From a virus: a DNA stretch of 36,895 bases. How positions within the stretch are numbered: the stretch's first letter is position 1; the number at the start of each line of letters is the position of its first letter. Below, one piece after another: positions 1 through 36,895 of this stretch. The stretch is taken from IMG/VR virus record IMGVR_UViG_3300025601_000055, positions 1 to 36,895 of that record; one strand, given 5' to 3'. The position numbers were made by a program, and so were the translations under genes. The notes beneath the pieces were generated by a model. That model saw only the letters and a list, made by a program, of their open reading frames with translations, had not been told where the DNA came from and searched no databases.

Positions 1-1
1 A

Positions 2-385
2 ATTGCTCCAGGTCAGGCGCTAACTGAACTAATTAAAGATGCAGTGTTTGTATCAGGGGCTACTAAAGCCAAAGACCGAAAGGATGAGTATGACGAAATT
101 GCAACAATGGACAGTAAAGTTATTATTGCCACTTATGGCGTTGCCGCTGTGGGCATTAATATCCCTCGTATTTTCAATCTTGTTCTTGTTGAACCTGGCA
201 AGAGCTTTGTTAGAGTCATACAAAGTATAGGTAGGGGAATTAGAAAAGCAGAAGACAAAGACTTTGTGCAGATATGGGATATAACATCAACATGTAAGTT
301 TGCCAAACGACATTTAACACAACGTAAGAAGTTCTATAGAGAAGCGAACTATCCGTTTGAAGTTGAAAAAATAGAATGGAAATAG
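2..385 (+). CDS. uvsW: UvsW-like SF2 helicase, C-terminal part (5' truncated)
   Basis: The reading frame is open from base 2, so the gene begins upstream of the window. The GTG at position 44 is internal. The visible part is the second RecA-like domain of a superfamily 2 helicase. It has an SGATKAKDR segment, an IIATYGVAAVGINIP segment (motif V-like), and motif VI as QSIGRGIRK. In T4, UvsW unwinds branched DNA, rewinds complementary strands and helps switch replication from origin-dependent to recombination-dependent initiation. Motif VI and the following KDFVQIWD stretch fit phage UvsW better than other SF2 enzymes. The stop lies upstream of a consensus promoter for the next gene. The name rests on the C-terminal third only. 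Confidence 0.85.
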   Translation: MAPGQALTELIKDAVFVSGATKAKDRKDEYDEIATMDSKVIIATYGVAAVGINIPRIFNLVLVEPGKSFVRVIQSIGRGIRKAEDKDFVQIWDITSTCKFAKRHLTQRKKFYREANYPFEVEKIEWK

Positions 386-388
386 TTC

Positions 389-417
389 TTGACAAACACG
401 CCACAGCAACTTATAAT
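389..417 (+). promoter_or_regulatory. Consensus sigma70-type promoter, TTGACA-N17-TATAAT
   Basis: TTGACA at 389-394 and TATAAT at 412-417 are both perfect hexamers with the ideal 17-base spacing, placed just after the uvsW stop. The -10 box ends 9 bases before the ATG at 427, so the expected start of transcription (about 424) leaves a leader of about 3 bases. It probably drives 427 onward as an early unit using host RNA polymerase. Confidence 0.8.
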
Positions 418-426
418 AAGGGTACT

Positions 427-927
427 ATGCAAATACTTACATTAGAAAACACAAAGTACGATCTAGACACACTGCCTGACGAAATAGATGATATGCGTTT
501 TAGCATATTAGATAACAGTGATCCAAGTAATCCAGATTATCATTGGATACCGTTAATCTTCTTAGAGAGTTTTAATAGCCCAGCATTGGTATTAAAGATA
601 GGTGAGCATACTATTAAGATGCCTGTAGATTGGCAAATATTAATTGGTGAACCAGATGTGGGTGATCTAGAAGTATTACCACTAACGTCAATTAATGATC
701 GAGGGTTTAGGGCATTTCAGTTTAATAGTTTAACAGACTTTAGACCAAGTTTCTTAGACATAGAAATTGTAGATGTCTATCAAGATGTTTCGTGGTACTC
801 ACCAAAATTAAAAAATGGGCAGTTACTAGCAATACCTTTAGAGGACGGGCCTACTCCTAAATGTTGTTATTTTGTTAAGGACATAAGCCGTAACTGTGAG
901 ATTGTTAATTACACTTTATCATTCTAA
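427..927 (+). CDS. Conserved phage protein of unknown function
   Basis: This encodes 166 residues from the ATG at 427 (MQILTLENTKYDLDTLP). The frame also contains an ATG at 376, but the promoter at 389-417 lies between the two, and AAGGG at 418-422 sits just before 427, so the shorter form is preferred. The protein is acidic and looks beta-rich, with conserved-looking blocks such as IPLIFLESF, LEVLPLTSLND-like and PKLKNGQLLAIPLE. It has no signal peptide, membrane segment or nuclease motif. From memory it resembles an uncharacterised family of marine T4-like phages, but no function is known to me. The stop codon overlaps the next start by one base (TAATGG), indicating translational coupling. 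Confidence 0.75.
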   Translation: MQILTLENTKYDLDTLPDEIDDMRFSILDNSDPSNPDYHWIPLIFLESFNSPALVLKIGEHTIKMPVDWQILIGEPDVGDLEVLPLTSINDRGFRAFQFNSLTDFRPSFLDIEIVDVYQDVSWYSPKLKNGQLLAIPLEDGPTPKCCYFVKDISRNCEIVNYTLSF

Positions 928-1403
928 TGGCAAATAATAGTTCACCTTTATACATTGGTAATGAAATGGCGGCCTTTGATCGTAAGGACAGAGACTACTA
1001 TAACAAGTTTACTGAAGAAGAAAAGAAACAGTTCTCAACATACCTGATGTTACGTTATGGTGCAAGTGTTGGCGGAGCTGAAGACTTACAAGCATATTAC
1101 TTAATGGCAACTAACAAGTTTGTAAACAAGTACTTCTTTGACTTAAACAAGCACACAAAACTACAATGGTTGATGTGTACAGCAGTTAGTCCTAACATGG
1201 GCAAACAGTTTCACTATTGGCTTGCGGCCAAAAAGAAAGAAGGTAAGTCAACTAACAAAATAAGAAAAGTAGTAGCAGAATTGTTTCCAAACATGAAGTC
1301 AGACGAGATGGATATGTTTTTAGAAATGAACACAGTTAAAGAAATTAAACAATACGTTAAAGAGTTAGGATGGGATGACAAGCGAATTAAAGCAGACTTT
1401 TAA
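927..1403 (+). CDS. Possible clamp-loader small subunit (gp62-like)
   Basis: 158 residues, helical and basic. The architecture resembles phage gp62: an N-terminal YLMLRYGAS segment, a central ATNKFVNKYFF block, a KLQWLMCTAVSPNMGKQFHYW stretch, and a C-terminal helical repeat (ELFPNMKSDEMDMFLEM). In T4, gp62 joins four gp44 ATPases to load the gp45 sliding clamp. No motif here is diagnostic, and gp44 and gp45 are not in the window, so the assignment is from pattern memory and gene position beside uvsW. It starts on the stop of the previous gene and overlaps the next by 29 bases. An unrelated small replication protein is the main alternative. Confidence 0.45.
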   Translation: MANNSSPLYIGNEMAAFDRKDRDYYNKFTEEEKKQFSTYLMLRYGASVGGAEDLQAYYLMATNKFVNKYFFDLNKHTKLQWLMCTAVSPNMGKQFHYWLAAKKKEGKSTNKIRKVVAELFPNMKSDEMDMFLEMNTVKEIKQYVKELGWDDKRIKADF

Positions 1404-2067
1404 ATGTAAGTATTGTGATCGTGAGTTTCGTAAAGAAACTACGCTAGCAGTGCATGTCTGCGAGCAAAGGAAACGCTTTCAGCATAAGAATGACCCGGCA
1501 AGTCGAACAGCATTTCAAAGTTACTTAAAGTTTTATGAAACTACTCAAGGATCAGCAAAGACAAAAACGTTTGATGCCTTTGCAACATCAGCATACTATA
1601 AAGCATTTATTAAGTTTGCTAATTATTGTGTAAATTCTCGTGTTGTTAATTCAGTTAGATTTACTGAATGGTTGCTGAAAAACAATAAACGTATAGACTA
1701 TTGGGGCAGTGACAAGATGTATGACGAATTCTTAAAGGAATATATCTTTAGAGAAAATGCCACAGACGCATTAACCAGAGCATTAGAAACATCAATGGAT
1801 TGGGCAGAAGAAGTTAACTCACCAAGTGAAGACTTTTTAAGATATGGAAATACGAACAAACTTTGTCATTATATAGTTACTGGCAGAGTAACAGGATGGA
1901 TTATATTTAATTGCCCAACAGGACATGACCTATTAGAGAACCTAAATCAAGAACAGTTAGCTATTGTTTATGAATTTATTAATCCTGACCGTTGGTCAAA
2001 ATTATTAAAAGATTATCCAGGTGATACTGAATATGTTAAGGAAATGTTAAAACAAGCAGGATGGTAA
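1375..2067 (+). CDS. Zinc-finger protein of unknown function
   Basis: 230 residues. The N-terminus holds a C2H2/C2HC-type finger: C11, C14, H27 and C29 in the order CX2C-X12-HXC. The remaining ~200 residues are helical and aromatic-rich (YLKFYETT, FIKFANYCV) without recognised catalytic motifs. A DNA- or protein-binding role in replication or late gene control is plausible from the finger and from the flanking replication-type genes, but this is inference. The start overlaps the upstream gene by 29 bases. The stop overlaps the start of the DnaE-like gene by 7 bases, so the three genes are probably translated together. Confidence 0.7.
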   Translation: MTSELKQTFKCKYCDREFRKETTLAVHVCEQRKRFQHKNDPASRTAFQSYLKFYETTQGSAKTKTFDAFATSAYYKAFIKFANYCVNSRVVNSVRFTEWLLKNNKRIDYWGSDKMYDEFLKEYIFRENATDALTRALETSMDWAEEVNSPSEDFLRYGNTNKLCHYIVTGRVTGWIIFNCPTGHDLLENLNQEQLAIVYEFINPDRWSKLLKDYPGDTEYVKEMLKQAGW

Positions 2068-2648
2068 AATTTAATACAGACGTTGATATTGACTTCGCTG
2101 ATCGCGATGATATACTTAAATTAATTAAGCACACTTCTGCAATGCAGAATAATGATCAGGGCATGCGTAAACATAACTCAGGAGTGTATGTTACGGACAT
2201 TCCTTATAACCCATTGACAGACACAGCATCAATTGATTACCATTCAGCTGAAGAACGAGGTTACTTTAAGATTGACTTCCTTAATGTTAATGTTTACAAG
2301 TTGATTAAAGATCAGGCACACTATAACGAGCTGTTAGCAAAGGAAACACCTTGGCATAGATTAAAAGATAAAACATTCTTTGAGCAAGTAATACACATTG
2401 GTAATCATTATGATCTAGTAGGTGATTTAGCACTAGATACAATACCACGCATGGCCATGGTCCTAGCACTTATACGCCCAGGCAAGCGACATCTAGTAGG
2501 AAAGACATGGGCAGATATATGTAAAGACATATGGACAAAAACAGACGAACAATACTTCTTTAAGAAGTCGCATGCAGTGAGTTACGCAGTGTTGGTAACA
2601 TTACATATGAAATTACTAGATGAAAATTTACATACACGAGAGCAGTAA
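2061..2648 (+). CDS. Miniature DnaE-like (C-family DNA polymerase palm) protein
   Basis: 195 residues that read as a compressed, collinear copy of part of bacterial Pol III alpha. D9-I-D11-F matches the DVDF pair of catalytic aspartates (D401/D403 in E. coli). KHNSGVYVT (37-45) matches the HAGGVVIAP segment. KIDFLN with D72 matches KFDFLG (D555). ALIRPG (136-141) matches ALFRPG. KKSHAVSYAV (168-177) matches NKSHSAAYAL. All three catalytic aspartates are kept, but the PHP, most finger, beta-binding and OB regions are absent; E. coli DnaE is over 1,100 residues. It may be an active mini-polymerase, a nucleotide-binding regulator, or a domesticated relic. It lies inside an overlapping replication-gene run. 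The resemblance is by eye. Confidence 0.6.
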   Translation: MVKFNTDVDIDFADRDDILKLIKHTSAMQNNDQGMRKHNSGVYVTDIPYNPLTDTASIDYHSAEERGYFKIDFLNVNVYKLIKDQAHYNELLAKETPWHRLKDKTFFEQVIHIGNHYDLVGDLALDTIPRMAMVLALIRPGKRHLVGKTWADICKDIWTKTDEQYFFKKSHAVSYAVLVTLHMKLLDENLHTREQ

Positions 2649-3639
2649 ACTCAAAGACTTTTATTCTCGAGCTGATCATTACTCAACAGCAGAACTACCC
2701 AACCTCCCCAAAGACGCAATAAAAATAATACCAGTAGCTACCTACTGTAAAGATAGTTCCGCACACATAGATTATATTAAGAATACTAGCGAACATGTTG
2801 TGTTAGAAAATTGCATAGAAGGCTCTAGCACGCTTATTAGACACCTTGATAATGACGGTTTGTTAAAGCTAGCATTAGATAAAAAGTTTAGTATTATATG
2901 CTCTGGAGAAATGCCAGATCAAATGAATTCATTAAACATTGAATATATGATGTGGCTAACTGGTAACGCTAATCAAGACATCAAACATCTTATGATACGT
3001 CAGTACGATCGTTCTTATACATTTTTATTTCTTAATAATAGACAAAGACAGCATAGATCTAGATTGATTAGAGACTTGCACGGTCAAGGATTACTTGATA
3101 CTGCATTGTGGTCAAATGTAAATATGGATGATGCTAGTGCCCCTTTAGCAAATAAATTACCTCAAGAGTATGATCCACAGACTGGTAAAGATTTAATTGA
3201 TTGGGATACCTGGGCGGCAGGCCCGGCAATAGTTAATCAGTACACTGACACATATTTTTCAGTGTTTGCTGAAAGTGCAGTGTTGCATAGATATAGTTTA
3301 ATATCTGAAAAAACCTGGAAGCCTATTATAGCAGGTCACCCGTTCTTAGCACTAGCTAGTGCAAACCATTACAACCGATTAAAAGAATTAGGCTTTAAAA
3401 CATTTGATGGTATTATTAGAGAAGACTTTGCAGGCATGAATAGATGGATGGACAGCGGTACTTGGATAGTAGCGGAAATAAAAAGATTATTAAGTTTAGA
3501 TCTTGATCAATTTATACGAGACTGTCAGCCAATTTTAGATTATAACATTGAACACTTTTGGAAGTTGTGGAGCAATTACGGAACAGACACTAGCGATCAG
3601 ATTGATCTATTTCTTACTCAACTCGACGAACAAGTGTAA
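2620..3639 (+). CDS. Glycosyltransferase-like protein (GT10/GT-B-like C-terminal half)
   Basis: 339 residues, cytosolic, no signal peptide. The C-terminal half contains YFSVFAESAVLHRYS followed by ISEKTWKPIIAGHPFLALAS and LKELGFKTFD. This is the donor-binding-type signature (S/T-E-K-x-x-K-P...GHP) seen in phage and bacterial GT-B enzymes related to fucosyltransferases. The protein at 34449-35543 shares the same block, so the window has two divergent members. Likely substrates are host or virion glycans, but the sugar cannot be told. It overlaps the DnaE-like gene by 29 bases upstream and meets the minus-strand gene tail-to-tail with a 26-base overlap. The weak similarity of the N-terminal half leaves the exact family open. 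Confidence 0.6.
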   Translation: MKIYIHESSKLKDFYSRADHYSTAELPNLPKDAIKIIPVATYCKDSSAHIDYIKNTSEHVVLENCIEGSSTLIRHLDNDGLLKLALDKKFSIICSGEMPDQMNSLNIEYMMWLTGNANQDIKHLMIRQYDRSYTFLFLNNRQRQHRSRLIRDLHGQGLLDTALWSNVNMDDASAPLANKLPQEYDPQTGKDLIDWDTWAAGPAIVNQYTDTYFSVFAESAVLHRYSLISEKTWKPIIAGHPFLALASANHYNRLKELGFKTFDGIIREDFAGMNRWMDSGTWIVAEIKRLLSLDLDQFIRDCQPILDYNIEHFWKLWSNYGTDTSDQIDLFLTQLDEQV

Positions 3640-3991
3640 TTGATTTTTTCTTAGTACGTTTCTTTGCTAAATCACTTAAACTAATACTTGGGCCCAATAG
3701 TATTACTAAATCTTTATTAATAAATGTGTGTAAGTAAGGTTTAAATATTGACCATTCTTCACGTAGGAATATGTTAATTGGTATTGAACGATTTGATTCC
3801 CACCACCAAACATTAGCAAGTTCTAAGAACCGTTGTTTTAATTCTAGATCTACAATGCGGCCAAAGTCGTACAGAGTAGTAACAGTAGTGTCGCGATTTT
3901 GCATAATACCAACGTACTCGGCACCAGCATAACTGACTACTGTAACAAATGGATACTTGTCTGATAACTCTTTAAAGAATTCATTACTCAT
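3614..3991 (-). CDS. Conserved phage protein of unknown function (only minus-strand gene)
   Basis: 125 residues read leftward. It has a compact alpha/beta look with distinctive WWWESNRSIPINIFL (61-75), YLHTFINKDLVILLGPSISL and a basic C-terminal RTKKKSITLVRR tail. From memory the tryptophan-rich block and the tail are typical of a small family found in marine T4-like phages; no function is known to me. It is the single gene on this strand and overlaps the glycosyltransferase-like gene by 26 bases at the 3' end. A perfect TATAAATA box on the minus strand (4036-4029) lies 38 bases upstream of its ATG, suggesting late expression. No good Shine-Dalgarno sequence is visible. Confidence 0.75.
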   Translation of the reverse strand: MSNEFFKELSDKYPFVTVVSYAGAEYVGIMQNRDTTVTTLYDFGRIVDLELKQRFLELANVWWWESNRSIPINIFLREEWSIFKPYLHTFINKDLVILLGPSISLSDLAKKRTKKKSITLVRRVE

Positions 3992-3996
3992 TGACT

Positions 3997-4004
3997 GATA
4001 AATA
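3997..4004 (+). promoter_or_regulatory. T4-type late promoter box GATAAATA
   Basis: GATAAATA ends 6 bases before the ATG at 4011. T4 late boxes (TATAAATA) lie at about -13 to -6, so the message should begin at about 4010, making it essentially leaderless. No Shine-Dalgarno is present. The box sits inside the divergent gap upstream of a virion-type gene, which supports it over a chance AT-rich match. Confidence 0.6.
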
Positions 4005-4010
4005 CTCTAT

Positions 4011-4766
4011 ATGTTTACAACTCAAGTCTATTTATATAAGCAAAAACACCAAGTGGTATTACGAGACACCACTCAGGCTCTAACATCAGTGAGGTACAAT
4101 CCCGTGTATGCAAAAAAACTAAAATTACACAAAGGCACAGACAACGTCTTAGTGTTTACATTTGTTAATCAGGACCAAAAACCTGTTAATAATTCCACAG
4201 CAACCTTTACATTTAGGTTAATCAATGGTGAAGGCAGTGATCTAATTCTTGCTAAAACTATGGATGCCATTGACGCTACTAAAGGTACTGCATCGGTTAC
4301 AGTAACTGAGCAGGATTTAGATTCAATAGATATACAAACGGCACACTATACAATTGAACGCAGTCTTTCAACTAGTGCATTAAATGATGCAGTATTTGTT
4401 GATGACAACCTTGGAGGTAGAGGTGTTGTTGATATTGTTAATTCAATTATGCCGACACACACCCAAAGTACAACAGTTACAATTCCAAGTTTCAATGATG
4501 GCGCAGGTATTACTACTCATTACTCAAGCGAATGGAATGGTACCAATGATGTTCAATCACTACAATACAAACCTAGTGCATTTACTGGAGACATTCAAGT
4601 TGAAGGTGCAACAGCAGATGATAATTTATGGTATAACATAGGGTCGGGGATTTCTTTGTCGGCATCTAGCTCAACCGGATATATAACTGTATCAGGTTAC
4701 CATCCGTATCTTAGGTTACGCATAGAAGAAACAAGTGGTAGCATATCAGAAATTAAAATAAGATAG
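4011..4766 (+). CDS. Virion structural-type protein with BppU-like N-terminal domain
   Basis: 251 residues, mostly beta strand, rich in Ser, Thr and Asp. Residues about 40-125 contain NVLVFTFVNQDQKPVN followed by a TATFTFRLI segment and a TASVTVTEQDLDSI strand, which resemble the immunoglobulin-like N-terminal domain of phage baseplate upper proteins. The C-terminal half ends in short beta repeats (YITVSGYHPYLRLRIEETSG), as expected for a surface appendage. A late-type promoter directly precedes it. A fibre, neck or baseplate protein is likely; its exact position in the particle cannot be told. The next gene starts 7 bases after the stop. Confidence 0.65.
   Translation: MFTTQVYLYKQKHQVVLRDTTQALTSVRYNPVYAKKLKLHKGTDNVLVFTFVNQDQKPVNNSTATFTFRLINGEGSDLILAKTMDAIDATKGTASVTVTEQDLDSIDIQTAHYTIERSLSTSALNDAVFVDDNLGGRGVVDIVNSIMPTHTQSTTVTIPSFNDGAGITTHYSSEWNGTNDVQSLQYKPSAFTGDIQVEGATADDNLWYNIGSGISLSASSSTGYITVSGYHPYLRLRIEETSGSISEIKIR
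4029..4036 (-). promoter_or_regulatory. Minus-strand T4-type late promoter box TATAAATA
   Basis: The minus strand reads a perfect TATAAATA, so transcription should start near 4023 and give a leader of about 32 bases for the gene at 3991-3614. It lies within the first codons of the plus-strand gene at 4011 and faces that gene's own late box, so the two late transcripts would overlap for about 15 bases. Confidence 0.45.
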
Positions 4767-4773
4767 GCACTAT

Positions 4774-5505
4774 TTGAACAAAATCAAAAAAATCGTTGGA
4801 TTCGGTGACAGCTGGATTTACGGTGACGAACTATTAGATCCTACCCTAGCTAAACAAGATAAAGAAGCACACTCTTGTTGGACTCAAAATGTAGACTACA
4901 GAGAAACTAACTGTTTCTTAGGTCAATTAGGTCAGCACTATGCTGTTCCTGTTGAAAACTTTGGCATACCAGGTGGTAGCTTACAAAGTGCTATGTGGAC
5001 TTTTCTTTGGTGGCTACGACACGAACCAAATCCAGAAGACTGTCTAGTACTGCACGGTACAACTGACAACGATCGTTTTAGTTTATTTGATCCCGAACAC
5101 AAGCATTATTCAAACGATCCTGTTTGGAACAAATTCATACATTCAGCGTGGGTAGATTATGGTAGCAGTGTTATTCCTGAACACTTTCGAGATGTAGGTA
5201 AAAAATTAATTGCTTATAGTGATTGTGAAGAACTACGTCAATACAACTATGAACAAGCTGTTGGATTATTTGATGGTAAGAGTGCTAGATTAAACATACC
5301 AATGCTACAATTCCATATTATGCCACCAGTTACTCCTGTAGATGTTCCTACATTGTTATGGCCTGAGCGTAATTACTGTAGTTGGATAGTAAGACATCCT
5401 GAGAAAGAATTAGTCACATGTCCAGGCGGGCACCCCAATGAAATTGGTCACCAAATGATATCAAAACAGTTGATTCCGGAGATAAATTCTGTTATACTAG
5501 TTTGA
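4774..5505 (+). CDS. SGNH/GDSL-family hydrolase with TTG start
   Basis: 243 residues. Block I is FGDSWIYGDE with nucleophile S13. A GIPGGS segment (block II glycine near 68-69) and GTTDND around 96-101 follow. GGHPNEIGHQ near the C-terminus carries the expected catalytic His (H221). SGNH enzymes remove acyl groups from sugars or lipids, so envelope or O-antigen de-acetylation is plausible. No signal peptide is present. The GDS motif lies at residue 11, so translation must start at or near the TTG at 4774; no ATG is available. It is followed without a gap by the primase gene (TGATG overlap). Confidence 0.75.
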   Translation: MNKIKKIVGFGDSWIYGDELLDPTLAKQDKEAHSCWTQNVDYRETNCFLGQLGQHYAVPVENFGIPGGSLQSAMWTFLWWLRHEPNPEDCLVLHGTTDNDRFSLFDPEHKHYSNDPVWNKFIHSAWVDYGSSVIPEHFRDVGKKLIAYSDCEELRQYNYEQAVGLFDGKSARLNIPMLQFHIMPPVTPVDVPTLLWPERNYCSWIVRHPEKELVTCPGGHPNEIGHQMISKQLIPEINSVILV

Positions 5506-6482
5506 TGTTAGATATCTTATCTGTTATACCAGGCAAACACAAACAAACTTCAAGTGGATGGGTTTCATTCAATGCAGTCTGTTGCCAGCATAATGGAGAA
5601 AGGGCAGATAAAAGAAAGCGAGGCGGTATAAAGCCCGATGGCGAAAACTGGAGTTATCACTGTTTCAATTGTGGATACAAGGCAAGTTTTAAACTGGGCA
5701 GAACACTGTCATTTAAAACTCGTAAGCTGTTGGCTTGGATGGGTGTTGATCAGAACACAATTTCAACACTTAACTTAGAAAGTTTAAGACATAAAGATAT
5801 TGGTCAGCTAGCAGAAGATAGAACACAAACTAAACTTACCAAAGTAACATTTAACACATTAGAGTTACCTAAGGAATTAAGACTAATAGAAGAATCAGAT
5901 CAACCATATGTTGAATATCTAGAGTCTAGAGCAGTTGATCCAGGTGACTATCCTTATATGATAAGTCCAGACCAAAAAGGTAGACAAGCAGAGCGTATTG
6001 TTATACCATATACATATGATGGAGTAATAGTTGGCTGGTCAGCTAGATACTTAGATGATAGACAACCAAAGTTTATCAATGAACAGCAACAGGGCTATGT
6101 GTTTGGAACTGACTTACAACAAGATCATTGGACACAGGCAATAGTAGTTGAAGGTATATTTGATGCACTTAGTCTGAATTGTTTAGCAGTATTACATAAT
6201 GATATTAATGCAAAGCAAGCACAACTGATTACCAGCTTGCGTAAAGAAATAACAGTAGTACCAGACCAAGACGAGGCAGGATTAAAACTTGTTGAACGAG
6301 CAGTAGAATTAGGGTGGGCAGTAAGTATGCCTGAATGGCACGAAGGTGTTAAAGATGTAAATGATGCAGTAAAACGTTATGGCAGATTAGGAACTCTGAT
6401 AACTATTATGAATAACAGAGAAACTAGTAAGATTAAAATTGAACTTATGAGGAAGAAACTTGTTAAAAGAATACGGAATTGA
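5505..6482 (+). CDS. DNA primase, T4 gp61-like
   Basis: About 325 residues from the ATG at 5505, which overlaps the previous stop by one base. A zinc-binding site at the N-terminus uses C26/C27, H29, C53 and C56 (CCQH ... CFNC). A TOPRIM fold follows with VVEGIFDA (E216) and VVPDQDEAG (D254, D256), the metal-binding acidic residues of bacterial-type primases. It makes RNA primers for lagging-strand synthesis with the adjacent hexameric helicase, as gp61 does with gp41. The length is close to T4 gp61 (about 340). The helicase gene starts 23 bases before its stop, so the two subunits are probably co-translated. Confidence 0.85.
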   Translation: MLDILSVIPGKHKQTSSGWVSFNAVCCQHNGERADKRKRGGIKPDGENWSYHCFNCGYKASFKLGRTLSFKTRKLLAWMGVDQNTISTLNLESLRHKDIGQLAEDRTQTKLTKVTFNTLELPKELRLIEESDQPYVEYLESRAVDPGDYPYMISPDQKGRQAERIVIPYTYDGVIVGWSARYLDDRQPKFINEQQQGYVFGTDLQQDHWTQAIVVEGIFDALSLNCLAVLHNDINAKQAQLITSLRKEITVVPDQDEAGLKLVERAVELGWAVSMPEWHEGVKDVNDAVKRYGRLGTLITIMNNRETSKIKIELMRKKLVKRIRN

Positions 6483-7866
6483 CATACAAAGATTATTTCT
6501 TGAAATGATGTTGCAAGATGCACAGAGTTATACTCGTATACAAAATATCTTTAATCCAGAAAATTTTGATCGTAGTCTAATAGAATGTGCAAAGTTTATT
6601 AAAGACCACGCAGACAAACATAACACTATGCCTGACATGAAGCAGGTATCTGCTGTTACTAAAATTCAATTGTCACCAATACCTGAAGCCAAAGACGGAC
6701 ACTTTGATTGGTTCTTAGAAGAGTTTGAAAAGTTTACACGTAGACAAGAATTAGAACGTGCAATTCTAAAATCGGCTGACTTATTAGAAAAAGGTGACTA
6801 CGATCCTGTAGAGAAACTAATCAAAGATGCAGTACAGATATCATTAACAAAAGATATGGGCACAGATTACTTCTTAGATCCTAAGGCCAGACTAATGGAA
6901 ATTAAGTCTAGTAACGGGCAAGTATCAACAGGCTGGCCAATGTTAGATAGATTGTTGTATGGCGGATTTAACAGAGGTGAACTACAGATATGGGCAGGAG
7001 GCTCCGGCTCAGGTAAAAGTTTGTTTATGCAGAACATGGCAGTAAACTGGGCAATGCTGGGTATGAACGGCTGTTATCTAACACTAGAGTTAAGTGAAGG
7101 CTTGTGTGCTATGCGTATGGATTCAATGATGACTAACACTGCATCAAAAGAAATATTTAGAGATATTGACAATGTTGAAATGAAAGTTAAACTTGCAGGT
7201 AAAAAAGCAGGACACTTGCGTATTAAATATATGCCAGCACAGTCAACAGTAAATGACATCAGAGCATACATGAAAGAACTTGAAATACAAACTGGTAAAA
7301 AGCCAGACTTTCTTTGTGTTGACTACTTAGATTTGTTGATGCCGGTGAGTGCTAAAGTGTCGCCAAATGATTTGTTTGTTAAAGACAAGTATGTGTCAGA
7401 AGAATTGCGTAACCTAGCAAAAGAACTAGACATTATATTTGTTACAGCATCGCAGTTGAATAGGGGTGCAGTGGAAGAAGTAGAGTTTGATCACAGTCAC
7501 ATTGCAGGTGGGTTGAGTAAAATTAATACTGCTGATAATGTGTTTGGTATTTTTACAAGTCGTGCAATGCGAGAACGTGGCAGATATCAAATACAGTTAA
7601 TGAAGACTAGATCAAGTTCGGGTGTTGGACAAAAAGTAGATTTAGAATTTAATGTAGATACATTGCGTATCACAGATCTGGGTGAAGAAGGGCAGAGTGA
7701 TTACAATAGACCATCACCGAGCGGCAGTAAAATTATGGACTCAGTTAAATCTACTAGCACAGTGTCTGATGGAGCAACAGAATCTAAAAAAGAAGACGGT
7801 AAAGTAACAGCTGACATACAAAGTAGCAAATTAAAAAGTCTACTAAGTCAGATTAAAACCCAATGA
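6460..7866 (+). CDS. Replicative DNA helicase, T4 gp41/DnaB-like
   Basis: 468 residues. An N-terminal helical domain (1-130) precedes the RecA core: GWPMLDRLLYGG, Walker A GGSGSGKS (180-187), Walker B FLCVDYLD (D288), and VTASQLNRG. It is a DnaB-family hexameric 5'-3' helicase that drives the fork and activates the primase encoded just upstream. The chosen start is TTG at 6460. An in-frame stop at 6448-6450 excludes anything earlier, and GAGGAAG at 6449-6455 is a good ribosome-binding site for it. The next ATG would remove 14 residues. The last 60 residues are Ser/Lys/Thr-rich and likely disordered. The stop overlaps the next start as ATGA. Confidence 0.92.
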   Translation: MLKEYGIDIQRLFLEMMLQDAQSYTRIQNIFNPENFDRSLIECAKFIKDHADKHNTMPDMKQVSAVTKIQLSPIPEAKDGHFDWFLEEFEKFTRRQELERAILKSADLLEKGDYDPVEKLIKDAVQISLTKDMGTDYFLDPKARLMEIKSSNGQVSTGWPMLDRLLYGGFNRGELQIWAGGSGSGKSLFMQNMAVNWAMLGMNGCYLTLELSEGLCAMRMDSMMTNTASKEIFRDIDNVEMKVKLAGKKAGHLRIKYMPAQSTVNDIRAYMKELEIQTGKKPDFLCVDYLDLLMPVSAKVSPNDLFVKDKYVSEELRNLAKELDIIFVTASQLNRGAVEEVEFDHSHIAGGLSKINTADNVFGIFTSRAMRERGRYQIQLMKTRSSSGVGQKVDLEFNVDTLRITDLGEEGQSDYNRPSPSGSKIMDSVKSTSTVSDGATESKKEDGKVTADIQSSKLKSLLSQIKTQ

Positions 7867-8594
7867 AGATCTACACATTTGGCGATGGATTTGCATCAGG
7901 ACATATATGGCCTGAATGGCCTCAACTCTTAGATGCACTCACTGGCTCCGTAGAAAACTACGGACACATTGGAGCTGGTAATGAGTTTATCTTTAATTGT
8001 GCAATCAAAGCGGCCGTTAAGGCAAAATCGGATGATATATTTTTAGTTCAATGGGCTCAGTCTAATAGATTTGATAAACTATTAGAAGATGAGTATTCAA
8101 CAACTATTAAACAAGCTGATCCAATATATAAGGATATAGAAGCAACAGTGTTTGGTCAAACTTGGTGGAGTTCAAGTGCATCTAAACTAGAAATAATTAA
8201 AAGTTATCATCGATTAGTTGGACCAACCCAGTCTCAAAATAGATCTAAATTATTTGCTATATCCTTATCACACACGTTAAAATCTTTAGGGATTAAACAT
8301 CTATACTTTTCAACTTATGCTGTTGACTTTTTAGACAAAGACACAGAAGTATTACCTTGGGTTGACACCGATGGTATGGAATCGTATTCTCAAAAATTTT
8401 CTAATAGAGGCGATGAAGTGCAACCAAAACCCATTATTCATTTAACCTATCTTAAAGAAAAAATATTACCTAAATTAAATATTAAACTAGATCAAAAGAT
8501 AGTTGATCTTGTCGATGGCATTGAATTTATTGCTTATGATCCTGACAGAGAAGAGAAATGGAAAGACTCATTATTAAAGATATGCAATGTATAA
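7863..8594 (+). CDS. SGNH-like protein with altered nucleophile motif
   Basis: 243 residues, starting MKIYTFGDGFASGH. The fold resembles SGNH/GDSL hydrolases: a first-strand GD motif, GHIGAGNEF (block II-like), IFLVQWAQSNRF (block III-like) and a C-terminal KPIIHLTYL histidine. However, the nucleophilic serine of GDS is replaced by glycine (G9), so classical esterase activity is doubtful. It is related in style to, but clearly diverged from, the SGNH gene at 4774. Similar FGDGFA(S/T)GHIWPEWP proteins occur, as far as I recall, in other marine T4-like phages. It overlaps the helicase stop (ATGA) and the next gene by 8 bases. A binding or structural role is as likely as catalysis. Confidence 0.6.
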   Translation: MKIYTFGDGFASGHIWPEWPQLLDALTGSVENYGHIGAGNEFIFNCAIKAAVKAKSDDIFLVQWAQSNRFDKLLEDEYSTTIKQADPIYKDIEATVFGQTWWSSSASKLEIIKSYHRLVGPTQSQNRSKLFAISLSHTLKSLGIKHLYFSTYAVDFLDKDTEVLPWVDTDGMESYSQKFSNRGDEVQPKPIIHLTYLKEKILPKLNIKLDQKIVDLVDGIEFIAYDPDREEKWKDSLLKICNV

Positions 8595-9264
8595 TCTAGT
8601 ATGTTTCCCTCATTATACCTGTGGCGGAATGTTATGCGACATATTAAACGATTCGTTTTCAGTGGTTAGTATATATAACGGAGGAATAGCAAGCCTCCAC
8701 CACGACGCTGGCAAGATAGGAGATACTGAATCAATTTTTGAAGAATTCGATCAGAAAAAACTGTTTACTAAATTAGAAAAGTGGGGTAAGCCTGAATGGA
8801 TAGGTACACATTGTTGGTTAGGAAACACACCGTTAGAATCTGTTAACAGTATTATTAATATTACTACATCAACGTATAAGAGTAGACTCTATAGGTGGAT
8901 CAGAGCAGTTAACCATTATTATATTCCCAGTGACCCTTGGCTAGCAGAGACAGGCAACGATCAGGGGTATAGAGATAAAGCTAAAGAAACAGCTAAAAAT
9001 TATCTTAAACCATTTAGGCCAATTAAACTAGATAAGGTAATTAACTTAGAATTCTCTGACATTGTAGAGATGAAACCAGAATTCATTAGTGTTATACAAA
9101 AATATAATTACAAGCAATCAATTAACCGATGGCAAGAACAGAACTCATTCTTGTATAATCAAAACCTTTTAAGAAGTTTCGAAGCTGAGGTATTTCATGA
9201 GGCAGAACATGAAATAAATCTTAAAGAATATTATGTTTATGAAGTTGATAAATATACAAACTAG
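8587..9264 (+). CDS. Unknown phage protein, possibly sulfotransferase-like
   Basis: 225 residues. It begins VCFPHYTCGGMLCDILN, a Gly-rich turn at the position where sulfotransferases bind the PAPS 5'-phosphate. It continues with WIGTHCW (73-79) and ITTSTYKSRLYRWIRAV. The expected second PAPS motif (RDP-type) is not evident, so the link to sulfotransferases is weak. No signal peptide or transmembrane helix is seen. It overlaps the SGNH-like gene upstream. A late promoter for the following unit lies inside its last codons. A cytoplasmic enzyme is likely; the function is not recognised. Confidence 0.6.
   Translation: MYNLVCFPHYTCGGMLCDILNDSFSVVSIYNGGIASLHHDAGKIGDTESIFEEFDQKKLFTKLEKWGKPEWIGTHCWLGNTPLESVNSIINITTSTYKSRLYRWIRAVNHYYIPSDPWLAETGNDQGYRDKAKETAKNYLKPFRPIKLDKVINLEFSDIVEMKPEFISVIQKYNYKQSINRWQEQNSFLYNQNLLRSFEAEVFHEAEHEINLKEYYVYEVDKYTN
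9247..9254 (+). promoter_or_regulatory. T4-type late promoter box GATAAATA
   Basis: GATAAATA lies 25 bases before the ATG at 9280, predicting a start of transcription near 9260. It overlaps the last codons of the upstream gene. It would head the 9280-12461 unit, whose proteins carry prohead-protease-type N-termini, which agrees with late expression. Confidence 0.5.
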
Positions 9265-9279
9265 AGAGAATAATAAACC

Positions 9280-9525
9280 ATGCAAAAAAAGACTAGAAGT
9301 ATATTAGACGAACTAAATGACTTGCACATTCCAAAAGATAAAACACATCTTGTTGAAAGCCGTGCCAGTAATATTATCCAGTCAGCAATTAATCTGTTTG
9401 AACAGATTGATATGGCATACGACAGAGACCAAGCAGACGACCTTCAACGTAAGTTCGTTAACGCTATTAAAACTAGAGATCCAAAAAAGTTTTATAGGTC
9501 AGTGAGACGTAAAGATGAAGATTAA
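9280..9525 (+). CDS. Small conserved phage protein of unknown function
   Basis: 81 residues, charged and helical, with a coiled-coil-like middle (SRASNIIQSAINLFEQI) and a basic end (KTRDPKKFYRSVRRKDED). It resembles small uncharacterised proteins of marine T4-like phages from memory (RAxNxIxSAxNL followed by RDPKKFxR). It is the first gene after a late promoter and overlaps the next gene by 11 bases. A scaffold or head-associated role would suit the unit, but nothing in the sequence proves it. Confidence 0.7.
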   Translation: MQKKTRSILDELNDLHIPKDKTHLVESRASNIIQSAINLFEQIDMAYDRDQADDLQRKFVNAIKTRDPKKFYRSVRRKDED

Positions 9526-10093
9526 TGAAATTACAGAAGCAGGCATACTAGACCGACTTGTTAAAGGTACCAAAGCGGCTGTACAAGGGTACACACAATC
9601 TAAGGACACTCGTGTAAACGCTCAGGCAATAGCACAAATGTCGCAAGTGGCCGCAAGAGCTTGGGGCAAGATGAAACAAAATTTAGAACGTATCAATGAT
9701 TACAACCCCCTAACAAAACAACAAGAGACACAACAGTTAACTAAATGGATAGACGATAATCTATTAGGATCTTATCAATTAAAAAGCACCGGCGGTGACT
9801 TTCAGGGAATAGTTGCTAACCTAGTAAACAAGATCACTAGTGATCCAAAACAAACAGAACAATCATTTAGCACAATATTAACTAATGCAAGCAAGTTAGC
9901 ATTAGATCCAGAATCGGAACCATCACGTGCACCGCAAGCGGGCCAATTGGCAGGAGCTAACACTGCTCCATTTAAAGTTGTGGGGGATATTGCCACAGCA
10001 GGTAACATGGAATTGAATCTTAAAGATCCGCAACAACGAGAAATATACGATAGAATCAGAGATGAAGTTGCTAAAGGCGACATAAAAGCATGA
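9515..10093 (+). CDS. Putative internal head protein with capsid-targeting-like N-terminus
   Basis: 192 residues. The start MKINEITEAG closely resembles the T4 capsid-targeting sequence of internal proteins (MKTYQEFIAE, then A or G), and ITE-A fits the gp21 prohead protease rule (I/L)-x-E with cleavage after E. The rest is helical with a Gln/Ala-rich composition and a flexible region around 140-160 (SEPSRAPQAGQLAGAN). No enzyme motif is recognised. If processed as in T4, it is packaged in the capsid and could be injected with DNA. It overlaps the small gene upstream and the NTase-ligase fusion downstream (ATGA), so all are probably made together late in infection. Confidence 0.55.
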   Translation: MKINEITEAGILDRLVKGTKAAVQGYTQSKDTRVNAQAIAQMSQVAARAWGKMKQNLERINDYNPLTKQQETQQLTKWIDDNLLGSYQLKSTGGDFQGIVANLVNKITSDPKQTEQSFSTILTNASKLALDPESEPSRAPQAGQLAGANTAPFKVVGDIATAGNMELNLKDPQQREIYDRIRDEVAKGDIKA

Positions 10094-11895
10094 TAATACT
10101 TGAGGGTGGAAACGTATTCAAAGACGAAACCGGAACACCTTTAACTCAAAGGATTAATCTTGCGGATGTCAAACCAACAGTACAACAGTTAGAAAAACTT
10201 ACTGGACTGTCTCTATTAGATAATATGTTAGGTAGTACAGGAAACACTGCGACCAGTGGAGACTTAGATCTAGCAGTTGATGTTACAAAAATTACAAAAG
10301 ACCAATTAATACAGTCATTGAAGGCAAAGGGCGTTGACGATAAAGATATCGCTAAGTCGGGCGACAGTGTGCATTACAAAGCACCTATAAAAGGTGATCC
10401 AACAAATGGTTACGTGCAGACAGACTTTATGTTTGGTAATCCACAATGGCAGAAGTTTAGTTTAAATGTTGTTGGTAACAGCGAATTCAAAGGTGTACAT
10501 AGACATATACTATTAGCAAGCATTGCTAAAGCAAGAGGCCTCAAGTGGAGTTACAAGTACGGACTTGTAGTTAGAGAATCTAATAAAGTGTTGTCAACAG
10601 ACCCAGACGAAATTGCTAGAATATTAATTGGTGGTACACGAAAAGATCTAGGATCAGTTGAGACTATTATAGCCAGAGCTAAACAAGATCCAGAATATGA
10701 AAAACTAGTAGCTGATGCTAAAGAAACATTTGAAAGAGATGGATTAGTGTTAGAAGATGCCAACGATGCAAACTTTATGGCACGCCTTAGAGATCGTATT
10801 GTTAATCAAGGTATGGAAGTTATCATTGAAGGTGCTCGTATAGAACATCCTGAAGATATGATATTTGATGGTGCTAGTCAAGGTGCACTTAAGGCCATTG
10901 CTACTTTAAGATCATTACCTAAGCAAGCCGCCGACATTACAATTAAATGGGACGGCAAGCCTGCAATAATATTTGGACGTAATCCTCAAGGACAGTTTGT
11001 GTTAACAGACAAGTCAGGATTTACTGCTAAAGGCTACAACGGTCTAGCAACAAGTCTTGAACAATTAGAAAAGATAATGCAACAACGTAGTGGCGAACGA
11101 GGTGACCTTGTTAACATGTATAAAACTATATGGCCTGCACTAGAAGCACAAACACCAAAAGGTATGAAAGGTTATCTTATGGGCGACTTGCTATATGTAG
11201 GTACACCAACTGAAAGCAACGGTAAGTATACCTTTACTCCAAACACAGTTTCTTATGCAATAGATAAAAGCACAGACCTAGGTGATCAAATAGGTAACAG
11301 CATAGCCGCATTGGCAGTACACACATTTAAAAGAAGTCCTGAAGATGCAGGACAACCATTCAGCGATATTGCACAACTAGGACAAGGACAGGTATTAATA
11401 CTAGGTCCTAAAATGTCACAAACACCAACTGTTGATGTGCCAGAAGCACAACTAAGTGAACTTGAATCAACAATAAGAAAGAACTCAGATAAAATTGATG
11501 TGTTGTTTAATCCAGCAAGCCTACGTGAGTACCAACTTGCTAACTTACCAGCACTAATGAAACAGTACGGTAATGCTAAAGTACGACAAGGTAACTTTAG
11601 TAATATGGCAGAAGGCTTTTTAGAGTTTGCATCAACTAAAGTAACTCCACAAAAATTAGAAAGACTAACTAAGTTTTGCACAGACAATGCTCGTGCATTA
11701 GAACTAGTGTTTACATTGTTTAGAATGATAGGTGCTATTAAAACTAAAATTGTTAGACAACTAGACGGTGCTAGTTCAGGTATAGAAGCAAGCATAGATG
11801 GCGAACCAGGACATGAAGGATATGTTACTAGCGGTATTAAACTTGTAGATAGATTAAGATTTTCAAAATCAAACTTTGCAAAGAACATACAATAA
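10090..11895 (+). CDS. Fusion of Pol-beta-type nucleotidyltransferase and ligase-like nucleotidyltransferase
   Basis: 601 residues. The N-terminal part (about 40-235) has GS at 48-49, GDLDLAVD with D58/D60, and TDFMF with D112, the hG[S]...DhD...D pattern of Pol-beta-superfamily nucleotidyltransferases. The C-terminal part has K286-W-D-G (ligase motif I, the adenylated lysine), DKSGF-AKGY, GYLMGDLLYVG (motif III-like), EGYV (motif IV) and IKLVDRLRFS (motif V), the set found in ATP-dependent nucleic-acid ligases. The junction reads MEVIIEGARIEHPED (241-255), like the N-terminus of a once separate protein. IILEGG at the start and IIEG at the junction fit prohead-protease sites. The target, DNA or RNA, is unknown. 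Late unit. Confidence 0.6.
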   Translation: MIILEGGNVFKDETGTPLTQRINLADVKPTVQQLEKLTGLSLLDNMLGSTGNTATSGDLDLAVDVTKITKDQLIQSLKAKGVDDKDIAKSGDSVHYKAPIKGDPTNGYVQTDFMFGNPQWQKFSLNVVGNSEFKGVHRHILLASIAKARGLKWSYKYGLVVRESNKVLSTDPDEIARILIGGTRKDLGSVETIIARAKQDPEYEKLVADAKETFERDGLVLEDANDANFMARLRDRIVNQGMEVIIEGARIEHPEDMIFDGASQGALKAIATLRSLPKQAADITIKWDGKPAIIFGRNPQGQFVLTDKSGFTAKGYNGLATSLEQLEKIMQQRSGERGDLVNMYKTIWPALEAQTPKGMKGYLMGDLLYVGTPTESNGKYTFTPNTVSYAIDKSTDLGDQIGNSIAALAVHTFKRSPEDAGQPFSDIAQLGQGQVLILGPKMSQTPTVDVPEAQLSELESTIRKNSDKIDVLFNPASLREYQLANLPALMKQYGNAKVRQGNFSNMAEGFLEFASTKVTPQKLERLTKFCTDNARALELVFTLFRMIGAIKTKIVRQLDGASSGIEASIDGEPGHEGYVTSGIKLVDRLRFSKSNFAKNIQ

Positions 11896-12461
11896 TGGAA
11901 TTTATTAAAGATATTACAGAAGCAAGAATGTATCGTAGACTAGGTCAACTAGCAGGCAAAAATGTCAGCGAGTTAGCTAGCCAAACATTCACACACCTAT
12001 TGATGTTAAGATCATTATATGATCTAGATAAACCTAAAGCAGTTAAGTATGCTAAAGAAATAGTAAACAATTTAAACTTTAATGGCTTCAGAGCAAGTAT
12101 GCCTGATTTATATAACATGCTGGTCATGATTATAGAACAACACAAATATGCCGACAAGCTGTTTAACAATTGGGAAATAACTGTTCCTGAAATGCGTATT
12201 AAACGAGTAATTAGATCTATGTCTCAAGGAGATTTAGATTCAAACGACTTTGCCCAACTAATGTTAATTCTACAACGCAAGTTTCCAAACCTAGACGGTG
12301 ATCAAATGCGTATGCGTAGAATGGTGCAAAATACTACAAAATCCACATCATCAGACCGCAAATGGATGCAAAAACGCCTCTTACAGATGTCGAGAAGAGT
12401 AGTTAATTCAGACTTACACCAGCTATATCAACAGGTTAGCGGAGTAAAACTAGACACATAA
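11895..12461 (+). CDS. Conserved helical protein with capsid-targeting-like N-terminus
   Basis: 188 residues. The first residues MEFIKDITEAR match the T4 internal-protein targeting pattern (compare IPII, ...EFIAE then AR), with a predicted gp21-type cut after ITE. The remainder is almost wholly helical and basic (RRMVQNTTKST, WMQKRLLQMSRRV), consistent with binding packaged DNA. A related uncharacterised family is widespread in marine T4-like phages as far as I recall. The start overlaps the previous stop by one base (TAATGG). It ends the late unit that began at 9280; the promoter for the duplicated cassette follows at 12476. Confidence 0.6.
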   Translation: MEFIKDITEARMYRRLGQLAGKNVSELASQTFTHLLMLRSLYDLDKPKAVKYAKEIVNNLNFNGFRASMPDLYNMLVMIIEQHKYADKLFNNWEITVPEMRIKRVIRSMSQGDLDSNDFAQLMLILQRKFPNLDGDQMRMRRMVQNTTKSTSSDRKWMQKRLLQMSRRVVNSDLHQLYQQVSGVKLDT

Positions 12462-12475
12462 TTTTGGTAATTTCA

Positions 12476-12483
12476 GCTAAATA
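12476..12483 (+). promoter_or_regulatory. T4-type late promoter box GCTAAATA (copy 1)
   Basis: The box is preserved in both duplicated copies, which argues for function. The predicted start is about 12489, immediately before the leader hairpin at 12490-12507. It deviates from TATAAATA at the first two positions only. Confidence 0.65.
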
Positions 12484-12489
12484 AGTGCA

Positions 12490-12507
12490 GGGAAGAAACA
12501 AATTCCC
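12490..12507 (+). promoter_or_regulatory. 5' leader hairpin GGGAA-loop-TTCCC (copy 1)
   Basis: GGGAA at 12490-12494 pairs with TTCCC at 12503-12507 across an 8-base loop. It would form at the extreme 5' end of the late transcript. Such 5'-terminal hairpins are known to protect mRNAs from RNase E-type decay. AGGAG at 12515-12519 lies outside the stem, so the ribosome site stays open. Confidence 0.55.
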
Positions 12508-12528
12508 ATTTATTAGGAGAAATACAAA

Positions 12529-12885
12529 ATGGCAACATTAACAAGATCACATCCAGTAGCAACAAGTAACAATACTGAATCAATAGGTAACCTACAATTT
12601 TTAACAGTAGATTATGTAGCAACAGCGGCTTCAACAGGCCCTGAAGGTGCACAGGCGGCTGTACTTAAAGCAGTTGCGGCAACAGCAACAATTGTAGCCG
12701 TCGGCCCAATGTTAGACACAAACTCACAACAAACATTTGCTGTTGAAGCAATTAGTGGTGACAACGTGGTTGCGTCAACATTGCAAACAGCAATTCGTGC
12801 ATTAGGCACAGTTGACTCAGTTGATCTAAGTAATGCAACAGCTACACTTACACTATTAGGTATCTTAACAGCGGCAGTAGTTTAA
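12529..12885 (+). CDS. Small abundant-type virion protein, tandem paralogue 1
   Basis: 118 residues, starting MATLTRSHPVATSNN. It is rich in Ala, Val and Thr, beta-type, without Cys or membrane segments. It shares the N-terminus, TGPE...QAAV, QQTFAVE and a C-terminal ALGTVDS block with the protein at 13054-13401. A strong AGGAG site 9 bases upstream, its own late promoter, leader hairpin and terminator all suggest high expression, as for a decoration or other multi-copy virion protein. That role is inference. The family is not otherwise recognised. Confidence 0.75.
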   Translation: MATLTRSHPVATSNNTESIGNLQFLTVDYVATAASTGPEGAQAAVLKAVAATATIVAVGPMLDTNSQQTFAVEAISGDNVVASTLQTAIRALGTVDSVDLSNATATLTLLGILTAAVV

Positions 12886-12905
12886 ATAATACAGTAAGAA
12901 TTTAG

Positions 12906-12933
12906 AAACCCTGCTTTTTAAGTGGGGTTTTTA
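12906..12933 (+). terminator. Rho-independent terminator (copy 1)
   Basis: AAACCC at 12906-12911 pairs with GGGTTT at 12925-12930, with a T-rich 3' side. It follows the first paralogue by 20 bases and has a sister copy after the second paralogue. Confidence 0.75.
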
Positions 12934-13000
12934 TTGGCTAAAACTAGCTATATCAACTAGTTACCGCTATCACCCAGGTTAAATAATTTTGGTATTTTGA

Positions 13001-13008
13001 GCTAAATA
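13001..13008 (+). promoter_or_regulatory. T4-type late promoter box GCTAAATA (copy 2)
   Basis: Same box and same distance (46 bases) to the start codon as copy 1. It gives the second paralogue its own transcription start just ahead of its leader hairpin. Confidence 0.65.
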
Positions 13009-13014
13009 AGTGCA

Positions 13015-13032
13015 GGGAAGAAACAAATTCCC
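13015..13032 (+). promoter_or_regulatory. 5' leader hairpin GGGAA-loop-TTCCC (copy 2)
   Basis: GGGAA at 13015-13019 pairs with TTCCC at 13028-13032, identical to copy 1. AGGAG at 13040-13044 follows at normal spacing from the ATG at 13054. Confidence 0.55.
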
Positions 13033-13053
13033 ATTTATTAGGAGAAATACAAA

Positions 13054-13401
13054 ATGGCAACAGTAACAAGAACACATCCAGTAACAACAGAATATGACGT
13101 GGAATTTAACGGAAACTTACAATTTTTCACAGTTACATATCCATCTGACGTAAGTGGTAAAACAGGACCTGAATCAACACAAGCGGCTGTTCATAGAACA
13201 ATCGGCGATATTGCAACAGTTATTGCAGTTGGTGCTTTAGGTAACTCAAGTACTGAACAAACATTTGCAGTTGAAGGAATTGGCGGCGATATAGTTGTAA
13301 AAGCGGCACTTGACACAGCATTTGATGCATTAGGTACAGTAGACTCAATTAACTGTGCTAACGTTACAGTAACACTAAAGCCTTTATACATAGCAGTTTA
13401 A
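13054..13401 (+). CDS. Small abundant-type virion protein, tandem paralogue 2
   Basis: 115 residues, starting MATVTRTHPVTTEYD. It is clearly related to the protein at 12529 along its length (NLQFFTV, TGPESTQAAV, EQTFAVEGIGGD, ALGTVDS). The copies differ most in the middle and at the C-terminus (VTLKPLYIAV here), while the promoter and leader stay identical. Both frames are intact, so both are probably made. A capsid-decoration or fibre-associated role fits the late signals and composition but is inference. Confidence 0.75.
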   Translation: MATVTRTHPVTTEYDVEFNGNLQFFTVTYPSDVSGKTGPESTQAAVHRTIGDIATVIAVGALGNSSTEQTFAVEGIGGDIVVKAALDTAFDALGTVDSINCANVTVTLKPLYIAV

Positions 13402-13415
13402 GTATAATACTTTTG

Positions 13416-13446
13416 AAAAACCCTGCTTTTTTAAGTGGGGTTTTTT
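13416..13446 (+). terminator. Rho-independent terminator (copy 2)
   Basis: AAAAACCC at 13416-13423 pairs with GGGGTTTTTT at 13437-13446, ending in a T run. It is the sister of the terminator at 12906-12933 with a longer A/T part. Confidence 0.8.
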
Positions 13447-13451
13447 ATTGG

Positions 13452-13459
13452 CTTAAATA
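13452..13459 (+). promoter_or_regulatory. Late promoter-like box CTTAAATA
   Basis: This lies between the terminator and the ATG at 13465. With the T4 late geometry the first transcribed base would be the A of that ATG, giving a leaderless message. No Shine-Dalgarno is present. Confidence 0.5.
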
Positions 13460-13464
13460 TCATT

Positions 13465-13710
13465 ATGAATCCAAAACAAGAAGACTGGATATACGAAAGT
13501 CCTGATCGTGGACAAACGGTCTATCGCAGGAAGATTGGTGATAAACATTTTGAAAGACAGTTAGTAAATCTTCGGGCACCTAAGAAACAATTTTATTCTG
13601 ATGTCATGTGGTCATATAGGTCAGAATGGGACGAACTAGCCAGTAAACATCCTGTTATCAAAGAGTACCTAGACAAACTAATAACCACAGTAAAGTTGAT
13701 TGAAGAATGA
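13465..13710 (+). CDS. Small conserved phage protein of unknown function
   Basis: 81 residues from the ATG at 13465. An upstream GTG in frame (13435) lies within the terminator stem and is rejected. The protein is highly charged with a DWIYESPDRGQTVYRRK start and a helical C-terminus. There is no signal peptide or known motif. A late-type box directly abuts the start codon. It overlaps the next gene by 4 bases (ATGA), suggesting a coupled late pair with 13707-14135. Confidence 0.7.
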   Translation: MNPKQEDWIYESPDRGQTVYRRKIGDKHFERQLVNLRAPKKQFYSDVMWSYRSEWDELASKHPVIKEYLDKLITTVKLIEE

Positions 13711-14135
13711 TAGTGTGTTGGACATTAGCTGATATTACTTCTACAAGGTACACTCGCAGGCCTAGTAGTATCGTAGACACTAAAAAACGTAATCAGCAAC
13801 GCAACTACGAAACATTTTTACAGTTGATATCAATGCGTAATCAACCCACTATTGTAATTGAACCTACAATGATTGATGATAGAGATATTATTGTGATGCC
13901 ATTTGGTAAAACATATCTTCAGGACTTAGGATTTAAATATAATGTATGGATGTTTGCATTTGAATGCGAACAAGAAAGTGTATTTGCAAACACAAGTAGT
14001 CTACTTGGTATACTGTTAGACGACTTTAACGGAGTTCCTATCATAACAGGCCTAGACGAAAATGCCAAAATATCTAATACAATCAATACGATAGGTGAAA
14101 AGTGTAATACCTTTTTCCTACACCAAAACCAATAG
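13707..14135 (+). CDS. Conserved phage protein, probably virion-associated
   Basis: 142 residues with an alpha/beta pattern: IVCWTLADITST at the start, NQQRNYETFLQLISMRNQPT in the middle, and LLDDFNGVPIITGLDE near the end. From memory, this order of motifs is typical of a family conserved in marine T4-like myoviruses and usually left unnamed. It has no membrane segment. It is coupled to the gene upstream and followed by a 114-base gap holding a late promoter. A structural or assembly role is inferred only from the late context. Confidence 0.7.
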   Translation: MIVCWTLADITSTRYTRRPSSIVDTKKRNQQRNYETFLQLISMRNQPTIVIEPTMIDDRDIIVMPFGKTYLQDLGFKYNVWMFAFECEQESVFANTSSLLGILLDDFNGVPIITGLDENAKISNTINTIGEKCNTFFLHQNQ

Positions 14136-14139
14136 AAGT

Positions 14140-14147
14140 GATAAATA
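14140..14147 (+). promoter_or_regulatory. T4-type late promoter box GATAAATA
   Basis: It lies 5 bases past the upstream stop. The predicted start near 14153 gives the next gene a leader of nearly 100 bases (14153-14249). That leader is A-rich with no strong hairpin visible by eye. Confidence 0.5.
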
Positions 14148-14249
14148 AACGCAAAGCATCACAGAACAAACACATACACTAGGCACATTTTAGGCTCATT
14201 ACAAACACACTAGATTCAGTGATAAAAACCTATTGATGGAATTTATAAA

Positions 14250-14528
14250 ATGAGTGCTGTAAAAATTGAAAAAGAAAACCTAGAAGCCCACGTGGAATTG
14301 TGTGCAGAGAGGTATAACGCATTGGAAGACAAACTCGACGACGTTGAGAGAAAGGTTAGTTCACTAGAACTAGTTGTCAATGAGATCAAACAAATGATCA
14401 CATATAACAATAATACACGACAAAAACAATTAATCAAATATAGTTTAACTATAATTGGATCTTTGGTCATATTAGTAGGATGGATGGTGGTACACTTTAT
14501 GGTGCCATACATTTTCACAACCATATAA
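14250..14528 (+). CDS. Tail-anchored coiled-coil membrane protein
   Basis: 92 residues. Residues 1-58 form an acidic coiled coil (heptads through ALEDKLDDVERKVSSLELVV). A single transmembrane helix follows at about 64-88 (YSLTIIGSLVILVGWMVVHFMVPYIF), and only a few residues remain after it. Such small coiled-coil/TM proteins in phages can be holins, spanin parts or membrane-remodelling factors; the sequence does not decide. The lysis hydrolase in this window is 16 kb away, which weakens a holin call. The next gene starts 2 bases after the stop. Confidence 0.7.
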   Translation: MSAVKIEKENLEAHVELCAERYNALEDKLDDVERKVSSLELVVNEIKQMITYNNNTRQKQLIKYSLTIIGSLVILVGWMVVHFMVPYIFTTI

Positions 14529-14530
14529 CT

Positions 14531-15025
14531 ATGTCTGCGGCGAGCCCAACATTTAAGAAATTTAATGCCCTCGCCAAGCAGAGCATTGCATCAGTATCTA
14601 AAAACATAATTGTAAAAAAGAAAGACACCTACGAGGTATTTGGTAAGTATCGCATACGTAAACAGGAAGATGGGTTTGTTGTTTATAATAAAGATCAAAG
14701 AGTTAACACTTTTCTTTCGTCACGTAATGCACTTAGCTATTGTATATTTGAAAAATACTTTAAGTATGAAGATTCTAAATTACTAGAAAGATTAGATGGC
14801 CGACTACAGTCAAAATTGTTTGACATTGAAGTAGCACACCATATTTTAACTACATCTCAAGACAGCTTTAAGAAATTTAACGCATTGGCTAGAGTTGAGT
14901 TATATATAGATGACACAAAAAATATTAAAGAACAAATCAATGAAGTAGTCAACAAGGCTAAATACTTCCAACAAAGGGAATTAGACAATGAAGTTAACAG
15001 ACATACAACCAAAAACAGACGCTAA
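14531..15025 (+). CDS. Conserved phage protein with internal repeat, unknown function
   Basis: 164 residues from the ATG at 14531 (MSAASPTFKKF). An in-frame ATG at 14480 would start inside the preceding gene and is less likely. The protein carries the same nine-residue motif twice: TFKKFNALAK (7-16) and SFKKFNALAR (112-121). The middle has a small beta module (KDTYEVFGKYRIRKQEDGFVVY). It is helical and basic elsewhere. It overlaps the next gene by 38 bases. Placed between a membrane protein and structural-type genes of a late unit, it is probably a virion or assembly component, but it has no recognised domain. Confidence 0.7.
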   Translation: MSAASPTFKKFNALAKQSIASVSKNIIVKKKDTYEVFGKYRIRKQEDGFVVYNKDQRVNTFLSSRNALSYCIFEKYFKYEDSKLLERLDGRLQSKLFDIEVAHHILTTSQDSFKKFNALARVELYIDDTKNIKEQINEVVNKAKYFQQRELDNEVNRHTTKNRR

Positions 15026-15827
15026 ATTTATTAGCCGAGTGATCAACAGCTACTTTGCGTCAAAGGTAGATGTCCCTGCATTGAAAGAAAGTAATGCTCG
15101 CACAATGCTCACTAAAGTTAAAAAGTTAATTAAAGAAACTAAAGGTACATCTAAGTTCCATACCAGTGAGAAAAGCCCAGCTTATCTCCAACTGCTTATG
15201 ATGGAACAAGCATTAAGTGCTCAATTGATAGAGTATGGTGCCACCCACAGCGGCAATCAAGGCGGAACTGCATATACTAATCCTACATCATCAGTAATGG
15301 CTAACATTAAACCTGAAGATGAAGAAGAAGATGACGTAGAAGAAGCATGTGGATCTAAGCATAAAAAGAAAACAGAAGGTGCTTACGGTAAGAAGAAAAA
15401 AATGAAAGAAGCTAAACTAACAGAATCTGAAGTTGAAACAGCACAAGTTGTTTTAGCGGCACAGGACATGGTAGACAAGATTGCAGGCTGGATGGAAGAT
15501 GTTGCAGATATGCAATACAAAGATTTACCTGGATTAGTTGAAATGATGCGTAACGAAGTTGGTGTTAATGAAGCACAATCATTCTTAGATGCACAAACAG
15601 CAACATTAACAACATTACTAGGATCATTGGAACAAGCAAAAACAGAAGCAACAGCGGCTATGGCTCCCTTAACAGGCGAACAAGCAGTTGACCCAAGCGA
15701 ATTTAGTGGTGAACCAGATCTAGATGCAGGCGTTGATAATGATACTCCACCAGAATTAGATGCAGACAGCGATGGTGATATTACTGAACCAGATCTAGAA
15801 CCAGACTTAGGCAGAGAAAGAAGATAA
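14988..15827 (+). CDS. Acidic scaffold-like or virion protein
   Basis: 279 residues in three parts: a helical N-terminus (1-85), a highly charged linker (EDEEEDDVEEACGSKHKKK, then a Lys-rich run), and a helical domain (about 140-225: LTESEVETAQVVLAAQDMVDKIAGW). It ends in a very acidic Pro/Asp tail (PPELDADSDGDITEPDLEPDLG). The charge pattern resembles scaffolding or core proteins of tailed-phage heads. From memory, the central block matches proteins labelled virion structural in marine T4-like phages. AGGG upstream of the ATG supports the start despite the 38-base overlap with the previous gene. Its stop abuts the next ATG directly. Confidence 0.65.
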   Translation: MKLTDIQPKTDAKFISRVINSYFASKVDVPALKESNARTMLTKVKKLIKETKGTSKFHTSEKSPAYLQLLMMEQALSAQLIEYGATHSGNQGGTAYTNPTSSVMANIKPEDEEEDDVEEACGSKHKKKTEGAYGKKKKMKEAKLTESEVETAQVVLAAQDMVDKIAGWMEDVADMQYKDLPGLVEMMRNEVGVNEAQSFLDAQTATLTTLLGSLEQAKTEATAAMAPLTGEQAVDPSEFSGEPDLDAGVDNDTPPELDADSDGDITEPDLEPDLGRERR

Positions 15828-16148
15828 ATGAAACTGTTTGAGGTTAACGGGCAGGCGTTAGAACTGGCCTCACTGATACAATACCTAATAGGTAAAAGCG
15901 ACGAGCTAAAAACTAAACCCCAAATTAAAACAGACACATTCATTAACATGGCAAGACAGGCAGGTGTAAACGTATCACTTGGCAACTTACAGGCACTTTC
16001 AACTCAAACTCCTTTAAAAAACATGATCACAAATATTAATCAAGACACAATTGAATTTGGCATAGCAAACGATTTAAAAATGCCCGTAGACAAAGCAAGA
16101 GATGTTGTTAAAAAAATGGCAAAAAGATCATTAAGCAAAAGAATTTAG
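15828..16148 (+). CDS. Small conserved phage protein of unknown function
   Basis: 106 residues, all helical. It has an MKLFEVNGQALELASLIQYL start, a TDTFINMARQAGVNVSLGNL segment that resembles a helix-turn-helix, and a basic C-terminus (KMAKRSLSKRI). A related short protein occurs beside the scaffold-like gene in other marine T4-like phages as far as I recall. It starts at the base after the upstream stop (TAAATG), so translation is coupled. A strong terminator follows 22 bases after its stop and closes this late unit. Confidence 0.7.
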   Translation: MKLFEVNGQALELASLIQYLIGKSDELKTKPQIKTDTFINMARQAGVNVSLGNLQALSTQTPLKNMITNINQDTIEFGIANDLKMPVDKARDVVKKMAKRSLSKRI

Positions 16149-16170
16149 ATAACTATTAATATGCTCCACA

Positions 16171-16204
16171 AAAGCCCATTCTCTAGCCAGACTGGGCTTT
16201 TTTT
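16171..16204 (+). terminator. Strong rho-independent terminator
   Basis: AAAGCCCA (16171-16178) pairs perfectly with TGGGCTTT (16193-16200) across a 14-base loop, followed by four more T. It separates the structural-type unit from the Fe-S cassette. Confidence 0.9.
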
Positions 16205-16215
16205 ACCACTCAGGG

Positions 16216-16244
16216 TTGACACAAGCACATAAATAGCGTAGTAT
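16216..16244 (+). promoter_or_regulatory. Sigma70-type promoter of the iscU cassette
   Basis: TTGACA (16216-16221) lies 17 bases from TAGTAT (16239-16244). TATACT at 16242-16247 is an alternative -10 with longer spacing. A CATAAATA late-type box (16228-16235) falls in the spacer, so late polymerase might also use the site. It comes directly after a strong terminator and before iscU. Confidence 0.65.
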
Positions 16245-16258
16245 ACTAATTATAGTAT
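16243..16258 (+). promoter_or_regulatory. Operator-like inverted repeat ATACTA-N4-TAGTAT
   Basis: The half-sites overlap the -10 region and the transcription start of the iscU promoter. A second, tighter copy (ATACTA-A-TAGTAT) overlaps the promoter at 17139-17167. Two occurrences at the same promoter position suggest a repressor or activator site; no binding protein is identified. Confidence 0.4.
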
Positions 16259-16272
16259 GCAAGGAGTAATAT

Positions 16273-16656
16273 ATGGCTTATTCAGATAAAGTATTAGATC
16301 ATTATGAAAATCCTAGGAACGTAGGTTCTATGGATAAGAACGACCCATCAGTAGGTACTGGCATGGTAGGTGCACCTGCGTGTGGTGACGTTATGAAATT
16401 ACAGATACAAGTAAAAGATGGAGTAATAACAGATGCGAAGTTCAAAACTTACGGATGCGGTTCGGCAATCGCGAGTTCAAGCCTTGTCACAGAAATGCTC
16501 AAAGGCAAAACAGTTGAACAAGCACAAGCAATCCAAAATATGGAAATTGTTGAAGAGCTTGCTCTTCCGCCTGTAAAGATACATTGCTCAGTGCTAGCAG
16601 AAGATGCTATTAAAAGTGCTCTAGCAGACTATAGAAAAAAGCAAGAAACAGCGTAG
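16273..16656 (+). CDS. iscU: Fe-S cluster scaffold protein IscU
   Basis: 127 residues, the length of bacterial IscU (about 128). All ligands are present: C37 and D39 (ACGD), C62 (YGCGSA), H104 and C105 (HCS), plus the LPPVK chaperone-recognition motif (98-102). IscU receives sulfur from a cysteine desulfurase and iron to build [2Fe-2S] clusters. No iscS, hscA or hscB is in the window, so it would rely on host partners. AGGAG 6 bases before the ATG is a strong ribosome site. It is the first gene of a three-gene cassette with a DUF1289 protein and iscA. Fe-S genes are known as auxiliary genes in marine viruses. Confidence 0.95.
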   Translation: MAYSDKVLDHYENPRNVGSMDKNDPSVGTGMVGAPACGDVMKLQIQVKDGVITDAKFKTYGCGSAIASSSLVTEMLKGKTVEQAQAIQNMEIVEELALPPVKIHCSVLAEDAIKSALADYRKKQETA

Positions 16657-16657
16657 T

Positions 16658-16831
16658 ATGGCTGAGCTAATAGAAACACCTTGCGTTGCAATATGCAGAA
16701 CAGAAAATGGGGTGTGCATTGGGTGTGGACGGACTGTAGAAGAAGTAACTAAATGGCTTGATTATACAGATCACGAGCGTAAAAGTGTAATGGAAAGATT
16801 AGAAAAGGAAACACATGATCTCTTTAACTAA
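16658..16831 (+). CDS. DUF1289-family small cysteine-rich protein
   Basis: 57 residues, starting one base after the iscU stop codon. It reads [18 protein letters not shown] with C9 and C13, then GVCIGCGRT with C20 and C23, and [16 protein letters not shown]. This is the characteristic DUF1289 layout (CxxxC...CxGCGRT...W...ER..VM.RL), thought to bind metal or an Fe-S cluster. The family is common in proteobacterial genomes. Here it lies between iscU and iscA and overlaps iscA by 17 bases, so it probably acts in cluster assembly or delivery. That role is inference. Confidence 0.85.
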
Positions 16832-17138
16832 AAAAGCCGCAGGGCGGGCTAGTAAATATATATCCAATAGAGCAAGCACTCTTGGTTTACGCATCGGCGT
16901 AAAAACTACAGGCTGTTCAGGCATGGCCTATGTATTAGAGTTTGTTGACACTATAGAAGAAGAATTTGACGAAGTGTTTGAAGATCATGGTGTTAAGTTA
17001 GTAGTCAATAAGAAAGATCTAGTGTACCTTAGCGGTCTACAATTAGATTATCAAAAGAAAGGACTCAATGAAGGCTTTGAGTTCATCAATCCAAACGTTA
17101 AAGCTGAATGTGGTTGTGGAGAAAGTTTCACAGTTTAG
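16815..17138 (+). CDS. iscA: A-type Fe-S carrier protein IscA
   Basis: 107 residues, the same length as E. coli IscA. The three ligand cysteines are C34 ([15 protein letters not shown]) and C99/C101 (ECGCGESF). [21 protein letters not shown] is the standard core. It carries or inserts clusters made on IscU. The [16 protein letters not shown] and C-terminal sequence favour IscA over SufA or ErpA, though the A-type groups are close. It overlaps the DUF1289 gene, so the three proteins are translated as a unit. A sigma70-like promoter begins at the base after its stop. Confidence 0.93.
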
Positions 17139-17167
17139 TTGACTTCTGTTAGGTGACCATATATACT
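17139..17167 (+). promoter_or_regulatory. Sigma70-type promoter TTGACT-N17-TATACT
   Basis: TTGACT (17139-17144) and TATACT (17162-17167) have ideal spacing. It lies in the 100-base gap before the GIY-YIG gene. The -10 overlaps a 13-bp palindrome (17163-17175) shared with the iscU promoter. Confidence 0.65.
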
Positions 17168-17175
17168 AATAGTAT
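17163..17175 (+). promoter_or_regulatory. Operator-like palindrome ATACTA-A-TAGTAT
   Basis: A perfect 13-bp inverted repeat with a single central base, overlapping the -10 of the 17139-17167 promoter. It matches the half-sites at 16243-16258. The shared flank TATACTAAT...AGTATGC suggests a common regulator or a duplicated promoter segment. Confidence 0.4.
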
Positions 17176-17208
17176 GCTTATTGACCATTCCATTTATTTT
17201 TCATTTTA

Positions 17209-17216
17209 ACTAAATA
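17209..17216 (+). promoter_or_regulatory. T4-type late promoter box ACTAAATA
   Basis: The box lies 22 bases before the ATG at 17239, giving a predicted start near 17222. With the sigma70-like promoter upstream, the endonuclease gene may be transcribed both early and late. It is a weak match at the first two positions. Confidence 0.4.
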
Positions 17217-17238
17217 TAGTAGTAACGGAGACTTCGCC

Positions 17239-18012
17239 ATGTACTATGTTTATCTATTAAAAAATCCAAAAACTAACATTCCATTTTACGCTGGAAAAGG
17301 CAAAGGTAAAAGAGCCCAATATCATATTTTACAAAATCAACGAGGCAAAAATACTGAAAATCCATACAAAGATCATGTTATAAGACAACTATTAAACGAA
17401 GGGCTTACACCCACAATTGAGTATATTTTTTGGAGTGAAAATGAAGAAATTGCCTATGAGTATGAAAAAGAAACAATAAAAAAGTATAGAAGAAAAAGAT
17501 ATGATATTGATGGTTTGCTAACTAACTTATGCGAAGATAATCGCCCACCGCATAATGAATATTCCGATGAACGAAGACAATTATATAAGTCAAGAATGAT
17601 AGGTAATCAAATAAACAAAGGAAGAATTCAATCTCAAGAAGAAAAAGATAGACGTGCTCAGTCACTTAAAGAAGCATATAGTAGTGGTAAAAGACAAGTA
17701 ACTGAAAAAATGAGAGAAACAACTAAAAAAACTCATTTGGGTAAACAAGTAAGTAACGCCACTAGACAAAAACAATCAGTATCTGCTAAACTAAGTAAAG
17801 CCTGGCGAAAAGGAAAGACCAATGAAGAAATTTTTGGAATAGAGAAAGCTAAAGAAATAAGAGAGAAAAAAAGTAAATATTTACCACCTAATAGGAAACC
17901 AATTACTATAAACGACAATACATATCAATCGATTAGGCATGCATCAAAAGAATTGAATATATCAGAATACAAGGTACAAAAACTCTATGGCAATATTAGC
18001 AAACAAATATAA
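17239..18012 (+). CDS. GIY-YIG homing-type endonuclease
   Basis: 257 residues. The N-terminal nuclease has YYVYLLKNP (the GIY half, here YVY), FYAGKGKGKRAQYH (the YIG half as YAG) and a Glu-rich helix. The middle (about 115-215) is very basic with repeated DNA-binding modules of NUMOD3 type (RRAQSLKEAYSSG, RQKQSVSAKLSKAW). The C-terminus (ITINDNTYQSIRHASKELNI) resembles a NUMOD1/helix-turn-helix module. Such free-standing enzymes spread themselves between related phages by cutting alleles that lack them. No intron is evident. It is more Lys- and Ile-rich than its neighbours. Its last 26 bases overlap the exonuclease gene. Confidence 0.85.
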   Translation: MYYVYLLKNPKTNIPFYAGKGKGKRAQYHILQNQRGKNTENPYKDHVIRQLLNEGLTPTIEYIFWSENEEIAYEYEKETIKKYRRKRYDIDGLLTNLCEDNRPPHNEYSDERRQLYKSRMIGNQINKGRIQSQEEKDRRAQSLKEAYSSGKRQVTEKMRETTKKTHLGKQVSNATRQKQSVSAKLSKAWRKGKTNEEIFGIEKAKEIREKKSKYLPPNRKPITINDNTYQSIRHASKELNISEYKVQKLYGNISKQI

Positions 18013-18679
18013 TTATATTCCTCTTAGCAGAGCTACTGATGCTACAGGTAAAAGACTGTATCAAACCCCTAATGGAGAAAAATTAGTTTCGGTCACAACA
18101 ATCCTAGACAAAACAAAATCAGCAGAAAAAACAAAAGCTCTAGCCAATTGGCGTAAGAGTATTGGCGAAGCAAAAGCGACAGAAATAGTAACAGAAGCCG
18201 CTAACCGTGGAACACGCATGCACACCTACTTGGAAAAATATGTGCTAGGTGAGGAACTAAAGGAGTCAGTATCAAATCCATATGCTCAGCAGAGTTTAGA
18301 TATGGCCAAGATAGTTGTTGAAGAGGGCTTATGCAATGTAGATGAGTATTGGGGAACTGAAGTTGCTTTATACTTTCCGAAAATATATGCAGGTACAACT
18401 GACCTAGTTGGTGTACATAAAGGTGAAGCCGCAATACTCGACTTTAAACAAACCAACAAGCCTAAGAAGCGTGAATGGATTGAAGATTACTTTATGCAAC
18501 TAGTGGCCTACGCCGAAGCACACAACGAAGTATATGGTACAGACATACGTAAAGGCGTTGTGTTAATGTGTTCAAAGGACTATAAATATCAAGAGTTCAT
18601 AACAGAAGGTGTGGAGTGGGATATGTGGAAACAAAAATGGTGGGACCGCGTAGAACAATACTATAAAGAACAACGATGA
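17987..18679 (+). CDS. PD-(D/E)XK exonuclease (RecB/MGME1-like)
   Basis: 230 residues. The nuclease core shows E125 (GTEVALYF), D139 in AGTTDLVG, and D152-F-K154 in AAILDFKQT, followed by YFMQLVAYAEAH with the Q/Y motif of RecB-type nucleases. RGTRMHTYLE near residue 74 matches the conserved His/Glu helix of this group. It probably degrades or processes single-stranded DNA ends during phage replication or recombination. Marine T4-like phages often encode such a gene among replication functions. The ATG at 17987 lies inside the homing-type gene. A start at LATER Met residues would cut into the core, so this start is kept. Confidence 0.82.
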   Translation: MAILANKYNYIPLSRATDATGKRLYQTPNGEKLVSVTTILDKTKSAEKTKALANWRKSIGEAKATEIVTEAANRGTRMHTYLEKYVLGEELKESVSNPYAQQSLDMAKIVVEEGLCNVDEYWGTEVALYFPKIYAGTTDLVGVHKGEAAILDFKQTNKPKKREWIEDYFMQLVAYAEAHNEVYGTDIRKGVVLMCSKDYKYQEFITEGVEWDMWKQKWWDRVEQYYKEQR

Positions 18680-19029
18680 TTGATTTTCTATTTTTTCTAA
18701 TAGTAAAGCACATAATATGCGACCTTGGTCTGCAAAGCCAATTTCTCTGGGGTAAGACACATAATAAACAACATTACTTTGGTTGTCATTTACACTATTT
18801 CCATCATGGGTTAGGCACTTTACTAGTTGCATTATTTTTTGTTAGTCCTCTTCTAGCATTAGCTCTGGCACTTGTTGATTATGTAGCACATTGGAATATT
18901 GATTTTTGTAAACACAGAATTAACAACGCCTTAGGTAGTACACGTAAAGATAAATTGTTTTGGTGGATAAATTCAGTTGATCAGGGCTTACACATGTTAA
19001 CTTATTATCTTCTTGTTCTCTATGTCTAA
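18676..19029 (+). CDS. DUF3307-like small membrane protein
   Basis: 117 residues with several hydrophobic segments (3-15, 45-67 and 103-116). Conserved polar residues lie inside them: KHIICDLGLQSQF, CHLHYFHHG, VDYVAHWNIDFCKH and NSVDQGLHMLTYY. This His/Asp pattern (H...D..LQ, H..H, D..H, DQ..H) matches the DUF3307 membrane family. Its function is unknown; the buried polar residues suggest metal binding or an integral-membrane enzyme. It overlaps the exonuclease stop by 4 bases and the radical-SAM gene by 8 bases, so all three are probably co-expressed. Confidence 0.65.
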   Translation: MIDFLFFLIVKHIICDLGLQSQFLWGKTHNKQHYFGCHLHYFHHGLGTLLVALFFVSPLLALALALVDYVAHWNIDFCKHRINNALGSTRKDKLFWWINSVDQGLHMLTYYLLVLYV

Positions 19030-20569
19030 TAAAACTGATATTTTAATTTGTTCGTTACCTACATTGTTTGTAGATAGGTTACCTGGAGCACCTGCATTAA
19101 TTAAATCAGCATGCAAAGAAGCAGGCTTCACAGCTCAAACTATAGACTTATCATTAGATTTTTATATAAACGAATCTGTAAGAAACTTAGAACAGTTTAA
19201 TAAATTATCTTCGGTTTTTCGGCCATCAGAAGAACCAAGCGAGAGTGCTATAGCCGCAAAAGACAAATGGCTAAAAAGAGCCATTGGGTATATTAAAGAT
19301 TCAAACTGCCCTGTTGTTGGGCTGAGTGTGTTTACATTTTTTCAACACAGAGCCGCATATTTTCTAGCTAAAGAAATACGTAAACAACTGCCCAACGTTA
19401 AAATATTAGTAGGAGGACTGGGCCTGAATATCAATTGTACTAGTTTATCTAATCTGATAAAAATTAATAGATTAGATATTTTAAATCCTTTTCATGTATT
19501 TTTAAAGATCAACAAATTAGTTGATCACGTTATCTTAGGAGTCGACGGGTTAGATGATATTATTAAATATTTGGAATTAGAACTTGGTGTTAATGCGATT
19601 AATGGTGTTATTAAAGAAGAAATTGCACTGAAAAAAAATCAATATGCATCTCCGGTTCCAGATTACGATGACTATCTAATAAATGAATATATGTGGCCAG
19701 ACGGCAAATCCTTACCAGTCACTGGTAGTAAAGGATGTGTAAGAGCTTGTACATTCTGCGACGTACCTGGGCAGTTTGGTAGATTTCGTATGCGTACCGG
19801 AGTAGATATAGGGAATGAAATAGTTCAATTAGCAACGAGGCACGGAATACGAAAATTTGAATTTACTGACAGTCTGGTCAATGGTAGCCTTAAGGTATTT
19901 AAAGAATGGATGGAGGTTGTTGCAGATTACAACAATCAACAACCTATTGAAAATAGAATAACCTGGTTTGGTCAATATATTTGTAGACCGCAAAGTCAAA
20001 TACCCGAGGATCTCTATAGTCTAATGAGCCAATCGGGTGTAGTAAATTTAGTAATAGGTGTCGAAAGCGGTAGTAATGCGATCCTAAAAGATATGAAGAA
20101 AAAAATGACTGTTGAAGATGTGTTTGATGAATTAGATATGTTTGAAAAATATAACATTAAGGCACATTTTTTAATGTTTTCAGGATTTTATACTGAGACC
20201 CGAGATAGGTTCATTGAGACTATAGAATTTTTAATTAAGTGTCAACGATATGTAGCAACTGGCATCGTTGCAAAGTTTTCAATCGGAGCACCTCTATATA
20301 TTAACAACGACACATACTTACATGATCATGCAGAAGATTTAGGACTGGTTATAGATCCATTCAACGACTTTAATTGGACTACTAAAGAAGATCCATCCAA
20401 TGATCTTATTCAACGAACATACAATAGATTGATACAGCAAGAATTAATGGATGTGTTGGGGTATCATGCATCTAGTCAACATGTTTCTACAATGTATCAA
20501 CTTGATGTAATGTTATCTCAAATAGAAAACGAATTAGAGGAAAGGTTAAATGAATATGCTAAGACCTGA
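19022..20569 (+). CDS. Radical SAM protein with B12-binding-like N-terminal domain
   Basis: About 515 residues from the ATG at 19022. Residues 1-190 form an alpha/beta domain like the cobalamin-binding fold (GAPALIKSACKEAGF, VVGLSVFTFFQHRAAYFLAKEI, KILVGGLG), but without the DxHxxG base-off motif. The radical-SAM core follows with C239, C243 and C246 (CVRACTFC), holding a [4Fe-4S] cluster and SAM, then KFEFTDSLVNG and VIGVESGSN. Related B12-type enzymes methylate or cyclise diverse substrates; the substrate here is unknown. It is the clearest Fe-S client in the window and lies 2 kb after iscU-iscA. It overlaps both neighbours. Confidence 0.8.
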   Translation: MSNKTDILICSLPTLFVDRLPGAPALIKSACKEAGFTAQTIDLSLDFYINESVRNLEQFNKLSSVFRPSEEPSESAIAAKDKWLKRAIGYIKDSNCPVVGLSVFTFFQHRAAYFLAKEIRKQLPNVKILVGGLGLNINCTSLSNLIKINRLDILNPFHVFLKINKLVDHVILGVDGLDDIIKYLELELGVNAINGVIKEEIALKKNQYASPVPDYDDYLINEYMWPDGKSLPVTGSKGCVRACTFCDVPGQFGRFRMRTGVDIGNEIVQLATRHGIRKFEFTDSLVNGSLKVFKEWMEVVADYNNQQPIENRITWFGQYICRPQSQIPEDLYSLMSQSGVVNLVIGVESGSNAILKDMKKKMTVEDVFDELDMFEKYNIKAHFLMFSGFYTETRDRFIETIEFLIKCQRYVATGIVAKFSIGAPLYINNDTYLHDHAEDLGLVIDPFNDFNWTTKEDPSNDLIQRTYNRLIQQELMDVLGYHASSQHVSTMYQLDVMLSQIENELEERLNEYAKT

Positions 20570-21194
20570 GTTATTAGTTAATTTACCAAAAGAAACGTTA
20601 GATCAGTGCCAATTCAGTCGATTTGAATTACTACTGACATTAACAGGTTGTCCTTGTCAAGGAAGATACCCGTTGGTTGATGTTCTATTAGATGACACAG
20701 TGATCTTTACAGGTCATGTCGATAGAGAACGATTGCATTTTAATAGACAGGTAATAGATGTTGACTCAATCATATTATCCATACGCTATAAAGGAAAAAC
20801 AAATAGAGACACAACAGTTGATAATAACGGAAACATTACTGAAAACCAGTGCGTCCATATTGCGGGTGCTGTAATTAACGGAGTTGATTTAATAAAAACA
20901 AACATCATCTACGGATTAGGCAACTATACGTTTGTATTAGATTCTGAGAAAGAAAAGTACTACCGTGAGCACAACCTTAGTATAGAACCAAATCATAGTT
21001 TAGAAATGGGAGAAAATGGAGAATGGAACATTAAACTGCCGGTTCCTGTACTTACCGGATTGTGCAACCTTGTAGCATACGAAGAAGAGGCAGAAAAATG
21101 GCAACGAAGAAAGCTATTAGATGGCATGTATAAAAAAATTAAAAACATACGTAAACTTGAAAAGAAAATAAACGAGTTGAATACGAATAAATAG
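20550..21194 (+). CDS. Unknown beta-rich phage protein
   Basis: 214 residues. The start is ATG at 20550 or 20556; both overlap the radical-SAM gene. Residues 15-160 are beta-type with alternating hydrophobics (FSRFELLLTLTGCPCQG, VDVLLDDTVIFTGHVD). The last 40 residues form a basic coiled coil (RRKLLDGMYKKIKNIRKLEKKINEL). There is no signal peptide. Its place between the radical-SAM gene and the tailspike could mean it is a substrate, a chaperone or an adhesin partner, but nothing shows which. A late box for the tailspike gene overlaps its final codon. Confidence 0.65.
   Translation: MNMLRPELLVNLPKETLDQCQFSRFELLLTLTGCPCQGRYPLVDVLLDDTVIFTGHVDRERLHFNRQVIDVDSIILSIRYKGKTNRDTTVDNNGNITENQCVHIAGAVINGVDLIKTNIIYGLGNYTFVLDSEKEKYYREHNLSIEPNHSLEMGENGEWNIKLPVPVLTGLCNLVAYEEEAEKWQRRKLLDGMYKKIKNIRKLEKKINELNTNK
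21186..21193 (+). promoter_or_regulatory. T4-type late promoter box AATAAATA
   Basis: It overlaps the stop codon of the preceding gene and lies 25 bases before the tailspike ATG at 21219, a typical distance. It differs from TATAAATA only at the first base. Confidence 0.6.
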
Positions 21195-21218
21195 TAACAT
21201 AACAACGGAATATAAAAG

Positions 21219-22796
21219 ATGGCTACAGTACAAATTTCACGCATACAACATAGACAAGGTCTAGCAGAAAACTTACCTCAATTGGCAGGAGGAGAGTTTG
21301 GCTGGAGTGTAGATACTAGACAATTATATATTGGGAACGGCACACTAGCAAATGGTGCACCAGTAGTTGGTAACACAGAAATACTAACTGCCTTTTCAGA
21401 TATTGTTACACTAGCAGACACATATACATTTAAAGGTGAGTCAGCTGGATACACAGTTAAAACAGGAGAGTTAACAAGCACTCCGGTAACACGTACACTA
21501 CAAGGTAAGTTAGATGATTTTGTATCAGTTAAGGACTTTGGTGCAGTGGGTGACGGTGTTGCAAATGACACAGCCGCAATCAACAGAGCATTGTATGAAC
21601 TGTTTTGTCGTGAACTAAATGCAGAAGTACGTAGAAGTTTATATTTTCCAGCTGGTAATTACATAATCAATGACACATTATTAATTCCGCCTTACGCTAA
21701 AATATGGGGCGAAGGTATGAACTCAACAGTGATCAAACTAGATGTTGATCCGTCATCAACTATTCCAAGCTATCTTGCTAGAACAACAGACAGCTTACAA
21801 CAAACAGGTATCAACATTGGTACTAACTCAGCAGTAACACCCAGGAATGTTGAAATTTCTGCAATAACCTTAGAAGCAATGGAAATTACAGATATATTCC
21901 TAGTGGAATCAATTGATCAAATGTATTTTGATTCAGTTGGCTTTAAGGGGCCTCTAACAAGTTCTGATTTAAATGTAGCTACAGATGATGCTAGCTGTGT
22001 TAGAACTAACGGAACAAGTGCAAACATTCCGCGTTCTGTGACATTTGATAAATGTGCATTTACTAATATGACATACGCATTTAAAATTAATGAACGTTGC
22101 CAGGGTTGGTCAGTAAGTAATTCAAAATTTGAAACATTATACAATGGTATTGTGTTAGGTGATGCACTAGTAGACGGCGGCCCTAAAGGCTTTAGAACAG
22201 TACACAACTTCTTTAATCAAATTTATGGTTCAGCAATTGTGTATGATCTAGTTAGCACTTGTGCTACTGCTCATAATATTTTCTTAGACGACTGCGGTAA
22301 ACAATTTGGTGCAAGTCCGCAAGTTCCAGTAATTGATTTCAATACTGACAATAACATATCAATTGGTGACATGTTTGAACGTAGCGATGCAGACAGTTTA
22401 ACATATGCAAGAATTGATGTAGGAACAACTACTTCGATTGCATTAGATAATACCAAACAAATCCAGTTAGGTAGTTTTGTTCGTGAAAGTGGTAAAACTG
22501 CTACACTCACAGATAACACAGCAGTTGCCGCATCAGTATTTACAGTGGATACATCAAACATAACAGCTTGGTCAATGGACTATACCATTACGAGAGGCAC
22601 AAATATAAGACACGGTTCAATGAAAGTACGTAATACTAGTACTCCTCTTGTTGATGATGAGTATGTTGAAGATGCTTCAACTGGTGTTACACTATCAGTA
22701 GCAAATACCTCAGGCACAACATATGCTTTACAATATGTAACAACCAGTACAGGTGCTAACGCTACTATAACTTACAGCTTAACTCAGTTAGGCTAG
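21219..22796 (+). CDS. Tailspike/tail fibre with pectate-lyase-like beta-helix
   Basis: 525 residues. The N-terminal head-binding-type segment (1-45: QISRIQHRQG, LPQLAGGEFGWSVDT, LYIGNG) is the short repeat common to phage tail fibres. VSVKDFGAVGDGVANDTAAI near 102-121 is the entry motif of pectate-lyase-3 right-handed beta-helix spikes. The coils that follow (about 140-440) have regular beta turns, and the end is Ser/Thr-rich. It likely binds or cleaves a host surface polysaccharide; catalytic residues cannot be assigned by eye. A late promoter precedes it. It may be specific for the glycans touched by the sugar-active genes elsewhere in the window. Confidence 0.85.
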   Translation: MATVQISRIQHRQGLAENLPQLAGGEFGWSVDTRQLYIGNGTLANGAPVVGNTEILTAFSDIVTLADTYTFKGESAGYTVKTGELTSTPVTRTLQGKLDDFVSVKDFGAVGDGVANDTAAINRALYELFCRELNAEVRRSLYFPAGNYIINDTLLIPPYAKIWGEGMNSTVIKLDVDPSSTIPSYLARTTDSLQQTGINIGTNSAVTPRNVEISAITLEAMEITDIFLVESIDQMYFDSVGFKGPLTSSDLNVATDDASCVRTNGTSANIPRSVTFDKCAFTNMTYAFKINERCQGWSVSNSKFETLYNGIVLGDALVDGGPKGFRTVHNFFNQIYGSAIVYDLVSTCATAHNIFLDDCGKQFGASPQVPVIDFNTDNNISIGDMFERSDADSLTYARIDVGTTTSIALDNTKQIQLGSFVRESGKTATLTDNTAVAASVFTVDTSNITAWSMDYTITRGTNIRHGSMKVRNTSTPLVDDEYVEDASTGVTLSVANTSGTTYALQYVTTSTGANATITYSLTQLG

Positions 22797-22797
22797 T

Positions 22798-23235
22798 ATG
22801 TGGCCCGTGGGCTATGAAGAACGTCTCCAATCCTGGGTCCAACTCAGAGAAGATTGCAAAAACAAACCAATAGCAGAACAACTTAACCAAATAGCTGGAT
22901 GGTGGGGACATGCTCCTCGAGTAAGAAACGTAGTACACTGGCATGACCAAGAAAACTGGCCATCTCCTTGGGAACTTTTGGCAGATAATTCCTATGATGA
23001 GCTTGCTATTGCATTAGGAATGTCATATACTACATTAATGCTAGACAGTATAAATACCACCGTCGAGTTAGCCCAAGCAAAGGACAGTACAGCAGGTGAC
23101 TTTTATATAGTCCTGGTCGATGATCGGAAATATATACTTAATTATGACCCGTGGTTAGCAGTAAATAGCGAACAAACAGATTTTACAATATTAAATACAG
23201 TTGAACAAGATCAACTATTAAAAAAAATAGGATAG
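22798..23235 (+). CDS. Conserved phage protein of unknown function
   Basis: 145 residues, starting MWPVGYEERLQSWVQLRE. It is tryptophan-rich, with WWGHAPRVRNVVHWHDQENWPSPW (35-58) as its centre and an alpha/beta C-terminus (GDFYIVLVDDRKYILNYDPW). From memory, this is a family repeatedly found next to tail or RNR genes of marine T4-like phages, with no assigned role. It has no signal peptide. It starts one base after the tailspike stop and ends two bases before nrdA. It may therefore help tail assembly or belong to the nrd operon. Confidence 0.72.
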   Translation: MWPVGYEERLQSWVQLREDCKNKPIAEQLNQIAGWWGHAPRVRNVVHWHDQENWPSPWELLADNSYDELAIALGMSYTTLMLDSINTTVELAQAKDSTAGDFYIVLVDDRKYILNYDPWLAVNSEQTDFTILNTVEQDQLLKKIG

Positions 23236-23237
23236 AG

Positions 23238-25547
23238 ATGGCAGAGATTATAGTTACTAAAAGAGATGGTAGTAAAGAACCGTTAAACATTGAAAAACTA
23301 CACAAGGTTGTATTATGGTCCTGTGAGGGCATTACAGGCGTGTCGGCTAGTGAAGTTGAAATTAAAAGTCACTTACAATTTTATAACGGTATCAAAACAT
23401 CAGACATTCAAGAAACAGTAATTAAATCTGCCGCTGATTTAATTACAGAAGACACCCCGAACTATCAACATGTAGCTGGTAGATTAATCAGTTATCATAT
23501 ACGTAAAGATGTGTATGGTAGTTTTGAACCGTGGCACGTTACTAAACTAATCAAACAAAATATCGAACTTGGTTTATATGATCCTCATCTCTTAGAAGAT
23601 TATACTGAAGATGATTGGGAGCAAATTAATTCATACATTAAACATAATCGTGACGAGTCATTGACTTATGTAGCCATGGAACAGTTTCGCGGCAAATACC
23701 TAGTACAAAATAGAGTTACAAATGAGATATACGAAAGCCCACAAATGACATATATGTTGATTGCGGCTACATTATTCTCAAGCTATGGCAAGAGTACTAG
23801 ACTGCAATACGTTAAAGATTATTATGACGCAATATCAACTCATCAGATAAGTTTACCTACTCCTGTAATGGCAGGTGTAAGAACTAGTCAACGACAGTTT
23901 AGTTCATGTGTACTAATTGAAACAGATGACAGCTTAGATTCAATTAACGCTACAGCCTCAAGTATTGTTAGATACGTATCGCAAAAAGCAGGTATTGGAA
24001 TCAACGCTGGTCGCATCCGTGCTATTAAAAGTCCTATTAGAAAAGGTGATGCTTACCATACAGGTGTTATTCCATTCTTTAAACTATTCCAAGCGGCAAC
24101 ACGATCATGCTCACAAGGTGGCGTAAGAAATGGTGCGGCAACAGTGTACTATCCAATATGGCACCTAGAAGCTGAAGACTTGCTAGTACTTAAAAATAAT
24201 AAAGGCACTGAAGACAATCGTGTCAGGCACATGGATTATGGTGTACAGTTTAACAAATTAATGTACGAGAGATTATTAAGTGGTGGAGATATAACTTTAT
24301 TCTCACCGCATGATGTCCCTGGCATGTATGATGCGTTCTTTCAAGACCAAGACAGATTTAAAGAGCTATACGAAACAGCAGAACGTAATACAAAAATTCG
24401 TAAGAAAACATTAAAAGCAGTTGATCTGTTTAGTGCATTTATACAAGAGCGTAAAGATACAGGTAGAATATATCTACAGAATGTTGATCATGCTAACACA
24501 CACGGGTCGTTTGATCCAAAAGTAGCACCAATTAAACAAAGTAACTTGTGTTGTGAGATTGATTTACCTACTAAACCATTAAATGATCTAAATGATCCAA
24601 ATGGCGAGATAGCGTTGTGTACACTAAGTGCTATTAATTGGGGTGCATTCAGATCACCCGAAGAGATGGAAAAGGCGTGCGGGCTTGCTGTGCGAGGATT
24701 AGACGCCCTTTTAACCTATCAGAACTATCCTGTGATAGCGGCAAGAATGAGTACAGAGAATAGACGCCCCCTTGGTGTTGGTATTATTAATCTTGCTTAT
24801 TGGTTAGCCAAGAATGACTTTACATATACTAACCCTAGCTGTTTACCAGAATTAGATCGTTGGGCACAGCACTGGTCATACTACTTGATTAAAGCGTCAG
24901 CAGATCTAGCAGAAGAATATGGTGCGTGTCCTAAATCAAACGAAACTAAGTATCATCATGGTATACTGCCAGTTGATACTTATAAACGAGATGTTGATGA
25001 GCTAGTGCCACATAAAGATCAGGTGGATTGGAAAGGGTTACGTGAGCAACTTAAGAAAACAGGTATACGAAACTCAACCCTAATGGCACTAATGCCAGCA
25101 GAAACATCTGCACAAATTAGTAACTCAACAAACGGTGTGGAACCTCCACGTAGCTACATTAGTATTAAACAAAGCAAACACGGCGCATTAACACAAGTAG
25201 TACCTGAATTTAGAAGATTAAAGAACAAGTATGAGCTGTTGTGGGATCAGAAGAGTCCACTAGGCTATCTAAAAATAATGGCAGTTCTCCAGAAGTATAT
25301 TGATCAAGGTATCTCGGTAAATACTTCTTATAACCCAGAGCATTATGAGGATGACAAGATTCCAATGAGTGAGCTATTACAACATGTTATTATGTTTTAT
25401 AAATATGGTGGAAAACAGTTATACTACAATAATACATATGATGGACAGGGTGAGATTGACATTGACAGAGATATTCAAGACAGTGTTGAATCTAATCAAA
25501 GTAGTGAACTTGCAGACGATGACGACTGCGACAGTTGTACAATTTAA
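23238..25547 (+). CDS. nrdA: Class Ia ribonucleoside-diphosphate reductase, alpha subunit
   Basis: 769 residues, about the length of E. coli NrdA (761). An ATP-cone occupies the first ~90 residues. Catalytic residues are complete, one number off E. coli: C224 (SSCVL), N436-x-C438-x-E440, C461 (CTLSAIN), Y729-Y730 (QLYYNN), and the C-terminal shuttle pair C764/C767. It reduces NDPs to dNDPs with NrdB, feeding the phage replisome. The ATP-cone suggests allosteric control by ATP/dATP, although its key residues were not checked one by one. nrdB and a glutaredoxin follow in the same order. Confidence 0.97.
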   Translation: MAEIIVTKRDGSKEPLNIEKLHKVVLWSCEGITGVSASEVEIKSHLQFYNGIKTSDIQETVIKSAADLITEDTPNYQHVAGRLISYHIRKDVYGSFEPWHVTKLIKQNIELGLYDPHLLEDYTEDDWEQINSYIKHNRDESLTYVAMEQFRGKYLVQNRVTNEIYESPQMTYMLIAATLFSSYGKSTRLQYVKDYYDAISTHQISLPTPVMAGVRTSQRQFSSCVLIETDDSLDSINATASSIVRYVSQKAGIGINAGRIRAIKSPIRKGDAYHTGVIPFFKLFQAATRSCSQGGVRNGAATVYYPIWHLEAEDLLVLKNNKGTEDNRVRHMDYGVQFNKLMYERLLSGGDITLFSPHDVPGMYDAFFQDQDRFKELYETAERNTKIRKKTLKAVDLFSAFIQERKDTGRIYLQNVDHANTHGSFDPKVAPIKQSNLCCEIDLPTKPLNDLNDPNGEIALCTLSAINWGAFRSPEEMEKACGLAVRGLDALLTYQNYPVIAARMSTENRRPLGVGIINLAYWLAKNDFTYTNPSCLPELDRWAQHWSYYLIKASADLAEEYGACPKSNETKYHHGILPVDTYKRDVDELVPHKDQVDWKGLREQLKKTGIRNSTLMALMPAETSAQISNSTNGVEPPRSYISIKQSKHGALTQVVPEFRRLKNKYELLWDQKSPLGYLKIMAVLQKYIDQGISVNTSYNPEHYEDDKIPMSELLQHVIMFYKYGGKQLYYNNTYDGQGEIDIDRDIQDSVESNQSSELADDDDCDSCTI

Positions 25548-25574
25548 ATAATAATAAAAAAGATAAAATCTACT

Positions 25575-26696
25575 ATGAGCGTTTTAAACATCAAGAATAA
25601 CCATCTTAAAAGCCTAGCGTTTCTTGACAAACAAGGTGGCCCAGGCATACAGAGATACGACACCCTAAAGTATAAACAATTTGATAAACTAACTGACACA
25701 CAGTTAGGTTTTTTTTGGCGCCCTGAAGAAGTTGATGTCATGCGTGACTCAAAAGACTTTAAAGATCTAACTCCAAATGAACAGCACATCTTTACAAGTA
25801 ATCTAAAACGACAAATACTATTAGATTCAGTCCAAGGCCGCTCACCTAACTTAGCTTTATTACCTCTTGTTAGTTTACCAGAGATTGAAGGATGGATTGA
25901 GACTTGGGCATTTAACGAAACTATTCATTCTCGTAGCTACACACATATTATTCGTAACGTGTTTTCGGACCCATCGAAAGTATTCGACGAGATGATGGAC
26001 ATTGAAGAGATTGTTAATTGTGGAACTGAAGTTACCAAATATTATGACGACCTAATAGAACACGGGTCATGGTATAAACTATTAGGTGAAGGTGAACATA
26101 CAGTAAACGGTAAGAAGATAATTGTTGATCGTTACGAACTTAAAAAGAAACTGTGGTTGTGTATTAACTCAGTTAACGCTCTTGAAGGAATACGTTTCTA
26201 TGTGTCGTTTGCTTGTTCATGGGCATTTGCTGAACTTAAAAAAATGGAAGGCAATGCTAAAATTATTAAACTAATTGCACGTGATGAAAACGTACACCTA
26301 GCATCAACTCAGCATCTGTTAAAAATGCTACCACAAGACGACAAAGATTATATTAAAATTAAAAAAGAATGCGAAGCAGAAGTAGTTGAAATATTTAGAA
26401 CAGCAGTTGAGCAAGAAGAAGCATGGGCAAGATACTTGTTTAAAGATGGTTCAATGATTGGACTTAACGAACAGCTATTAAGAGACTATGTTGAGTGGAT
26501 TGCTAACAAGCGTATGTCTTCAATAGGTCTTCCTCAGATTTATAAAGGTGGTAGTAATCCTCTTCCGTGGACACAAAAATGGATAGCAGGCGGGACTGTA
26601 CAAGTAGCACCACAAGAAACAGAAATATCATCATACACAATTGGTGCAGTTAAACAAGATGTATCTGAAGATACATTTAAAGGATTTAGTTTATAA
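25575..26696 (+). CDS. nrdB: Class Ia ribonucleoside-diphosphate reductase, beta subunit
   Basis: 373 residues. All metal ligands and the radical tyrosine fall at E. coli numbering: D84, E115, H118, Y122, E204, E238 and H241 (NETIHSRSY, LEGIRFY, RDENVH). It houses the diiron-tyrosyl radical passed to NrdA. The C-terminal tail (SEDTFKGFSL) is the peptide that docks on the alpha subunit. A 27-base A-rich gap separates it from nrdA. Its stop overlaps the glutaredoxin start by one base. Confidence 0.97.
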   Translation: MSVLNIKNNHLKSLAFLDKQGGPGIQRYDTLKYKQFDKLTDTQLGFFWRPEEVDVMRDSKDFKDLTPNEQHIFTSNLKRQILLDSVQGRSPNLALLPLVSLPEIEGWIETWAFNETIHSRSYTHIIRNVFSDPSKVFDEMMDIEEIVNCGTEVTKYYDDLIEHGSWYKLLGEGEHTVNGKKIIVDRYELKKKLWLCINSVNALEGIRFYVSFACSWAFAELKKMEGNAKIIKLIARDENVHLASTQHLLKMLPQDDKDYIKIKKECEAEVVEIFRTAVEQEEAWARYLFKDGSMIGLNEQLLRDYVEWIANKRMSSIGLPQIYKGGSNPLPWTQKWIAGGTVQVAPQETEISSYTIGAVKQDVSEDTFKGFSL

Positions 26697-26941
26697 TGTT
26701 AACCGTGTATTCAAAAACAAATTGTCCTTTCTGCGATCAAGCAAAGGCATTTTTAGAACGTAAAGGTATAGAACATCGTGTAGTTAAGATTGATGAAAAC
26801 GCTGAAGCACGTGACTTTTTATTAGCACAGGGATTTAGGTCGGTGCCTCAAATCTTTACAGAGACAGAATTATTCGTAGAAGGTGGGTATCAAGGGCTAA
26901 TTAAGTTAACAGAAGACGAATTAACCACTAAACTAGGATAA
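26696..26941 (+). CDS. Glutaredoxin
   Basis: 81 residues, a standard one-domain glutaredoxin. The active site is CPFC (10-13), the cis-proline is in RSVPQIF (48-54), and the glutathione-side GG is in VEGGYQGL. It reduces the C-terminal cysteine pair of NrdA using glutathione, as T4 NrdC does. The start codon overlaps the nrdB stop, so it is coupled to its client enzyme. Confidence 0.93.
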   Translation: MLTVYSKTNCPFCDQAKAFLERKGIEHRVVKIDENAEARDFLLAQGFRSVPQIFTETELFVEGGYQGLIKLTEDELTTKLG

Positions 26942-26943
26942 TA

Positions 26944-27246
26944 ATGGAAATTTCAAAAGATACGATATACACATTCAAATTAAACTCAGGCGAAGAAATG
27001 GTAACAAAGGTGTTAGATGTTAAAGACACTCATTACGTCATTGAACAACCTGTATCAATAGCCCCAGGGCAAAATGGCATGCAAATGATCCCAAGTGCAT
27101 TTACTATGGAATTACAAAAACCAGCGAGACTAAATATTAATGCAATCACAATGGTGTTTGAAACTAATCCAGAAGTACAAGCTAGCTACAAAACAGCAAC
27201 ATCAGGGATAGTTACACCACCAGAAAAGAAAATTTTAACAGGATAA
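26944..27246 (+). CDS. Conserved small phage protein of unknown function
   Basis: 100 residues forming a small beta-barrel-like protein: TIYTFKLNSGEEMVTKVLDV at the start, HYVIEQPVSIAPGQNGMQM, and MELQKPARLNINAITMVFETN. Strand lengths recall Sm/LSm-like barrels, but no RNA-binding signature is certain. It is very widely conserved beside tail genes of marine T4-like phages in my memory. It sits 2 bases after glutaredoxin and 4 bases before the PAAR gene, thus at the border between nucleotide metabolism and tail modules. Confidence 0.72.
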   Translation: MEISKDTIYTFKLNSGEEMVTKVLDVKDTHYVIEQPVSIAPGQNGMQMIPSAFTMELQKPARLNINAITMVFETNPEVQASYKTATSGIVTPPEKKILTG

Positions 27247-27250
27247 CAAT

Positions 27251-27538
27251 ATGCCAGGAGTAGTACGTAAAGGCGACATCAATGGAGCAGGTGGCGTTGC
27301 TACCGGAGCAAGTTCTAATGTCTTTGTTAATGGCAGAGGTGTTGTATATCCAGGTAGCCCAGTAACCCCACATCCTTGTTGCGGTTCCCCTGGGTGCGAC
27401 ATGCACTGTGTGGCTGTGGTAATAGGTCCAGGAAGTTCAACAGTATTAGTCAATGGTAAAAGAGTCATCAGACAAGGTGATTCAGATAGTTGCGGTCACT
27501 CTAGAGCTACTTCTAGTTCTGATGTGATCTGTGGGTAA
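27251..27538 (+). CDS. PAAR-motif tail spike tip protein
   Basis: 95 residues, the usual size of a PAAR tip. It starts PGVVRKGDINGAGG, has repeated VFVNGRGVVYPGSPV and VLVNGKRVIRQGD strands, and a Cys/His cluster (PHPCCGSPGCDMHC, then CGH) that would bind a metal at the point. It caps the central baseplate spike (T4 gp5.4 equivalent) and pierces the host envelope. Three bases separate it from nothing else than a short spacer before the next structural gene, so the tip and its neighbours are one module. Confidence 0.9.
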   Translation: MPGVVRKGDINGAGGVATGASSNVFVNGRGVVYPGSPVTPHPCCGSPGCDMHCVAVVIGPGSSTVLVNGKRVIRQGDSDSCGHSRATSSSDVICG

Positions 27539-27544
27539 TTAGAT

Positions 27545-28603
27545 ATGGCATGCGGAGGAGCACTTACAGGTATGCTAATGACAGCAGGCGCTAGCTTGCT
27601 GAATGGTGCAGGATCAGGTTTAGTAAAAAGTTTAGGCATTAGTAATGCTATCACAAAAACAACTACAAGTTTCCCAGGATTTGGCACGATAACAGAAGCT
27701 ATATCAGCCGCAGGTGGTGCAGGCGGCACTGGTTTAATCACTATGGGAGGATTAACATTTCCAGGCGTAGGCAATGCTGTGCCCAGTAGTTTTCTAAGCG
27801 ACCTAGGTAGTACATTTGGTATGACTGATCTAATTAACTCCACAGCAGATGCGATAATGGGTGCTGACCTAGGTGTCTTTACTCAACATTTTAATGCCGC
27901 TGATGGTCTAGTTGCTGGATCAAATGGATTTATAACTGCCCTGAAATCATTTGCTGGTGAAACATTCTCACAATATACGCAGGATAGTTTAATGACAGGT
28001 GCATTAGCAACTGCCAACAAAGCTCTGCCATCATTTGCTACTGACATGCTTAACGTAGGTAATATTATAGACCTAGGCAATCTAAACAATTTAGGAAATC
28101 CTCTCAGTCTAGTTAAAAATCTAAGTCAACAAGCAGGCGGACTTGCTGTTCTAAATAAAAGTTTATTAAATGCAGGTATTGATCCCAACTCACTTAACAC
28201 CCTAATTAATTCAACTGACGTTGGAGCATTAACTGGTTCTAGTCTAGGTGATGCACTAGGAACAGGCGGTCTGGTAGAGTTTGCAGGTACGAGAAACGCT
28301 CAAGACCTATTAAGTGGCGGAAGTACTAATTATGCAACACTAGGATCTGCACCGGCTAGCACAGGATTAATGAGTGCTGTATATAATGCAATGGCTAACG
28401 TTAAAGGAGATGACTTAGCAACAGTACAATCTATATTAGGAAGTAACGTATCAGGCTTAACTACTATGCAAGATATGTTAGACCCTACTAAGATAATGCC
28501 AAACAGTTTTCCTAGTTTAACTTCAATTCCAAGTGCAGGATATGAAGCAGGACAAAATCAACAGGCATCCGCCGCAAGTTCATTGAGCAAGGTTTACGTA
28601 TAA
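27545..28603 (+). CDS. Virion (baseplate/tail) structural protein
   Basis: 352 residues, Gly/Ala/Ser/Leu-rich. The N-terminus (ALTGMLMTAGASLLNGAG, GLITMGGLTFPG) is hydrophobic and low complexity, followed by helical segments with NLNNLGNPLSLV-type repeats. It contains no enzyme motif. It follows the PAAR tip by 6 bases and overlaps the next structural gene by one base. From memory, a protein of this composition lies beside PAAR genes in marine T4-like phages and is labelled a structural or baseplate protein. A role at the tail tip or as an ejected protein is inference. Confidence 0.7.
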   Translation: MACGGALTGMLMTAGASLLNGAGSGLVKSLGISNAITKTTTSFPGFGTITEAISAAGGAGGTGLITMGGLTFPGVGNAVPSSFLSDLGSTFGMTDLINSTADAIMGADLGVFTQHFNAADGLVAGSNGFITALKSFAGETFSQYTQDSLMTGALATANKALPSFATDMLNVGNIIDLGNLNNLGNPLSLVKNLSQQAGGLAVLNKSLLNAGIDPNSLNTLINSTDVGALTGSSLGDALGTGGLVEFAGTRNAQDLLSGGSTNYATLGSAPASTGLMSAVYNAMANVKGDDLATVQSILGSNVSGLTTMQDMLDPTKIMPNSFPSLTSIPSAGYEAGQNQQASAASSLSKVYV

Positions 28604-29664
28604 TGGCAACACTAAACGAAAAATTTAACGGATTAGGTAACACGCTGTACACTGCGTTACCAGAAGATATTGCAGATGCTAACAAAGCATTAGCAAGAGC
28701 TCTAGGTCAAATTAAAAATGTATTTCAGCTATCAACAGCTCAAGTAGGCCAAGTGGCCGCAATACTTGAAACTACTAAAGGGTTAAATTTAATTAGTGGA
28801 ACTGGCGGATTAGATCAAGATGTTATTGATTTTTATACTGACAATATAGCAACAGGTAGTGGACAGAATGGAGAACTACTATTAACTGACGTGATTGGCA
28901 CAGCCGCAGGATGGGTACATGAAGATGAGCTCAATGCAGAAGCTGAGAGATTGGCAATTCTCAATGGGTTAGGGGAGTTTGACGATTTGCAAGCACATCC
29001 AGCTCCGCAAGAATTTGACAATGCTGGTAATGGTTTGTACACAGTGTTATGGTATCATTGGACACGGAACGCTTATTACACTCCCATAGTTAATCCATTG
29101 GTTCTTGATGCCGAAGGTAACCCAACAATAATCCCACAATGGACATTGCCTCCAGGTATAACGCTAACTGCCAGTAAAGCTGGTGTGTATTCAAGTAAAC
29201 TTGCATTAAGTGACGCTGTTGTTGAACTGTGTAATACTGAAATACAACGAATAGCTAACTCGTATCCATTGCAAGCAGGACAGAGTGTTACTGCATATAC
29301 AAATATGGGTAATCAAATGGTACGAGAAAAAACAAATCAAGCGTCTGCAGGAATAGTTCCGGCTGACACGCAGACAGGAGTAAAAACAACAGTCCAAGGG
29401 TTAGTTAGTAACTTACATAGCATAGGGCAAGATACCAGCTTAGGCGGTAGTGCGTATGTGTTAGAAAAACTTGCTGATACCCGTATCAAAGGCGGACAAG
29501 CAGTGATAGCAAGTATGCGAGAAGGTAGGAATATTCAGAGATTAGCAGAAGCAGGCATACCTACAGACTTATTTGCAAATTCACAGCCCAAAACATCCGA
29601 ACAAGCCACATTGCTTACATCAACATACACTGTTGATGAAGCAAAAGCTGATGCACCTCAATAA
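28603..29664 (+). CDS. Virion (baseplate/tail) structural protein
   Basis: 353 residues. A helical start (GNTLYTALPEDIADANKALARALGQI) leads into an Ala/Gly-rich middle with one aromatic block (GLYTVLWYHWTRNAYYTPIVNPL), and the C-terminus is helical (QAVIASMREGRNIQRLAEAG). There is no signal peptide or catalytic motif. It overlaps the previous structural gene (TAATGG) and ends 4 bases before a sigma70 promoter, so it closes the tail-tip module. The exact particle location is unknown. Confidence 0.7.
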   Translation: MATLNEKFNGLGNTLYTALPEDIADANKALARALGQIKNVFQLSTAQVGQVAAILETTKGLNLISGTGGLDQDVIDFYTDNIATGSGQNGELLLTDVIGTAAGWVHEDELNAEAERLAILNGLGEFDDLQAHPAPQEFDNAGNGLYTVLWYHWTRNAYYTPIVNPLVLDAEGNPTIIPQWTLPPGITLTASKAGVYSSKLALSDAVVELCNTEIQRIANSYPLQAGQSVTAYTNMGNQMVREKTNQASAGIVPADTQTGVKTTVQGLVSNLHSIGQDTSLGGSAYVLEKLADTRIKGGQAVIASMREGRNIQRLAEAGIPTDLFANSQPKTSEQATLLTSTYTVDEAKADAPQ

Positions 29665-29668
29665 ACCA

Positions 29669-29696
29669 TTGACAATGATTATACAGACTGTATAAT
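29669..29696 (+). promoter_or_regulatory. Consensus sigma70-type promoter TTGACA-N16-TATAAT
   Basis: Both hexamers are perfect with a 16-base spacer. The -10 ends at 29696, so the expected first transcribed base is 29703, the A of the next start codon, giving a leaderless early message. No Shine-Dalgarno is present. Confidence 0.8.
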
Positions 29697-29702
29697 TAGT
29701 TT

Positions 29703-30131
29703 ATGAAATACTTTTCTTACGCACTAACTGCAAATGAATTTACCATGATGGATATATGTCCTGAAGCAGTTCGTTTTGGACCTAGCACATTGTACAGTCA
29801 CGAATTACGCTTTGCAGAAACAGCAGACATCATTCAATCTATTAAATCAACAGTTGAAGGTATATTATGGGAAATACCCGAAGAGTATATAGACATGATC
29901 ACTACTATAGAACGACACGAATCTAAGAAACAAGTTTTAGTATCCTACGGAAAAGAAACAATCAGAGCATGGACTTCAAAAAGAGAAGTGTATATTCCAC
30001 CAAGTGTTCCTACATGGGAATATTGGGAGCAGATTGAAGATGCATATGATCAACAAGGATTGCCAGTTTTGCAAATAATAAATGCAATAGACCAAATTGA
30101 AAAATATTATGATACAGGATTTAAACTTTAA
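29703..30131 (+). CDS. Gamma-glutamylcyclotransferase-like (GGCT/AIG2 fold) protein
   Basis: 142 residues, starting MKYFSYALTANEFTMMDICP, the Y-x-Y/S-G-like first strand of the GGCT fold, here YFSYALTAN. VEGILWEIPEEYIDMITTIERHE includes the expected acidic residue after the G-x-L/V-W strand. KRE-VYIPPSVPTWEYWEQI matches the C-terminal region with Y/W aromatic residues. Family members cleave gamma-glutamyl-amines or peptides; the substrate here is unknown. It stands under its own sigma70-type promoter, apparently leaderless, and its stop is followed directly by the sulfotransferase start. Confidence 0.7.
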   Translation: MKYFSYALTANEFTMMDICPEAVRFGPSTLYSHELRFAETADIIQSIKSTVEGILWEIPEEYIDMITTIERHESKKQVLVSYGKETIRAWTSKREVYIPPSVPTWEYWEQIEDAYDQQGLPVLQIINAIDQIEKYYDTGFKL

Positions 30132-30776
30132 TTGAATAAAGAACTACATGATAACTTATTAGGACTAGGTAATAATTATACTGGTGGTATGTTATCTCCT
30201 GACCGTAAATCGTTTTATGTAAACATACCTAAGAATGCTACATTATTTATCAACCAATGGCTATTAGAAAACAATTGGAAATTCTCAGAGCATAATGATC
30301 AAGTTAGTGAAGTAGTTGTAGTACTCCGTGATCCAATAGAACGTTTTGTGTCAGGATTCGCCCAATATATACAAGGTAGTATTTTATTCCCAACATTTGG
30401 TAATCTTGGTCCAAGTCTAACTATAGAAAAACTAACTGAGTATTGGCCTATGGTTGAACGCTTTATGGGAGATCAGGTAGTATGGTTCGATGACCACACT
30501 TGGTTTCAAAATTATTACGTTAAAGATGTAATGCCTGATATTCCTCGTCAATATTTCTGGATAGACGATCAGTTAAACAATAATCTTAAACAGGCGTACG
30601 ATCTAAATGACCCTAGTCAAAAAGTTCTGTCAGATACAAATGCTAGTCGAGGAATAGGATTAGAAATACAACAATTAATTAGAAATAGTTTGCTCAATCC
30701 AACAATATTAGATCAAATCAAACGAGTGTTACAACCAGATTATGATCTTATAAGTCAGGCTCAGTTGACCAAATAA
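30132..30776 (+). CDS. Sulfotransferase-family protein with TTG start
   Basis: 214 residues. FYVNIPKNATLFINQWL holds the PAPS 5'-phosphosulfate-loop-like segment (NIPKNA), and VVVVLRDPIERFVSGFAQYI is the 3'-phosphate motif (RDPxxRxxSxF), as in carbohydrate sulfotransferases (Sulfotransfer_2 type). It likely transfers sulfate from PAPS to a glycan. Translation starts on a TTG immediately after the upstream TAA; the next Met (residue 20) still precedes the loop and is the alternative. No signal peptide. A promoter for the hydrolase gene overlaps its 3' end. Confidence 0.78.
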   Translation: MNKELHDNLLGLGNNYTGGMLSPDRKSFYVNIPKNATLFINQWLLENNWKFSEHNDQVSEVVVVLRDPIERFVSGFAQYIQGSILFPTFGNLGPSLTIEKLTEYWPMVERFMGDQVVWFDDHTWFQNYYVKDVMPDIPRQYFWIDDQLNNNLKQAYDLNDPSQKVLSDTNASRGIGLEIQQLIRNSLLNPTILDQIKRVLQPDYDLISQAQLTK

Positions 30777-30793
30777 TTAAAAGGTGTTATAAT
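30765..30793 (+). promoter_or_regulatory. Sigma70-type promoter TTGACC-N17-TATAAT
   Basis: TTGACC (30765-30770) and TATAAT (30788-30793) have ideal spacing. The site overlaps the end of the sulfotransferase gene and precedes the hydrolase by 50 bases. A weak late-type AGTAAATA (30810-30817) lies between promoter and gene and could add late expression. Confidence 0.75.
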
Positions 30794-30842
30794 AGTAACA
30801 CTTTAAAGCAGTAAATAGTAGAACGGAAAAGGAGAATAGTTG

Positions 30843-31460
30843 ATGCAGTTAACAACGAAGGTACTATACGCAACACTAGTTATATTAGCGTTAATGTTTA
30901 TACACAGTGCAAAGGTTTCACAAGACGCTGAACGAGCAGGAGTCGTTGCTGAACTTAAAGCTCAGCAACAAGAGATACATCAGAGAGAAAATGAAGAGCT
31001 AATAGCTCAGTTAGAACGAGAAGAGCGTTGGATGAAAGAGATAGGCTGTCTTGCCCGTAATGTATATTACGAAAGCCGTGGTGAAAGTCTACAAGGGCAA
31101 AAGGCAGTAGCTCTGGTAACACTTAATCGTGCTGAAAGCCCAATGTTCCCTAACACAATATGTGGCGTTGTTAACGAACGCAAAAAGGTAGCAAAGCGGG
31201 GAGTAGTATGCCAATTCTCGTGGCGTTGTGAAAGTCACACAAATCCTAAAAAGCATATCAAACAATCACACGAAAGTTATCAAGCCGCTATAACTGCTAT
31301 ACTAGATTATGACAGTTTAACACAAACATTAGTTACAGCAGATACATTGTTTTTCCACGCCGCCCATGTAAGACCGTTTTGGCGTAAAGTTAAACAACGC
31401 CTAGCTCGTATTGATAATCATATATTCTACAGACAGAAACCGGGAGACCATCGTCGATAG
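30843..31460 (+). CDS. SleB/CwlJ-type cell wall hydrolase with N-terminal anchor
   Basis: 205 residues from the ATG at 30843 (AGGAG at 30830-30834; a TTG one codon earlier is less likely). Residues 6-21 are a transmembrane or signal-anchor helix, and 28-65 a charged coiled coil. The catalytic domain begins CLARNVYYESRGES with E77, the general acid of SleB-type lytic enzymes. It continues with CQFSWRCE and HAAHVRPFW...DNHIFYR. It cleaves peptidoglycan, presumably as the endolysin. The hydrophobic N-terminus suggests export by the host Sec system (signal-anchor-release style), which would ease the need for a holin. Tandem hairpins and a terminator follow. Confidence 0.85.
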   Translation: MQLTTKVLYATLVILALMFIHSAKVSQDAERAGVVAELKAQQQEIHQRENEELIAQLEREERWMKEIGCLARNVYYESRGESLQGQKAVALVTLNRAESPMFPNTICGVVNERKKVAKRGVVCQFSWRCESHTNPKKHIKQSHESYQAAITAILDYDSLTQTLVTADTLFFHAAHVRPFWRKVKQRLARIDNHIFYRQKPGDHRR

Positions 31461-31534
31461 TTGTTGTTAAAAAACAGCAGAAAAATAACAACAACCAAAA
31501 TTGTTGTTAAAAAACAAGATAAAATTAACAACAA
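31461..31534 (+). repeat. Two tandem 40-base hairpin repeats
   Basis: TTGTTGTTAAAAAACA occurs at 31461 and again at 31501. Each is closed by TAACAACAA (31486-31494 and 31526-31534), giving two 9-bp stems with A-rich loops of 16 bases. They fill the space between the hydrolase stop and a terminator. Possible roles are a 3' mRNA stabiliser, a protein-binding site, or a replication-type iteron. There is no coding potential. Confidence 0.8.
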
Positions 31535-31562
31535 ATACCTCTAGAAATAGGGGTATTTTTTT
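31533..31562 (+). terminator. Rho-independent terminator
   Basis: AAATACC (31533-31539) pairs with GGTATTT (31552-31558), followed by a T run to 31561. It overlaps the end of the second hairpin repeat by two bases and ends the hydrolase transcript. Confidence 0.8.
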
Positions 31563-31573
31563 GGCTAAAATGG

Positions 31574-31602
31574 TTGACCATTAAATCGTTATTTGCTATA
31601 CT
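31574..31602 (+). promoter_or_regulatory. Sigma70-type promoter TTGACC-N17-TATACT
   Basis: TTGACC (31574-31579) and TATACT (31597-31602) have ideal spacing, 12 bases after the terminator. The expected start, about 31609, gives the next gene a 39-base leader with an AGGGG ribosome site at 31635-31639. It likely drives 31648 to the ligase and beyond. Confidence 0.75.
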
Positions 31603-31647
31603 TACTTGTAAGTTAGAAAAGCAGTTAATTAATTAGGGGTAATTAAA

Positions 31648-32085
31648 ATGACATATGCAACTGAAAAACCAACATTAAGAAAACTAATAGAAAAATATAA
31701 CTCTACTGCACTAAAATTGAACTACAAAGGCGAACCAATTAGAGGTGGCTCTGTAACAGAAGGCGACTGGGAACGTGACGGTGTTGCTATATTAAGTAAC
31801 AAAGAATATATCAAAGGACCTAAAGGAGAAATTCGTTGGGTATCAAATAATTCTGTTCCTCCAACAGACATCTTAGAAATGGCTGTAGTTGACGGTACAA
31901 TCACAATGGAAGAACTTTTCATCAGCGGCGAGCAAAAAGATATTGACACTACAAGACACTTTGCTCAGTATGCGGCTATGCGTGAAAAACGTGGTTACTC
32001 AGATGAAGAAAGAGCTGAGATGAAGGCGGCGTTTGGTGACGAAGAAGTTGTTGATGTTATCACTGGTCAACAGGTAGCTATATAA
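31648..32085 (+). CDS. Small phage protein of unknown function, early-type
   Basis: 145 residues, charged. It contains TLRKLIEKYNSTALKLNYKG, a Gly/Trp segment (EGDWERDGVAILSNKEYIKGPKGEIRWVSN) and a helical acidic end (SDEERAEMKAAFGDEEVVDVI). There is no signal peptide, membrane span or catalytic motif, and I do not recognise the family. Its own promoter after a terminator, plus a strong ribosome site, suggest it is well expressed early. The stop overlaps the next start by one base (TAATGG). Confidence 0.75.
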   Translation: MTYATEKPTLRKLIEKYNSTALKLNYKGEPIRGGSVTEGDWERDGVAILSNKEYIKGPKGEIRWVSNNSVPPTDILEMAVVDGTITMEELFISGEQKDIDTTRHFAQYAAMREKRGYSDEERAEMKAAFGDEEVVDVITGQQVAI

Positions 32086-32366
32086 TGGAATATTTCTTTT
32101 TAGCATTTGTGGGCTTGGTATTAATAGTATCTTTGGCAACACACGGAATATTTGGTACATTATTGATTATGGGTGTTGGTTACGGCATCGGTTGGTATTT
32201 TTGGGGTGAAGGTGCTGGAGTTATAATTGCAGGCCTCTTAGTTTTTATGTCATTAACTGCAGGCGACAGTACTAATTTTAGAGTATCAAAAACTAATTGG
32301 ACTCCAGAGCTTCAAAAGAAAAATGGATTTAAAGAATGGTTTGACATTGACATTAATAAGAAATAA
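32085..32366 (+). CDS. Small membrane protein
   Basis: 93 residues. Two or three hydrophobic helices occupy residues 2-62 (FFLAFVGLVLIVSLATHGIFGTLLIMGVGYGIGW, then AGVIIAGLLVFMSLTAG is split by WGEG). The last 30 residues are a polar, cytoplasmic-type tail (NWTPELQKKNGFKEWFDI). No family is recognised. It is coupled to the gene upstream and sits 2 bases before the SWIM gene. A role at the host membrane early in infection is possible. Confidence 0.65.
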   Translation: MEYFFLAFVGLVLIVSLATHGIFGTLLIMGVGYGIGWYFWGEGAGVIIAGLLVFMSLTAGDSTNFRVSKTNWTPELQKKNGFKEWFDIDINKK

Positions 32367-32368
32367 TA

Positions 32369-32749
32369 ATGAATAGACCAACTACAGGCACTGAGGTAAC
32401 AGTAACTACAGAAAGCCGTATGCGAAGTGTGTACGGTGACTATGGTTACCATGAGCTTACAGGAACTGTGCTAGCTAGTCCTAAATGGTTGAAGCCAAAT
32501 GAGTTTGCTGTTAGTAATCCTGCTCATCCAAATGGCTTTTCAGTTATTACATTAAGTAATGTGGTAGACATTAGAGATGCCAACGGTCGTGAACTTAAAT
32601 TTACTACAGACAGTTCAGTGAAAGTTTGGTCAGTTGCAGGTAGCAAAGGTAACAAGTATACTGTAACAAGAGAAGATGGCGAGTATAGATGCACATGTCC
32701 AGGCTTCTTTTATAGAAAAAATTGTAGACACATAACGGAATGTACATAG
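32369..32749 (+). CDS. SWIM zinc-finger protein
   Basis: 126 residues. The C-terminus holds a SWIM-type zinc site, YRCTCPGFFYRKNCRHI, i.e. CxC...CxH (C112, C114, C121 and H123, approximately), preceded by the usual YTVTREDGEY strands. The first ~80 residues are a beta-rich domain with TEVTVTTESRM and FSVITLSNVVDIRD. SWIM domains bind DNA or protein partners. Its place right before the DNA ligase hints at nucleic-acid work. It ends inside the region where the ligase may start. Confidence 0.78.
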   Translation: MNRPTTGTEVTVTTESRMRSVYGDYGYHELTGTVLASPKWLKPNEFAVSNPAHPNGFSVITLSNVVDIRDANGRELKFTTDSSVKVWSVAGSKGNKYTVTREDGEYRCTCPGFFYRKNCRHITECT

Positions 32750-32757
32750 GACTTAAA

Positions 32758-34071
32758 ATGCAACCATGGGACATAATACAACTGCTTGAAGCAGACAACA
32801 GTCGACTAGCGAAAGAGAAAATACTTCGTGACGAAGCTGGCTGTGGTAATAATGAATTCTTTACTGGCGTTCGACTAGCCCTTGATCCACTCACTACATT
32901 TGGTATTAAAAAAGTAGCACAATCAGTCACGAGTGGACCTGGGCTAGAGTGGACCATGTTCAAACTAGCAGTAGATGGATTTACGTCTAGAGAAGTTACA
33001 GGTAATGCCGCACAGCTAGTGTTAGATACAATGATGCAAACAGCAACTCAAGAACAATGGAACAATTGGTATCGTAGGATATTAATTAAAGATTTGCGTT
33101 GTGGCGTGAGTGAGAAGACTGTGAATAACGTATGCAAGAAAGATTACCCCTCATACGTTATTCCGGTCTTCACTTGCCAATTGGCACACGATGGTGCTAA
33201 TCATGAAAAGAAAGTTGTAGGTAAAAAGCAATTAGAAGTTAAGCTAGATGGTGTTAGGGTTATTGCTATCCTACACAAGGACAAGCGTCCAGAAGTATTC
33301 AGTCGTAATGGTAAACAGTTTCATAATTTTGAACACATTGTAGATCAGTTAGCTCATGTTGTTCAGACTTATGGCATCGGAACAGATATGATATTAGATG
33401 GTGAAGTTATGAGCAGTTCATTTCAAGACTTGATGAAACAAGTCCACCGTAAAACTAATGTCCAATCTGCCGATGCTACACTACATTGTTTTGATATGAT
33501 CACCTTACAAGAGTTTCAACAAGGCGGGTCATTAGTTCCACAGTATGTCAGATCAGGACTAGTTAAAGAGTTTATTGACAAGCATCAAGAGGAATTGCCT
33601 AACGTGGCAGTATTGGATTGGATTGATGTTGACTTGGATACCCCTGAAGGACAAGACACGCTTAAACAGGTCAACAAGCAGGCTATAGACGGCGGATACG
33701 AGGGCATAATGATTAAAGATCCTAAAGCAGGGTACGAATGTAAGCGTAGTCATGCTTGGTTAAAAATGAAACCGTTTATTGAAGTAACACTAGAAGTTGT
33801 AGATCTAGAAGAGGGCACTGGTCGTAATGAAGGTCGGTTAGGAGCATTCATTTGTAAAGGAGAAGATGATGGACATATTATTAGCGTTAATTGCGGTAGT
33901 GGCTTTACTGATAGCGAGCGTGATAGTTTTTGGACAACTCGTAACGACATTATGGGAAGACTGGTCGAAGTCAGGGCGGACGCGATCACGCAAAACCAGG
34001 ATCAAACGTACTCGTTAAGGTTTCCTAGATTTAAAGGATTCCGGGGATTTGAACCAGGTGAGAAGTTATGA
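32758..34071 (+). CDS. ATP-dependent DNA ligase, T4 gp30-like
   Basis: About 437 residues from the ATG at 32758. An in-frame ATG at 32740, inside the SWIM gene's 3' end, would add six residues. A helical N-terminal DNA-binding domain (1-150, with NWYRRILIKDLRCGVS) is followed by motif I K162-L-D-G, a DGEVMSS motif III (LDGEV), YEGIMIKDP motif IV, and WLKMKP motif V. An OB fold follows (GRLGAFICKGEDDG, VNCGSGF). It seals nicks in phage DNA. The length is near T4 gp30 (487). The last codons overlap the next gene (ATGA). Confidence 0.93.
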   Translation: MQPWDIIQLLEADNSRLAKEKILRDEAGCGNNEFFTGVRLALDPLTTFGIKKVAQSVTSGPGLEWTMFKLAVDGFTSREVTGNAAQLVLDTMMQTATQEQWNNWYRRILIKDLRCGVSEKTVNNVCKKDYPSYVIPVFTCQLAHDGANHEKKVVGKKQLEVKLDGVRVIAILHKDKRPEVFSRNGKQFHNFEHIVDQLAHVVQTYGIGTDMILDGEVMSSSFQDLMKQVHRKTNVQSADATLHCFDMITLQEFQQGGSLVPQYVRSGLVKEFIDKHQEELPNVAVLDWIDVDLDTPEGQDTLKQVNKQAIDGGYEGIMIKDPKAGYECKRSHAWLKMKPFIEVTLEVVDLEEGTGRNEGRLGAFICKGEDDGHIISVNCGSGFTDSERDSFWTTRNDIMGRLVEVRADAITQNQDQTYSLRFPRFKGFRGFEPGEKL

Positions 34072-34286
34072 TACAAGAATTCTTAATGGAACTAATTAAC
34101 ATTGCTCGTGCCAGTGAAATTCCTCAGTATACGGAATATTGGTTATGGCCAACATTTGTTATAGGTAACGTTCTAATGTTCGTTCCTAGCTTTAATTGGC
34201 CTAGTCTACCAAAAGAAACAAACGAAGAATGGTATGCGAGAATGTGTAAACAAAGAGATGAACAACCATGGTGGAGTGTATCATGA
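34068..34286 (+). CDS. Small protein with one membrane helix, unknown
   Basis: 72 residues. Residues about 24-42 (EYWLWPTFVIGNVLMFVPSF) form a likely single membrane segment; the rest is polar with Trp-rich ends (EEWYARMCKQRDEQPWW). It overlaps the ligase stop by 4 bases and the next gene by 4 bases, so it is part of a tightly coupled run. No family recognised. Confidence 0.6.
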   Translation: MIQEFLMELINIARASEIPQYTEYWLWPTFVIGNVLMFVPSFNWPSLPKETNEEWYARMCKQRDEQPWWSVS

Positions 34287-34456
34287 GTAGACCACAAAAG
34301 CCTAAAGGTTGGCAAGGAAGATTAAAAAGAAGGTCAGCAGGCCATTACGCCTTATTCAAGGATGATTTACCTTTTGGACACAAGGTTGAGGAAGACAAAA
34401 CTAAAGTAATTGATCGTAAACGTAAGCATAAATCAAAGGGTATTGACAATGACTAA
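34283..34456 (+). CDS. Small basic protein, unknown
   Basis: 57 residues from the ATG at 34283, which overlaps the previous stop as ATGA; an ATG 15 bases earlier is less likely. It is strongly basic (KPKGWQGRLKRRSAGHYALF, VIDRKRKHKSKG), so nucleic-acid binding is plausible. There is no known domain. It overlaps the glycosyltransferase-like gene by 8 bases. Confidence 0.6.
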   Translation: MSRPQKPKGWQGRLKRRSAGHYALFKDDLPFGHKVEEDKTKVIDRKRKHKSKGIDND

Positions 34457-35543
34457 CTTTGACAAAACTCAAATACTCTACAATAATAAATTATTGAAAT
34501 TTCTCAATGAGCTCGACGACCTTCCTAATCAGATTGACCAATGTCATGTGTATCAATCAGATGCAGGTATATATGATCAATTTAATCGTATTCGCGGCCG
34601 GCTGGGAGATAAGATAATATCTGATTCAGATTGTGTTCTTTTTTCCTGCATTGGTGAAAATTTTGAATTTAGTCAGGGTTTTGACAATCTTATTGGAAAG
34701 AAAGTTTTGCTTATATCGCCACGCATTCTAGCACAGGAACAAGATAAATTCAACAAGTTGGGCTGGAAAAACATATACTTTCCTGAAACCTATGCTATAT
34801 ATCCAAAGGTTATGCCTAAAATAGATTTAAACTTAGACCGAACGTTTGATAAGATATTCTTAAGTTTAAACAATAGAGCTCAATGGCCTAGACAGGCCTT
34901 ATATCATTTCATTATGAAATTTGAATTATCTAACAAATTTTATTTTAGTTATCATATGGAAGATCGATGGAATATAGGAAAAGAACTCCTTTGGAAACAG
35001 ACCAATGATATAGTAGGAACAAATACTTGGTTCAATGAAGGCTTAGATTTTAATTTGTTATTTGACCGTTTACCTGTAACTTTGGATAACTTTTTAGGAA
35101 ATGATTGGTCGCCTGGCAACTTAGAATATTTCAACTCTAGCTTTTGCTCAGTTGTTGCAGAAACATATATTGGTGAGAACCAAGATCCATTCTTAACTGA
35201 AAAAACCTTCAAACCACTAGCCTACGGTCACCCAATGTTGATCCATAGTAGTCAAGGTGCTTTATCTAGGTTAAGGGAGTTAGGGTTTGAAACATTTAGT
35301 TCTATCTTAGACGAAAGTTATGATCTGATAGAGTCTCCTCAGGAAAGATTTGAAGAATTACTTAGACAAATATTAGAATTATCAAACAAAAGTAACAATG
35401 AACTATCTTTAATGTTTGAAAAAATTAAACCTGTTTTAAGACACAACTATTATAGATTTTGGAATGGGTTGCCTGAAGAGTACGATGTTAAAATTAAAGA
35501 TATCAAAGAAGAGATCAAAGATTACTTTGGAGTTGACAACTAA
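34449..35543 (+). CDS. Second glycosyltransferase-like protein
   Basis: 364 residues from the ATG at 34449; an upstream in-frame start at 34410 would lie deep in the preceding gene. The C-terminal half carries SSFCSVVAETYIGE, FLTEKTFKPLAYGHPMLIHS and LRELGFETFSS, the same donor-site-like block as the protein at 2620-3639. The N-terminal half (DSDCVLFSCIGENFEF, KKVLLISPR) has an alpha/beta pattern like a GT-B first domain. Soluble; no signal peptide. It may modify a host or phage glycan. A promoter overlaps its 3' end. The two copies are divergent rather than recently duplicated. Confidence 0.62.
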   Translation: MTNFDKTQILYNNKLLKFLNELDDLPNQIDQCHVYQSDAGIYDQFNRIRGRLGDKIISDSDCVLFSCIGENFEFSQGFDNLIGKKVLLISPRILAQEQDKFNKLGWKNIYFPETYAIYPKVMPKIDLNLDRTFDKIFLSLNNRAQWPRQALYHFIMKFELSNKFYFSYHMEDRWNIGKELLWKQTNDIVGTNTWFNEGLDFNLLFDRLPVTLDNFLGNDWSPGNLEYFNSSFCSVVAETYIGENQDPFLTEKTFKPLAYGHPMLIHSSQGALSRLRELGFETFSSILDESYDLIESPQERFEELLRQILELSNKSNNELSLMFEKIKPVLRHNYYRFWNGLPEEYDVKIKDIKEEIKDYFGVDN

Positions 35544-35561
35544 ATGGACACCGTGTATAAT
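35533..35561 (+). promoter_or_regulatory. Consensus sigma70-type promoter TTGACA-N17-TATAAT inside a start region
   Basis: TTGACA (35533-35538) and TATAAT (35556-35561) are perfect with a 17-base spacer. The predicted start near 35568 lies after the ATG at 35544, so the promoter cannot serve that small gene fully. It should instead feed 35711 and the genes after it. Confidence 0.65.
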
Positions 35562-35711
35562 TGTTCAGTATGTAGCACAGATTTTGATGAATACAACGAA
35601 GGTGGTACAGTAGGTAACTTTGGCATGTTACCAGTAGCTTTTTGCCCTACATGTTTAGCTTGTATGTGTGATATGGCAGATCAAATGAGAGATCCGGAGG
35701 AAATAGAATAA
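35544..35711 (+). CDS. Small cysteine-rich zinc-ribbon-like protein
   Basis: 55 residues, beginning at the base after the glycosyltransferase-like stop. Cysteines form CSVC (7, 10) and CPTCLACMC (34, 37, 40 and 42), enough for one or two metal sites. The middle is Gly-rich. Both the exact coupling to its neighbours (TAAATG before, TAATGG after) and the Cys pattern support a real gene. A consensus promoter overlaps its start, so it would be translated only from upstream transcripts. Function unknown. Confidence 0.6.
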   Translation: MDTVYNCSVCSTDFDEYNEGGTVGNFGMLPVAFCPTCLACMCDMADQMRDPEEIE

Positions 35712-35881
35712 TGGATATAGCAAAAGCAGTTGAAAATATGTACGCAATAGCAAGAGCAGTTAACAAAGCAGGTGACGGTTATTTAGCACACGAAATATTT
35801 GACGTAGCTGATCGCCTTAATAAGAAAACAGGAACCATATTAACAGATAGTGATATGTCTGATATAAGGAGAGCAACCTAA
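35711..35881 (+). CDS. Small helical protein, unknown
   Basis: 56 residues, helical (AVENMYAIARAVNKAGDGYLAHEIFDVADRL is split by GDG), without Cys or membrane segments. It overlaps its neighbours by one base on both sides (TAATG junctions), typical of a coupled phage early operon. It is the first full gene downstream of the 35533-35561 promoter. No family recognised. Confidence 0.6.
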   Translation: MDIAKAVENMYAIARAVNKAGDGYLAHEIFDVADRLNKKTGTILTDSDMSDIRRAT

Positions 35882-36453
35882 TGTTAATCATCAAATCTCT
35901 TAAACACACTTTAATTGGGAAAAGAGTACCTGATAAATTTAATGGAGAAGCAGGTAGATATGTTGAATACCTACTTGGTCTAGATGGTTTTCTTGTATCT
36001 GAAAGAGGTGTTGACTTGTATCTCCACAATCAGGGGATTGAAGTAAAAACTCGAGACATAGATTCTACTAGTCCGCACACACTCGGGACAATGACAACCG
36101 CCGCCATCATACAGACACCATATGAGTACAGTCCTATGTTTGATAAATTTCAAAAACAGTTTAGAGTAAAAACTCAAAACAATGTAATTATTAGTGCTGA
36201 AGTTTATGATTTTAGTATTCCTCATATACAAGAAAAGATTAAAGAAGGGTATGAAAACGGTCGCAAACAAATAGCCGACGGCAATACCTACTCCTATATT
36301 CAAGGAAACAAATGGTGTTATTGGGAAGAAGCAAACTCCAATAGCAATAGCTATCAGTTAAGATTTACAAATTCTAGTATAGAAAAATTAGAACAAATGA
36401 CTAAATCAACTTACAATAAACTTTTTGAGGAAGATCGCTTATATGTTAACTAA
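35881..36453 (+). CDS. Possible PD-(D/E)XK-type nuclease
   Basis: 190 residues. The segment FNGEAGRYVEYLL (E near 23), ERGVDLYLHNQGIEVKTRDID carries a D...(I)EVK pattern at about 45-56, the catalytic D-x(n)-E-x-K of restriction-like nucleases. Then TLGTMTTAAIIQTPYEYSP follows. The C-terminus is mixed and Asn-rich (SNSNSYQLRF). It could be a host-DNA degrading or recombination nuclease; the evidence is one motif, so an unrelated fold is possible. It is coupled to its neighbours by overlaps and likely transcribed early. Confidence 0.5.
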   Translation: MLIIKSLKHTLIGKRVPDKFNGEAGRYVEYLLGLDGFLVSERGVDLYLHNQGIEVKTRDIDSTSPHTLGTMTTAAIIQTPYEYSPMFDKFQKQFRVKTQNNVIISAEVYDFSIPHIQEKIKEGYENGRKQIADGNTYSYIQGNKWCYWEEANSNSNSYQLRFTNSSIEKLEQMTKSTYNKLFEEDRLYVN

Positions 36454-36628
36454 AACTTATGATGTAGTCTACTGGGGCGAAAGCGGTAAGAAAGAAATTA
36501 TCAACTCTTTTCCAACCATGGAAGAAGCTCAACAGGTATTCTTTAAATGTACAGAAGGTGATAAAGAAGCCCAAATTAATTCTAGCTACGACATTGAAGA
36601 AGGATATGTCGGAGTACCTGGATACTAA
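36443..36628 (+). CDS. Small phage protein of unknown function
   Basis: 61 residues from the ATG at 36443. A TTG at 36425 would overlap the nuclease-like gene further and is less likely. The protein is acidic, alpha/beta (MLTKTYDVVYWGESGKKEII, then MEEAQQVFFKC). No domain recognised. It overlaps the upstream gene by 11 bases and precedes the last gene by one base. Confidence 0.6.
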   Translation: MLTKTYDVVYWGESGKKEIINSFPTMEEAQQVFFKCTEGDKEAQINSSYDIEEGYVGVPGY

Positions 36629-36629
36629 T

Positions 36630-36895
36630 ATGAGTATGCACATGGAAGGTCCAGCACTAACTACAACCAGGACTAAAAAATACAAACTTAATTTAACTAA
36701 ATCTAAACGTGCTGAGTTAGAAATGGATATGTTTCACTACAATAAAAAACAAAAACGTAATGGAGTATCTAAAGTTACATTTGAGGAATACCTAGACTTT
36801 AGATGTGGGCGTATAGTTAAGAAACGATTACACCCTAGTGAGCAAGGCACATTAAGAGCTGACTATTTAGAGCTACCGCCGCATAGACAAAATGA
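36630..36895 (+). CDS. Conserved phage protein, 3' end outside the window
   Basis: The frame is open from the ATG at 36630 to the window edge (88 codons seen). It begins MSMHMEGPALTTTRTKKYKL and continues with a charged helix (SKRAELEMDMFHYNKK) and VTFEEYLDFRCGRIVKKR. From memory, this resembles a small family of marine T4-like phages (xHxEGPxLxTxxTKKxK start, FEEYLDFxxGR), without known function. The basic, helical character fits nucleic-acid or protein binding. It is the last gene of the coupled run. Confidence 0.7.
   Translation, partial: MSMHMEGPALTTTRTKKYKLNLTKSKRAELEMDMFHYNKKQKRNGVSKVTFEEYLDFRCGRIVKKRLHPSEQGTLRADYLELPPHRQN

Follow-up and report, generated by a model that had tools for sequence, protein, structure and literature searches.

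To our knowledge, most examples of phage proteins that are packaged and injected come from T4, P1 and a few giant phages. In T4, IPI-III and Alt carry a short N-terminal leader ending in (I/L)xE, with A, S or G after it in many cases, and the cleavage rule of the prohead protease gp21 is L/I-x-E (PMC9026906). A second system is the cyanophage protein T4-GC190, a cytidylyltransferase/NMNAT-like virion protein with the tag MKKFSAFLNEA or MKSFNEFLTEA, encoded after gp41 and beside a DUF6267 gene. It was detected in S-SM1 virions by mass spectrometry (PMC3037559). A third is the virion cluster gp259-gp246 of PA5oct, whose genes, running from primase and helicase through to ribonucleotide reductase (RNR), stand in the same order as in the locus described here.

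We analyzed a stretch of 36,895 nucleotides (IMGVR_UViG_3300025601_000055, here called the window), in which four genes, g0-gA-gB-gC, form a late operon on the + strand (9280-12461). With a probability of roughly two in three, we read it as a head-cargo operon of a T4-related phage, whose enzyme would repair nucleic acid at entry. The operon resembles the T4 IPI-III and Alt system in its leaders, predicted late expression, dispensable and variable bodies, and in that its phage group has a protease from that family. It differs in having three adjacent genes with non-identical leaders, and in that the predicted cargo includes a large nucleic-acid enzyme with two domains and, in most homologues, a leader of 4-5 residues. 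T4-GC190 has another catalytic domain, is not homologous to gA or gC, and is tied to gB solely through DUF6267, by neighborhood and by the fusion of DUF6267 with T4-GC190 in S-PM2 and in phrog_455.

Layout of the operon and its promoter

The three open reading frames that an earlier note on this DNA had singled out, gA, gB and gC, are present as described there, with overlaps of 1-4 bases (Table 1). The true first gene of the cluster is g0, one gene upstream of the start chosen in the note and skipped by it. The operon lies directly after primase and helicase genes. The note had also placed a late promoter box at 9247, ahead of the unit, and this proposal held. Among 32 distinct upstream regions of relatives, 29 have ATAAATA in the interval -24 to -32 before g0, amid diverged or unrelated flanks; the remaining three carry CTAAATAA instead. 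In the window, bare ATAAATA is rarer than chance (10 seen, 19 expected). Because the box recurs at a specific position amid unrelated flanks, we regard it as a genuine element before g0, and its conservation points to late expression of the operon.

Table 1. Coordinates of the features of the operon and its surroundings in the window.
Feature	Position	Strand	Description
Late-promoter-like box GATAAATA	9247..9254	+	26 bases upstream of g0
g0	9280..9525	+	81 aa, first gene of the operon; phrog_11854 'virion structural protein'
gA	9515..10093	+	192 aa, starts MKINEITEAG; predicted head cargo, body diverges fast
Predicted gA leader MKINEITE	9515..9538	+	cut before A9; MKINEI(T/I..)E(G/A) in 21/23 distinct homologues
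gB	10090..11895	+	601 aa, starts MIILEGGNVF; predicted PolX-like + DUF6267 (ligase-like) fusion enzyme
Predicted gB leader MIILE	10090..10104	+	cut before G6-G7; 42 distinct leaders; model residues 1-6 pLDDT<50
Family-X DNA-polymerase-like domain	10105..10764	+	G48-S49, D58, D60, D112 invariant; fold matches
DUF6267 domain	10840..11883	+	ligase-type motifs K286-W-D-G, G365-D366, E576-G-Y-V, K584; PF19782 E=1.2e-40
gC	11895..12461	+	188 aa, starts MEFIKDITEAR; predicted basic all-helical head cargo
Predicted gC leader MEFIKDITE	11895..11921	+	cut before A10; E9 invariant; residues 2-13 pLDDT<50
Virion-protein homologue, same late region	14988..15827	+	phrog_14154, head and packaging
Possible further tagged protein, leader MKLFE	15828..16148	+	N-terminus; gene order as PA5oct gp246, RaK2 ORF136

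Leaders, protease and virion evidence

All three leaders end in (I/L)xE, the gp21 cut site and the ending of T4-type capsid-targeting propeptides. Those of gA and gC, with 8 and 9 residues, are close in length to the leaders of the T4 internal proteins (10-19), and that of gB has 5, against 7 in the Alt propeptide (PMC9026906). The gB leader is also below the 10-residue stretch of T4 IPIII shown to be sufficient for targeting. In the gA family, MKINEI..E(G/A) is retained while the body diverges, and 2 of 23 homologues lack the leader. In the gB family, P1 is Glu and P3 is L, I or V in 42 of 42 distinct leaders, P2 is occupied by eleven different residues, and the other positions and the length are variable. 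Homologues of gC, at 21-68% identity, have an invariant leader Glu, I or L at P3 in all cases and A or S at P1', and the leader length ranges from about 9 to 24 residues. The expectation that homologues would keep (I/L)xE while the flanks vary was thus borne out. The AlphaFold models of gB and gC are disordered at the leaders (Table 1).

Constraint from overlapping genes was considered as the origin of the leaders. It is possible for the MKI of gA, since the conserved end of g0 extends over the M-K-I codons and into that for N, which partly constrains these residues; EI..E(G/A) is free of this constraint. It is ruled out for gB, because gB overlaps gA by only 4 bases and follows varied upstream genes in homologues, and for gC because the overlap is 1 base.

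The leader is not universal, being absent from some distant homologues of these families: the PolX homologues of PA5oct, Phosso and Atu_ph07, and most cyanophage DUF6267 proteins seen. These leaderless PolX homologues begin at the predicted cut of gB (Phosso M-GGAAFKD, Atu_ph07 M-GGRAFDG, PA5oct M-SGNAFG).

Motif matching alone is insufficient to establish three tags. Of the 54 window proteins, 5 have the loose motif [ILVF]xE[AGS] within residues 2-14, where 2.0 would be expected (P=0.05), and six of the eight sequences tested, T4 among them, show no enrichment of it; genome-wide counting of it, near chance in most genomes, was dropped as evidence. For the tighter [FYIL][IL]xE[AGS], enrichment is seen both in T4 (6 against 1.2 in shuffled N-termini, 0/400 shuffles) and in a close, near-complete relative of 132 kb, G001 (6 against 0.45, 0/400 shuffles). 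It is conservation among homologues that lifts the tags well above chance and sustains the claim of three consecutive proteins with T4-style tags.

No gp21-type protease or capsid gene was found in the 36.9-kb window, from which the head module is absent. G001, whose gB is 92% identical, carries a portal, an S77 (gp21-type) protease (85.9 bits, cut-off 27), a scaffold and a gp23 with the maturation site HLAE|AS. It also has further tagged late genes, one of them very basic, so that both the protease and the additional tagged genes that the earlier note had suggested seeking in the rest of the genome appear in this relative. A gp21-type protease is present in 7/7 reference phages. At 15828 in the window, the possible leader MKLFE is retained in G001 and reads MLIYE in G002; homology of this protein to gp246 and ORF136 was judged by position and by eye, without a significant match.

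The window shares its gene order with PA5oct (primase-helicase-g0-...-PolX-...-RNR), in which homologues of g0, the N-terminal half of gB, 13707 and 14988 are annotated as virion proteins, most with ESI-MS/MS notes. The g0 homologues of PA5oct and RaK2 are labelled virion structural, the PA5oct PolX homologue gp253, which has no leader, bears an ESI-MS/MS structural note, and the homologues of 14988 are PA5oct gp247 (ESI-MS/MS) and RaK2 ORF135. The PA5oct notes are permissive, covering ribonucleotide reductase and recombinase as well. PA5oct differs from the window in that its PolX and KxDG domains belong to different proteins, its PolX is leaderless, and gA and gC have no clear counterpart. 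Leader conservation, the protease of G001 and the virion evidence from isolated phages, both at the colinear loci of PA5oct and RaK2 and for T4-GC190 at the equivalent cyanophage locus, together support the view that the proteins are drawn into the prohead and trimmed; we strongly infer processing by a gp21-type protease, and packaging of gA, gB and gC in the head appears likely.

Domains of the operon proteins

The earlier attribution of two nucleotidyltransferase-type domains to gB was right, and they can be named more exactly: a family-X-polymerase-like domain followed by a ligase-like KxDG domain. For the first domain, the top 50 PDB matches of the AlphaFold model in Foldseek are all Pol lambda, mu, beta or TdT (probability 0.98-1.00, E 1e-3 to 2e-2), with low TM-scores of 0.31-0.46 by target length. 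The GS motif and three catalytic Asp residues of family-X DNA polymerases are present and invariant. Unlike these polymerases, gB has a C-terminal ligase-like fusion and no sequence-level match. We therefore call its N-terminal half PolX-like and do not file it as a family-X member, because sequence-profile searches found no polymerase and the activity is predicted.

The second domain matches DUF6267 (PF19782) with 140.5 bits (curated cut-off 27), and all 37 members likewise match above the cut-off. It shares with the ATP-dependent DNA/RNA ligase superfamily motifs I, III, IV and V in order (KxDG, GD, EGxV, K), invariant across homologues of 26-67% identity. In contrast to those ligases, it gave no significant hhalign match to T4 gp30, RnlA or RnlB, no ligase is among the top PDB fold matches of gB, and Pfam offers the DUF6267 label only; the assignment as ligase-like is thus made from motifs. 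No relevant match came from PDB sequence searches with gB, DUF6267, PolX and ART-array profiles, and we found no paper on DUF6267. The gB family looks viral, because searches of bacterial and archaeal genomes confirmed no relative.

Neither gA nor gC gave a useful match in Pfam, PHROG or NCBIfam, and the fold search with gC returned no PDB match and nothing better than E 0.7. Mature gC is predicted to be all-helical with a pI of 10.1. In some relatives gA is lost and gB follows g0 directly, so gA is dispensable.

Proposed role, rival readings and meaning

We infer cleavage, packaging, injection and repair activity from the sequences, their conservation, the late box, the protease of the relative, the folds and the motifs. 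The operon would make proteins for the head interior, the leaders either taking them into the prohead or being removed inside it. A gp21-type serine protease would cut after Glu, giving mature gA of 184 aa, gB of 596 aa starting GGNVFKD, and a basic gC of 179 aa. These would remain with the DNA and pass into the host cell at infection, where gB most likely would fill and seal nucleic-acid breaks in the first minutes, in incoming phage DNA more probably than in RNA.

The proteins could instead be parts of the prohead core or head that are cut at maturation, like T4 gp22, gp24, gp67 and gp68, and not effectors. The head-and-packaging-class virion-structural PHROGs matched by g0 and 14988 fit this, as does the PA5oct protein right after the portal, which starts MKINDIITEG, almost identical to the tag of gA, and occupies the position of T4 gp67/68; T4 matches to the tag pattern include gp22 and gp24, and gA and gC have no enzyme match. 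We consider it unlikely, however, since gB retains two complete, invariant sets of catalytic motifs, improbable for a mere head part, and gA is dispensable. Still less probable is that gB works as an ordinary late or middle DNA or RNA repair enzyme inside the cell, unpackaged, its (I/L)xE being due to chance or regulation. Its gene does follow those for primase and helicase, the loose motif is near chance genome-wide and distant homologues lack leaders, but a fixed P3 and P1 with variable P2 and length over 42 leaders, the same pattern arising independently in gA and gC, the late promoter and the virion note on the PA5oct homologue all argue against it.

A variant compatible with packaging concerns the substrate: the pol-beta-fold and RNA-ligase-like domains of gB might heal tRNAs that anticodon nucleases of the host cleave at infection. 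The KxDG neighbor of the Atu_ph07 PolX protein resembles Pfam RNA_ligase over its whole domain, weakly and below cut-off (E=0.002), Phosso 446 does so at E=0.085, and a viral fold library gave weak RNA-ligase matches. This is possible though doubtful, as every top fold match to the first domain is a template-using DNA polymerase or TdT, with no CCA-adding or poly(A) enzyme among them, and no kinase or phosphatase partner was seen beside gB.

Returning to the cargo reading, we tentatively suggest that many marine and jumbo T4-related phages may carry a dedicated operon delivering a PolX-like and ligase-like repair machine, fused or as neighbors, with the genome, so that damaged host RNA or the incoming DNA would be mended ahead of all phage gene expression. 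Other tagged enzymes might then use the locus as a slot: an NMNAT-like one in cyanophages and an ADP-ribosyltransferase-like array in Atu_ph07. A rule for leaders that can be read from sequence, has been tested by conservation and is linked to a syntenic locus would allow head cargo to be predicted in uncultured T4-related phages. The family DUF6267, present in hundreds of records from cyanophages and other phages and so far without a known role, also receives a first proposal of function. If gB is packaged, these phages would bring a gap-filling, end-sealing enzyme into the cell, which would open repair at entry, as a counter to nicking defences or anticodon nucleases, to direct testing.

Leaders of a late operon

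The window is part of a T4-related phage genome, an IMG/VR virus record, in which four successive plus-strand genes, g0, gA, gB and gC, overlap by 1-11 bases. Of 32 distinct relatives, 29 have the late box that the earlier note placed ahead of this unit, at positions -24 to -32 of g0 and with unrelated flanking sequence. The (I/L)xE-type N-termini described for gA, gB and gC were correctly observed. At residues 24-29 g0 carries a conserved (L/I)xE-(S/A)RA stretch (HLVESRA, YIVESRA, QIIEARA; hyphens in such motifs mark the predicted cut), because of which it too may be cleaved.

Features of the window and of related phages
Feature	Position	Remarks
Late box GATAAATA	9247-9254	upstream of g0; conserved
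g0	9280-9525	matches phrog_11854, virion structural family
gA	9515-10093	second gene of operon
gB	10090-11895	third gene of operon
gC	11895-12461	fourth gene of operon
Tandem pair of small paralogues	12529-12885, 13054-13401	starts MATLTRSHPV, MATVTRTHPV
Two Fe-S cluster assembly genes	16273-17138	NifU/IscU-like (PF01592), IscA-like (PF01521)
Radical-SAM/B12-type protein gene	19013-20569	after the Fe-S assembly genes
G001, tagged late proteins	79328, 87859, 89718, 90224, 91158, 91715	CTS-like starts
G001, second late-gene group (L105-L111)	79328-92197	CTS-like starts MKINEIIIEG, MKTFTEYLTES, MKSLDEYLKEA, MRAKEFLKEF, MKILEIQEG, MRASDFITEL
G002 (192-kb relative), split gB gene (L112-L113)	19369-20407	frame change within DUF6267
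PA5oct, small protein (L178, L189)	82921-83142	start MKINDIITEG
Atu_ph07 MF403008, array	L283 7643-9935, L287 3485-11219	ten consecutive paralogues, AUZ94874 to AUZ94865
S-PM2 NC_006820, DUF6267	L286 6026-7805	in two frames

A loose motif, [ILVF]xE[AGS] within residues 2-14, barely separates these N-termini from chance, since it occurs in 5 of 54 window proteins (2.0 expected) and 12 times in T4 (8.9 expected), and showed no enrichment in five further genomes. Four of the T4 matches are the known substrates of the gp21 prohead protease IPII, IPIII, gp22 and gp24. With the tighter form [FYIL][IL]xE[AGS], counts exceed expectation in T4 (6 against 1.2 expected) and in G001, a 132-kb near-complete close relative (6 against 0.45). 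Conservation among homologues is a stronger test of the leaders, and the alignments bore out the expected pattern, with P1 (the last leader residue) and P3 (two before it) kept and the other positions varying. In the gB family, 42 distinct leaders, 4-19 residues long apart from one longer, uncertain start, each precede a conserved GGxxFKD start. P1 is Glu in 42/42, a residue demanded by one of two search patterns, and P3, which was not selected for, is L in 28, I in 12 and V in 2 (these three account for about 24% of all residues at positions 2-9 in these genomes), while the residue between them takes eleven different values; as the sequences are related and the nearest ATG was taken as start, no formal probability is attached. 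The gC family, with leaders of about 9 to 24 residues, has an invariant P1 Glu in homologues from 68% to 21% identity, always with I/L at P3 and A/S after the Glu (ITE-A, LVE-S, LDE-S, IIE-S, LEE-S, LNE-S). The gA start MKINEI..E(G/A) is found in 21 of 23 distinct homologues with body identity down to 27%, its first residues overlapping g0 and hence being partly set by constraint on that gene.

The proteins of Phosso (M-GG), Atu_ph07 (M-GG) and PA5oct (M-SG) related to the family-X polymerase-like (PolX) part of gB have no leader and start where the gB cut is predicted. On sequence comparison, the gB leader fits an add-on to PolX, and these phages show that PolX proteins can dispense with it. 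The gC homologues of Phosso and Atu_ph07 retain the cut site.

Protease, tagged proteins and virions

Head genes were absent from the window. A gp21-type protease and more tagged genes, proposed for search elsewhere in the genome, were both found in G001, whose gB is 92% identical to that of the window: portal, S77-family prohead protease, scaffold and major capsid protein stand in T4 order, and the S77 search recovered T4 gp21 as positive control. Its gp23 has the same type of site, HLAE-ASVAGTTTAGN, at the position of T4 gp23 cleavage. The tagged protein at 79328 is very basic (MKINEIIIE-G), and several of the second late-gene group are small and basic, resembling T4 internal proteins.

PA5oct shares the gene order primase to ribonucleotide reductase with the window. 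Its g0 is annotated as virion structural, and gp253 (homologue of the first half of gB) and the homologues of window genes 13707 and 14988 bear the note 'structural protein, ESI-MS/MS', a permissive label also borne by RNR and UvsX. A small PA5oct protein encoded directly behind the portal, where T4 has gp67/68, also bears a virion MS note, and its start is nearly identical to the gA tag. The tandem paralogues of the window occupy the position of PA5oct gp251 and gp250, small MS-noted structural proteins, and are perhaps head decoration proteins. In RaK2, g0 and ORF131, 132, 135 and 136 are annotated as virion structural; the RaK2 paper reports 54 virion proteins identified by MS, its main text not naming these ORFs. 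In cyanophages the corresponding slot after gp41 contains a DUF6267 gene, the counterpart of the second domain of gB, and next comes T4-GC190, whose NMNAT/cytidylyltransferase-like product is present in S-SM1 virions (PMC3037559). The T4-GC190 starts (MKKFSAFLNEA in S-SM1, MKKFSTFISEA in S-ShM2, MKSFNEFLTEA in other contigs) resemble T4 MKTYQEFIAEA. DUF6267 and T4-GC190 form a single fused protein in S-PM2 and phrog_455; in the S-PM2 genome record the second half of DUF6267 is joined to the NMNAT-like domain, and the frame break may be a sequencing error, because UniProt has one 591-aa protein. The earlier reading of these products as packaged proteins is backed by evidence independent of the motif and is supported, though not proven.

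The Atu_ph07 array directly follows PolX, the gC homologue and one further tagged gene (AUZ94875). All ten members start M(K/R)W..LxE, and eight aligned bodies, 17-38% identical, share an invariant YRG...S...E pattern like that of ADP-ribosyltransferases, a motif by which they are possibly an expanded set of packaged Alt-like proteins.

Domains of gB and proposed mechanism

The two nucleotidyltransferase-type domains reported for one protein correspond in gB to a PolX fold and to ligase-type motifs in DUF6267. For the AlphaFold2 model (mean pLDDT 78), the top 50/50 Foldseek PDB matches were family-X DNA polymerases (probability 0.98-1.00, E 1e-3 to 2e-2), and G48-S49, D58, D60 and D112 are invariant. 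DUF6267 (PF19782), the second half, contains KxDG, GD, EGxV and K in an order characteristic of ligase-type adenylyltransferases, and these motifs stay invariant in homologues as distant as 26% identity. Because a KxDG protein lies near PolX elsewhere, directly before it in Phosso and Atu_ph07 (the latter with a weak Pfam RNA_ligase match, E=0.002, below cut-off) and three genes ahead in PA5oct (gp256), PolX and its ligase-like partner travel together, fused in the window and separate in those phages. Given the polymerase fold of the model, we lean towards DNA rather than RNA as the gB substrate.

In the mechanism that we propose, late transcription of the operon, supported by the late box, would be followed by leader-dependent entry into the prohead core, least secure for gB because its leader is short, and very probably by S77 protease cleavage after Glu. 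By analogy with T4, the products would be retained with the DNA and then ejected. Its domains suggest that gB could carry out repair at entry, and gC (pI 10.1) and gA (pI 8.8) possibly accompany it as DNA-binding proteins. Systems of this type are already known, namely the T4 internal proteins. New here are a conserved operon for cargo, a cargo of PolX/ligase-like type and a leader rule extending over uncultured phages.
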